Source: a virus
Reading direction: 5' to 3' (one strand)
IMG/VR virus record: IMGVR_UViG_3300043788_000225
Location: 1 to 37,335 of that record
DNA: 37,335 nucleotides
Part shown: positions 1 to 37,335 of the stretch, in pieces
How positions within the stretch are numbered: the first letter of the stretch is position 1
How the letters are laid out: every line of letters starts with the position of its first letter
The notes under the pieces: model-generated
Databases searched by the model: none
Told to the model about the DNA's origin: nothing
What the model saw: only the letters and a program-made list of their open reading frames with translations
Made by a program: the position numbers and the translations under genes

Positions 1-127
1 ACGGTCAAAGGTTCATCGTACAACCACAAAGAAGAGTTCAGGACAGGACAGAAAACAAACAACAGTTATCCACAGACCCCGGTTGTACTCAACCGGTCAC
101 CCGGTTGAACTCAACCCCCCCCCCCGG
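1..127. repeat. Terminal direct repeat, left copy (assembly overlap)
   Basis: These 127 bases are identical to the last 127 bases of the window (37209-37335), including an 11-C run. A perfect repeat of exactly 127 bases is what a de Bruijn assembler with k=127 leaves at the ends of a circular contig. It lies inside a gene that reads in frame across the junction, so it is an overlap to trim rather than a biological terminal repeat. Confidence 0.93.
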
Positions 128-416
128 TTGTACTCAACCGCATAATAAGAAAAATGCTAATAAGAAGAATTTAAATAAAAGCTCTTACGCTTCGCGTCCA
201 AAAAATCAACAGCAAGAGCAAAAGACCCATGAACCTCTTCCGGATGACCATTTCCTGAAGCACATGGAACGCAAACGTGAAAATGAGAGACCACATTCAT
301 TTTCAGACAGCATGAGGAGGGCCTCAGAGGTAAAACCACCAAGATACAGAGACTGGACTCAAGAAAGGCTGGACAGGGAAGCCCGCGAAGAAAGAGAAAA
401 ACATTCCATCCAATAA
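1..416 (+). CDS. Replication initiator, O-like: C-terminal part (gene crosses the contig ends)
   Basis: This is the continuation of the gene that begins at 36968. Joining the circle gives one open frame of 657 nt (218 aa) ending at TAA 414-416. This portion holds the end of the winged-helix domain, a proline/threonine-rich linker encoded by the iterons, and a hydrophilic, strongly charged C-terminal half rich in Lys, Arg, Glu and Gln. Lambda O protein has the same plan: the N-terminal domain binds iterons lying inside the O gene and the C-terminal half recruits the helicase complex. The helicase-recruiting role here is inference from that plan. No phage helicase gene is recognisable, so host DnaB is the likely helicase. 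An 11-C run at 115-125 lies in the coding frame. Confidence 0.8.
   Translation, partial: GQRFIVQPQRRVQDRTENKQQLSTDPGCTQPVTRLNSTPPPGCTQPHNKKNANKKNLNKSSYASRPKNQQQEQKTHEPLPDDHFLKHMERKRENERPHSFSDSMRRASEVKPPRYRDWTQERLDREAREEREKHSIQ
66..183 (+). other. Probable replication origin inside the initiator gene
   Basis: Four elements lie in order. A perfect DnaA box TTATCCACA is at 66-74. Three iterons with core GGTTGWACTCAACC are at 81-94, 103-116 and 126-139, spaced 22 and 23 bp, about two helical turns, so they face the same side of the helix. An A/T stretch at 141-180 with very few G or C follows and would serve as the unwinding element. Each iteron is a dyad with arms GGTTG and CAACC around a 4-base centre. 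The order iterons then AT-rich DNA inside the initiator gene is the lambda origin layout. Confidence 0.8.
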
Positions 417-431
417 CTAGCGGGGTAAGTG

Positions 432-875
432 ATGATTTATATTTTTTGGTTCAAGGACATGTTTGAAACAAGCGTCAATTTTCGTATCGAGGCTCAGTCG
501 TCGCTGGAGGCGATAGACATTTTTGAGAATTATTGCATAAATAATGATCAATCATTCTTGTCCTCCTGTTATTGCGCCGACATGTGGAATGGATTTCATG
601 ATGATTTTTTTGAAGATGAGTACCCAAAAGATGATGAATCTTTTGAAAAAGCCATAAGAAATATTTTTCCTGAAAAGGAATGGGCTGATATTTATCTGGA
701 AAACTTATCCCGGCTTCCGAGAGGGATTATTACAGAAAACCCTGATTTGAATATTTTTGTTCCTCTTCCATACGGCATGCGCAAATTCCTGTGGGATAAT
801 TTTTACTGCAAAGAGGACGAAAGACAGTTTGGATATATGGCTCTCTCTGACTTTCAGGAAATAAAGCGACCATAA
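432..875 (+). CDS. Hypothetical acidic protein
   Basis: A 147 aa soluble protein, not recognised. It is acidic and rich in aromatic residues (Phe, Trp, Tyr), with no signal peptide or membrane segment and scattered cysteines (Cys-x-Cys near residue 48). The ATG at 432 follows a GGGG stretch at 422-425; a GTG at 429 in the same frame is closer to that site and less likely. It starts 15 bases after the initiator stop and is followed 18 bases later by the next gene, so it belongs to the replication transcript. No function is assigned. Confidence 0.65.
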   Translation: MIYIFWFKDMFETSVNFRIEAQSSLEAIDIFENYCINNDQSFLSSCYCADMWNGFHDDFFEDEYPKDDESFEKAIRNIFPEKEWADIYLENLSRLPRGIITENPDLNIFVPLPYGMRKFLWDNFYCKEDERQFGYMALSDFQEIKRP

Positions 876-893
876 CAGGACAGGAGCCCGGTA

Positions 894-1244
894 ATGGATT
901 ACCGACCGTCAGAATCAAGGGCAACATTGGCTACAGCATTGAAAAACATGTTTTTTCCTGATCAAACATGGGGAAAATCATCCATGAAGATTGCATCACT
1001 GATATGCAAACTGGTACATGAGGCCAAAAAATGCTGGCCTCATAAGCTCGACCACGAAGCTATTGGCGAAATGCTTTCCACGTTCAGGCGAGAGGATTTA
1101 ATTGAAGCGATAGCCATGGACGACACAAGACCAATGCCAAAGACGTTCAAGAGTCTGTTGGAGCTTCCATCTCCAGCAAAGGTATTGAAGGAGATCACCG
1201 AAAAGCACAAGGAATGTGCCAATGAAGGACAAGAACGGCTTTGA
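894..1244 (+). CDS. Hypothetical protein in the replication operon
   Basis: 116 aa, mostly helical by composition, with no recognised domain. An AGGAG site at 882-886 sits 7 bases before the ATG. Its 3' end overlaps the VRR-NUC gene that follows, indicating translational coupling. Its place after an O-like initiator is where lambdoid phages keep a helicase loader (P), but it is half the size of P and no loader motif is visible, so that role is only a positional guess. Confidence 0.68.
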   Translation: MDYRPSESRATLATALKNMFFPDQTWGKSSMKIASLICKLVHEAKKCWPHKLDHEAIGEMLSTFRREDLIEAIAMDDTRPMPKTFKSLLELPSPAKVLKEITEKHKECANEGQERL

Positions 1245-1854
1245 ATTAACCCAAAAACAGCGGGAAACGTACTTTGGCTCGATTAAAATGCTTTACGGGT
1301 CTCCCAGCAAGGCCCCACAGGGGATCGTGCCACCACGGGTCTCTATGGAGGATATGGAGGTACAGCATTTTGTGCCCCCTAATGCCGCTGATCTGGTCTT
1401 TGGGTTTGTAAGCACCCATCCGGGGCTTCAGGATTCCCAAAAGGTTCCACGGAGAACAAAACCCAAGGCCATCAAGGAATGGCGCGAGCAGGCTGCCATT
1501 TATAAGTGGACACAAAAAACGCAGCTACTACGAGGGTTCGTGATGAAGTTTGACAATGAGGGGAAGCGTAGCGTGGTTCAAGCTGCCGTTGCCAAGCGCA
1601 TGGGTCTGCTTCCGGGAACCAGCGACCTGTTCATTGCCAGACCAATTGGTGGTTTCCATGGACTTTGGCTTGAAGTTAAACAGGACAGGCAATATACGGC
1701 CTCAGAGCGCGCAAAAGACACATGGAAGAGACAGGAGGCATTTCAGGCCCGCATGCGATCGGTCGGTTTTGCCACAGCCTTTTGTTTTGGTGCCGATGAT
1801 GGTATTGGGATAATAACGCGTTACCTTGATGGAACAATGAAACAACAGGATTAA
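1222..1854 (+). CDS. VRR-NUC domain nuclease
   Basis: 210 aa. The C-terminal ~90 residues carry the VRR-NUC (PD-(D/E)XK superfamily) pattern: G-x-x-P-G-T-S-D with Asp135, then a Glu-Val-Lys strand (Glu151, Lys153), then an Arg-Gln helix around 170-171 before a Val-Gly-Phe strand. These residues bind the metal and cut DNA in the family. Phage VRR-NUC proteins are thought to process replication or recombination intermediates. I chose ATG 1222 because AAGGA at 1209-1213 is 8 bases away; the in-frame GTG at 1216 is too close to that site. It overlaps the preceding gene by 23 bases. Confidence 0.85.
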   Translation: MKDKNGFELTQKQRETYFGSIKMLYGSPSKAPQGIVPPRVSMEDMEVQHFVPPNAADLVFGFVSTHPGLQDSQKVPRRTKPKAIKEWREQAAIYKWTQKTQLLRGFVMKFDNEGKRSVVQAAVAKRMGLLPGTSDLFIARPIGGFHGLWLEVKQDRQYTASERAKDTWKRQEAFQARMRSVGFATAFCFGADDGIGIITRYLDGTMKQQD

Positions 1855-1942
1855 ACCGGTAATGCCTGCTTTCCCCCCGGACAGGGTGGTATTACAGGGT
1901 TTGCCCGTCTAGCCTTGGGCGGGATTTTATGGAGACCAATGG

Positions 1943-2119
1943 ATGGCTATTGTTTCGAGATGTTGCAAAAATGATTTATACGCTGTCCATAGTGAGAATG
2001 GGTCGGGGCATTATGTCTGCAGAAAATGTGAAATGCCGTGCGAGCCATTGCTGATAAACCAGTACACCCCATTACTTTACAAGGATGACAAAGATGGCAA
2101 TGTTCAGTCCGGCACTTGA
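1943..2119 (+). CDS. Small zinc-ribbon protein
   Basis: 58 aa, with a GGAG ribosome site at 1931-1934, 8 bases before the ATG. It has Cys7-Cys8 near the N terminus and a second knuckle, Val-Cys-Arg-Lys-Cys, at 25-29 followed by Pro-Cys-Glu-Pro at 32-35. This is a common layout of tiny phage zinc-ribbon proteins. Its last 26 bases overlap the endolysin gene in another frame, so the two are probably translated together. Function unknown; the metal site is inferred from the cysteine spacing. Confidence 0.7.
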   Translation: MAIVSRCCKNDLYAVHSENGSGHYVCRKCEMPCEPLLINQYTPLLYKDDKDGNVQSGT

Positions 2120-2648
2120 GATGGTTTTGAAAAACGAAGGCGGTCTGACAGAAGCACATCCAAGCGATCCCGGTGGCATCACGAATTTCGGAATCTCACT
2201 CAGGTTCCTGAGATCCGTGATAAACCCGGCACAATATGGAATACATGATCATGAAATTGATTCAGACACGATCCGTCATCTCACCATTGCCCAGGCTGGT
2301 TTACTCTATCAGGGAGAGTTCTGGAATCACGCCCCGTTCCAGTCGATACAGGATCAGGATGTCTGCAATTATCTGTTTGATATGGGTGTTAATTTTGGTA
2401 TTTCTCCCGCGGTAAAATGTTGTCAGCGGGCAGTCTGGGCTGTGTGGAATCATTACCGTGTCTTGAGAGACGACGGCATTATGGGACACGACACCCTGAT
2501 GTGGATTGAACGCTGCAAGCCAAATGTCCTCATTGCTGCCATGCGTTCAGAGCGTGCCGGCGAGTATCGTCTGATAGCCCAGAAACATCCTGAGTCAAAC
2601 CCTGAACTTGAGGGTTGGCTGAACCGTGCGTATGAGGCTGGAAAGTAG
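2094..2648 (+). CDS. Endolysin, GH108 family N-acetylmuramidase
   Basis: 184 aa. It cuts the glycan strands of peptidoglycan for lysis. The N terminus has the GH108 signature: a helix ending in Asn-Glu-Gly-Gly with the catalytic Glu at residue 15, followed by Asp-Pro-Gly-Gly and Thr-Asn-Phe-Gly-Ile. The second half has the Phe-Asp-Met-Gly-Val-Asn-Phe-Gly motif of the linked peptidoglycan-binding domain (PG_binding_3). No signal peptide or SAR segment is visible, so export needs a holin. ATG 2094 has AAGGA (2081-2085) at 8 bases; an in-frame ATG at 2085 overlaps that site. No holin or spanin gene lies next to it. Confidence 0.93.
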   Translation: MAMFSPALEMVLKNEGGLTEAHPSDPGGITNFGISLRFLRSVINPAQYGIHDHEIDSDTIRHLTIAQAGLLYQGEFWNHAPFQSIQDQDVCNYLFDMGVNFGISPAVKCCQRAVWAVWNHYRVLRDDGIMGHDTLMWIERCKPNVLIAAMRSERAGEYRLIAQKHPESNPELEGWLNRAYEAGK

Positions 2649-2722
2649 ATATTTAGTACAGCCTGTGATTAAATTGGACCAGATGTAACAGCCAACGGAT
2701 GGCGTCAATATCCGGAGGCTGT

Positions 2723-2935
2723 ATGCTGAAATTCGAGAACAGTTCAAACGGTCGATTTTATTACCTGACCGTGCAGAAGGACATGACGGGTGCGGACGTT
2801 CTTGTTGTGGTTCGTGGTGGTAGCAGTGTGCGCGTCACCCGCACTTATGGCTTTGATAGCCCACAGGCACGCGATCAGAAGTTTAAAGAAATCGTCCAGC
2901 GACGAATCAGAAACGGGTATTCATTGGTAAGCTGA
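2723..2935 (+). CDS. Small WGR-like domain protein
   Basis: 70 aa. The chain fits the WGR fold by pattern: a Gly-Arg-Phe-Tyr-Tyr strand, a Val-Val-Val-Arg strand where WGR proteins have Trp-Gly-Arg, a Phe-x-Ser-x-x-x-Ala helix start, and a closing Ile-Arg-Asn-Gly-Tyr. The signature Trp is absent. WGR domains bind nucleic acid ends in larger proteins; stand-alone phage versions have no known role. The ATG follows GGAGG (2714-2718) at ideal distance; an in-frame ATG at 2699 has no such site. It lies just upstream of the small terminase gene. Confidence 0.6.
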   Translation: MLKFENSSNGRFYYLTVQKDMTGADVLVVVRGGSSVRVTRTYGFDSPQARDQKFKEIVQRRIRNGYSLVS

Positions 2936-2946
2936 AAGGAGTTCCC

Positions 2947-3387
2947 ATGGATGGGAAGAAGATGGGCAGACCGACAGATTACACGCCCGAACTGGCAGAC
3001 AGAATTTGCGAGCTGGTTGCTACATCAACACACGGAACAAAGAAGCTCTGCAAGCTGAATGACTGGATGCCTGATGATACTTGCATCTACAAATGGCGAT
3101 ACAGACACGAAGACTTTGCCCGCAAATACGCGGAAGCGAAGGCACGACAGGCTGATCTGCTGGCAGAAGAAATCATCGAAATTGCAGACGATGGCCTGAA
3201 CGACACATACGTTGATGACGAAGGAAACGTGAAGGTCGATACCGACATTGTGCAGCGTTCACGGCTCAGAATAGACACAAGAAAATGGTTAGCGTGCAAA
3301 CTGTTACCAAAGATTTACGGTGAGAGACAGCCACCGAAGACTGAAGATTCTGAAACTCTTATCGACAGAGTCATTGACAAGCTCTGA
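2947..3387 (+). CDS. Terminase small subunit (Sf6-like)
   Basis: 146 aa. It recognises the packaging site and hands DNA to the large subunit. The N terminus has Gly-Arg-Pro-Thr-Asp-Tyr-Thr, typical of this family, then a helix-turn-helix (residues ~15-50, with Ile-Tyr-Lys-Trp in the recognition helix). A long Ala/Glu-rich oligomerisation helix follows (Ala-Asp-Leu-Leu-Ala-Glu-Glu-Ile-Ile-Glu-Ile-Ala-Asp), and the family C-terminal motif Arg-x-Arg-x-x-x-Asp-Thr-Arg-Lys-Trp ends near Lys-Ile-Tyr-Gly. AAGGAG precedes the ATG. The gene is separated from the large subunit by a promoter, a structural gene and a terminator. Confidence 0.9.
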   Translation: MDGKKMGRPTDYTPELADRICELVATSTHGTKKLCKLNDWMPDDTCIYKWRYRHEDFARKYAEAKARQADLLAEEIIEIADDGLNDTYVDDEGNVKVDTDIVQRSRLRIDTRKWLACKLLPKIYGERQPPKTEDSETLIDRVIDKL

Positions 3388-3416
3388 TTGCTTTCGCAGA
3401 ATCGATGGCTCATAAT
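3388..3416 (+). promoter_or_regulatory. Sigma70-type promoter for the surface-protein gene
   Basis: TTGCTT at 3388-3393 and CATAAT at 3411-3416 are separated by exactly 17 bases. The -10 box is identical to that of the coat-protein promoter at 12624-12629. It lies directly after the small terminase stop and 39 bases upstream of the next start. Confidence 0.6.
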
Positions 3417-3454
3417 TTGTCATAATATTTTCAATGCCAAGGAGTGGCGCTAAT

Positions 3455-4552
3455 ATGTCAGGGATTACCCAGATTAAACGTGATCAGGCATACGAACCGT
3501 TTATTGTTCGTATTGTCTCTGAAGATACGCTCGCCGCAGTTGGTACCGCCGGCTACCTCACCGCCCAGCACGCTAATATCGTCGCCCTGAATGAAGGTGA
3601 CTGGCAGTGGGAAGTATCAGACATGGTTCTGGTATATGCCTCTGACGGTTGGGGATTCTTCCAGATTGATCCTGCCTTTGCCTCTCTGACTCCGTTTGTA
3701 TTTGGCGGCTCCGTTGTTGGTGCCCCGGTTGTTGTCGGTGACTTCGCAGTGTTCCAGTCCACCTCCGGAAACCTTGAAGACCTTGGGTATCTTCCTTCCG
3801 ACGCATCAAAGACTGTTGTTGTCATGGCAGGTTCTGCTGTGGTTTCAGGGCGTATCGCTCACTTTGTTGATACAGCCGGAACAATCGATGATACAGCAGC
3901 GGCCGTAACCAATGCAGGAAGTATATATGCGGGTCTTTCTGGCACTGCTGGCGTTATTCGCTCTTATCCTTCTGCTGCTACCTCTGGCTATCTCGGTCTG
4001 ACTGGTGTTGCCAGTGCTGGTGACTATGGCGTACAGATCAGCAATGCTTCCTTTGGTCAGGCTGCTGTTATCTCCATTCCTGATCCAGGCGCATCCACTG
4101 CAAACTTCCTGCTCGACAAGGGCAATGGTGCTGCCATTTCTGTTCTCAATCTGAAATACGGCGCAACGCCAGTGGCACAGGTTGACCCCGGTTCTTGCAC
4201 GATCAGCGCTGCTGCTGGTGCATCCAACACTGCAACAGTTACCATTCAGCTGAAAGATGGAAGCGGGACCAATCTTGCACGCAGCGTGGCATTCAAAGTG
4301 TACGCTTCATCCGCTGCTGATGGCCTGACCCTGGCAAGTGCTGCATCAACCGGATTCTCTGTGGCGTCAGGCGGCCTGAGTCTGAATAACGGTGCTGCAA
4401 TCACAACCCAGATTTCCTGTATGTCCAGTGCAACTGGTGGATGTGTGCTGAGTCTTTTGGATACTGCGAAACAGACCAGCTATCTGGTACTTGTGCTGCC
4501 AAACGGCAACAAGATTTCAGCCCAGCTGAGCTCTGGAAGCTACGGCGCCTAA
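3455..4552 (+). CDS. Virion surface/decoration protein with Ig-like C-terminal domain
   Basis: 365 aa. It is rich in Ala, Gly, Ser, Thr and Val, as usual for beta-rich virion proteins. The N-terminal ~100 residues (Gly-Thr-Ala-Gly-Tyr-Leu-Thr, then an Asp-Met-Val-Leu-Val-Tyr strand and Gly-Phe-Phe-Gln-Ile) resemble the N-terminal module of phage head-fibre or decoration proteins. The middle has low-complexity beta repeats. Residues ~250-350 look like a bacterial Ig-like domain (Cys-Thr-Ile-Ser-Ala-Ala, then Thr-Val-Thr-Ile-Gln-Leu-Lys-Asp). ATG 3455 has AAGGAG at 3439-3444. Its own promoter and downstream terminator suggest an abundant product. Exact role inferred, not proven. Confidence 0.65.
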   Translation: MSGITQIKRDQAYEPFIVRIVSEDTLAAVGTAGYLTAQHANIVALNEGDWQWEVSDMVLVYASDGWGFFQIDPAFASLTPFVFGGSVVGAPVVVGDFAVFQSTSGNLEDLGYLPSDASKTVVVMAGSAVVSGRIAHFVDTAGTIDDTAAAVTNAGSIYAGLSGTAGVIRSYPSAATSGYLGLTGVASAGDYGVQISNASFGQAAVISIPDPGASTANFLLDKGNGAAISVLNLKYGATPVAQVDPGSCTISAAAGASNTATVTIQLKDGSGTNLARSVAFKVYASSAADGLTLASAASTGFSVASGGLSLNNGAAITTQISCMSSATGGCVLSLLDTAKQTSYLVLVLPNGNKISAQLSSGSYGA

Positions 4553-4576
4553 TCGAATTTTCAAGGAGTGATAATC

Positions 4577-4819
4577 ATGGACGACGGAAAAAGCGGTGCA
4601 GTCGAGAACAAGAAAGGCCAGCACTACGTGGCTATGCCTGATTCATGGGAAGCACGAAACAATGCTGACATGAATAAGGGTATGGGCTATGAGAACATGG
4701 CTGATCTTGCCAATACTCCTCATCCTGCCACCAAGATGGAAGGTGAGAAGCGAAACAAGCAGCTTGATCCGAAAATGCCGGGCGAAAACGAATTCAACTA
4801 TAACGCCAACCGCGGCTAA
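4577..4819 (+). CDS. Small charged protein, unknown
   Basis: 80 aa, hydrophilic, rich in Asn, Lys and Asp, with no hydrophobic core segment. It resembles in style the tiny head-region proteins at 9920-11476. ATG 4577 has AAGGAG (4563-4568) at 8 bases; the in-frame GTG at 4568 lies inside that site. It shares a transcript with the surface protein upstream and is followed at once by a strong terminator. Function unknown; a minor head component is plausible. Confidence 0.7.
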   Translation: MDDGKSGAVENKKGQHYVAMPDSWEARNNADMNKGMGYENMADLANTPHPATKMEGEKRNKQLDPKMPGENEFNYNANRG

Positions 4820-4839
4820 TGATCCGGAGTTTGAGCATT

Positions 4840-4878
4840 CGTGAGTGTTCTTCTTGCGGGGAATACTCACGCTTTTTT
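4840..4878 (+). terminator. Rho-independent terminator
   Basis: CGTGAGTGTTC (4840-4850) pairs with GAATACTCACG (4861-4871), 11 pairs with one G-U wobble, closing a 10-base loop. Six T follow at 4873-4878. It closes the two-gene unit started by the promoter at 3388. Confidence 0.88.
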
Positions 4879-4905
4879 GTCAATTGTTGTTAAGGATGAT
4901 GTCAC

Positions 4906-5205
4906 ATGGAAGCAGTAAAAGTTGATCAATCAGAACGTGAAGAAGCAGTGCGCAAAGTGCTGTTTGATACATTCTGTCAGCAATACCACTCACTCGCTTC
5001 GTTCATTCAGAAGCTACCCATCAATCATGAAATGAAAAGCAAGATCGCATTCTTCATGGACTCAGGTTTCCTGTGGACCAAAGAGGCATTTGTGCTGCAG
5101 GAAATTGAATTGCAGCGTGCGTCTCTCGCAGCTGTGCCGCCAGTAGAAACACCTGCTGTTGCAGACACAGCGGCCGCTTCCGAGAAGACTGCCGAAACAG
5201 CATAA
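4906..5205 (+). CDS. Hypothetical helical protein before the large terminase
   Basis: 99 aa. The N-terminal ~65 residues are helical, with Leu-Pro-Ile-Asn-His-Glu-Met-Lys-Ser-Lys and then Ser-Gly-Phe-Leu-Trp-Thr-Lys-Glu-Ala, and the C terminus is an Ala/Pro/Thr-rich tail. The pattern of polar residues followed by an x-Leu-Trp-x-x-x-Ala helix faintly recalls the helical hairpin of Acb2/Tad1 proteins, but the match is weak. It ends 9 bases before the large terminase start. Function unknown. Confidence 0.6.
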   Translation: MEAVKVDQSEREEAVRKVLFDTFCQQYHSLASFIQKLPINHEMKSKIAFFMDSGFLWTKEAFVLQEIELQRASLAAVPPVETPAVADTAAASEKTAETA

Positions 5206-5214
5206 CTCCAGCCC

Positions 5215-6741
5215 ATGATCACGGACGATCAACTGGATACGTTGAGGGACTTCAGGAAGTTTGCCCCGAAGTTCCTCAACATAAGAACCAAGTCTGGTGA
5301 GCCGAAGCTGTTTACATTCAACCGGGCGCAGGAATATCTGCACCGCAGGCTGGAGGAACAGAAGAAAGCCATCGGCAAGGTTCGCGCGGTTATCCTGAAA
5401 GGTAGGCAGCAAGGATGCTCCACCTACATTCAGGCGCGTTTCTTTCATAAGGTCATTACATCTCGTGGCAAGAAAGCCTTTATTCTCACTCATGATAAAG
5501 AAGCCACCAAAAACCTGTTTGGTATGGCGCAGAGATTCTATGAAAACCTTGAACCCGGATTCATCCGAAAGCCAGATACTGCCAATGCAAAGGAAATGTA
5601 TTTCCGTGAACTGGATTCAGGGTATGCCGTCGGAACCGCTGGCAATAAGTCAGTTGGGCGATCCCAGACAATTCAGTTAATGCATGCCTCGGAAGTTGCT
5701 TACTGGGCGTTTGCCGAAGAGCACTCCAAGGGTATATTGCAGGCAGTCAGCAATGAGCCGGGCACTGAAATCCTGATGGAAAGCACAGCCAACGGAATAG
5801 GGAATTACTTTCACCAGCGCTGGTTGAGCGCACAGACCGAAGACAATGAGTATCAGGCGATATTTCTGCCGTGGTACTGGCAGGATGAATACACCTACTC
5901 TGCCGAGAACTTTGGCCTGACAGACGAAGAGCAGCACCTGTACGAGCTCTATTCAAAGAATGGCCTTACGCGAGAGCATCTTGCGTGGCGCAGACTGAAG
6001 ATTAAGGAGTTCTCAAAGGATTACGATGCTGGACGTGAGCACTTCAATGTTGAATATCCCATGTCGGCCAACGAAGCATTCAAGAATCCTATCAGCAATG
6101 TGTTCATACGATCCAAATACGTTGAGTCAGCGCGCAAGGCTGATGTTGAGACGCCGGATGGCAATTTGATCATTGGCGTTGATGTGGCTATCAGTGACCG
6201 TGACAGGACGGCGATCATCCGGCGTAAAGGCCGATATTGCTACAATCTTGAACGATTCTCGAACTACAATACAATGGAGACCGTTGGGAGACTGAAGCGT
6301 GTCATTACGGAAGAGAAGCCCACGAAGGTTTACATTGACTGCATTGGCGTTGGTGCTGGCGTTGTGGATCGCCTTCAGGAAATGGGCTTTGATATGGTCG
6401 AAGGAGTCAATGTCGCCCGGTCAGCCAATGACAAGGAGCGATTCAAGAATCTGCGGGCAGAGCTCTGGTCTGACATGAGAGACTGGTTATATGGTGAAAT
6501 GCCTGTACAGATTCCGGACAGTGATGAATTGCATGGTGAATTGTGCTCTCTGGGGTTCAAGGAGAATTCCAGCGGCCAGTTGCAGATTGAAAGCAAGGAC
6601 GATCTTCGTGCGAGAGGTTTGCCAAGCCCGGACGGTGCGGATGCCCTCAGCCTGACGTTCTTTGGTGGATTTTATGGAGGCGTTGCCGGAAATATACAGG
6701 TTCCGAGACTGAATGCATGGGAAAGGTCGATGTTTCGGTAG
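5215..6741 (+). CDS. Terminase large subunit
   Basis: 508 aa, the usual length. The motor ATPase pumps DNA into the procapsid and the nuclease cuts the concatemer after a headful. Visible motifs: a Walker A variant Lys-Gly-Arg-Gln-Gly-type loop at 62-70 (ending Gly-Cys-Ser-Thr), Walker B strand Ile-Gln-Leu-Met-His-Ala-Ser-Glu at 153-160, coupling motif Ser-Thr-Ala-Asn-Gly at 190-194, and RNase H-like nuclease acids Asp323 (Gly-Val-Asp-Val-Ala), Asp375 (Tyr-Ile-Asp) and Asp473/Asp476 (Ser-Pro-Asp-Gly-Ala-Asp). It sits directly before a P22-like portal, as in headful-packaging phages. The ribosome site before ATG 5215 is weak. Confidence 0.95.
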   Translation: MITDDQLDTLRDFRKFAPKFLNIRTKSGEPKLFTFNRAQEYLHRRLEEQKKAIGKVRAVILKGRQQGCSTYIQARFFHKVITSRGKKAFILTHDKEATKNLFGMAQRFYENLEPGFIRKPDTANAKEMYFRELDSGYAVGTAGNKSVGRSQTIQLMHASEVAYWAFAEEHSKGILQAVSNEPGTEILMESTANGIGNYFHQRWLSAQTEDNEYQAIFLPWYWQDEYTYSAENFGLTDEEQHLYELYSKNGLTREHLAWRRLKIKEFSKDYDAGREHFNVEYPMSANEAFKNPISNVFIRSKYVESARKADVETPDGNLIIGVDVAISDRDRTAIIRRKGRYCYNLERFSNYNTMETVGRLKRVITEEKPTKVYIDCIGVGAGVVDRLQEMGFDMVEGVNVARSANDKERFKNLRAELWSDMRDWLYGEMPVQIPDSDELHGELCSLGFKENSSGQLQIESKDDLRARGLPSPDGADALSLTFFGGFYGGVAGNIQVPRLNAWERSMFR

Positions 6742-6792
6742 TCTGGCAAAGCGTTTAGAATGTAACAGGAATTGATCCAAGGATGGATTAAA

Positions 6793-8952
6793 ATGCCAAG
6801 ACGTGACCCGGAGTTATGCTCCAAGATCAGGGATCGAGTCGACAAGTGGGATAAATACTGGAGAATCAACCGGACTGAGTATTACGTCTGGATTGACTTC
6901 ATTATGGGGACGCAATGGCTTGAGGATGAATCCAAGCTCTTCGAGCGTTACAACAAGATTCCACTCGAAGTAAACAAGCTCGGCGTCCTGTACAACCATA
7001 TCATTGGCGACCAGATTCAGAATACCCCCAGTCTGCAGATATCCCCGGACGAGGATGTGCCTCCAGAAGAGGCAAACGTCCGCGCGGCTCTGATCAAGAA
7101 TGTAACCCTGAACTCCGACACCAAGACCATATTTCAGCGCGCCTTCGGACAGGCTGTCTGTGCCGGGTATGGCGCATGGCGTGTGTCGCCCGAATATCTG
7201 GATGATGATGCCTTTGAACAGGAGCCTCATATCTACGGTTTCGATGATCCCAACCGCTGCTACTGGGATCTGTCTGCCCAGCATGTGACGAAGGTCGATG
7301 GCATGCATTGCGGATTCCGCACCCGCATGTCCCGCAAGGCATTCCGAGACATTTACGGGAAAGAAATTGAAAGCCAGATCGGATCAACATCCATCACCGA
7401 AGATGCCACCATGGCATTCGCTGATGATGATTCCATCACGATCATTGAGGATTACGAGAAGGAAGGAAAGAAGGGAAAAATATACAAGCTGTCTGATGGA
7501 ACTGTAATCGATGATGAACAGATGAAGAACATGCAGAAGGTAAAGGTCGGAAAGAAAAAATACCTTCTGAATAATGGGCAACAGGTAACAGTATTTGAAG
7601 AGCGCGAGGTTGTTCGCTATACGATAAAACAGAAGCAGATTGCTGGTGACTTTGTGCTTGAGGAAGCTGATTTTCCCACAAAGAAAAACCTGCCAGTTGT
7701 TTTCCTTGATATGCGCTCCTATTACACGAAGTCAGGACAGCAGATCACGCGGTCATTCTTCAAGGATGTGAAAGACGCCCAGAGATACCTGAACTATCTG
7801 GCAACCCAGTCCGCCTACATCATGAAGATTTCCAGATACGACCAGTTCATGGCACCAAGAAAAAGCGTAGCATCCGCTGACGTTGAGCAGATGTGGCGCG
7901 ATCCGTCTGTGGTCAATGGTGCGCTTGTCTACGATGAAACACCAAGCGGCGCCAAGCCAGAACAGCTTCGTCCTGCAGAGCTCTCGCACTCGTTGCTCCA
8001 GCAATATGACCGTACCCTGATGGACATTCAGAGTGGCACTGGCATATACAACACCCAACTTGGGGAGATCGGAAACGAAGTGTCCGGTACCGCTATCGAA
8101 GGCAGGAACAAGCGTGGCGCCAAGAATACCCAGATCCCCAGAACCTCGGTGGACATCGCCATTGCGGTGACTGGCGAGATCATCAACGAGATGATCCCGG
8201 TTCTCTACGATACCCAGCGCACCCTTGTTCTGCCCATGGAGCAGTCATCCGAGCAGCGTGTTGAGATCAACAAGCCTGCAGACCCGTACGGCATGCAGAT
8301 CGAAAACAATATGACTCGGGGAAAGTACAAGATACGCCTGAAACCTGGCGTCAGCTACGAAGGGCAGAAAGAAGAGGCGCTCGGATCACTGCAGCTCGTC
8401 CTGAATGCTGATCAGTCCGGTCAGGTGTTCCCGATGATTGCCGACCTGTACGCCGAGAATCTACCGCTGGATAACAACATGGAGATCAGGAACCGCCTGC
8501 GCACTATGGTGTCCCCAGACATTATAGAGGCCGGCAAGACTGGCAAGCCATTGCCTCCAAAACCTCCGCAGCCTGATCCACAGATGATGCTCGTTCAGCT
8601 GAAGCAGCAGGAGCTCCAGCAAAAAGCACAGGATGCCCAGATGCAGGCCCAGCAAAAGATGAAGGAACTGGATCTGAAGCAGGCTGAACTCCAACGCAAG
8701 GCCATCGAGTCCCATCAGGACATGTCCATGCAGTGGGAAAAGCTGGAGGGAGAGAAACAGGAGGCTGCGGCAGAGTTGCAGGCAGCTGTCCTGAGGTATC
8801 AGGCAGAAGGCCAGAGGATTGGTGCTGACCTGCAGATCAATCACAGCAACCAGATCATGAGAATGCTGGAGCATACCGGCAAGATTTTCCACGAGAAGGA
8901 CATGCAGTCCAAAGAACACGCACATCAGAGCAAAAACAGGTCACAGGATTAA
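6793..8952 (+). CDS. Portal protein, P22 gp1-like
   Basis: 719 aa, close to the 725 aa of P22 gp1, and far longer than other portal families. It forms the dodecameric DNA channel at one capsid vertex, binding terminase and then the tail. The wing and stem region is followed by a Pro-rich hinge near residues 590-605 and a long Gln/Glu/Lys-rich coiled coil to the C terminus, matching the P22 'barrel' helix that reaches into the capsid. ATG 6793 has AAGGAT (6779-6784) at 8 bases; an in-frame TTG at 6772 is less likely. Confidence 0.93.
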   Translation: MPRRDPELCSKIRDRVDKWDKYWRINRTEYYVWIDFIMGTQWLEDESKLFERYNKIPLEVNKLGVLYNHIIGDQIQNTPSLQISPDEDVPPEEANVRAALIKNVTLNSDTKTIFQRAFGQAVCAGYGAWRVSPEYLDDDAFEQEPHIYGFDDPNRCYWDLSAQHVTKVDGMHCGFRTRMSRKAFRDIYGKEIESQIGSTSITEDATMAFADDDSITIIEDYEKEGKKGKIYKLSDGTVIDDEQMKNMQKVKVGKKKYLLNNGQQVTVFEEREVVRYTIKQKQIAGDFVLEEADFPTKKNLPVVFLDMRSYYTKSGQQITRSFFKDVKDAQRYLNYLATQSAYIMKISRYDQFMAPRKSVASADVEQMWRDPSVVNGALVYDETPSGAKPEQLRPAELSHSLLQQYDRTLMDIQSGTGIYNTQLGEIGNEVSGTAIEGRNKRGAKNTQIPRTSVDIAIAVTGEIINEMIPVLYDTQRTLVLPMEQSSEQRVEINKPADPYGMQIENNMTRGKYKIRLKPGVSYEGQKEEALGSLQLVLNADQSGQVFPMIADLYAENLPLDNNMEIRNRLRTMVSPDIIEAGKTGKPLPPKPPQPDPQMMLVQLKQQELQQKAQDAQMQAQQKMKELDLKQAELQRKAIESHQDMSMQWEKLEGEKQEAAAELQAAVLRYQAEGQRIGADLQINHSNQIMRMLEHTGKIFHEKDMQSKEHAHQSKNRSQD

Positions 8953-8978
8953 TTTTATACTATCAAGGATGATGAAAA

Positions 8979-9878
8979 ATGGGACAGACACATAGCGTAG
9001 ATGATTTATTAGTCAAGGTGAGCAATGAACAGACAGGAATTGATAACGGAGAGCCTCAGGTTGCTGCCCAATCCCAGCCAGAGCCCCCAGAAACAGTGGA
9101 ACAGCCGGAAGTGGTTGCAGCGGAAGATCAATCTGTTCCAGAAGGACATGACCCTGAACTTTCCGAAGCCCCGAAAGAAGAACCGCAGGCCGAAGATGAG
9201 CAATCAGCAGATAGTGCTGTGGATGGCTCTCCTATTGATGAGTATGGAAACCCTGTAGAGAAGCCCAAGACCTATACTGAAGAAGAAGTTCAGCGCATGA
9301 TCCGCGACCGTCTGTCGCGTGGCAAGCATGCAGAGCAGCCAACCCAGCAGCAGGTGCAGAAGGATGTGGAAGGGTTCAAGGCTGATCCCAACAGCGAAGA
9401 CGCATGGGAAGTACAGCTTGAACAGTTCATCGAGAAGACCATAGACAAGCGGCAGCAGAAACAGACTGAAGCCCAGTGGAAACAGCAGGAAGCTCAAAAG
9501 CAAGTAGAGTTTGAAACCAAGTTTACCTCTGGAATGGGTAAATATCAGGATTTCCACCAGGTTGTGTCAGGGAAACCCATTACTGATGCCATGATGATGG
9601 CTACCCGAGGCATGGAAAACCCTGCCGCATTCATCTATGCCGCATGTAAGCTGAAACCCGGCGAGATTGCCCGAATTGCTGCCATTGCTGACCCCTCAGA
9701 ACAGATGGTTGATATTGGACGACTGGATGCCCAGATGCGCAAGGAACATGCCAAGGTAAGTGCTGCTCCAAAGCCTGTGCAGGCTGTGAAAGGTGACATG
9801 CCGGTGAAACAGAACGACATGCCTTCCCTTGAGACCAGAATCCATCAATATGCCAAGCAGAAGTTTGCAAGGAAGTAG
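8979..9878 (+). CDS. Scaffolding protein, P22 gp8-like
   Basis: 299 aa, nearly the length of P22 gp8 (303 aa). It directs procapsid assembly and leaves before DNA enters. The N-terminal ~90 residues are acidic and Pro/Gln/Glu-rich. A segment Glu-Tyr-Gly-Asn-Pro-Val-Glu then Glu-Glu-Val-Gln-x-Met-Ile-x-Asp-Arg-Leu-Ser-Arg-Gly, seen in many podovirus scaffolds, follows, then Gln/Lys-rich helices and a basic C terminus (Lys-Gln-Lys-Phe-Ala-Arg-Lys). A basic C-terminal helix contacts the coat protein in P22. Its place between portal and coat genes fits. Confidence 0.88.
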   Translation: MGQTHSVDDLLVKVSNEQTGIDNGEPQVAAQSQPEPPETVEQPEVVAAEDQSVPEGHDPELSEAPKEEPQAEDEQSADSAVDGSPIDEYGNPVEKPKTYTEEEVQRMIRDRLSRGKHAEQPTQQQVQKDVEGFKADPNSEDAWEVQLEQFIEKTIDKRQQKQTEAQWKQQEAQKQVEFETKFTSGMGKYQDFHQVVSGKPITDAMMMATRGMENPAAFIYAACKLKPGEIARIAAIADPSEQMVDIGRLDAQMRKEHAKVSAAPKPVQAVKGDMPVKQNDMPSLETRIHQYAKQKFARK

Positions 9879-9919
9879 AAAAAAGAGTAAAAATATTTCA
9901 ACTGACAGGGAGAATTGTC

Positions 9920-10075
9920 ATGCCATTGAATTCCGATAATGGTGCACCTGCGAAGGAAAAGAAAGCGCAGGAAAACCGCATCACAGAAGTCGCCAATCAC
10001 GATGCATGCGTGCAGAAAGAGGTGATATTCAACCCTCCTGCTCCGAAAGAAAAATGCATCTTTGGGGAGATATAG
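9920..10075 (+). CDS. Small head-region protein 1
   Basis: 51 aa. AGGGAG lies just upstream of the ATG. It is hydrophilic, Lys/Glu-rich, with two cysteines (30 and 46). It is the first of eight tiny tightly packed genes between the scaffold and the reverse-strand cassette, and it stops three bases before the next ATG. Not recognised. Confidence 0.6.
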   Translation: MPLNSDNGAPAKEKKAQENRITEVANHDACVQKEVIFNPPAPKEKCIFGEI

Positions 10076-10077
10076 TC

Positions 10078-10275
10078 ATGCCAAAGGACAACAAGGATTG
10101 TTGTTACGAGCAGATGTCGAACGACGGTAAGGAAGGTGGTCAAAGCATTACCAAACTGGATAACAGCATCCATTCTGAATACCACAATCCCCCTATGGTC
10201 AATGAATATGAGAATAACCGGAAAGGCTGGAATGCTAATGGTTATGATCAGTCTGGCATGAAGGGAAAGAAGTGA
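10078..10275 (+). CDS. Small head-region protein 2
   Basis: 65 aa. The ATG follows GGGGAG. It is hydrophilic with a Cys-Cys pair near residue 8 and a middle rich in Asn, Tyr and Gly; it ends Gly-Met-Lys-Gly-Lys-Lys. The stop overlaps the next ATG (TGATG). An in-frame ATG at 10006 would extend it, but its start lies inside the previous gene without a ribosome site. Not recognised. Confidence 0.65.
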   Translation: MPKDNKDCCYEQMSNDGKEGGQSITKLDNSIHSEYHNPPMVNEYENNRKGWNANGYDQSGMKGKK

Positions 10276-10463
10276 TGATGCAAGATAAAGTTATGGACCC
10301 TGATGATGATAATGATGACGATAAAAATGCTGTCATGTCCATGAAATTTAAAGAATCAGAAAGCGGTGACAGAATGCCCACAATAAGAAATGGTTATGGT
10401 GGGAGAACTGATCCTGATGAGCCAAATCATAAGGAAGATTTTAGATACATGGAACATCGCTAA
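10275..10463 (+). CDS. Small head-region protein 3
   Basis: 62 aa. The N-terminal third is very acidic (runs of Asp) and the end is Arg-Tyr-Met-Glu-His-Arg. The ATG overlaps the previous stop, and the TAA overlaps the next ATG (TAATG). The closing Glu-His-Arg recurs in a neighbour at 10826-11017. Not recognised. Confidence 0.65.
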   Translation: MMQDKVMDPDDDNDDDKNAVMSMKFKESESGDRMPTIRNGYGGRTDPDEPNHKEDFRYMEHR

Positions 10464-10675
10464 TGGACAATCAATATACCCAGAGTGAAGTTGCATACGA
10501 GACATCCCCGAAGGAAAAGAATACCCGTCGTGGAATGCCTTCTGGTGACGCACAGTTTGGGAAGAACAAAATGCCGCAGGATCAACCAGCGGCTAAGTCT
10601 CATAGTAAAAAAGTTACGGAAAGGCATGTTATGAGCATGTCGCCACGCCATGGACGGCACAAGGAGAATAGATAA
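10463..10675 (+). CDS. Small head-region protein 4
   Basis: 70 aa, basic and unstructured by composition (Lys, Ser, Pro, Gln), ending Arg-His-Gly-Arg-His-Lys-Glu-Asn-Arg. The start overlaps the previous stop as TAATG and the stop overlaps the next start the same way. The Arg-His-Lys-Glu-x-Arg tail recurs at the end of the 11028-11204 product. Not recognised. Confidence 0.65.
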   Translation: MDNQYTQSEVAYETSPKEKNTRRGMPSGDAQFGKNKMPQDQPAAKSHSKKVTERHVMSMSPRHGRHKENR

Positions 10676-10824
10676 TGCTGATCAAGGAAGAAGTAGATCT
10701 GGCGATTGGCGTTATCAACGGGGTCATCAGTCTCATTGAGGCGATAGACCCTGCGGCCAAAGATAACAATGCTGTAGTTGCCTTGCAAAAGGCAATCGCA
10801 GTTATTCAGTCGATTGGCCTGTAG
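10675..10824 (+). CDS. Small head-region protein 5
   Basis: 49 aa. Unlike its neighbours this one is apolar: two short amphipathic or hydrophobic helices (Ile-Gly-Val-Ile-Asn-Gly-Val-Ile-Ser-Leu-Ile and Val-Val-Ala-Leu-Gln-Lys-Ala-Ile-Ala-Val-Ile) joined by a polar Asp-Pro-Ala-Ala-Lys-Asp turn. It could be a helical hairpin that oligomerises. Its start overlaps the previous stop (TAATG), and an AAGGAG site lies just upstream. Confidence 0.65.
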   Translation: MLIKEEVDLAIGVINGVISLIEAIDPAAKDNNAVVALQKAIAVIQSIGL

Positions 10825-10825
10825 A

Positions 10826-11017
10826 ATGTCGTACGTATCGCCTCCGACAGGTGGTTCAGATGTGCAGGATGCAAGTCTGGCCACCCAGAGGACCCCCAAT
10901 TATCTCATGGGTAAAAAAGAAGATAGCGTGAAACAGAGTCAGGTGAACAATATCTCTGGATATGTCGCCCACAATCTGGGCAAGAATGTTCAGAAACGAT
11001 ATGGTGAGCATCGTTAA
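10826..11017 (+). CDS. Small head-region protein 6
   Basis: 63 aa. It starts two bases after the previous stop. The N terminus is Pro/Gly/Ser-rich, the middle polar, and the end is Lys-Arg-Tyr-Gly-Glu-His-Arg. Its end supplies the AAGGAG ribosome site for the next gene. Not recognised. Confidence 0.6.
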   Translation: MSYVSPPTGGSDVQDASLATQRTPNYLMGKKEDSVKQSQVNNISGYVAHNLGKNVQKRYGEHR

Positions 11018-11027
11018 GGAGAAGGAT

Positions 11028-11204
11028 GTGCCGCTTTACTCAGGTGAAAAAGCCAAGTCGAAAGAAGGTTTCTCCAGTAACGTTGCAGCCGAAGTCAACG
11101 CGGGCAAGCCCCAGAAGCAGGCAGTTGCTATTGCTTACAGCAAAGCACGCGAAAAGAAAACCAGCAAACCAATGAATCATGCCAGACACAAGGAACGGCG
11201 ATAA
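11028..11204 (+). CDS. Small phage protein with Gln-Ala-Val-Ala-Ile-Ala motif
   Basis: 58 aa from a GTG start placed 6 bases after AAGGAG (11016-11021). Starting here gives Met-Pro-Leu-Tyr-Ser-Gly, the usual opening of a widespread family of tiny phage proteins that also carry Gly-Lys-Pro-Gln-Lys-Gln-Ala-Val-Ala-Ile-Ala-Tyr-Ser, present here at ~27-39. A histone-like or DNA-binding role is sometimes suggested for such proteins but is unproven. An in-frame ATG at 11001 overlaps the previous gene and lies before the ribosome site. Confidence 0.72.
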   Translation: MPLYSGEKAKSKEGFSSNVAAEVNAGKPQKQAVAIAYSKAREKKTSKPMNHARHKERR

Positions 11205-11476
11205 TGGCCAAACTCGATGCTGCAAAACGCAAGAAGATTCCGAAGAGCGAGTTTGGGCTACCGGGGGAGAAAAAATATCCCATGCCTGACCGAGCACATG
11301 CAGGTAATGCGAAAGCACGTGCGAGCCAGATGGTGAAAAAGGGGAAATTGAGTCCTGCGTCCAAGGCAAAGATTGATGCCAAGGCTGACAAAATGCTGGG
11401 AAAAAAGAAAGACGGCATGTCACATGTCTCTGAAAAGAGAATCAAGGCGCATGCCGACAGGATGAAGAAGCGATAA
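11204..11476 (+). CDS. Small basic phage protein (Lys-Arg / Pro-Asp-Arg-x-His-Ala family)
   Basis: 90 aa, strongly basic. It has the pattern Lys-Arg-Lys-Lys-Ile-Pro-x-Ser-Glu-Phe-Gly-Leu-Pro-Gly, then Tyr-Pro-Met-Pro-Asp-Arg-Ala-His-Ala-Gly-Asn-Ala, then Ala-Ser-Gln. The same order is seen in many small phage and prophage proteins of unknown function. The C-terminal third is a Lys-rich helix. The start overlaps the previous stop (TAATG). It is the last gene before the strand switch. Confidence 0.75.
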   Translation: MAKLDAAKRKKIPKSEFGLPGEKKYPMPDRAHAGNAKARASQMVKKGKLSPASKAKIDAKADKMLGKKKDGMSHVSEKRIKAHADRMKKR

Positions 11477-11477
11477 T

Positions 11478-11792
11478 TTATTTTGTTATGTTGTGAATCA
11501 GAAGTCCCTGAATGTTCTTCATGAGAGATTGCTTGAATGACTCATCGTTCAGCATTCTCTTCACTACTTCAGTTACCAGTTTGGTTTTCTGTTTCTTGAA
11601 TTCCTTTTGCAAGACTTCTTTCACATCCTTTTTGATCAGATGGTAAAAGTGATTCTGGATTTCCTCCTGCAATGCATTTTCAAGAAGAAGACTGATGGTT
11701 TTTTGTGGAACCACCTCGGGAGGATTCTTGTCGAGTGCCGCAATCCTGTTTTCAAAGGCCAGCACGAGGGTTTTAACATCAATCCGGGACAT
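11478..11792 (-). CDS. Reverse cassette gene 4: helical protein
   Basis: 104 aa. The sequence is nearly all helix-forming, with Lys/Glu-rich amphipathic stretches (residues ~40-95) that could form a coiled coil. AAGGAA lies 7 bases before the ATG. It ends one base from the stop of the + strand gene at 11476, so the two transcripts converge without a visible terminator. It is the last gene of a four-gene reverse cassette. Not recognised. Confidence 0.72.
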   Translation of the reverse strand: MSRIDVKTLVLAFENRIAALDKNPPEVVPQKTISLLLENALQEEIQNHFYHLIKKDVKEVLQKEFKKQKTKLVTEVVKRMLNDESFKQSLMKNIQGLLIHNITK

Positions 11793-11795
11793 GTT

Positions 11796-12041
11796 TTATT
11801 CCTTGAGGTTGAAGTGTTTGTAAAAGGGTTTGTCAGGTGCGCCCATTTGTTCTTTTGGCACCAGAACGATATTTTTTAAGCGTTCATTTTTGTCAATGTT
11901 GATTTCCTCGAACCGTAGCTCACCATTCATCAGTTTTGGGTAAAATTCTGCGAACTGTAGTTTTTGCTGGTATGAGAGATTATTCCAGAGTATTTCAGCT
12001 TCCGGAGTATCCATTTTGCATGGTGGTGTGATGTTTTTCAT
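11796..12041 (-). CDS. Reverse cassette gene 3: hypothetical protein
   Basis: 81 aa, acidic N-terminal half and basic C-terminal end (Phe-Tyr-Lys-His-Phe-Asn-Leu-Lys-Glu). AAGGAA precedes the ATG. The Asn-Leu-Ser-Tyr-Gln-Gln-Lys-Leu-Gln segment is probably helical. It lies between a membrane protein gene and a helical protein gene on the same strand. Not recognised. Confidence 0.7.
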   Translation of the reverse strand: MKNITPPCKMDTPEAEILWNNLSYQQKLQFAEFYPKLMNGELRFEEINIDKNERLKNIVLVPKEQMGAPDKPFYKHFNLKE

Positions 12042-12068
12042 AAGTTGAACTTCCTTGTTCAGTGATAA

Positions 12069-12311
12069 TTACATTTTTCCGAAATAGTATCCGATAACCA
12101 GAGTTGCCATTGATGGAAGAATTGTCCTGCAAGCCTCAAAAACATTATTTCCGGGTCTGGCAAGCTCGGTTATTGCTCCAAGAATGCACATCACCATCAG
12201 AAAAAACAGAATTGTCTTCGCAAAGCGAAGTCTGTCCTTGGGATTGATGTCTTGCCTTCTTGCTGGCAAATCCAGTGGCTCAAGTTCATCATCCAGTAAT
12301 TCATCTGTCAT
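12069..12311 (-). CDS. Reverse cassette gene 2: small membrane protein
   Basis: 80 aa. The N terminus is acidic (cytoplasmic by the positive-inside rule, with Arg/Lys just before the first helix). Two apolar segments follow, at ~30-48 (Phe-Phe-Leu-Met-Val-Met-Cys-Ile-Leu-Gly) and ~62-77 (Ile-Leu-Pro-Ser-Met-Ala-Thr-Leu-Val-Ile-Gly-Tyr-Tyr-Phe). The ATG overlaps the RHH stop (ATGA). It could be a holin or a superinfection-exclusion protein; neither is shown. Confidence 0.75.
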   Translation of the reverse strand: MTDELLDDELEPLDLPARRQDINPKDRLRFAKTILFFLMVMCILGAITELARPGNNVFEACRTILPSMATLVIGYYFGKM

Positions 12312-12532
12312 CCATTTAACCCCGTAATTAATATCTGGGTCTGTTTTCCTCCCGGCGTTTCCAATATGACTTTTTCGCCTTTGACGATGGCATCAATAAG
12401 GATATCGGTGATACCAACGGCGCGCCTTACTGCGTCAGACCTGCTGGGAGCTTTTACGATAGCTTTTATTTTATCCACCTGATCAAGGGTGTTTTGTCTC
12501 ATTCGTACCTGCAAGACTTCTGCTTCTGCCAT
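12308..12532 (-). CDS. Reverse cassette gene 1: ribbon-helix-helix regulator
   Basis: 74 aa. The pattern is that of MetJ/Arc-type RHH DNA-binding proteins: a short strand with Val-Arg-Met-Arg, helix Thr-Leu-Asp-Gln-Val-Asp-Lys-Ile, turn Pro-Ser-Arg-Ser, helix Asp-Ala-Val-Arg-Arg-Ala-Val-Gly-Ile. RHH dimers insert the strand in the major groove of short palindromes. GAGGA is a few bases before the ATG at 12532; a longer frame to 12589 would run through the promoter. Two identical palindromes lie in its promoter, so it probably represses itself. Confidence 0.82.
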   Translation of the reverse strand: MAEAEVLQVRMRQNTLDQVDKIKAIVKAPSRSDAVRRAVGITDILIDAIVKGEKVILETPGGKQTQILITGLNG

Positions 12533-12546
12533 TTCAATTTCCTCTT

Positions 12547-12589
12547 TTGTATTACAATCCAATTCTAACTGTATTACAGCTTGCGTCAA
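12547..12589 (-). promoter_or_regulatory. Promoter with twin palindromic operators for the reverse cassette
   Basis: On the reverse strand, TTGACG (12589-12584) and TAGAAT (12567-12562) are 16 bases apart. Two 11-base palindromes share the core TGTAWTACA: 12547-12557 (at the likely transcription start) and 12569-12579 (between -35 and -10). Their centres are 22 bp apart, two helical turns. That is how paired RHH dimers bind side by side. Confidence 0.75.
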
Positions 12590-12600
12590 TGTGTTCTGTG

Positions 12601-12629
12601 TTGATTCTATGCAATAACAGGTGCATAAT
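12601..12629 (+). promoter_or_regulatory. Sigma70-type promoter for the coat-protein gene
   Basis: TTGATT at 12601-12606 and CATAAT at 12624-12629 are 17 bases apart. It is divergent from the cassette promoter, whose -35 is only 11 bases away, so the two may influence each other. The leader to the coat start is about 130 bases. Confidence 0.68.
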
Positions 12630-12714
12630 TTTACACAAGCGCGTAGCTACGGGTTGCCCCGCTTCAACCGAAAATGGTGCGTACAGTCTTCCACCGGACA
12701 ATGCTGAAAAGGAT

Positions 12715-12729
12715 GGCCAATGATTGGCC
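12715..12729 (+). other. Hairpin in the coat-protein leader
   Basis: GGCCAA (12715-12720) and TTGGCC (12724-12729) pair around a TGA loop. No T run follows, so it is not a terminator. It sits about 20 bases before the ribosome site and may stabilise the mRNA or tune translation. Confidence 0.5.
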
Positions 12730-12763
12730 TAATTTCTAATTGTCTACGGAAGGACACGACGCC

Positions 12764-14008
12764 ATGTCGAACTCATTTCAAACAACGCAATATATTCTCG
12801 ACGAAACCTTCGTCCGTTTTATTAACTATCTGAATTTTGCCAAGGTCGCAAACCGCAACCTTGAAGGCGATTTCAAGGGGCTGAAATACGCAACCGGCCA
12901 GACCATCAATTATCGTCTCGAAGAGCGGTATCTCGGTGGAGATGGTGCGACTGCCGTATCGGAAGCCCGTGTGCAGATCGTCCGTCCCCTTACCATTGAT
13001 CAGCAGTTCAACACAATGGTCGAGTTCTCCGGCTTTGAGCTGACCTTCGACCGCGCCCGTGACCAGCCCTATCTGGATATGATGTTGAATCCACGCGCCA
13101 AGCGGCTGGCCAATAAAGTCGAGCAGTTCATTGCCACCACCAACTTCCAGAAGCAGGTCTATCAGGCTTATGGAACTCCCGGTGTTGCGATTGATCAGAA
13201 CACCGTCTTCCAGACCGATGCCTATATGACCGAACTGGGTATTCCTGAAGATGGAAACCGGTACTGGGCCAACTCCCCATCCGTTTCCGCTACCTTGACC
13301 AACAGCCTGTACAACGTGTTCAACATGACCGTGAACCGCGGTGCATTGCTGGACGGATTTATCGGGCATCTGTCCGGGTTTGACTTCTTCAAGTCCAACT
13401 TCGTACAGCGTCAGATTGCTGGTGTGGGTCAGGCCGGTGGTTCACCTCCGACTGGTTACAAATTGGGCGGTGTTGTCACTGGCGGTCCAGTATCCAGTGG
13501 AAGCTCACTGTCCGTCAGCGGACTGGTGGCTTCACAGGCTGATGCCTTCAATGAAGGCGACATCATCACAGTCGCCCCGGCATCCGATGTGTTCATGGTC
13601 AATCCGTTGACCTACGAACCACTGGCACAGACAGCACAGTTTGTTGTGACCGCACAGGTCGCATCAGATGGTGGTGGTCTGGCAACCATTCCAATCAGCC
13701 CGGCTATTGTCGTAAGTGGTGCGCGCCAGAACATCTCTGCCGCTATCCCGAACGGTGCCCAGCTATATCTGGCCGACGATCACAATGTTTCCCTAGCGTT
13801 CCATAATCAGGCAGTCGTTTTTGCGGCTCCTCCGATCAAGGAACTGAAGGGTGGCGTTGAGGCTGTTACCTCGTATAGCGACCTCTACAAAATGGCCATG
13901 ACCTACTCCCTTGGCGCTGACATCCGTAACTATGTGCAGTTGGATCGTATCGACATCATCTGCGGTGTCGCGATCAACCCAGAGTTCGCTGTCACTGTCA
14001 TGTCTTAA
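12764..14008 (+). CDS. Major capsid protein, P22 gp5-like
   Basis: 414 aa, close to P22 coat protein (430 aa). It forms the icosahedral shell (HK97 fold). The N terminus opens with Gln-Thr-Thr-Gln-Tyr-Ile, a helix, then Lys-Tyr-Ala-Thr-Gly-Gln-Thr-Ile and Tyr-Arg-x-Glu as in P22-type coats. The middle (residues ~225-320) is Gly/Ser-rich and probably forms the inserted domain. ATG 12764 has GGAAGGA about 10 bases upstream. It has its own promoter and is followed at once by a strong terminator, fitting the most abundant virion protein. Confidence 0.9.
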   Translation: MSNSFQTTQYILDETFVRFINYLNFAKVANRNLEGDFKGLKYATGQTINYRLEERYLGGDGATAVSEARVQIVRPLTIDQQFNTMVEFSGFELTFDRARDQPYLDMMLNPRAKRLANKVEQFIATTNFQKQVYQAYGTPGVAIDQNTVFQTDAYMTELGIPEDGNRYWANSPSVSATLTNSLYNVFNMTVNRGALLDGFIGHLSGFDFFKSNFVQRQIAGVGQAGGSPPTGYKLGGVVTGGPVSSGSSLSVSGLVASQADAFNEGDIITVAPASDVFMVNPLTYEPLAQTAQFVVTAQVASDGGGLATIPISPAIVVSGARQNISAAIPNGAQLYLADDHNVSLAFHNQAVVFAAPPIKELKGGVEAVTSYSDLYKMAMTYSLGADIRNYVQLDRIDIICGVAINPEFAVTVMS

Positions 14009-14014
14009 CTTTTG

Positions 14015-14051
14015 GGGTGTCTGTCCATCATCCGGCAGGCACCCATTTTTT
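14015..14051 (+). terminator. Rho-independent terminator after the coat gene
   Basis: GGGTGTCTG (14015-14023) pairs with CAGGCACCC (14036-14044), nine pairs including one U-G, closing a 12-base loop. T6 follows at 14046-14051. It begins 7 bases after the coat stop, so it would lower expression of the tail genes relative to the coat. Confidence 0.88.
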
Positions 14052-14063
14052 CGGGAGCGGGTC

Positions 14064-14297
14064 ATGTCCAACGTAAAGAAAATCAATCGTGAAGAAAGCC
14101 AGTTCCAGTACCTTGGAAAATGGGTAAATAAAGAACATTTTCGCGCATTTGTCTACAACGACAAGGGCGAACAGCAGCTTGCCAAGTCCCATCAGCACTT
14201 TGAGCAGATGATTGGTAGCGGAGCGTGGTTCGCTGAACGGGTTGATGCTTCTCAAAAGAGGAAGCAAAAAGATGGCTCTGTACGCGCAGACAGTTAA
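14064..14297 (+). CDS. Small protein between coat and tail accessory gene
   Basis: 77 aa. GGGAG precedes ATG 14064. The sequence is polar, with Phe-Arg-Ala-Phe-Val-Tyr-Asn-Asp-Lys-Gly-Glu-Gln and a basic Lys/Arg/Gln tail. The 3' end overlaps the next gene, so they are likely co-translated. Similar small genes follow coat genes in other podoviruses, but no function is known. Confidence 0.72.
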   Translation: MSNVKKINREESQFQYLGKWVNKEHFRAFVYNDKGEQQLAKSHQHFEQMIGSGAWFAERVDASQKRKQKDGSVRADS

Positions 14298-15000
14298 GAA
14301 GTTTGTCCAGGACTCATACCAGTTGATCAGCGCAAGCAGCCCGACTGTGCCTTTGCATGGCGATGACATGTCAAAGGGCGTGCAGTTCTTGAACGAACTC
14401 CTGAAGTCGTACAGTTCCAGCGGGTTAATGCTGACGGTGTCTAAACGGGTGGACTTTGTTCTGCCGATTGGACAGAGATTCATCACTTTTGGTGACCCAA
14501 CCTATACGCCCACCCCTGACGTTCCAGATGGAAGGCTTGCCAACCTGCAAAATGCATGGCTGACACTTGATGGAGTGGAATATCCGCTTATCGACGAGTC
14601 CCGCAATGTGTTTTTTGGAAGCTACAAATACGCTCCACAGAAAGGATTGCCGAGATTTGTCATCATCACCAATGATACAAATCTGACTACGATGCAGTTC
14701 TATCCATCTGCCTCACAGGTCTATGACGTGACCGTTTATGGCAAGTTTGAACTGCCGTATGTCACAGAGAATGACGACATGTCATTCCTGCCGCTTTATT
14801 ACTATCGTTACCTGCGCCTTGCGCTTGCCCGTGATCTGGCTTTCTATAAAGGGCGCTCTTCTGCATGGGATGAAAAGCTGGAAGCCATGTTTCAGGAAGC
14901 GAAGGACGAAATGGAATCCGCTTCTGCCATCAACCTTGTCATTGATACGGCAAATGAAAGCTATCTCAATGGATCCTGGCGTGTCCGGGCTGGCATCTAG
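14272..15000 (+). CDS. Tail accessory / head completion protein, P22 gp4-like
   Basis: 242 aa (P22 gp4 is 166 aa; many relatives are longer). It binds the portal after packaging and starts tail assembly. The opening pattern Thr-Val-Lys-Lys-Phe-Val-Gln-Asp-Ser-Tyr, then Leu-Asn-Glu-Leu-Leu-Lys-Ser-Tyr and a Ser-Gly-Leu-Met-Leu strand, fits the gp4 family. The C-terminal half has Tyr-Tyr-Tyr-Arg-Tyr-Leu-Arg-Leu-Ala-Leu-Ala-Arg-Asp-Leu-Ala, also usual. ATG 14272 follows AGAGGAAG; upstream in-frame starts lie inside the previous gene. It is followed directly by a gp10-like gene, as in P22. Confidence 0.83.
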   Translation: MALYAQTVKKFVQDSYQLISASSPTVPLHGDDMSKGVQFLNELLKSYSSSGLMLTVSKRVDFVLPIGQRFITFGDPTYTPTPDVPDGRLANLQNAWLTLDGVEYPLIDESRNVFFGSYKYAPQKGLPRFVIITNDTNLTTMQFYPSASQVYDVTVYGKFELPYVTENDDMSFLPLYYYRYLRLALARDLAFYKGRSSAWDEKLEAMFQEAKDEMESASAINLVIDTANESYLNGSWRVRAGI

Positions 15001-15013
15001 GGAGGTGTAGCTC

Positions 15014-16849
15014 ATGGCAACCGCACCCGGACAATATGCAATCAAGCCGTGTCCAATCATCGGTCCATATAATCTGCAGCGCTTCAAACAGTTTGGACCT
15101 GAAGACACAGCCAACTTTTATCTGGTGAATGATCAGAACACCAAAAAGCCATATGCCATGTATCCCACTATGGGACGATCTCATATCCAGTATCTGGGAA
15201 TAAACCAGCTTGTTTTCGGGACAGAGCCGCGTGGCATTTTCAAGACTATCCGATATGCCTACATTGTTGAGGCAGGAACGGTCTTCAGGATTGACTCGCA
15301 ATACACTCAGGTGCCGATAGGCACGCTGGTTTCGACTTCAGGATCAGTCTATTTTGCATTTCTGGTGGTGGGAAGCATTGTATTTGCCTGTTTTGTTGAT
15401 GATCAGTTCATCTACATATACCCCGAGGATGATCCTGCAGGACTTCGGAAGGTCACTGATATAAATGCCCCGGGAAACTTCACTGTCGACGGAACTGTCA
15501 CAAAACCGGGATACATTGCCGCATTTGGAAACAGGATTACGGTTTCAGTGAGAGGCAGTTCCCAGTTTGTCCTGTCAAAAATAAATCTTGGTGGATCAGG
15601 CTTTGATCCATCCACATGCTTTACAAATGCCACAACTCCACAGGTGTATGCGCTTGCCAGTGGAAAGATTCAGCAGATGGGTGTTCTGAACAATACCCTG
15701 TACATTTTCAGTGATTATGTGACAGACGTTATATCGAATATTCCATCACAGTTTCCTGCGACATTAAGCGGTACTGTCATTTCGTTTCCATGGAAGTTCA
15801 ATTCCACATACAACTGGAATTTTGGGATGGCGAATCCCAATTCTCTGGATATTGATTTCGGATATATCTCTTTTCTGGCACAGAACAGTGACGGGCTTCT
15901 GCAGTTCATGATGAGCAAGGGCGGCCAGCCTGAAAAGATCAGCACCAATGCAATTGACGTGCTTCTGCAGCGTTATACGAATTTGTATGGTGCCAACAAC
16001 CCATTCCTGTCCAGAAATTCCAATGGGTTCCTTTACCAGTACGAGAACACGATCTTTTACCGGATGTCAGGCGGAAATTATCTGAACAACGGAATTCTTG
16101 ATCAGCAGCAGACTGCCAACAGCATTGAGTTTTGTGTGGACGCACAGGAATGGCATCGCTGTATTGAGCTGAATGGTGAGCGAAACAGGATACAGGCGCA
16201 CATTTATTTCAACTTCAAGCATCTTGTGACAGTTACCGGAGACGGTACTGTTTATGATATGTCTGGTCAGTATTATTACAACGAAGTGAGAAATGTCGCG
16301 CAGGACGACCCTCAGGAATCCGATGCCTATATTGCATATCCATTCAGGTATGAGCGCATCACACCTCTAATTTATGAGGACGATTACGCTGAGTTTGAGA
16401 CAGAGTTTGTGCAAATTGATTTTGTCTGGGGCGACAGCAATATCAATTATTCGACCACGCCATTCAGGAATGCAGTGTTCATCATTGATGAAGACCCCGG
16501 GATGGATGGAGACCCGCAATACATTATTACTGATGAGCTCGGACCTGACGGCGCACCCATTTACGTTCTGGCACAGGAAGGCAATACACCCCAGATTGAT
16601 GAGACATTTTACAACGCCCTTTACAAGCCCAGCATCGAGCTTTACTGGTCTGACGATGGCGGTGTCTCCTTTCATCCTGCTGATATGCGCGAGTTCTCCC
16701 AAAGCGGTGTGTATAGCTGGAGAATGCGCTGGTATCAACTTGGCCCCTCCCGTAACCGGGTCTACAAGCTGATAGCAGTCAGTCCTGTTCCCATTGTCAT
16801 TCTTGGGGCAACCATGAATGTAAGGAGGGCCAGTGGCGGGGCAGCTTGA
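15014..16849 (+). CDS. Tail hub / DNA stabilisation protein, P22 gp10-like
   Basis: 611 aa (P22 gp10 is 472 aa). It forms the tail hub that plugs the packaged DNA and carries fibres or spikes. It is beta-rich and looks like a propeller: repeated strands with Gly-Asn and Asp-Asp turns, and the family pattern near the N terminus of Cys-Pro-Ile-Ile-Gly, Ala-Asn-Phe-Tyr-Leu-Val and Ala-Met-Tyr-Pro-Thr-Met-Gly. GGAGG is 8 bases before the ATG. The extra length lies in the C-terminal third, which has an acidic loop around residues 485-535 and may be a separate fibre-docking domain. Confidence 0.85.
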   Translation: MATAPGQYAIKPCPIIGPYNLQRFKQFGPEDTANFYLVNDQNTKKPYAMYPTMGRSHIQYLGINQLVFGTEPRGIFKTIRYAYIVEAGTVFRIDSQYTQVPIGTLVSTSGSVYFAFLVVGSIVFACFVDDQFIYIYPEDDPAGLRKVTDINAPGNFTVDGTVTKPGYIAAFGNRITVSVRGSSQFVLSKINLGGSGFDPSTCFTNATTPQVYALASGKIQQMGVLNNTLYIFSDYVTDVISNIPSQFPATLSGTVISFPWKFNSTYNWNFGMANPNSLDIDFGYISFLAQNSDGLLQFMMSKGGQPEKISTNAIDVLLQRYTNLYGANNPFLSRNSNGFLYQYENTIFYRMSGGNYLNNGILDQQQTANSIEFCVDAQEWHRCIELNGERNRIQAHIYFNFKHLVTVTGDGTVYDMSGQYYYNEVRNVAQDDPQESDAYIAYPFRYERITPLIYEDDYAEFETEFVQIDFVWGDSNINYSTTPFRNAVFIIDEDPGMDGDPQYIITDELGPDGAPIYVLAQEGNTPQIDETFYNALYKPSIELYWSDDGGVSFHPADMREFSQSGVYSWRMRWYQLGPSRNRVYKLIAVSPVPIVILGATMNVRRASGGAA

Positions 16850-17201
16850 ACTGAATTTACTGGACACCGTTGACGTTGAGCAAACACAGTTCGGTCCTGA
16901 CATGAAACGATGGCTGACGAATGCTGTTGATATTATCAATGAGCAGTTTCAGGCGCTCGATTTCATGATTGAGACAAAGGGTGTTGATATTGGTGGAGGA
17001 GGAGCTGGCCCTATTTCAGTGCCAGTTATTGGTCTCACCGCAAACGACTATGTGAATGCCAGAATCGTGAGCACCAGCAATGCTGGAGTCACAATATTGA
17101 CCGTAACGCCAGGGCTGAATGCATTCGACATTACGTTTAGTGCTGATCCTGGGGCTTCTGCTATCATTGTTTATCAGGCGATCAGCGCCCAGCCACAGTA
17201 A
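16833..17201 (+). CDS. Small tail-region protein
   Basis: 122 aa from a GTG start, with AAGGAGG at 16822-16828. It overlaps the hub gene by 17 bases. The N-terminal ~50 residues are helical, a Gly-Gly-Gly-Gly-Ala-Gly hinge follows near residue 52, and the C-terminal half is beta-rich (Ala-Gly-Val-Thr-Ile-Leu-Thr-Val). The layout of helix, hinge and small beta domain fits a trimeric tail-tip or fibre adaptor. Not recognised by family. Confidence 0.68.
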   Translation: MAGQLELNLLDTVDVEQTQFGPDMKRWLTNAVDIINEQFQALDFMIETKGVDIGGGGAGPISVPVIGLTANDYVNARIVSTSNAGVTILTVTPGLNAFDITFSADPGASAIIVYQAISAQPQ

Positions 17202-17215
17202 CAAGGAGTGTTGCA

Positions 17216-17860
17216 ATGGCATCTTATGCAAGTGATCTGAACCCCTTTATGGGGATGAAGATGATGCACAAATTTCTTCATCCAGAAGAGGCGTATGAAT
17301 CTGCGCAAAAGGCTGCCCAACGCGGCTGGGATGAGACCAAAGGATTTGAAACTCCTTTCATGCAGCATGGCCTCGATCAATATGGGGGCCTCAATGAAGC
17401 CGAACAGAAATTGATGCATCCAGAGCAGCTTCAGAATGAATGGGCGCAGGGGTATGAAACCTCTCCCTATGCCCAGCGCATGCTTGCCATGAACAGTCAG
17501 CAGGGACAGGAAGCGGCAAGTTCCATGGGGCTCGGAGGAAGCAGCGCTGCTGTGGGCAATATTCAGCAAGGTGCTGGTGATATTGTTGCCCGTGATCGTC
17601 AGCAATATCTTGATGACATGATGAAAAAATATATGTCAGGGATTGGTATTGGTCAGAGTTTATACGGAACAGGCGCCACAATGGGCGGAAAACTGGGTGA
17701 CCAGTCGATGACTCAGGGTCAGAATATGGCCAGCCTGAAATATGGTGCTGACGCCTCCCAAGGAAAGCTGTTTGAAAACCTTCTGCGTACTGCAGGCAAA
17801 CTGTATATGGGTGGTGGGGCAAATTCGTTCAATTCGGGCGAAGCAGCTGCGACGACGTAA
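17216..17860 (+). CDS. Probable ejection (internal virion) protein A
   Basis: 214 aa, rich in Gln, Gly, Ala, Met and Ser with little beta potential. It lies immediately after the tail hub genes, where P22 keeps the DNA-transfer genes 7, 20 and 16. The C-terminal region (Gly-Thr-Gly-Ala-Thr-Met-Gly-Gly, Gly-Ala-Asp-Ala-Ser-Gln-Gly) resembles the low-complexity style of gp7-like proteins. Assignment rests on position and composition. AAGGAG precedes the ATG. Confidence 0.65.
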   Translation: MASYASDLNPFMGMKMMHKFLHPEEAYESAQKAAQRGWDETKGFETPFMQHGLDQYGGLNEAEQKLMHPEQLQNEWAQGYETSPYAQRMLAMNSQQGQEAASSMGLGGSSAAVGNIQQGAGDIVARDRQQYLDDMMKKYMSGIGIGQSLYGTGATMGGKLGDQSMTQGQNMASLKYGADASQGKLFENLLRTAGKLYMGGGANSFNSGEAAATT

Positions 17861-17869
17861 GGAATTAAC

Positions 17870-18820
17870 ATGCCAATTCAGGGATTGCCAACATTTACGA
17901 TGCCGGGAGCAGAGCTCTCGACGATGCCGGACGAGATCCGTGACATGCTGCTGAAACAGGCACAGCAGCAGAAGCAGCAGGGCGAAAATCAGAGGGAACA
18001 GCAACAGCAACCCCTCAAGATGGATGAATTGCGCCAGAAAATTGCCAGTGAAAAAGCTCTCGCCGAATTGCGTAACCGAAGCACGGGCGTAGGCATGGGC
18101 GGTGGTGGGGGCGTTGATTTCAAGAACATGGTAGCGCTTACCCGTCAGGCAATGCTGGATAATCCTGGAATAGACATGAACAAGGCCAACCAGATTGCCA
18201 GCGCATGGCTATCTGGTTCCGATACATTGCCCGATGGCACTCCTGTTCCAAAGATGTCTGGCATGGCCCAGCAGGCATTGACCAATATTCAGAAAAAGAA
18301 TGCTCCTGCGGCTGTTCAAACTACTGCAGCCAACATGAACATTCTGGCAAAGGATGTGAATGACATAGATATTGGACCACTGCAGAGGTTCGCTGGACTA
18401 CCGGGAAGGCTGGATCTCGCCCAATATCAGGCAAAAATGACGGCTGGAGAGGATGTTCCGCAGGAATATCGGGATTATCTGTCATTCCAGAACGTGACAT
18501 CTCAGTTTGCCATGGATGCCCTGCGCAAGGGCTTTGGAACCTCTGTGGTGCCTGATTACGTCTATTCGACCCTTGGGAATGCTTCCAACCCGGGAAGCAA
18601 GTGGTGGCATGATCCGAAACAGGTCGCGGCCAACTGGAAGAGAACAACCGACTGGATCAACAGCAATGCCAAGCGCTACGCGAATGTGGCACAACATGGT
18701 CTACACTCAGAGACCGTTGGCGGACAATCTTCTGGTGGCCAACAGGCGGGTAGCGGTCAGGGTGGACAGAAGAAAGTACGCAAGTTCAAGGTGGTCAATA
18801 ACCAACTGGTAGAGGTATAG
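17870..18820 (+). CDS. Probable ejection (internal virion) protein B
   Basis: 316 aa. The N-terminal ~60 residues are a Gln-rich helix (runs of Gln), followed by a Gly-rich hinge around residue 75-82 and a helical middle. The end is basic, with Gly/Ser/Gln then Lys-Lys-Val-Arg-Lys-Phe-Lys. It is the second of three consecutive genes in the P22 ejection-protein position. Such proteins enter the envelope ahead of the DNA. Position and composition only. Confidence 0.62.
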   Translation: MPIQGLPTFTMPGAELSTMPDEIRDMLLKQAQQQKQQGENQREQQQQPLKMDELRQKIASEKALAELRNRSTGVGMGGGGGVDFKNMVALTRQAMLDNPGIDMNKANQIASAWLSGSDTLPDGTPVPKMSGMAQQALTNIQKKNAPAAVQTTAANMNILAKDVNDIDIGPLQRFAGLPGRLDLAQYQAKMTAGEDVPQEYRDYLSFQNVTSQFAMDALRKGFGTSVVPDYVYSTLGNASNPGSKWWHDPKQVAANWKRTTDWINSNAKRYANVAQHGLHSETVGGQSSGGQQAGSGQGGQKKVRKFKVVNNQLVEV

Positions 18821-18823
18821 ACC

Positions 18824-20185
18824 ATGGTTCAGCAGGTTGAACATAATGGCCAGACATTTGAGTTTCCGGATGAAGCGACCCCGGAAATGATCTCTGCTGC
18901 GCTGGGATTAAAGCCTGCAGGACAACAACCCCAGCAGCCAGAAGCACCAAAGTCAATTCTTGAACAGCTTGGCAATATGGCAGGCAAGTTCAATCGCGGC
19001 GTAGAGGCCACAAGGCTTCCCGCAGCTGCTGGTGGGCTTCTTCAGGGTACGGGTGATATGGGCGCTTCCCTTTTAAATCTTGCCCTGAAGCCCATCAACA
19101 AGGGGCTGGGAACCGACATCAAAATCCCACATCCCAACCTTGGAAAGTACGTCCCGGATGACATTCTGTCCAAAGCAGCCTTTGGGGGCGGAGAGATTGC
19201 GCCCTTGTTCATTCCCGGACTTGGCTTGGCTGGTGCTGCCGGCAAGATTGGTGAACTGGGTGGCATCACCCAGAATGTCGCTAAAATCCCGGGTGTGGGC
19301 AAAACCCTAGCTTCATTGTTGAGTGGTGGTACCACAGGATATGCGCTTGGCGAAGACAGTCAGGGCGGCAGAGGAATTGCCACAACGATTGGTGCGGCTG
19401 CTGGACCTGCCGTTGGGGTAGCCGGAAAGATGGGAATCCCCAATATGGTGAAAAGCCTTTTTGACAAGGCAACGCCCAAATGGCTTGGCAATGTGATTCA
19501 GGGTCGGCATGACGCTCTGGAGAAGGAAGCCTCGAATCTGTTCAGCCATGTGGAGACACAAGCTGGTAATCGGGGCATAAACAAAATTCCCGTTCCGAAT
19601 GGGCTCATTGATGATGCCAAAAGATTCATGCCAAAGACAGATGCCTCCAAAAAGCTGATTGAAGACGCCAGAAATGGTGATTACAAGGCCATCAGGGATC
19701 TGCAATCCGATCTTCGCTCAAGGGCAGAGAATTACAAAAGCAGTGATCTGATCGCTGAGCAGCATAAAGGCGAAGAAGCGTTTGATCTGCGAGACAAGAT
19801 AAACCAGAGGGTTGCAGACCATTTTGAGAAGACAGGAAACAAGGATCTTGCCGACACACTGAAAGATGCCATGGGCAAGTATAAAAATCTGAAGGATCTC
19901 TATTTTGGCCACAATGCAATTGCAAAGATGGTGACAAAAGGTCTGAGGAAGGTACCAAAGAACATCGCGTCGGTGCTTTCAGAAGATTCTGACCCCATGC
20001 GAGCAATTATTGAAGCCCACCCAGAGCTTGAGTCACTCTTGAACAGACTTCAAAGCAAGAAAGAAGCAGCGAAAATGTTAAGATTGACAGCCATTCCGTT
20101 GGCAACCGGGGCTGTAGGCGGTATTGTTGGTGGCCATTATGGAAACAAGTTAATCAATAAAATGCTTGGCCAGGAGGCATCGTAA
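18824..20185 (+). CDS. Probable ejection (internal virion) protein C with apolar Gly-rich segments
   Basis: 453 aa. The N terminus (Val-Glu-His-Asn-Gly-Gln-Thr-Phe-Glu-Phe-Pro-Asp) is a short motif often seen at the start of podovirus internal proteins. Glycine-rich apolar stretches at ~115-150 and ~175-205, and a third near the C terminus (Ala-Thr-Gly-Ala-Val-Gly-Gly-Ile-Val-Gly-Gly), could insert in membrane. The middle is a long charged helix. This suits a channel-forming ejection protein like P22 gp16, though sequence identity is not evident. Confidence 0.65.
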   Translation: MVQQVEHNGQTFEFPDEATPEMISAALGLKPAGQQPQQPEAPKSILEQLGNMAGKFNRGVEATRLPAAAGGLLQGTGDMGASLLNLALKPINKGLGTDIKIPHPNLGKYVPDDILSKAAFGGGEIAPLFIPGLGLAGAAGKIGELGGITQNVAKIPGVGKTLASLLSGGTTGYALGEDSQGGRGIATTIGAAAGPAVGVAGKMGIPNMVKSLFDKATPKWLGNVIQGRHDALEKEASNLFSHVETQAGNRGINKIPVPNGLIDDAKRFMPKTDASKKLIEDARNGDYKAIRDLQSDLRSRAENYKSSDLIAEQHKGEEAFDLRDKINQRVADHFEKTGNKDLADTLKDAMGKYKNLKDLYFGHNAIAKMVTKGLRKVPKNIASVLSEDSDPMRAIIEAHPELESLLNRLQSKKEAAKMLRLTAIPLATGAVGGIVGGHYGNKLINKMLGQEAS

Positions 20186-22315
20186 ATGACTACGTTTGTG
20201 AGAGCGGCAAATCCAATCTGGTGGTTGCCAGACCTTACCGGTGTCAGCCTGAATGACGAGTATTATGCGTTTTTCCTGACCAATACGCTGCCATATATTC
20301 CACAAGCTGTATATCAAGACCCGGCGGGGGCGACACAATGGTCAAACCCTATACAATTTTCCCCAGCAGGAACGTTGCCAGACAATCTGTATTTCGATCC
20401 AACTCTGGTCTATCGGATCGAAGTCCGGCACGGTGATACACAGGCCGATGCTCTGATCTGGGAGATCAATAATTTTGTCCCGGGATCAGATGGCGGTAGC
20501 TCCATAATCGTAGATGAATTGACTGTTGCAGCGAATCTCATCACCAACCCACAATTTGCAGACATTACTTTCCAGTCGCCATTTACTTACACCAACATCA
20601 CACCCGGTACATACACCCTGGATATTGCCCCGGATTGGCAACTTGTCCTGACAGGAACTGGAACCACTGTGTTGGCTCAAGTGGCAATTGCAGGAAGTTC
20701 AAACCTTGCAGGAAATCCGCCCTATTATCTGGACATAAACAATACAGGATGGACAAGTGCCATTCTGCGCCAGCGTCTTGAAAACAACGGTGCTCTTTTT
20801 GCCAATGGCGCAATTGCGGTGGCGCTTACCGCAGCTGCGGTGACAACACCAGAAACACTGACTGTTACCTATGCTCCAAACAGCGGAACAGCCACAAATG
20901 TTTTCCAGAAATCCATTCCGGTCGGCGCCCTGATTGCCTACACAGGTGCCGTTGACCTACCTGCGTCGAGCAATGCCAGTACCGGAGAATCTGCGTATGT
21001 GGACATCGATTTTGTGTTGCCGGGAACAGGCGAACTGCAACTGACAAATCTGCAGATTGTTGGGCAAAGCCAGAATCTTTCCAGTGGTTTTGATGTTGAT
21101 ACTGACATTCCTGCTTTTCGTGAACTCAGTTATGAGCAGGTGGAAAATGGTGAATTCAATGTTTACAGGGATGGTTTAATTTATAAACAGACGCCTAATT
21201 TTCTTGTTGGTTGGGATTTTTCTCTGAATCCTGCACAGTTTTTGGGAAGTACAATTCCCGCTGTTGCTACAGGTGCTAATAAATCATTTTACGCTTGGGA
21301 TCAAACAATTGTTTTTCAGTCCAATACAAACAGTTGTCATATCAGTCGGGATGTCGCTGGTTCTTTCACTATTAACAATGACGTGAGCGGCAATCAAGTT
21401 GCCATTATTCAATACATGGATAAGCAGAGAGCAAGAAAACTGCTCAATCAACCGATGTGTGTCAATGTTTGTGGTTTATATGCCGTTGGTCTTAAAGTGA
21501 CTGTTTCTTTATGGTATACAACAGACGTCTCTCTACCGGTAGTTGATGTCGGAACATATAATTCTCTTGTTGCCACTCTTGATGCAAATGGTAAACCTGC
21601 AACATTTCATGGTAACTGGACAGAAGTTACAAGAGACATAAATGTTGATGCCAATTTCATTGGAAATGGGCCATCTTTGACAGACTTCACTGATTATCCA
21701 TTCGATGGATGGAATGTTGGGGACACATCGATTACCAACGATGTTACGTTCTTTGCAATTGTAATTGGCACAGCTCCAATAACTTCTACGGCTGGCGGAG
21801 AGGTTAATACAAACTCTGTTAACCTCATGAATGGAAGCATACCGACACGGCCTTCTCCACAAACTGCTGACGAAGTTCTTCGCGAGTGCCAATATTATTA
21901 TGAAAAATCCTACAATCTTAGCGTAGTTCCTGGAACTGCTGATCTTCATGGAGCTCTTATCAAGCCTATGCTGGGACGTGTTGTGGGCGCAGATACCGTT
22001 CTTGATGTGCTTCCTTTTTCAGTTGAATACAAACAGGCAAAACGGGTGGCAGTTCCAGGGTTTACTTTTTACTCAACTGGAGTCGGCACGGCTGGAAGTG
22101 TCAGTGGACAGATATGGTCAAACATATATCAGACAAATGCGTCTGTAGAAATTGTTGCTGGAACCACATGGGCGCCTACTTATGGGCAATATGGGGTGAT
22201 TTGGCTTCCATTGGCTTTGGTTGGAGATTTTGGAGCAACAGGCTCCAATGTCGCTCCCCCCGTAGCGTCTATCGCATTCCAATACGTAGTTGAAGCAAGA
22301 TTGGGAATTGTTTAA
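20186..22315 (+). CDS. Tail fibre / receptor-binding protein 1
   Basis: 709 aa, beta-rich. The first ~95 residues have the pattern Gln-Asp-Pro-Ala-Gly, Trp-Ser-Asn-Pro, Gly-Thr-Leu-Pro-Asp-Asn-Leu-Tyr-Phe-Asp-Pro and Tyr-Arg-Ile-Glu-Val-Arg. This is a common tail-attachment module that plays the same part as the P22 tailspike head-binding domain. A carbohydrate-binding-like beta-sandwich region follows. The C-terminal ~180 residues (from Leu-Arg-Glu-Cys-Gln-Tyr-Tyr-Tyr-Glu-Lys-Ser-Tyr) match a frequent fibre-tip motif. AGGAGG precedes the ATG. Base composition turns AT-richer from about 21,100 on, suggesting module exchange. Confidence 0.8.
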   Translation: MTTFVRAANPIWWLPDLTGVSLNDEYYAFFLTNTLPYIPQAVYQDPAGATQWSNPIQFSPAGTLPDNLYFDPTLVYRIEVRHGDTQADALIWEINNFVPGSDGGSSIIVDELTVAANLITNPQFADITFQSPFTYTNITPGTYTLDIAPDWQLVLTGTGTTVLAQVAIAGSSNLAGNPPYYLDINNTGWTSAILRQRLENNGALFANGAIAVALTAAAVTTPETLTVTYAPNSGTATNVFQKSIPVGALIAYTGAVDLPASSNASTGESAYVDIDFVLPGTGELQLTNLQIVGQSQNLSSGFDVDTDIPAFRELSYEQVENGEFNVYRDGLIYKQTPNFLVGWDFSLNPAQFLGSTIPAVATGANKSFYAWDQTIVFQSNTNSCHISRDVAGSFTINNDVSGNQVAIIQYMDKQRARKLLNQPMCVNVCGLYAVGLKVTVSLWYTTDVSLPVVDVGTYNSLVATLDANGKPATFHGNWTEVTRDINVDANFIGNGPSLTDFTDYPFDGWNVGDTSITNDVTFFAIVIGTAPITSTAGGEVNTNSVNLMNGSIPTRPSPQTADEVLRECQYYYEKSYNLSVVPGTADLHGALIKPMLGRVVGADTVLDVLPFSVEYKQAKRVAVPGFTFYSTGVGTAGSVSGQIWSNIYQTNASVEIVAGTTWAPTYGQYGVIWLPLALVGDFGATGSNVAPPVASIAFQYVVEARLGIV

Positions 22316-22335
22316 TTAAAATCAGGAGCATTTTA

Positions 22336-22680
22336 ATGGCCACACGTTATCAGATGAATTTTTGTGAATGTTTTCCATTTTCCGATACTGGAGTGGACAT
22401 TCTGCTTTCTGCTGCGACCGAGACAACATGGACTGTTCCGGGGACAAATAAAAACATTTACAGGGCATCGTTTGGTTGTTCATCAAATGCAGAAATCTGG
22501 GTAAGTTTGAACGGAACAGCAACAGTTCCAATCATTAACACAGCCACAGACACCTATAATCAGGAATTTGTGGTTCCTGGTATGTGCCGGTATGTAAAAG
22601 GAGGGGACGTGCTCAGTTTCATCAGCACAGCAGCCCCGCAGGTTGGGGTATCATTGTTACAGGTACAGGACATTAGCTAG
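22336..22680 (+). CDS. Small virion-type beta protein
   Basis: 114 aa. AGGAG is just upstream. It is beta-rich with alternating apolar residues and a C-terminal Val-Gly-Val-Ser-Leu-Leu-Gln-Val strand. It lies between the two fibre genes and could be an adaptor or fibre cap. Not recognised. Confidence 0.68.
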   Translation: MATRYQMNFCECFPFSDTGVDILLSAATETTWTVPGTNKNIYRASFGCSSNAEIWVSLNGTATVPIINTATDTYNQEFVVPGMCRYVKGGDVLSFISTAAPQVGVSLLQVQDIS

Positions 22681-22721
22681 GCCATAATGTTCATGGATGT
22701 TTTTGCACAGGAGTGCATTTT

Positions 22722-25448
22722 GTGGTCAATACCAAGAAGTTTTCACAGTTTGCTGCTGCCAATCTTACAACGACCACCAAGAAGATGGCTGGTATCAGCA
22801 ATTCTGCGGGTGGCGAAAACATTATCGTCGATTTTACGGTGGAGTGGACAACTTCAACACGTCCCTCGCCACCGTATGATGGGCTTCTTGGCTATAACAC
22901 AGATCTGAAACAATACGAGTATTATGACCTGACCTCATTGTCATGGGTTCAGCTGGCTGACAATGCGGTATTCGTCAATGCCAAATTTATCGTTCAGCAG
23001 CCCAATGCGTCACTCCCTGCCGCTCAAGCCCTGAGTGCTCTTTCAACTGGAATCCTCAAGTCCACCACAACATCTGGTGTGCTTTCGATCAGCGCGCCTC
23101 TGACTTCCATTGACGGCCTCACTACAGCCGCTGATGAAATGATTTACACGACTGGCTCCAATGTTTATGCCACAACCGCTTTGACGGCTTTTGCCCGGAC
23201 ATTTCTTGCTGATGCGAGCGCATCTGCTATGCGGTCCACATTGGGTCTTGGTCAGGCAGCAGTGAAGAATGTCACTGACAACTCAAAGGCAAATGTTGCA
23301 TCAGTGACTGGCGGCTTTGTGATAGGTCATGTGCTTCTGGCTGCAGATGCTTCTGGAACAGTGAAGGATGGTGGGTCTCCAGCTGGTATGGGGACGGTGC
23401 TTGAGGTTGATACTGGCACTGGATTGACTGGCGGCCCTATAACCACGACTGGCACCATATCCTTTGCCGATATTGCTGCAAATAGCCTGTGGGTGAACAA
23501 CACAGGTGGAATTGCTGTTCCGACCGTCACGTCTCTTGCCGCGTTGACAAAGATAGACGATGCCAATGTGACCCTGACATTGGGTGGAACACCATCCACG
23601 GCTTTGATAAACGCTGTTTCTCTGACACTGGGCTGGACAGGACAGTTATCCCTTGCGCGAGGCGGCACAAATGCCAACCTGACGCCCTCCAATGGTGGGA
23701 TCGTGTACTCCACGGCAACTGCTTTGGCTATCCTCTCCGGAACTGCCACAGCCAGCCTGCCTCTACTGTCTGGGTCATCTGCAGCGCCTTCATGGGGAGC
23801 CTTTGCATTGTCTCTGGGCGGCGCACTTACAACTGCTGGAGCCTTGACCACTGTTGGTGCCTTTGGTGTCACATTCACATTCACAAACACCACCTCTGTG
23901 ACTTTTCCGACTTCTGGAACGCTTGCCACAACTTCTGGTTCGCTTGTAACCATTACGGGTGATTCCGGAACAGCCACTGTTAGCTCTGGAAATATCAACA
24001 TTGTTGGTGGTTCGACTGGTCTGACGACTTCTGGGGCTTCTGCTACATTGACCCTTGGCGGCCTGTTGAATTCAACCTATGGCGGAACAGGAGTAAGCAT
24101 ACCTACCGCCCACGGAATCATGGTTGCAGAAGGCGCCAGTGCAATGACTCCCATTGTGCTTGGTGCTGGCCAGGTGTTGATTGGAACCACAGCCAGCGAC
24201 CCTGTTGCGGGAGCTATAGGTTCTGGTTCGGGAATATTGGTCGGCAATAGTTCTGGCAGCATTTCAGTAAGTCTGGCGGCTATTGCTGACCATACCCTGC
24301 TTGCCAATATCAGCGGCGGCGCATTGGCTCCTTCCTCCACAACCCTCACGGCATTGATAGACAATGCCATTGGTTCAACACAGGGGGATATTCTTTACCG
24401 CAATGCTACTTCCTGGGTAGTTTTAGCTCCTAGTACCTCTGGATTTGTTTTAACCACTGGTGGTGCTGCTGCAAATCCATCTTGGGCTGCAGCGCCGGGC
24501 GGTACACCAGCAGCCCTGACGAAGACAGATGACACCAATGTGACCCTCACTTTGGGTGGGTCACCATCGACAGCGCTGCTACAGGCTACGTCTTTGACAT
24601 TGGGTTGGACAGGTCAATTAGGGTTAACTCGGGGTGGAACAGCGGCATCCCTTACTGCCTCCAATGGCGGAATTGTTTATAGCACAGCAAGTGCGTTGGC
24701 AATTCTCGCAGGAACAGCAACCGCAGGACTTGCGCTGCTTTCTGGAGCAAGCACAACGCCAACATGGTCAACATCTCCACCTATTACCCAAGTGAATGTT
24801 CAAAAAATTACTGCAACAGGAGCATTTACTTATACCCCAACAACTGGAACCAAATACGCCATTTTTGAATTACAAGGTGGTGGCGGTGGTTCTGGCGCAG
24901 GTGGTGGTGCTGCTTCTCAAGGTTCTTGTCCAGCAGGTGGTGGTGGCGGTGCTTATCAAAAAATATTGGTCACTGGCGCAGCAAACCTCGCCGCTATAAC
25001 AGGCAGTGTTGGCGTGGGAGGAACAGCGGGGGCGGTCGCTTCTGGTAATGGTGGAACTGGAGGCAATACTACTCTAGTTATTAACAGTGGCTCTACTTGG
25101 ACAGCAGGAGGCGGTCCCGGTGGCCCTGGACAAGCTGCATCAGCAAGTGCACAAGTTTCTAGTACACAAAGTGGTGGAACTAATAGCTCTGGAACAAATG
25201 GAACATTAATGGACGCTACAGGAGGCGGCTGGAATTTTCCTGGATTTATATCGGCTGCTGCCAATACGGTTCCATCGGCATCAAGCGTTGGAGGCGGATC
25301 ACGTCTTGGCGGAACGGTTAATGCTGGCGCCGCAGGTCTTTTATATGGTGGTGGTGCGACCACTGCACCAAATGGAACTGGCTCTAATCAGCCGGGTTTT
25401 GCTGGTGGGCAAGGTATTGTAATTGTGACTGAATACATCTCAGTCTAA
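22722..25448 (+). CDS. Long tail fibre 2 with glycine-rich tip
   Basis: 908 aa from a GTG that lies 8 bases after AGGAG (22709-22713). The N-terminal ~80 residues form an attachment module (Gly-Leu-Leu-Gly-Tyr-Asn-Thr, then Trp-Val-Gln-Leu). The long shaft is made of Gly/Thr/Ser/Ala-rich repeats, including an ~84-residue unit present twice. From about residue 690 the tip carries Gly5- and Gly4-rich runs, and the closing Gly-Gln-Gly-Ile-Val-Ile-Val-Thr-Glu-Tyr is typical of glycine-rich fibre-tip proteins, where polyglycine helices display variable loops to receptors. Its end overlaps the reverse-strand DUF551 gene by 4 bases. Confidence 0.85.
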   Translation: MVNTKKFSQFAAANLTTTTKKMAGISNSAGGENIIVDFTVEWTTSTRPSPPYDGLLGYNTDLKQYEYYDLTSLSWVQLADNAVFVNAKFIVQQPNASLPAAQALSALSTGILKSTTTSGVLSISAPLTSIDGLTTAADEMIYTTGSNVYATTALTAFARTFLADASASAMRSTLGLGQAAVKNVTDNSKANVASVTGGFVIGHVLLAADASGTVKDGGSPAGMGTVLEVDTGTGLTGGPITTTGTISFADIAANSLWVNNTGGIAVPTVTSLAALTKIDDANVTLTLGGTPSTALINAVSLTLGWTGQLSLARGGTNANLTPSNGGIVYSTATALAILSGTATASLPLLSGSSAAPSWGAFALSLGGALTTAGALTTVGAFGVTFTFTNTTSVTFPTSGTLATTSGSLVTITGDSGTATVSSGNINIVGGSTGLTTSGASATLTLGGLLNSTYGGTGVSIPTAHGIMVAEGASAMTPIVLGAGQVLIGTTASDPVAGAIGSGSGILVGNSSGSISVSLAAIADHTLLANISGGALAPSSTTLTALIDNAIGSTQGDILYRNATSWVVLAPSTSGFVLTTGGAAANPSWAAAPGGTPAALTKTDDTNVTLTLGGSPSTALLQATSLTLGWTGQLGLTRGGTAASLTASNGGIVYSTASALAILAGTATAGLALLSGASTTPTWSTSPPITQVNVQKITATGAFTYTPTTGTKYAIFELQGGGGGSGAGGGAASQGSCPAGGGGGAYQKILVTGAANLAAITGSVGVGGTAGAVASGNGGTGGNTTLVINSGSTWTAGGGPGGPGQAASASAQVSSTQSGGTNSSGTNGTLMDATGGGWNFPGFISAAANTVPSASSVGGGSRLGGTVNAGAAGLLYGGGATTAPNGTGSNQPGFAGGQGIVIVTEYISV
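23547..23798 (+). repeat. Fibre shaft repeat, copy 1
   Basis: About 84 codons, from Thr-Lys-Ile-Asp-Asp-Ala-Asn-Val-Thr-Leu to a Pro-Ser-Trp-Gly end. It is clearly the same unit as 24519-24770, with identical Gly-Trp-Thr-Gly-Gln-Leu and Ser-Asn-Gly-Gly-Ile-Val-Tyr-Ser-Thr cores. It is an in-frame protein repeat within the fibre. Confidence 0.85.
24519..24770 (+). repeat. Fibre shaft repeat, copy 2
   Basis: This is the second copy of the ~84-codon unit, 972 bases (324 codons) downstream of the first. It runs from Thr-Lys-Thr-Asp-Asp-Thr-Asn-Val-Thr-Leu to Pro-Thr-Trp-Ser. The divergence is mostly at third positions and conservative changes, pointing to an old duplication or recombination between fibres. 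Confidence 0.85.
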
Positions 25449-25720
25449 GGGTTTACCCCAACAACCTTCCCATCTTTATCCCACTCTATGCCGCTGTGTT
25501 CGCATCGGGTGGTGACATTTTCATCATATGCATCTGGAAGTGGCATCCAGTGTGTTGCGTCGTATGATTTGCTGTCATGGCTGTAAAATCTTTTTTCTTT
25601 GAATTTGTCGCCCAAATAAAGACCAAACTGTGTAGGGACGAAATCTTCGCTATTGGAGCAAAATAATACTTCTTGGCCTGTAACAGGAGTTCTATCTTTC
25701 ACGCTGATCCACTCTTTCAT
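25445..25720 (-). CDS. DUF551 family protein (copy 1)
   Basis: 91 aa. It has the DUF551 layout: Trp-Ile-Ser-Val-Lys-Asp-Arg-Thr-Pro near the N terminus, Gly-Gln-Glu-Val-Leu-Phe, and the closing Ala-Thr-His-Trp-Met-Pro-Leu-Pro. A Cys/His-containing tail follows. AGGA lies just before the ATG. It is the last gene of the leftward transcript and overlaps the fibre stop by 4 bases. DUF551 proteins are common in enterobacterial phages; their function is unknown. Confidence 0.85.
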   Translation of the reverse strand: MKEWISVKDRTPVTGQEVLFCSNSEDFVPTQFGLYLGDKFKEKRFYSHDSKSYDATHWMPLPDAYDENVTTRCEHSGIEWDKDGKVVGVNP

Positions 25721-25995
25721 CTTTAAGTCCTGTCTATAAAGTTGCTGCCGTACATTGCCGGGCAGGGCAGCGCCACCGGGAAAGGGTCTTCGGCTGAAGG
25801 ATCGCCCACGGCAAAGACATCAGATTATAGTTGCAATACTATCGAAGGTACCAGATAATCCCGGGTCTTTTTTAGCCAGGCATCGTCCTGAACACACAGC
25901 TAAAAAGAATAATAAGAAACGAGGAGTATGGAGGCGATCATTGGTCATCCACCGGCTTAGATTCACAAGGGGAATAGTGGACGGGTCGCCACCAT
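25721..25995. other. 275-base stretch without a confident gene
   Basis: It lies between two reverse-strand genes. A GC-rich part (25750-25805) can fold: CTTC/GAAG around GGCT near 25789-25800, and GCTGCC/GGCAGC near 25743-25775. The rest is AT-rich. Short open frames exist on both strands (for instance a 42-codon reverse one opening with an apolar segment) but none has a usable ribosome site. It may hold an untranslated RNA or the remains of a lost gene. Confidence 0.45.
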
Positions 25996-26298
25996 TTACT
26001 TGAACATTTTGACAATAGCCTTGAAACACCCTGTACAGGGGTCTTCCTTGTCAGGCTGGATGTTGACGTTCACATTGGTGATCTGGCTCACGCCGTTCTT
26101 CTCAACCCGAACACGATGGAAGAAACTGTTTTGGTCGCTACGTGCCTCAGAGCGATGGCGGTATGTTTTTCTATCAGATGAATCGCTTTTTTCTTCAAGG
26201 ATACCGGATGATTTTTGTTCAATTATTGGTTCTTTTACGTCCATTGGAGAGCTCTCCCTGTACTCATATTCAATGGTGCTATGAATAGTGTACTTCAT
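25996..26298 (-). CDS. Hypothetical early protein
   Basis: 100 aa. GGAG is 7 bases before the ATG. It is polar, Glu/Ser/Arg-rich in the first two thirds (probably disordered), and ends with a more ordered part containing Val-Asn-Val-Asn-Ile-Gln and Cys-Thr-Gly-Cys-Phe. Not recognised. A long antisense frame covers the same bases but lacks a ribosome site and runs against the operon. Confidence 0.62.
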   Translation of the reverse strand: MKYTIHSTIEYEYRESSPMDVKEPIIEQKSSGILEEKSDSSDRKTYRHRSEARSDQNSFFHRVRVEKNGVSQITNVNVNIQPDKEDPCTGCFKAIVKMFK

Positions 26299-26319
26299 CC
26301 GAGCACTCCATGCTGATGA

Positions 26320-26514
26320 TTACCTGCTTATGGTACGGCCTTCATCAAGGGGAATCCAATGATTGACCCATCTGGTGATGTTTTCACCTTTGCAGACGAA
26401 GTATTTTTTTATGAACATGGCCTCCTTTTCTACGCTGAACAAAATGGACATTTTGACCCGAACCAAGGAGCCATCCAGTGGGAGGCAGTCTGTGACCCTT
26501 AGCCAGTTATCCAA
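26320..26514 (-). CDS. DUF551-like protein (copy 3)
   Basis: 64 aa from a TTG start, 7 bases after a GGAG site. Trp-Leu-Arg-Val-Thr-Asp-x-Leu-Pro-x-x-Gly-Ser-Leu-Val at the N terminus and Asn-His-Trp-Ile-Pro-Leu near the end match the DUF551 frame. It overlaps the preceding DUF551 gene by 8 bases, suggesting tandem duplication followed by divergence. Confidence 0.68.
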   Translation of the reverse strand: MDNWLRVTDCLPLDGSLVRVKMSILFSVEKEAMFIKKYFVCKGENITRWVNHWIPLDEGRTISR

Positions 26515-26686
26515 TGGGTGGCTCCGGAAGTGGCATCCAGTGGGTTATTTCCATATCAAATTCACCCTTCCTCATTGAGGACACGCCTATCCATAGGCCG
26601 TGATGATCCTCGACCACAAGGTATCTGCCGTCTTTTTCTGGAAGACCGTCACGCTTCACATTTTTCCACGGCCATCCGGGCGACAT
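26507..26686 (-). CDS. DUF551 family protein (copy 2)
   Basis: 59 aa from the ATG at 26686. It contains Trp-Lys-Asn-Val, Gly-Leu-Pro-Glu-Lys-Asp-Gly-Arg-Tyr-Leu-Val-Val and the family ending Ile-Thr-His-Trp-Met-Pro-Leu-Pro-Glu-Pro-Pro. An in-frame GTG at 26731 would add 15 residues and overlap the upstream gene; the family start favours 26686, though its ribosome site (GGTGG) is only moderate. Function unknown. Confidence 0.75.
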   Translation of the reverse strand: MSPGWPWKNVKRDGLPEKDGRYLVVEDHHGLWIGVSSMRKGEFDMEITHWMPLPEPPIG

Positions 26687-26723
26687 GCTTCCACCGTTGC
26701 TGACCAAAATACAGCCGTCAGAT

Positions 26724-27032
26724 TTATTCACTTTTTGTCTGCCTGCGTTCCAAGTCTTTTATGGCGTCCTCAAGGTACCAGCGTGCCTTCTTGAGGTCTT
26801 CCAGACCGCCTTTGTCCTGCCAACGCCAGAGATATTTGACGGCATTCCCAAGGCTGAACGGCATATGCCGGGTCACTTCAATGCACTCTATGCAGTCACC
26901 GCACTTGTCGCATGTAGCCGCGCTGTTGTTGTAATGTGGGGGATGGTTGACCATATCCCGCTCCGCCCTAAACTGCTGAAGCTCATCGCGCATCTTCTGG
27001 TTTTCTTCGGTTACGTCCCTGACAGCCATCAT
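26724..27032 (-). CDS. DUF3310 protein
   Basis: 102 aa. It has the DUF3310 pattern: Val-Asn-His-Pro-Pro-His-Tyr, then Ile-Glu-Cys-Ile-Glu-Val-Thr-x-His, Phe-x-x-Gly-Asn-Ala-Val-Lys-Tyr-Leu-Trp-Arg, then Gly-Gly-x-Glu-Asp-Leu-Lys-Lys-Ala. These proteins are frequently labelled nucleotide kinase-like, without proof. An inserted Cys-x-x-Cys-x-x-Cys lies between the first two motifs. The ATG at 27032 overlaps the upstream stop (ATGA) and has GGGAG in front, which decides it over an ATG at 27062. Confidence 0.85.
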   Translation of the reverse strand: MMAVRDVTEENQKMRDELQQFRAERDMVNHPPHYNNSAATCDKCGDCIECIEVTRHMPFSLGNAVKYLWRWQDKGGLEDLKKARWYLEDAIKDLERRQTKSE

Positions 27033-27277
27033 TTCGTCTCCCGGATCAATGAATTCTGGCACTTTATTCTTTCAGCCTGCTCTTTGTCATGGTCTCCCCA
27101 GACTTCTTTCTCTGTCACAGGAAGCAGATACTCCATATGGAAAGACACATCGCCATTCTTTGAAATCAGCATGTACGTTTTAAACTCATAATACTGATTT
27201 CTTTTGAACCTTTTTTGACGAATAAAGTCCGCTAACGCTTTAATGATTGCGCTATGCTTCGGTTCGATGTCGTTCAT
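27029..27277 (-). CDS. Hypothetical early protein
   Basis: 82 aa, basic N-terminal half with a helix (Ile-Ile-Lys-Ala-Leu-Ala-Asp-Phe-Ile) and a short beta part, acidic C-terminal half. It is coupled to the DUF3310 gene by an ATGA overlap and begins 3 bases after the Acb2-like gene ends. Not recognised. Confidence 0.7.
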   Translation of the reverse strand: MNDIEPKHSAIIKALADFIRQKRFKRNQYYEFKTYMLISKNGDVSFHMEYLLPVTEKEVWGDHDKEQAERIKCQNSLIRETK

Positions 27278-27280
27278 TTT

Positions 27281-27484
27281 TTATCCTGTTATGCTTTTTA
27301 CAGCCCACATTATTGATTGCTCCAGATTTGTTTTGGCAAGCGCCATCATTCTCTTATCAGGTTTTACGCATTCAGCACATTCAAATTCATGCATAAGCTC
27401 TTCTGCCTTCTGTTTGAACAAATCCATATAGGCTACCTGATCTGAAGATAATGCTTTATACTCTTTCCTGAAAACGTCGCTCAT
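27281..27484 (-). CDS. Acb2/Tad1-like cyclic-nucleotide sponge (anti-CBASS)
   Basis: 67 aa. The pattern fits the Acb2/Tad1 helical hairpin family: Phe-Arg-Lys-Glu-Tyr-Lys-x-Leu-Ser, a helix Phe-Lys-Gln-Lys-Ala-Glu-Glu-Leu, a loop, then Lys-Arg-x-x-Ala-Leu-Ala-x-x-Asn-Leu-Glu-Gln-Ser-Ile-Met-Trp-Ala. That final helix is the family hallmark. Acb2 proteins assemble as hexamers that bind cyclic di- and trinucleotides and so silence CBASS defence; relatives also bind the Thoeris signal. GGAGG is well placed before the ATG. The family call rests on pattern memory. Confidence 0.78.
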   Translation of the reverse strand: MSDVFRKEYKALSSDQVAYMDLFKQKAEELMHEFECAECVKPDKRMMALAKTNLEQSIMWAVKSITG

Positions 27485-27534
27485 TTTTAAACCTCCATGA
27501 AAAATTATTGTCCAAAACCACTTTAAATAAGCGC

Positions 27535-27550
27535 GATAGTTACCACTATC
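27535..27550 (-). other. Intergenic hairpin upstream of the Acb2-like gene
   Basis: GATAGT and ACTATC pair around a 4-base loop in the 70-base gap between two early genes. No T run follows on the reverse strand, so it is not a classical terminator; it may be a processing or mRNA-stability element. Confidence 0.4.
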
Positions 27551-27554
27551 AGTC

Positions 27555-27767
27555 TTATCCTATTATTTGTTCAAGATGATCACTTTTAAATCTAAAACTC
27601 ATCTCTTCGCCATGTTGTGATATTCCCTTGATGAAAAAGTAACCATCGGCATGAATTGGCGTGTCTGTGACCTTTAGGTCAATCTTGTTTCCATGTCCAT
27701 CAGATAATTTTATTACTCCTTTTTCTTCTGAAGGAGGAATTACGAAACCGAATTTTTTATTCGTCAT
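27555..27767 (-). CDS. Hypothetical early protein
   Basis: 70 aa from ATG 27767, overlapping the upstream gene by 11 bases. Its strand-rich pattern (Lys-Phe-Gly-Phe-Val-Ile-Pro, Gly-Val-Ile-Lys-Leu, Ile-Asp-Leu-Lys-Val) suggests a small beta barrel. A GTG at 27785 is an alternative start. Not recognised. Confidence 0.65.
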   Translation of the reverse strand: MTNKKFGFVIPPSEEKGVIKLSDGHGNKIDLKVTDTPIHADGYFFIKGISQHGEEMSFRFKSDHLEQIIG

Positions 27768-28131
27768 TTTTATTTTCTCTTTCACTTAAGGAAATTATTT
27801 TTTTCTCATTAGACCACATCAACTCTTCAATAAAGTGAATTCCTTCATCGCCAAAATAATCAGCTATCCAAAATAAAGCAGATTCATATCCATGCTTTAT
27901 TCCGGCCATATATGTCTTTTTTGAATAATCATCTGTAAACCCTTCATATCCTTCTTCATCTTTCCAGATATATTCTTTATTGTATGCTTGTGTAATTATT
28001 TCTTTCATTGTTGAAAAATTAAAATTGCCCATTTCGCATTTATCGCACAATGCGAACATATCCTCAAAATCTTCCACAGATTTACAGTAACAGCATGACG
28101 CTGTTCCTGTTACTTCCAAATCAAAACCCAT
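27757..28131 (-). CDS. Hypothetical protein with zinc-knuckle cysteines
   Basis: 124 aa. GGAG lies 7 bases before the ATG at 28131. The N terminus has Cys-Cys-Tyr-Cys-Lys and, about 15 residues later, Leu-Cys-Asp-Lys-Cys, enough for one zinc site. The rest is acidic and aromatic (Tyr, Trp, Phe) with a Gly-Tyr-Glu-Ser-Ala-Leu-Phe-Trp-Ile helix. Not recognised. Confidence 0.68.
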   Translation of the reverse strand: MGFDLEVTGTASCCYCKSVEDFEDMFALCDKCEMGNFNFSTMKEIITQAYNKEYIWKDEEGYEGFTDDYSKKTYMAGIKHGYESALFWIADYFGDEGIHFIEELMWSNEKKIISLSERENKNDE

Positions 28132-28146
28132 TATCAATCTCCGTGA

Positions 28147-28794
28147 TTAAATTTTTCTATTCCATATCCAGATTCTATTGTTTTCCTGTCTAGCGCCACG
28201 GTTTACCATCCAGTCTTTATGGATTTCATCGTGTGGTACTTTCATGATTGGTTTGTCGCCGTGTGTATCTTTGTTGCCAATCAGGATAAAGGTTTCTACC
28301 AGGTCAAGCAGTGCTTCCTCCTTTATACCGTAAGGGTTGCTACCATACGGCATTTCATGCGGAGCATACGTGGTTATCCAGCTTCCTATGACAACCTGGG
28401 GTTTGTACTTATAGACAGCTTCCAATGCCTCTATTTTTTCGACATCAGCAGGATATCTTATGGTTGGCTGCTGCATGGCGGCATAGGCAGCTTTGATCTT
28501 TTGGTCATCCTGTTGTTTTGAATCTGTCATGCGCACACGAAGATGAAACCCAAGATCGCCCGAACCAGCACCAATTTCAATGGCGCTTCTGCCATTTATT
28601 ATATGATCCAGAAACACTTGCTGCTCAACAGTATGAATTCCATATCGGGCTTTTACATGACAGAAAGCCCTGAAATCATCCCATTTATATTTTTTCCATA
28701 TCTCTGACGTGAGCAGTTTTATTTTGCCGTTCTCACCCATTACCTCAGAAGAAATATCTGTGATGCTGTTCTTCGGTATTATTCTCGAAATCAT
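28147..28794 (-). CDS. Class I methyltransferase-like protein
   Basis: 215 aa. Residues 71-80 (Ala-Ile-Glu-Ile-Gly-Ala-Gly-Ser-Gly-Asp) form the SAM-binding motif I, and Pro-Gln-Val-Val-Ile-Gly-Ser-Trp around 133-140 stands where the motif IV strand is expected, but it lacks the Asn/Asp-Pro-Pro-Tyr of DNA amino-methyltransferases. Substrate unknown: DNA, RNA, protein or small molecule are all open. The ATG overlaps the upstream stop (TAATG). The second half has a Tyr-Gly-Ser-Asn-Pro-Tyr-Gly-Ile loop that may shape the active site. Confidence 0.7.
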   Translation of the reverse strand: MISRIIPKNSITDISSEVMGENGKIKLLTSEIWKKYKWDDFRAFCHVKARYGIHTVEQQVFLDHIINGRSAIEIGAGSGDLGFHLRVRMTDSKQQDDQKIKAAYAAMQQPTIRYPADVEKIEALEAVYKYKPQVVIGSWITTYAPHEMPYGSNPYGIKEEALLDLVETFILIGNKDTHGDKPIMKVPHDEIHKDWMVNRGARQENNRIWIWNRKI

Positions 28795-28952
28795 TATTCA
28801 CCCGTATCAATCGGCGCATCTTCATGGTGTGTAACGCGTCTCAATAATTCTATTGCCATGCAAGACAGACATTCTTTCTGTCCAGTGCATTTCTCTTTAG
28901 CTATCCTCGCAACAAACCTAAGTAATTCCGAATACTTTTGGTTTTTGTTCAC
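28794..28952 (-). CDS. Small early protein (52 aa)
   Basis: 52 aa from a GTG start with AAGGA 8 bases upstream. It overlaps the upstream gene by 35 bases and the methyltransferase start by one. It is basic with Cys-Thr-Gly-Gln-Lys-Glu-Cys-Leu-Ser-Cys in the middle, possibly a metal knuckle. Not recognised. Confidence 0.62.
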   Translation of the reverse strand: MNKNQKYSELLRFVARIAKEKCTGQKECLSCMAIELLRRVTHHEDAPIDTGE

Positions 28953-29118
28953 GTGAAAATTCCTTTTTGTTATTTATAATCCTGTTTCTCACCGCTATCT
29001 GCATATACTTCCCCGACTCTCCTGTTGTCAGGTTGGTAGGATGAAATCTAAACATTGTAAATATCTGGTGCGGTGACATTTTATCAATCTGATTCTTTAC
29101 TTCTGTTGTGAGCTTCAC
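28918..29118 (-). CDS. Hypothetical early protein
   Basis: 66 aa from a GTG that overlaps the upstream stop (GTGA) and has AGAGGA 6 bases before it; an in-frame ATG at 29151 lies inside the upstream gene. It is basic and mixed in structure, with Met-Ser-Pro-His-Gln-Ile-Phe-Thr-Met-Phe. Not recognised. Confidence 0.65.
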   Translation of the reverse strand: MKLTTEVKNQIDKMSPHQIFTMFRFHPTNLTTGESGKYMQIAVRNRIINNKKEFSREQKPKVFGIT

Positions 29119-29384
29119 TCTGTTTCCTCTCTCATTTGTTTTAGATACCACGCAAGACCCAGAAGATAGCGGTCACTGACGGCCTCTCCTTCCATGATCC
29201 TGCGCATTGTTTCATGGCATATTTCAGCAAGTCTGTTGCCAGACAAGGCGCAACTCGCCATGGCCTCTCGCATCATCATTGCCCGACGAAGATCGTATTT
29301 AAGATATTCTTTTACATATTCCATGGCGGAAGGAGCAGCAGGATGAAATTCTCCAATAGCCAATGTGCCGTTTTCTTCTTTCAT
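29115..29384 (-). CDS. Hypothetical helical early protein
   Basis: 89 aa. Mostly helical with several Met residues and a single His-Glu-Thr-Met segment. The ATG at 29384 overlaps the upstream stop (ATGA) and has GGTGG before it. The order of starts and stops here shows a tightly coupled operon. Not recognised. Confidence 0.68.
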   Translation of the reverse strand: MKEENGTLAIGEFHPAAPSAMEYVKEYLKYDLRRAMMMREAMASCALSGNRLAEICHETMRRIMEGEAVSDRYLLGLAWYLKQMREETE

Positions 29385-29602
29385 AGTTTCCACCTTTTCC
29401 TGAATATCTTCGCAACAATAGTTACAAGGATTCCAATGAAAGCCAACATAACAAAAACCAGAACCAATATGGCAAACAGTGGTAATGTCGAGCTGGATAT
29501 AATGGCGGGGAATATAATCCCGGTCATCCCAAAAATCGCCAGAATGGTACTCAACATCACCATCATTTCAAGGCGAAGTGAATTACCTTTTTTCTTGGCC
29601 AT
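29381..29602 (-). CDS. Small two-helix membrane protein
   Basis: 73 aa. It starts with a basic tail (Lys-Lys-Lys) and has two apolar helices, ~12-36 and ~42-64, then a basic end (Arg-Lys-Arg-Trp-Lys). Both ends are positive, so both probably face the cytoplasm. Size and layout fit a class II holin, but it lies far from the endolysin and beside an SPFH lipoprotein, so it may instead be a partner of that protein. It overlaps the SPFH gene by 20 bases. Confidence 0.72.
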   Translation of the reverse strand: MAKKKGNSLRLEMMVMLSTILAIFGMTGIIFPAIISSSTLPLFAILVLVFVMLAFIGILVTIVAKIFRKRWKL

Positions 29603-30443
29603 TGGTATTCCCCTGCACGTTTACAAAAGGAATTGCTGATGAACCTGTCATGGTAGGCAATTTGCCGTCCCATTTCAGTATTGCCTGATAGCGCACAAAC
29701 TCCGGCGTCAATGACTCTGCAAGAATCTTGTTAGCCTTGGCCTGTGACTCAGCGTTAATCATCACGCGCTTGCCATTGGCTTCTGCCACAACTACGGTTT
29801 TCTGTGCTTCAGCGCGCGCGGTGGCGACCTCATTTTCAACCTTCATGGCATTCTGCGAAGCCTGTATTTTGGCATTAATGGAATGGACCACGGTTTCTGG
29901 TAGCTGGAATGATCCAACAAGATAAATTTTCTCAACATCAATCCCATTGTCGCTTGCTTCTTTCTTGACGAGCTCATTGACTTTGCTGATAAACTGTTCT
30001 TTCTGAGCGCCGTATATCTGCTCGACAGTCATAGTGCTGGACACTTCATTCATTGCATCACGAACCATGTTGTGCAGGAACGTATTGGTAATCTCGTCTA
30101 TCCCCAAGCGGTATTTGGTAAACACCTTAACCACATTATCTGGTTGAATACGATAAGTGATACCAGCATCAGTACGAATAGAAAGACCCTCGCTTGTCTG
30201 CATCGTAATGGATTGCTCATCCTTCCAAGAATAGTTCTGTAAAAAGGTGGGAAACAGATAAAGCTCAGAGTTCCAACCAAGGTAATATCGCCCCACGCCC
30301 ACAGACTGCTCTGACACACCTTTGTCGCTCCCATAGAGGTTCACAATCACGCCTCTATAGCCTGCCGGAACCTTGCTGCACCCCGCAATACCCAACATTG
30401 AAATCGCTGCCATACCCAGTGCTGCTTTCTTCATCCTATTCAT
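29583..30443 (-). CDS. SPFH (prohibitin-like) lipoprotein
   Basis: 286 aa. The N terminus is a lipoprotein signal: Lys-Lys, an apolar stretch, and lipobox Ile-Ala-Gly-Cys with the lipidated Cys at 22. The body is an SPFH domain (Gly-Tyr-Arg-Gly-Val-Ile-Val-Asn, Ile-Arg-Thr-Asp-Ala-Gly-Ile-Thr-Tyr-Arg-Ile) followed by the long Glu/Ala/Arg coiled coil of the prohibitin family (residues ~200-255). SPFH proteins form large membrane-attached rings. A lipidated version points to membrane anchoring. The role in a phage is unknown. The ATG at 30443 overlaps the upstream gene. Confidence 0.85.
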   Translation of the reverse strand: MNRMKKAALGMAAISMLGIAGCSKVPAGYRGVIVNLYGSDKGVSEQSVGVGRYYLGWNSELYLFPTFLQNYSWKDEQSITMQTSEGLSIRTDAGITYRIQPDNVVKVFTKYRLGIDEITNTFLHNMVRDAMNEVSSTMTVEQIYGAQKEQFISKVNELVKKEASDNGIDVEKIYLVGSFQLPETVVHSINAKIQASQNAMKVENEVATARAEAQKTVVVAEANGKRVMINAESQAKANKILAESLTPEFVRYQAILKWDGKLPTMTGSSAIPFVNVQGNTNGQEKR

Positions 30444-30837
30444 TTTCCATGCCCTCATCTTTGCATCCATTGTTAACCCATTGAATCGCTTCGTTGTGGC
30501 CTTTTTCAGACTCTTTCCATGTTGCGTATCGTTTACAATAAACCTCTGAACCACCTTTCCTTGAATTAAAAACCATTGTCTCGAATATCAATGGGTTGTG
30601 GTTTTCAGAATCAAAAAACCCAAAGTTATGATCAATTCCCAAAAAAACTGTCGAAATCCACTTTCCTTTTACCTCATCCTGCTTGACGATTCTTTTCTCA
30701 AGTTCATTTTCAAAGAAGTCTGACCATTCCATAAGATCAGCAGGAATAGCATTATTGTTTTCATCCAGAATGAACTTATCTTTTTTCTTTATTAATTTTT
30801 CAAAATCAGGATATTTTGAAAGATCAGGCACATACAT
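30436..30837 (-). CDS. Conserved phage protein (Ser-Thr-Val-Phe-Leu-Gly family)
   Basis: 133 aa. It contains Trp-Ile-Ser-Thr-Val-Phe-Leu-Gly-Ile-Asp-His, Leu-Ile-Phe-Glu-Thr-Met-Val-Phe and Arg-Tyr-Ala-Thr-Trp-x-Glu-Ser-x-x-Gly-His, a pattern seen in many phage proteins of unknown function. Its gene ends inside the start of the SPFH gene. Confidence 0.8.
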   Translation of the reverse strand: MYVPDLSKYPDFEKLIKKKDKFILDENNNAIPADLMEWSDFFENELEKRIVKQDEVKGKWISTVFLGIDHNFGFFDSENHNPLIFETMVFNSRKGGSEVYCKRYATWKESEKGHNEAIQWVNNGCKDEGMENE

Positions 30838-30843
30838 TTTTAA

Positions 30844-31233
30844 TCATCCCCATACCAATCCGGTGCTTGCGCACATATCACAGTCTGTCAGGTCTTTGCA
30901 GCGCGGGCAGACGAATGGTTTTTTGTCTCCATGAGAGCCTCTACATTGCAATATTTTCTCTATTTTTATTAGGCGTACTTCTAAATTTGAATTTTCAAGG
31001 TCTGTGATTCTTTCGTCATAATCTGATTCTTCCAGCTTACAAACACACACTGAAATTCCGGTAACCCTGTCTTCAAGGTCTTCGATTCTTTGGAACAGCT
31101 TTTCAACCCCATCATACAAATGATCAATCTTGTGCGCCATGGCAAACAAATCATGAAGCAGCGGTGGCGCGTCTGCGTCTGGCTCTTTGGCGCTCAATTT
31201 TTTACACCAGCATTTATCCGTGCAGTTTGTCAT
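30844..31233 (-). CDS. Coiled-coil protein with C-terminal zinc motif
   Basis: 129 aa. Residues ~30-95 form a heptad-like coiled coil (Val-Glu-Lys-Leu-Phe-Gln-Arg-Ile-Glu-Asp-Leu-Glu). The end has Cys-Pro-Arg-Cys, Cys-Asp-Met-Cys and Gly, a zinc-ribbon pair close to the DnaJ cysteine-rich style. Two more cysteines sit at the N terminus. The start overlaps the upstream gene by 20 bases. Not recognised. Confidence 0.7.
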   Translation of the reverse strand: MTNCTDKCWCKKLSAKEPDADAPPLLHDLFAMAHKIDHLYDGVEKLFQRIEDLEDRVTGISVCVCKLEESDYDERITDLENSNLEVRLIKIEKILQCRGSHGDKKPFVCPRCKDLTDCDMCASTGLVWG

Positions 31234-31675
31234 TGTTTAAAAATCCTTTTTGAATAAGACCGATTAAAATTTTTGCCAGACAGTCAGCGAGTTTTTCGTC
31301 ATGTGCCTTCACAGATGTTCTGAGCTGCGTTAACGGATTGGCTGCTTCAATACCGTCCATGGTGTCACAGACATACGAGGCTATGTACTGAATGTTTTTT
31401 GCGGAGCGTTTTTTGATCTCAAGCCAGAAATTATTGAATGGCGCGTATTGTTCCCCAATATTTATCCATGATGGAATCATATTCAGAAGTTCAGATACAG
31501 AATAGGCTGAATACAGTTTAAATACTCGTTCGTCTACCGGACTGAAAGGAACATATCTCACGCCATAACAGTCGTCATTTTCATAATGCCAGACAAAAAG
31601 ACTGTTCTGTTCACATTTAAGGTCTTTTAGTCGCGTGGCTAAATTTAGACTGACGACTTGATCTTCAAGGTGCAT
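31214..31675 (-). CDS. Conserved phage protein (Val-Ser-Leu-x-Leu-Ala family)
   Basis: 153 aa. It opens Leu-Glu-Asp-Gln-Val-Val-Ser-Leu-Asn-Leu-Ala-x-x-Leu-Lys-Asp-Leu, contains a Ser-Val-Ser-Glu-Leu-Leu-Asn-Met-Ile-Pro segment, and ends with a Leu-Ala-x-Cys-Leu-Ala-Lys-Ile-Leu-Ile-Gly-Leu helix. Many phages carry proteins with this order; none has an assigned function. It is the first gene after the structured island. Confidence 0.78.
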   Translation of the reverse strand: MHLEDQVVSLNLATRLKDLKCEQNSLFVWHYENDDCYGVRYVPFSPVDERVFKLYSAYSVSELLNMIPSWINIGEQYAPFNNFWLEIKKRSAKNIQYIASYVCDTMDGIEAANPLTQLRTSVKAHDEKLADCLAKILIGLIQKGFLNNDKLHG

Positions 31676-31689
31676 CTACACTCTCCAAA

Positions 31690-31825
31690 AGGTAGCACAG
31701 GGAGGGAGTTTCACCCTCCGCGGAATAGGGAAGTCCGCGGCCATCATCCGTCATCTGGTGTTTTTGCACCATCAGGCCCCTACGATAGCCGCACACGTTG
31801 TGTGCCTCCTGCGCCGTAAACTTTA
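31690..31825 (-). ncRNA. Candidate structured RNA between the SDR and downstream genes
   Basis: Four hairpins lie in about 110 bases: GGAGGG/CCCTCC (31701-31719, 7-base loop), CCGCGGA/TCCGCGG (31718-31740), TGGTG/CACCA (31756-31771) and GCACAC/GTGTGC (31791-31805, 3-base loop). The stretch is clearly richer in G+C than the AT-rich genes on both sides. The first two share bases and could switch. Strand is assigned from transcription direction only. A 35-codon frame also crosses it. Confidence 0.5.
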
Positions 31826-32536
31826 TCAGTCATATATTTCCAGTATGTGTGAAATCCTGCCGGCAAGCGCCCGCGATTCATCATCAGGAAAAATATCCAG
31901 TGTATTAGACTCAATGCCAGCGATAATATTTTCCGCAACTGACATTGGCGTGGATTTTCTCACATCAAGACTTTCAGTCATTCCGGTATCAACATATCCC
32001 GGGTAAACCCCAAAAATCTTTATACCGGTTCCAGCTGATCGATGCCTTATGCCCTGTATCAGGACATTCAGAGCAGCCTTTGATGCGCAATATGTCTCTA
32101 TCTCGGGTATCAGACAAAAACTGGCTATGGAGAGCATATTAACTATTGCTGATGATTCCTTTGATTTCAGATGTGGCCAGAATTCGTGACAAAGTTTGTG
32201 TACTGCAAAATAGTTCACAGACATTTCCATGAATGACGCCTTGATGGACTCTTCATCAAGAAATGCTTTTTTTAATTCAATTCCGGCATTGTTCACCAGT
32301 ATGTCTACTTCTCTACAATAATCAGCACACACTTTTACTTCACTGCTGTTCGTAACATCCAGCTGATATGGAACAACAAATCCCGGATATTTTTCCTGAA
32401 GTTTTGTAACTGACTCAATATGAAGGTCCGCAGCAAATATATGTGACACATTTCGGCTTACAAATTGATCCACCAGACAGGAACCGATGCCGCCACCGGC
32501 ACCGGTTATAAGGACTTTTTTTCCTGCAAGATTCAT
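31826..32536 (-). CDS. Short-chain dehydrogenase/reductase
   Basis: 236 aa, full length for the SDR family. The cofactor motif Thr-Gly-Ala-Gly-Gly-Gly-Ile-Gly is at 11-18, Leu-Asp-Val at 59-61, Asn-Asn-Ala-Gly at 82-85, catalytic Asn108, Ser136, Tyr149 and Lys153 (Tyr-Cys-Ala-Ser-Lys), and Pro-Gly-Tyr-Val-Asp-Thr-Gly follows. Asp37 after the second strand suggests NAD rather than NADP. All catalytic residues are present, so it should be active. Substrate unknown. Its start overlaps the previous gene (ATGA). Confidence 0.9.
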   Translation of the reverse strand: MNLAGKKVLITGAGGGIGSCLVDQFVSRNVSHIFAADLHIESVTKLQEKYPGFVVPYQLDVTNSSEVKVCADYCREVDILVNNAGIELKKAFLDEESIKASFMEMSVNYFAVHKLCHEFWPHLKSKESSAIVNMLSIASFCLIPEIETYCASKAALNVLIQGIRHRSAGTGIKIFGVYPGYVDTGMTESLDVRKSTPMSVAENIIAGIESNTLDIFPDDESRALAGRISHILEIYD

Positions 32537-33267
32537 GGACGCCTCTTGGTAACGGTGAATCTCTCATGGCATTCGCTTGAATCATTGATTTTCAGCATTT
32601 CGGATTTCACATCAACGTCAGCTTTCATCTCATCACTTATGCCTTCCATGAATCGATGCAGCACGGGCCATTGCAGTTTGTCTTCAAAGCCGAGAGCCCT
32701 GGTGATTCTGTGATAACGATCTACGCCATGTAATTCTATTTCACAATGTTCTTCACTAAAACGCTTGATATCAAACCTGTACTCAGGGCTTGCGTTGTAT
32801 ATTGCAGACACCAACAGGATAACAACGCCACGTGCGTCTTTGGGAAGATCATATTTACCATCAACAGCATCGCTGGTCAGTTTTGTTTTTAACTTTCCAA
32901 GATTATAAAAGAAGTCCTGAGATACGCTGTCAATATTATCCATACCGATAACCTTCCCGGTGGACTGAAGCATAACACCATAAAATGCGGATGTTACGCC
33001 GGAAAGAGACTCTGCCATGTCGCTGGTTGTCTTTGGAAAAAACAGTTCTATCATTTTTTCCTTACTAATGCTCTCTGGAAACACATCCCCTTCGCGCATT
33101 CTGTGCATCAGAATGTAACATTCATTCTGGTCACATTTGTGAACCTGTACAGATGGGTTTATCGCCACAACATTGTCTCCAACATTTATCTGCTGATTTC
33201 CTGATAAAGTGGACAGCAAGCGCATGGCCGGTCTTCTTACATTATTTGCAAAAAATCTGTTAAGCAT
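32533..33267 (-). CDS. Unknown protein coupled to the dehydrogenase
   Basis: 244 aa. GGAG is 8 bases before the ATG. The C-terminal ~90 residues follow a pattern of strand, Cys, helix with Leu-His-Arg-Phe-Met-Glu-Gly-Ile, and a final Glu-Cys-His-Glu-Arg-Phe-Thr-Val strand. This faintly recalls V4R-type or thiazoline-hydrolase-type ligand-binding domains, at pattern level only. The first half has no recognised domain. The ATGA overlap ties it to the dehydrogenase, so they probably act in one reaction or pathway. Confidence 0.62.
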   Translation of the reverse strand: MLNRFFANNVRRPAMRLLSTLSGNQQINVGDNVVAINPSVQVHKCDQNECYILMHRMREGDVFPESISKEKMIELFFPKTTSDMAESLSGVTSAFYGVMLQSTGKVIGMDNIDSVSQDFFYNLGKLKTKLTSDAVDGKYDLPKDARGVVILLVSAIYNASPEYRFDIKRFSEEHCEIELHGVDRYHRITRALGFEDKLQWPVLHRFMEGISDEMKADVDVKSEMLKINDSSECHERFTVTKRRP

Positions 33268-33281
33268 TTCTGAATCTCCAG

Positions 33282-33731
33282 TCAGGGTTGAATTGTGAAC
33301 TCTATTATTGCCCCACTGGAAATTCCTTTCTCATGAAACAGCGGATCAACTATACCGGTGAACTTTTCTTCCTTGCATGAATACTCTATGTTACATCTAA
33401 TAAAATACAATTTTGATGTTTTTGGCTGGCCCACCCTGTAACCATTTATACTTTTTGTGAGCATTATTCTTCGGCCTTCACCTCTGTGCTGCATAACAAT
33501 GATTCTGGGCTTTTCTGAGCCATCCAGCATTCGGATTATTTTTTTCTTCATATAAATTGTAAGCACAGAAAGATCATTTCTGGATTTGTGTTTTTTTACA
33601 GAATATTTTATCTGGCTATCATCCCAGTCAGAAGTGGATCTTCTTTCCTTGTTTCTCGTGTTTACCCATTCGTTTATGTCAAAAACAGGAATTCTTTCTA
33701 CCGGGTTCGTCTTTTTCTTTCTTGCGGCCAT
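33282..33731 (-). CDS. Hypothetical early protein
   Basis: 149 aa. Lys/Arg-rich N terminus, then alternating apolar strands (Leu-Ser-Val-Leu-Thr-Ile-Tyr-Met, Arg-Ile-Ile-Val-Met-Gln). AAGGA precedes ATG 33731 (a TTG one codon earlier is in frame). The basic, beta-rich chain could bind nucleic acid; no family recognised. Confidence 0.65.
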   Translation of the reverse strand: MAARKKKTNPVERIPVFDINEWVNTRNKERRSTSDWDDSQIKYSVKKHKSRNDLSVLTIYMKKKIIRMLDGSEKPRIIVMQHRGEGRRIMLTKSINGYRVGQPKTSKLYFIRCNIEYSCKEEKFTGIVDPLFHEKGISSGAIIEFTIQP

Positions 33732-33750
33732 CAAAGTTCATCCTTATCAA

Positions 33751-34080
33751 TCAAAATTTTCTTGCCAAAAACTTAGTAAGTGGATCTATTATCAGGCCAA
33801 CAAAATAACCAGCGATACAGATCATCTCAGATGCAAAGCCAAAATAATGCGAGACCGCCATCATCATTACAAAAATAACTATCACCTGATAAGCTGCTTC
33901 TCTGTATTTTCTCAGTTTTATGCTTTTTTCTGTATGGCCCATGGACACAGCAATAGCCTTTATGGTGCAGTCAAAGCATTTTGCCTGGGCCGGATCATAC
34001 GTGCTGGTTCTTTGACAGCAGGAGCAGACCAGAAACACCGGGGGCTCACCTGATACGGGCATGAGCCCTTCGTTGTCCAT
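33751..34080 (-). CDS. Membrane protein with N-terminal zinc ribbon
   Basis: 109 aa. The N-terminal third has Cys-Ser-Cys-Cys and Cys-Phe-Asp-Cys, one zinc ribbon. Two apolar segments (~66-82 and ~86-100, Ile-Cys-Ile-Ala-Gly-Tyr-Phe-Val-Gly-Leu-Ile-Ile) follow, then a basic end. This gives a cytoplasmic zinc domain on a two-helix anchor. Function unknown; a holin or exclusion role is possible. Confidence 0.7.
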   Translation of the reverse strand: MDNEGLMPVSGEPPVFLVCSCCQRTSTYDPAQAKCFDCTIKAIAVSMGHTEKSIKLRKYREAAYQVIVIFVMMMAVSHYFGFASEMICIAGYFVGLIIDPLTKFLARKF

Positions 34081-34091
34081 AATCTATACAC

Positions 34092-34586
34092 CTACCATGG
34101 GATGTCATCGTTAAAGCCGTCCGCCGGAGCGGTTGAGGCCGGGGATTTTACACCAGATATAGGAATATAGTCATCTACCGAATTCCTTGCAGGGTAAACA
34201 GAGCCTGGCGCCTTGCCCTTCAGCTTGTCGGCCGGGATCTCCTGCCCTTCCTGTACGACGACTTTAACCCTGACCATCTTCCCAATGGACATCTGGGGTC
34301 GCCATGTCTTGTCCATGAACTCCTTCTCCAGACCTGCCGACACGCAATGGTGTCTCAGCTTCCATGACATCTTCGGGGTAAAGGCAATGAAGTCCTTCAA
34401 TGAATGGATATGGCCATTGTGGTCATAGACATTCAGGTCAAACACCACCATCCGGTTGCCACTGCTGGACATTTTGCCCTCGAACTTCTCGATGCTGGCG
34501 TCATACTCGCCGGCCTCAAGCAGGGAAAACCTTTCCTGCTGCGCCTGTTCTTCTGACATCGGGTCATAACTGTAATCTTCCATCAT
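34092..34586 (-). CDS. SSB-like protein with acidic tail (Sak4 partner)
   Basis: 164 aa. The core has the OB-type pattern of phage single-strand-binding proteins (Leu-Glu-Ala-Gly-Glu-Tyr-Asp-Ala, Met-Val-Val-Phe-Asp-Leu-Asn-Val, Met-Val-Arg-Val-Lys-Val-Val-Val). The linker is Pro/Ala/Ser-rich and the last residues are Asp-Asp-Ile-Pro-Trp, very close to the Asp-Asp-Ile-Pro-Phe tip by which bacterial SSB binds partners. GGAG sits before the ATG at 34586, which overlaps the ATPase stop (ATGA). In HK620-type phages Sak4 works with such an SSB. Confidence 0.82.
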   Translation of the reverse strand: MMEDYSYDPMSEEQAQQERFSLLEAGEYDASIEKFEGKMSSSGNRMVVFDLNVYDHNGHIHSLKDFIAFTPKMSWKLRHHCVSAGLEKEFMDKTWRPQMSIGKMVRVKVVVQEGQEIPADKLKGKAPGSVYPARNSVDDYIPISGVKSPASTAPADGFNDDIPW

Positions 34587-35440
34587 GCTGCGTCTCCATT
34601 GATACGGTTCTTCATTTTGTCGATACACCTTTGGATGTAATCCGCGGACAGGTAATCAAAGCTCTCCACGTCTTCCTTCTTCAGGATTTTTGCCTGTGTT
34701 TCCTCATCGATGTGCAGTACCTCAATCAGATGCTTGATCTCTGCAACATGCTCTGGGGTTGCGAGCGCTGCGGCAACAGCATTACGCTCCAGTGTTTCTC
34801 TGCCATACCGCCTTGCAATCTCTTCATAGCTGAAGGCAAATGTATCCCCATCTGGAAATGACTCGATGCGGGATTTTTTCACAAGCCCCACACGCTGGTC
34901 ACCGCGTTTTTGCACTTCCACAACCAGATCCATCAGGTAGTCCAGTTTCTTGAAGCAATCGAACGTGGTACCAATCACCTTCATCTCATCGCCATATTCT
35001 TTTTTGGAATGGCTGGTAATGATGACATTCATGTCCAGTCTGGCAAGCATCTTCATCATCTGTTTCATGCGTGTGTTGGCAGCTGAATAGTGACGGCCGA
35101 AATCAGTACCGATTCCTTTTGTCCGTCCACACTTTTCAACAAGGTCATCGTACACATGAGTTAGTGGATCAATGACCAGTGTTTTGTACTCGTGCTCTTC
35201 TGTCATCAGGGATCGAATTTCCTGCATCACCTCATCATAATCAGATGAGCAAAACACAGATGCGCCACTATCCTTCAACCGGTTTATGTATTGATCGTTC
35301 TCTATGCCTCGCTCAGTGTCGATAAAGTATGGCTTTGGAAATGACGCTGATGCTGTTGACTTTCCCACGCCTGCGGCACCGTAAAAGAAACACTTCAATC
35401 GCTTTTCTATCAACTCTGGTTTAACGCCTCTTAAAGCCAT
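34583..35440 (-). CDS. Sak4-like RecA-fold ATPase (single-strand annealing)
   Basis: 285 aa. Walker A Gly-Ala-Ala-Gly-Val-Gly-Lys-Ser-Thr at 21-29; a conserved Asp-Thr-Glu near 41-43; Walker B Leu-Val-Ile-Asp with Asp91; a sensor-like Ile-Ile-Thr-Ser-His near 140. This is the phage AAA_24/Sak4 type: a single RecA core that anneals complementary strands, helped by the SSB encoded beside it. It likely serves phage recombination or repair. A GGGGTGAT site lies before the ATG. Confidence 0.87.
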   Translation of the reverse strand: MALRGVKPELIEKRLKCFFYGAAGVGKSTASASFPKPYFIDTERGIENDQYINRLKDSGASVFCSSDYDEVMQEIRSLMTEEHEYKTLVIDPLTHVYDDLVEKCGRTKGIGTDFGRHYSAANTRMKQMMKMLARLDMNVIITSHSKKEYGDEMKVIGTTFDCFKKLDYLMDLVVEVQKRGDQRVGLVKKSRIESFPDGDTFAFSYEEIARRYGRETLERNAVAAALATPEHVAEIKHLIEVLHIDEETQAKILKKEDVESFDYLSADYIQRCIDKMKNRINGDAA

Positions 35441-35511
35441 ATATCACCCCGTTATTACCCATAACATGTAAAAAATCCAAATGAACAAGAAAATCACTCC
35501 GATGGTGTTCT

Positions 35512-35943
35512 TTATCCATGGTGTCTTATTTCGATGGTTCTTTCGGTTCCCCGATCCCACGCCAATTCTGATGTGCATCCCTGCTCTCCATTGAAGTCAT
35601 CCAGTGCATCCTCGATCAACCTGGTCATACAGGGCATCAAATAGCCCCTGACACCGCTGACCCATGTGTCGTGGAACTCTTCCATTGAGTCGCTGTCCTT
35701 CTTTCCGCACATGGCTTTCACAAGAGAAGATCGCATGTGGCGATCGAAATCATCGTTGTCGAAACCGATGGCTTCAGCAGCGTAGTCATCACTCTGGGAT
35801 ATGATCAGACCTGCAAGGTTGTTGAGATCAACTTCTGGAATGTCGAAAACGTTCAGGACATAAAATCCATCAGTGCGGCTATAAGTCGCGTACCAGTTCA
35901 CCATGTCATGGACGAGGCTTTTGATCTGTTTTGAGTCATTCAT
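35512..35943 (-). CDS. Hypothetical early protein
   Basis: 143 aa from the ATG at 35943, which has GGGAG 9 bases upstream; the frame opens further but overlaps the small gene before it. It is acidic, with several Asp-Asp pairs, a helix (Lys-Ser-Leu-Val-His-Asp-Met-Val-Asn-Trp-Tyr) and a His-rich end. Not recognised. It precedes the Sak4 gene by about 70 bases. Confidence 0.68.
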   Translation of the reverse strand: MNDSKQIKSLVHDMVNWYATYSRTDGFYVLNVFDIPEVDLNNLAGLIISQSDDYAAEAIGFDNDDFDRHMRSSLVKAMCGKKDSDSMEEFHDTWVSGVRGYLMPCMTRLIEDALDDFNGEQGCTSELAWDRGTERTIEIRHHG

Positions 35944-36103
35944 GGCTGCCGCTCCCTGGCATCTGACAGAATGTATTGTTTTCGTGCCATACCTCACACA
36001 TCGGACAAAATATTTCACCATCCGATCTGAACCCGACTCCCGATTGAGTCCACTCAATGGGTTGCCGTGTGGCAATACAGTACGATAGACTATTGTCGTT
36101 CAT
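35936..36103 (-). CDS. Small zinc-finger-like early protein
   Basis: 55 aa. GGAG is 8 bases before the ATG. Cys-Pro-Met-Cys at 33-36 with a further Cys46 and His residues suggests a metal knuckle; Ile-Ala-Thr-Arg-Gln-Pro-Ile-Glu-Trp opens it. It overlaps the next gene by 8 bases. Not recognised. Confidence 0.62.
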   Translation of the reverse strand: MNDNSLSYCIATRQPIEWTQSGVGFRSDGEIFCPMCEVWHENNTFCQMPGSGSHE

Positions 36104-36132
36104 TTTTAGCTCTCCAGGTTAATCTGAACACC

Positions 36133-36160
36133 GGGTCATTGGGTTGCACCCCTTTGACCC
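36133..36160 (-). other. Nested hairpin in the early leader
   Basis: Outer arms GGGTCA and TGACCC (36133-36138 and 36155-36160) enclose inner arms GGGT/ACCC. It lies 15-30 bases downstream of the micro-gene stop (transcription runs leftward) and just upstream of the zinc-finger-like gene. No T run follows, so translation control or mRNA stability is more likely than termination. Confidence 0.5.
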
Positions 36161-36176
36161 AGCGGTTTTCCGCCGG

Positions 36177-36260
36177 TTAATCCTCTTTCATCACCGTGTT
36201 TACCCACATGACCGTAACCATCAGCGCCGTGTAGACCGATACTCCAATTAAAAACCCCAT
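36177..36260 (-). CDS. 27-residue membrane peptide
   Basis: 27 aa with a GAAGGGG site before the ATG. Almost the whole chain is one apolar helix (Phe-Leu-Ile-Gly-Val-Ser-Val-Tyr-Thr-Ala-Leu-Met-Val), ending in Met-Lys-Glu-Asp. Single-helix phage peptides of this size often act on host membrane proteins. It is the second gene of the early transcript and has an operator-like box just in front. Confidence 0.55.
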   Translation of the reverse strand: MGFLIGVSVYTALMVTVMWVNTVMKED

Positions 36261-36275
36261 TTCGTCACCCCTTCG

Positions 36276-36473
36276 TTACTCATGGTGCGATTCTACCAAA
36301 CTACCACCAGATGTCAACTTGTTGTCGAATCTTTTTTTATACCGCAGGATGGTCTGCGTGATTATTTCGTTCATGGACAATTCCTGTGCAGCTGACTGGT
36401 GTTTCAGCCATACCCACAGTTCCTTATCTAGTCTCAGGTTAATGCACTTGTTGTTTGTGTCATTTCTGGCCAT
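36276..36473 (-). CDS. Arc/CopG-type ribbon-helix-helix regulator
   Basis: 65 aa. It has the Arc/Mnt order: Cys-Ile-Asn-Leu-Arg-Leu strand, Asp-Lys-Glu-Leu-Trp-Val-Trp-Leu helix, then Ser-Met-Asn-Glu-Ile-Ile-Thr-Gln-Thr-Ile-Leu helix and a basic tail. In P22, Arc and Mnt are regulators of the same fold. It is the first gene of the leftward transcript and is likely autoregulated through CTACC-containing boxes in its promoter and at its 3' end. Confidence 0.87.
   Translation of the reverse strand: MARNDTNNKCINLRLDKELWVWLKHQSAAQELSMNEIITQTILRYKKRFDNKLTSGGSLVESHHE
36290..36312. promoter_or_regulatory. Operator-like box at the 3' end of the RHH gene
   Basis: ATTCTACCAAA (36290-36300) followed by CTACC makes a direct repeat of CTACC 8 bases apart. 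The identical 11-base box occurs in the RHH promoter (36522-36532). It lies about 30 bases upstream of the 27-residue peptide gene. Nothing else explains the repeat. Confidence 0.55.
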
Positions 36474-36476
36474 GTT

Positions 36477-36560
36477 TTCAATCTCTTATATTTGTGTGGA
36501 ATACCGTTCAACGTTGGTAGTATTCTACCAAAGTAAAATCGTTATTAACAGCGTTGTTCA
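36477..36560 (-). promoter_or_regulatory. Leftward early promoter with palindromic operator
   Basis: GGTAG-TATT-CTACC (36516-36529) is a dyad that contains, on the reverse strand, the -10-like TAGAAT. A second possible -10, TATAAG, is nearer the gene, with TTGAAC about 15 bases before it. The dyad is extended to ATTCTACCAAA, the box also found at 36290. A repressor bound here would block leftward transcription. Confidence 0.6.
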
Positions 36561-36567
36561 CATAAAA

Positions 36568-36576
36568 TGTGGATAA
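36568..36576 (-). other. Second DnaA box (reverse orientation)
   Basis: TGTGGATAA is the perfect complement of the DnaA consensus. It lies in the divergent promoter region about 700 bases upstream (on the circle) of the DnaA box at 66-74. DnaA bound here could link the early promoters to host replication state or help shape the origin. Confidence 0.65.
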
Positions 36577-36602
36577 CTTTTGATCGAATCAGGGAGGACG
36601 CA

Positions 36603-36824
36603 ATGTATTTACAGATCGGTAGGGACATGTCACTCAATATGGACCGGGTCAGTTACATCAAGCGCTACACCGAAACCAACGAAGAAGGTGCCGAGATTCC
36701 CTGTATTCGATTCACCGATGAGCAGGGCGCCCATGTGGTCAGGTTCAGAGAAGCCAAAGAACGGGATTTAATGTTCTCGGAAGTGCTTCGTTTCATAGGG
36801 TGTGTGGCGTGGAACGAGGTTTGA
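36603..36824 (+). CDS. Small early rightward protein
   Basis: 73 aa. AGGGAGG precedes ATG 36603. It is beta-rich, with Asp-Arg-Val-Ser-Tyr-Ile-Lys-Arg-Tyr and Cys-Ile-Arg-Phe-Thr-Asp-Glu-Gln-Gly, then Val-Val-Arg-Phe-Arg-Glu, and ends acidic. The layout resembles small single-domain DNA- or nucleotide-binding regulators, but no family is recognised. It is the first gene of the rightward replication transcript. Confidence 0.68.
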   Translation: MYLQIGRDMSLNMDRVSYIKRYTETNEEGAEIPCIRFTDEQGAHVVRFREAKERDLMFSEVLRFIGCVAWNEV

Positions 36825-36854
36825 ATCTGGCGTAGTATTGATTGTCTAAACCGT

Positions 36855-36950
36855 CCCGCCCTCCGCCAAGAGAGCGGGTTCACAACATAGGTCATCCAGA
36901 CCCCGCGTCAGCCAATTATATCTGACGCCACGGCTGGTGCAACCACCAGC
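36855..36950 (+). other. Three-hairpin leader before the replication initiator
   Basis: CCCGC/GCGGG (36855-36878), GCGTCAG/CTGACGC (36905-36928, 10-base loop) and GCTGGTG/CACCAGC (36933-36950, 4-base CAAC loop) lie between the 36603 gene and the initiator start. No T run follows. The last hairpin ends one base before the AAGGA site of the initiator, so folding could hide or present that site. This is the place where plasmids control initiator synthesis. Confidence 0.65.
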
Positions 36951-36967
36951 ACAAGGAAAAGTCAGGT

Positions 36968-37335
36968 ATGTCAGAAATATATAAGTCCGTTTTTTGTACA
37001 GTTCCCTATCGAATTCTTGAACTTCCCCGTATCACCATTCAGTTACTCCGTTTTTACGAAAAAATCTTCCAGTTCTGGCACAGGGGACATGACTGTTTTG
37101 TGAGCAATAGTGTTTTGATGGAAGCCGCTGGCATGAAAGACGATGGAACCGTAAGGGCGGCATTCAGGTACTTTGAAAAGCATGGAGAGATCAAAAGAGA
37201 AACAATAAACGGTCAAAGGTTCATCGTACAACCACAAAGAAGAGTTCAGGACAGGACAGAAAACAAACAACAGTTATCCACAGACCCCGGTTGTACTCAA
37301 CCGGTCACCCGGTTGAACTCAACCCCCCCCCCCGG
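36968..37335 (+). CDS. Replication initiator, O-like: N-terminal part (gene crosses the contig ends)
   Basis: The ATG at 36968 follows AAGGA (36952-36956). From here the frame runs to the window end and, on the circle, on to 416 (218 aa in all). Residues ~15-90 are a winged helix-turn-helix: a first helix (Gln-Leu-Leu-Arg-Phe-Tyr-Glu-Lys), then Val-Ser-Asn-Ser-Val-Leu-Met-Glu-Ala-Ala-Gly, a recognition helix (Thr-Val-Arg-Ala-Ala-Phe-Arg-Tyr-Phe), and a wing (Gly-Glu-Ile-Lys-Arg-Glu). This is the type found in lambda O and plasmid initiators. The remaining bases after 37208 repeat 1-127. Confidence 0.8.
   Translation, partial: MSEIYKSVFCTVPYRILELPRITIQLLRFYEKIFQFWHRGHDCFVSNSVLMEAAGMKDDGTVRAAFRYFEKHGEIKRETINGQRFIVQPQRRVQDRTENKQQLSTDPGCTQPVTRLNSTPPP
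37209..37335. repeat. Terminal direct repeat, right copy (assembly overlap)
   Basis: Identical to 1-127 without mismatch. Removing one copy gives a 37,208 bp circle and restores one uninterrupted initiator gene. Confidence 0.93.

What the first reader, a model, noticed from the sequence alone, without database searches (positions are those of the whole stretch)
11478..12589. Self-regulated reverse-strand cassette inside the late region
Four genes (RHH regulator, two-helix membrane protein, two unknown proteins) run against the late genes between the tiny head genes and the coat gene. The promoter has two 11-base palindromes with core TGTAWTACA exactly 22 bp apart, one in the spacer and one at the start site. 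This looks like a moron expressed outside the late programme, perhaps for exclusion, anti-defence or persistence.
Basis: partly seen in the sequence, partly recalled or inferred. Interest (0 to 1): 0.72.

Follow-up and report, generated by a model that had tools for sequence, protein, structure and literature searches.

The report
Swappable reverse cassette beside coat-gene RNA
An uncultured short-tailed phage carries a small self-regulated set of accessory genes in a slot that its relatives fill with different cargo, and the slot is bounded by the coat gene's own promoter and a previously unlisted RNA leader made of two tandem pseudoknots.

Summary
Four real genes (RHH regulator, two-helix membrane protein, U3, U4) run against the late genes at 11478-12532. 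Their 10/12 sigma70-like promoter carries CTGTAATACAG in the spacer and TTGTAATACAA at the start site, 22 bp apart, a pairing never seen in 200 shuffles. One correction: the RHH starts at ATG 12532, not TTG 12589, which lies inside the -35 box. The only other virus with this RHH (53% identical) has three TGTAAT half-sites in its otherwise different promoter, which supports autoregulation. The cassette is optional: among 80 coat relatives the scaffold-coat gap runs from 166 bp to 7.3 kb and holds changing cargo (HNH nucleases, a methyltransferase, ParDE, AlpA-type regulators, tRNAs). 'Moron-like' is supported; exclusion, anti-defence and persistence are untested. P22 immI is the closest working analogue. 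U3 is always on the opposite strand (34 contigs). Unexpectedly, the slot's downstream border is a conserved coat promoter plus, from the predicted start site, two tandem pseudoknots of one architecture (12637-12699). They occur in dozens of relatives with strong compensatory change, give no Rfam match, and are absent from the isolated phages examined. This leader is the most novel part. The function of both cassette and leader is inferred.

The parts
12308..12532 (-). RHH regulator, 74 aa, ATG start with GAGG ribosome site
   Evidence: PHROG 8557 E=3e-7; Pfam RHH_1 15.0 bits, below its 20.5 cut-off; AlphaFold beta-alpha-alpha order at low confidence; 53% identical homologue in L008
12069..12311 (-). 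Small membrane protein (TM), 80 aa, two hydrophobic helices; ATGA overlap with the RHH stop
   Evidence: homologues in L008, L030, L083
11796..12041 (-). U3, 81 aa, conserved unknown protein of this phage clade, always opposite to the late genes
   Evidence: 24 of 80 coat relatives plus 10 further contigs, all minus; AlphaFold alpha-alpha-beta-beta, pLDDT 74, no solved-fold match
11478..11792 (-). U4, 104 aa, coiled, unknown; last gene, ends 1 bp from the convergent late gene
   Evidence: homologues in L011 and L067 (minus) and L038 and L053 (plus)
12562..12589 (-). Cassette promoter TTGACG-16-TAGAAT
   Evidence: 10 of 12 matches
12569..12579 (.). Operator-like palindrome CTGTAATACAG in the promoter spacer
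12547..12557 (.). Operator-like palindrome TTGTAATACAA at the predicted start site
   Evidence: the half-site TGTAAT recurs three times in the L008 RHH promoter
12601..12629 (+). Coat-gene promoter TTGATT-17-CATAAT, divergent from the cassette promoter, conserved in relatives
12637..12669 (+). Pseudoknot 1 of the coat leader: AAGCG/CGCTT and GGTTG/CAACC, starting at the predicted transcription start
12676..12699 (+). Pseudoknot 2 of the coat leader: GGTG/CACC and GTCT/GGAC, same architecture as pseudoknot 1
12700..12763 (+). Rest of the leader: hairpin GGCCAATGATTGGCC and ribosome site of the coat gene
12764..14008 (+). Coat protein gene (P22 fold), downstream border of the cargo slot
   Evidence: Pfam P22_CoatProtein E=1.8e-15; PHROG 283

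Best explanation
This is one of many alternative cargo sets in a hypervariable slot between the scaffold and coat genes of a clade of uncultured P22-fold phages. Shown by sequence: the four genes are real, form an operon opposite to the late genes, and are optional. Inferred: host RNA polymerase reads the sigma70-like promoter as soon as DNA enters, when no RHH is present. RHH then binds the two TGTAATACA sites, in the spacer and at the start, and shuts the promoter. This gives a short early pulse of the membrane protein, U3 and U4, which most likely act on the host envelope or on incoming phages (superinfection exclusion or host takeover). The coat gene does not need read-through past the slot. 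It has its own promoter, and its mRNA begins with two tandem pseudoknots, which I infer protect its 5' end and/or control translation. That would let cargo come and go without harming capsid production.
For: Gap 166 bp to 7308 bp, median 1885, in 54 relatives with both ends; cargo differs between relatives. RHH, TM and U4 are sporadic. Operator pair beyond chance, and TGTAAT half-sites recur in the L008 RHH promoter: 3 within 40 bp, 4 elsewhere in 6.7 kb, none of 2000 shuffles reached 3. RHH-TM ATGA overlap in both viruses. Conserved coat promoter and leader. Tandem pseudoknots in 41 of 62 leaders versus 0-1 in shuffles. S1 helices, which were not in the model, 94.9% paired versus 27-54% when slid, with 62 versus 20 double-change cells, on mostly held-out sequences. 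Isolated distant relatives have no slot and no leader.
Against: No transcript, binding or phenotype data exist. The minus-strand promoter signal in relatives is only marginally above shuffles (mean 8.25 versus 7.88), so a separate promoter is well supported only for the window and L008. The role of TM, U3 and U4 rests on no recognised family. No terminator follows U4. The host is unknown.
Confidence: 0.62

Rival explanations
1. The RHH and membrane protein form a toxin-antitoxin-like pair: RHH is antitoxin and autorepressor, TM is a membrane toxin that keeps the phage or blocks rivals.
For: Gene order, ATGA overlap and autoregulated promoter resemble type II modules. A relative, L079, carries a ParD-like RHH plus ParE-like toxin in the same slot and orientation.
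Against: TM occurs without the RHH, directly behind the coat promoter, in L030 and L083. TM matches no toxin family.
Confidence: 0.12
2. TM is a holin or lysis regulator, and the cassette tunes lysis.
For: Two short membrane helices. No transmembrane ORF was predicted in the stretch around the endolysin at 2094-2648. Unrelated coiled-coil membrane proteins occupy the same place in other relatives, one weakly XhlA-like (E=3e-5, below cut-off).
Against: Relatives with an almost empty gap still need to lyse. The gene lies opposite to the late genes and under its own promoter. Another two-helix protein exists at 29381-29602.
Confidence: 0.15
3. RHH binding or RNA polymerase occupancy at the back-to-back promoters controls the coat promoter as well, making the cassette a timer for coat expression.
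For: The two -35 boxes are only 11 bp apart (12589 and 12601), so two polymerases could not sit there at once.
Against: The spacing is not kept in L008. Most relatives have the coat promoter without any RHH. The operators lie 22 bp or more from the coat -35.
Confidence: 0.15
4. The cassette is transcriptionally inert drift material, and its promoter and palindromes are chance.
For: Cargo in this slot is highly unstable. Promoter-like sites in the region are no more frequent than in shuffles (2 versus 2.7).
Against: Protein-level constraint in all four genes, U3 orientation fixed in 34 contigs, operator half-sites shared with L008.
Confidence: 0.06

Closest known systems
Salmonella phage P22 immI region (sieA, mnt, arc, ant)
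   Same: Checked in NC_002371: RHH repressors and a minus-strand superinfection-exclusion gene sit inside the late genes of a P22-fold phage; the Arc operator lies within the Pant promoter span and the Mnt operator next to it, at the start.
   Different: P22 places it between genes 16 and 9, has two RHH repressors, an antirepressor and an antisense RNA. Here there is one RHH, no antirepressor, different partner proteins, and the slot is between scaffold and coat.
HK97 gp15-type moron encoding a small exclusion protein (cited in PMC10883804)
   Same: Optional small membrane-protein gene inserted in a late operon.
   Different: No sequence similarity established; no own terminator found here; RHH autoregulator in front.
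CopG/Arc/MetJ-type RHH autorepressors
   Same: Short beta-alpha-alpha protein heading its own operon; palindromic operators over its promoter.
   Different: Below the Pfam RHH_1 cut-off; extra C-terminal beta hairpin; only one near relative found.
ParDE-type module of relative L079, same slot
   Same: RHH gene first, same strand and position.
   Different: Its partner is a ParE-like toxin; here the partner is a membrane protein that also occurs without the RHH.
T4 gene 32 leader pseudoknot (from my own knowledge; PMC535899 treats gene 32 autoregulation)
   Same: Pseudoknot in the 5' leader of an abundant phage protein's mRNA.
   Different: Here two tandem pseudoknots of another loop layout (zero-length loop 3), starting at the transcription start of a coat gene.

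Membership tests
Moron (accessory phage transcription unit) | Absent from otherwise similar relatives | tested here: met
Moron (accessory phage transcription unit) | Own promoter | tested here: met
   10/12 sigma70-like site with two operators; by sequence only
Moron (accessory phage transcription unit) | Own terminator | tested here: not met
   no terminator-like site at the cassette end near 11478
Moron (accessory phage transcription unit) | Expressed independently of the lytic programme | not testable with these tools
   needs RNA data
RHH autorepressor | RHH family profile above curated cut-off | tested here: not met
   Pfam RHH_1 15.0 bits versus 20.5; PHROG 8557, unknown function, E=3e-7
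RHH autorepressor | Beta-alpha-alpha order | tested here: inconclusive
   predicted in that order but pLDDT 65, no fold match
RHH autorepressor | Repeated operators over its own promoter, conserved with the protein | tested here: met
P22 immI-like region | RHH regulator plus membrane exclusion gene inside late genes | tested here: inconclusive
   layout similar; exclusion function unknown
P22 immI-like region | Antirepressor Ant between genes 16 and 9 | tested here: not met
Type II toxin-antitoxin module | Partner belongs to a toxin family and does not occur without the antitoxin | tested here: not met
   no family match; TM without RHH in L030, L083
Known structured RNA family (coat leader) | Match to an Rfam 15 model | tested here: not met
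   no relevant match up to E=5 in the window stretch, none up to 0.5 in eight relatives

The most novel reading that the evidence does not exclude
The coat leader at 12637-12763 is an undescribed RNA family: two tandem pseudoknots of identical architecture (S1a ending in G, then NGUA, S2a, a short loop ending in C, S1b, S2b with no spacer) that form the very 5' end of the coat mRNA and control its stability or translation, perhaps cooperatively through a bound protein or ligand.
Probability: 0.6. Interest if true: 0.75.

Novelty: new variant of a known kind. Interest (0 to 1): 0.56.

Why it matters
It turns a vague 'moron' into a defined cargo slot with a conserved border, seen across dozens of uncultured phages, and it shows the same position being filled by unrelated regulator and membrane-protein pairs and by TA genes. 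The border itself, a dedicated coat promoter with a tandem-pseudoknot leader, offers a direct test of how a phage can keep capsid output constant while its late operon is repeatedly interrupted by opposite-strand cargo. If the leader proves to be an mRNA cap, an autoregulatory site or a ligand switch, it is a new RNA family with a simple reporter assay.

Tried and rejected
Searches for the RHH and TM in 50,697 phage records found nothing. The only plasmid match of the RHH, Piscirickettsia at E=0.01, was not pursued beyond its gene context. PADLOC gave no match for the four proteins. AlphaFold of U3 and RHH gave no solved-fold relative. Pfam hits of U4 (MSP7_C and others, below cut-off) look like coiled-coil noise. 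RNAalifold on the raw leader alignment found nothing useful because the helices are pseudoknotted and L1 varies in length; a descriptor search resolved this. A first descriptor search without the NGUA motif was too permissive (29-37 of 62 shuffled leaders passed) and was replaced. A general promoter excess before minus-strand cargo in relatives was tested and is marginal. Five literature searches gave no description of this leader or slot in the held library.

Full report
What the window is. The window is a 37,335-base virus record of unnamed origin. It encodes a P22-type portal (6772-8952, Pfam E=7e-96), a scaffold-like protein (8979-9878) and a P22-fold coat protein (12764-14008). Late genes run on the plus strand, and most genes from about 27 kb to 36.5 kb on the minus strand. 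No integrase or phage repressor was seen among the ORFs scanned; not every ORF was scanned.

The observation. Four minus-strand genes lie at 11478-12532. The RHH reading frame can be extended to a TTG at 12589, but that codon lies inside the -35 box; the ATG at 12532 with a GAGG ribosome site is the likely start. The membrane-protein start overlaps the RHH stop (ATGA), as it also does in relative L008. Differences between homologues concentrate in third codon positions, so the genes are real. The promoter TTGACG-16-TAGAAT carries CTGTAATACAG in its spacer and TTGTAATACAA at the predicted start. Palindromes of this length alone are common, but a same-core pair within 40 bp occurs once in the window and in none of 200 shuffles.

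Autoregulation. The RHH has one close relative in 2.9 million viral contigs, in L008 (53% identical). The L008 promoter (TTGTAA-17-TATAAT by reading the sequence) looks different from that of the window, yet has three TGTAAT half-sites within 40 bp; there are only four others in its 6.7 kb, and none of 2000 shuffles of the stretch reached three. Protein and half-site thus persist together while the promoter around them changes, as expected of a repressor and its operator. Binding itself is not shown.

An optional cassette in a hypervariable slot. Among 80 coat relatives (72-86% identical coat), the scaffold-coat gap ranges from 166 to 7308 bp in the 54 with both ends; 10 are 250 bp or shorter. 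A minus-strand gene lies in the gap of 52 of 75 informative loci and is the gene next to the coat in 47. Cargo includes a family of endonuclease-VII-like HNH proteins (15 members), a cytosine methyltransferase, AlpA/HTH_17 regulators, an XhlA-like membrane protein, a ParD-like RHH with a ParE-like toxin (L079), and two tRNAs (L022). U3 is the commonest shared minus-strand gene: 24 of 80 relatives plus 10 further contigs, always opposite to the late genes. Several contigs are near-identical, so this is fewer independent events. U4 occurs in two relatives on the plus strand, so it is not tied to the cassette. The pattern 'regulator, small membrane protein, U3' recurs with unrelated parts, for example an AlpA-like protein followed by a coiled-coil membrane protein and U3 in L031/L032.

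Function. None of the four proteins has a recognised function. The closest working analogue is P22 immI, which I checked in the record: RHH repressors and the minus-strand exclusion gene sieA sit between late genes 16 and 9, the Arc operator lying within the Pant promoter span. By that analogy, a self-limiting early pulse of a membrane protein, with superinfection exclusion or host takeover as outcome, is the most likely reading. It is inference. A toxin-antitoxin pair is less likely because the membrane protein occurs without the RHH in L030 and L083. A holin role is possible but not needed in relatives with an almost empty gap.

The border: a tandem-pseudoknot leader. The cargo stops at a conserved coat promoter (TTGATT-17-CATAAT, 12601-12629) followed by a conserved leader. 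Nested folding missed the structure. Reading the alignment showed an H-type pseudoknot, and a descriptor search then showed two in tandem with the same architecture: S1a ending in G, then NGUA, S2a, a 2-4 nt loop ending in C, then S1b and S2b with no nucleotide between them. In the window these are 12637-12669 and 12676-12699, and this is the only such tandem in the window on either strand. Of 62 distinct leaders, 41 have both, against 0 or 1 in each of five sets of dinucleotide shuffles.

Tests of the leader. On 31 aligned leaders, 91.1% of cells pair against 37-48% when partners are slid, with 129 double-change cells against 42.6 in shuffles; that set was chosen for pairing, so the figure is biased upward. 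For a fairer test, a covariance model containing only the S2 hairpins was searched over 69 loci, most of them not used in building it. It found at most one match per locus: 56 hits over 756,943 bases at E up to 0.1. The S1 helices, which the model does not contain, are 94.9% paired on these matches, against 27-54% when slid, with 62 double-change cells against 20 (0 of 500 shuffles). A pattern scan of viral contigs for pseudoknot 2 gave 20 new stretches; all lie 41-73 nt upstream of a homologous coat gene, and pseudoknot 1 was found in 13 of the 18 with enough sequence, against 24 of 360 shuffles. Rfam has no match. Distant isolated relatives (VvAW1, P26218, X14, CV-1-33) have about 6-30 bp between the gene before the coat and the coat, and no match to the model.

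Position of the leader. The first S1 strand starts most often 6 nt after the -10 hexamer (19 of 36 leaders; 7 nt in the window), which is where transcription should begin. The coat mRNA would therefore start with its 5' end locked in a pseudoknot. Protection from 5'-end-dependent decay, translational control by a phage protein, or ligand sensing would all fit; none is tested.

Verdict. Observation confirmed with one start-codon correction; interpretation partly supported. The cassette is a new member of a known kind of phage accessory operon. The bounding tandem-pseudoknot leader is new to Rfam and to the literature I could search, and it raises the interest.

Noticed in passing
window 12637-12763 (+), and dozens of coat relatives: Coat-gene leader made of two tandem pseudoknots of the same architecture, starting at the predicted transcription start; strong compensatory change, no Rfam match.
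   Followed up: yes
L013 7741-7954, L029 8068-8279, L067 7732-7952, L080 1205-1415: Group I introns at the start of the coat gene in several relatives (Rfam RF00028, 79-87 bits).
   Followed up: partly
L022 7260-7411 (-): Two tRNA genes on the minus strand inside the cargo slot, next to U3.
   Followed up: no
L080 865-932 (-): Match to the int-alpA RNA family inside the cargo slot; AlpA-like regulators also head the minus-strand cargo of L031 and L032.
   Followed up: no
L079 7238-7739 (-): ParD-like RHH antitoxin and ParE-like toxin genes in the same slot and orientation.
   Followed up: partly
window 31214-31675 (-): Early-region protein beginning MHLEDQV resembles a family (cluster 7) that appears as cargo in the scaffold-coat slot of other relatives.
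   Followed up: no
window 29583-30554 (-): Protein matching PHROG 200 (lipoprotein, E=2e-78) beside a two-helix membrane protein at 29381-29602; one relative carries a Band_7/SPFH protein in the cargo slot.
   Followed up: no
window 31826-32536 (-): FabG-like reductase (PHROG 3142, auxiliary metabolic gene) in the early region.
   Followed up: no
window 36276-36473 (-): Small protein that by eye looks like a second Arc-like RHH in the early region; no Pfam match.
   Followed up: no
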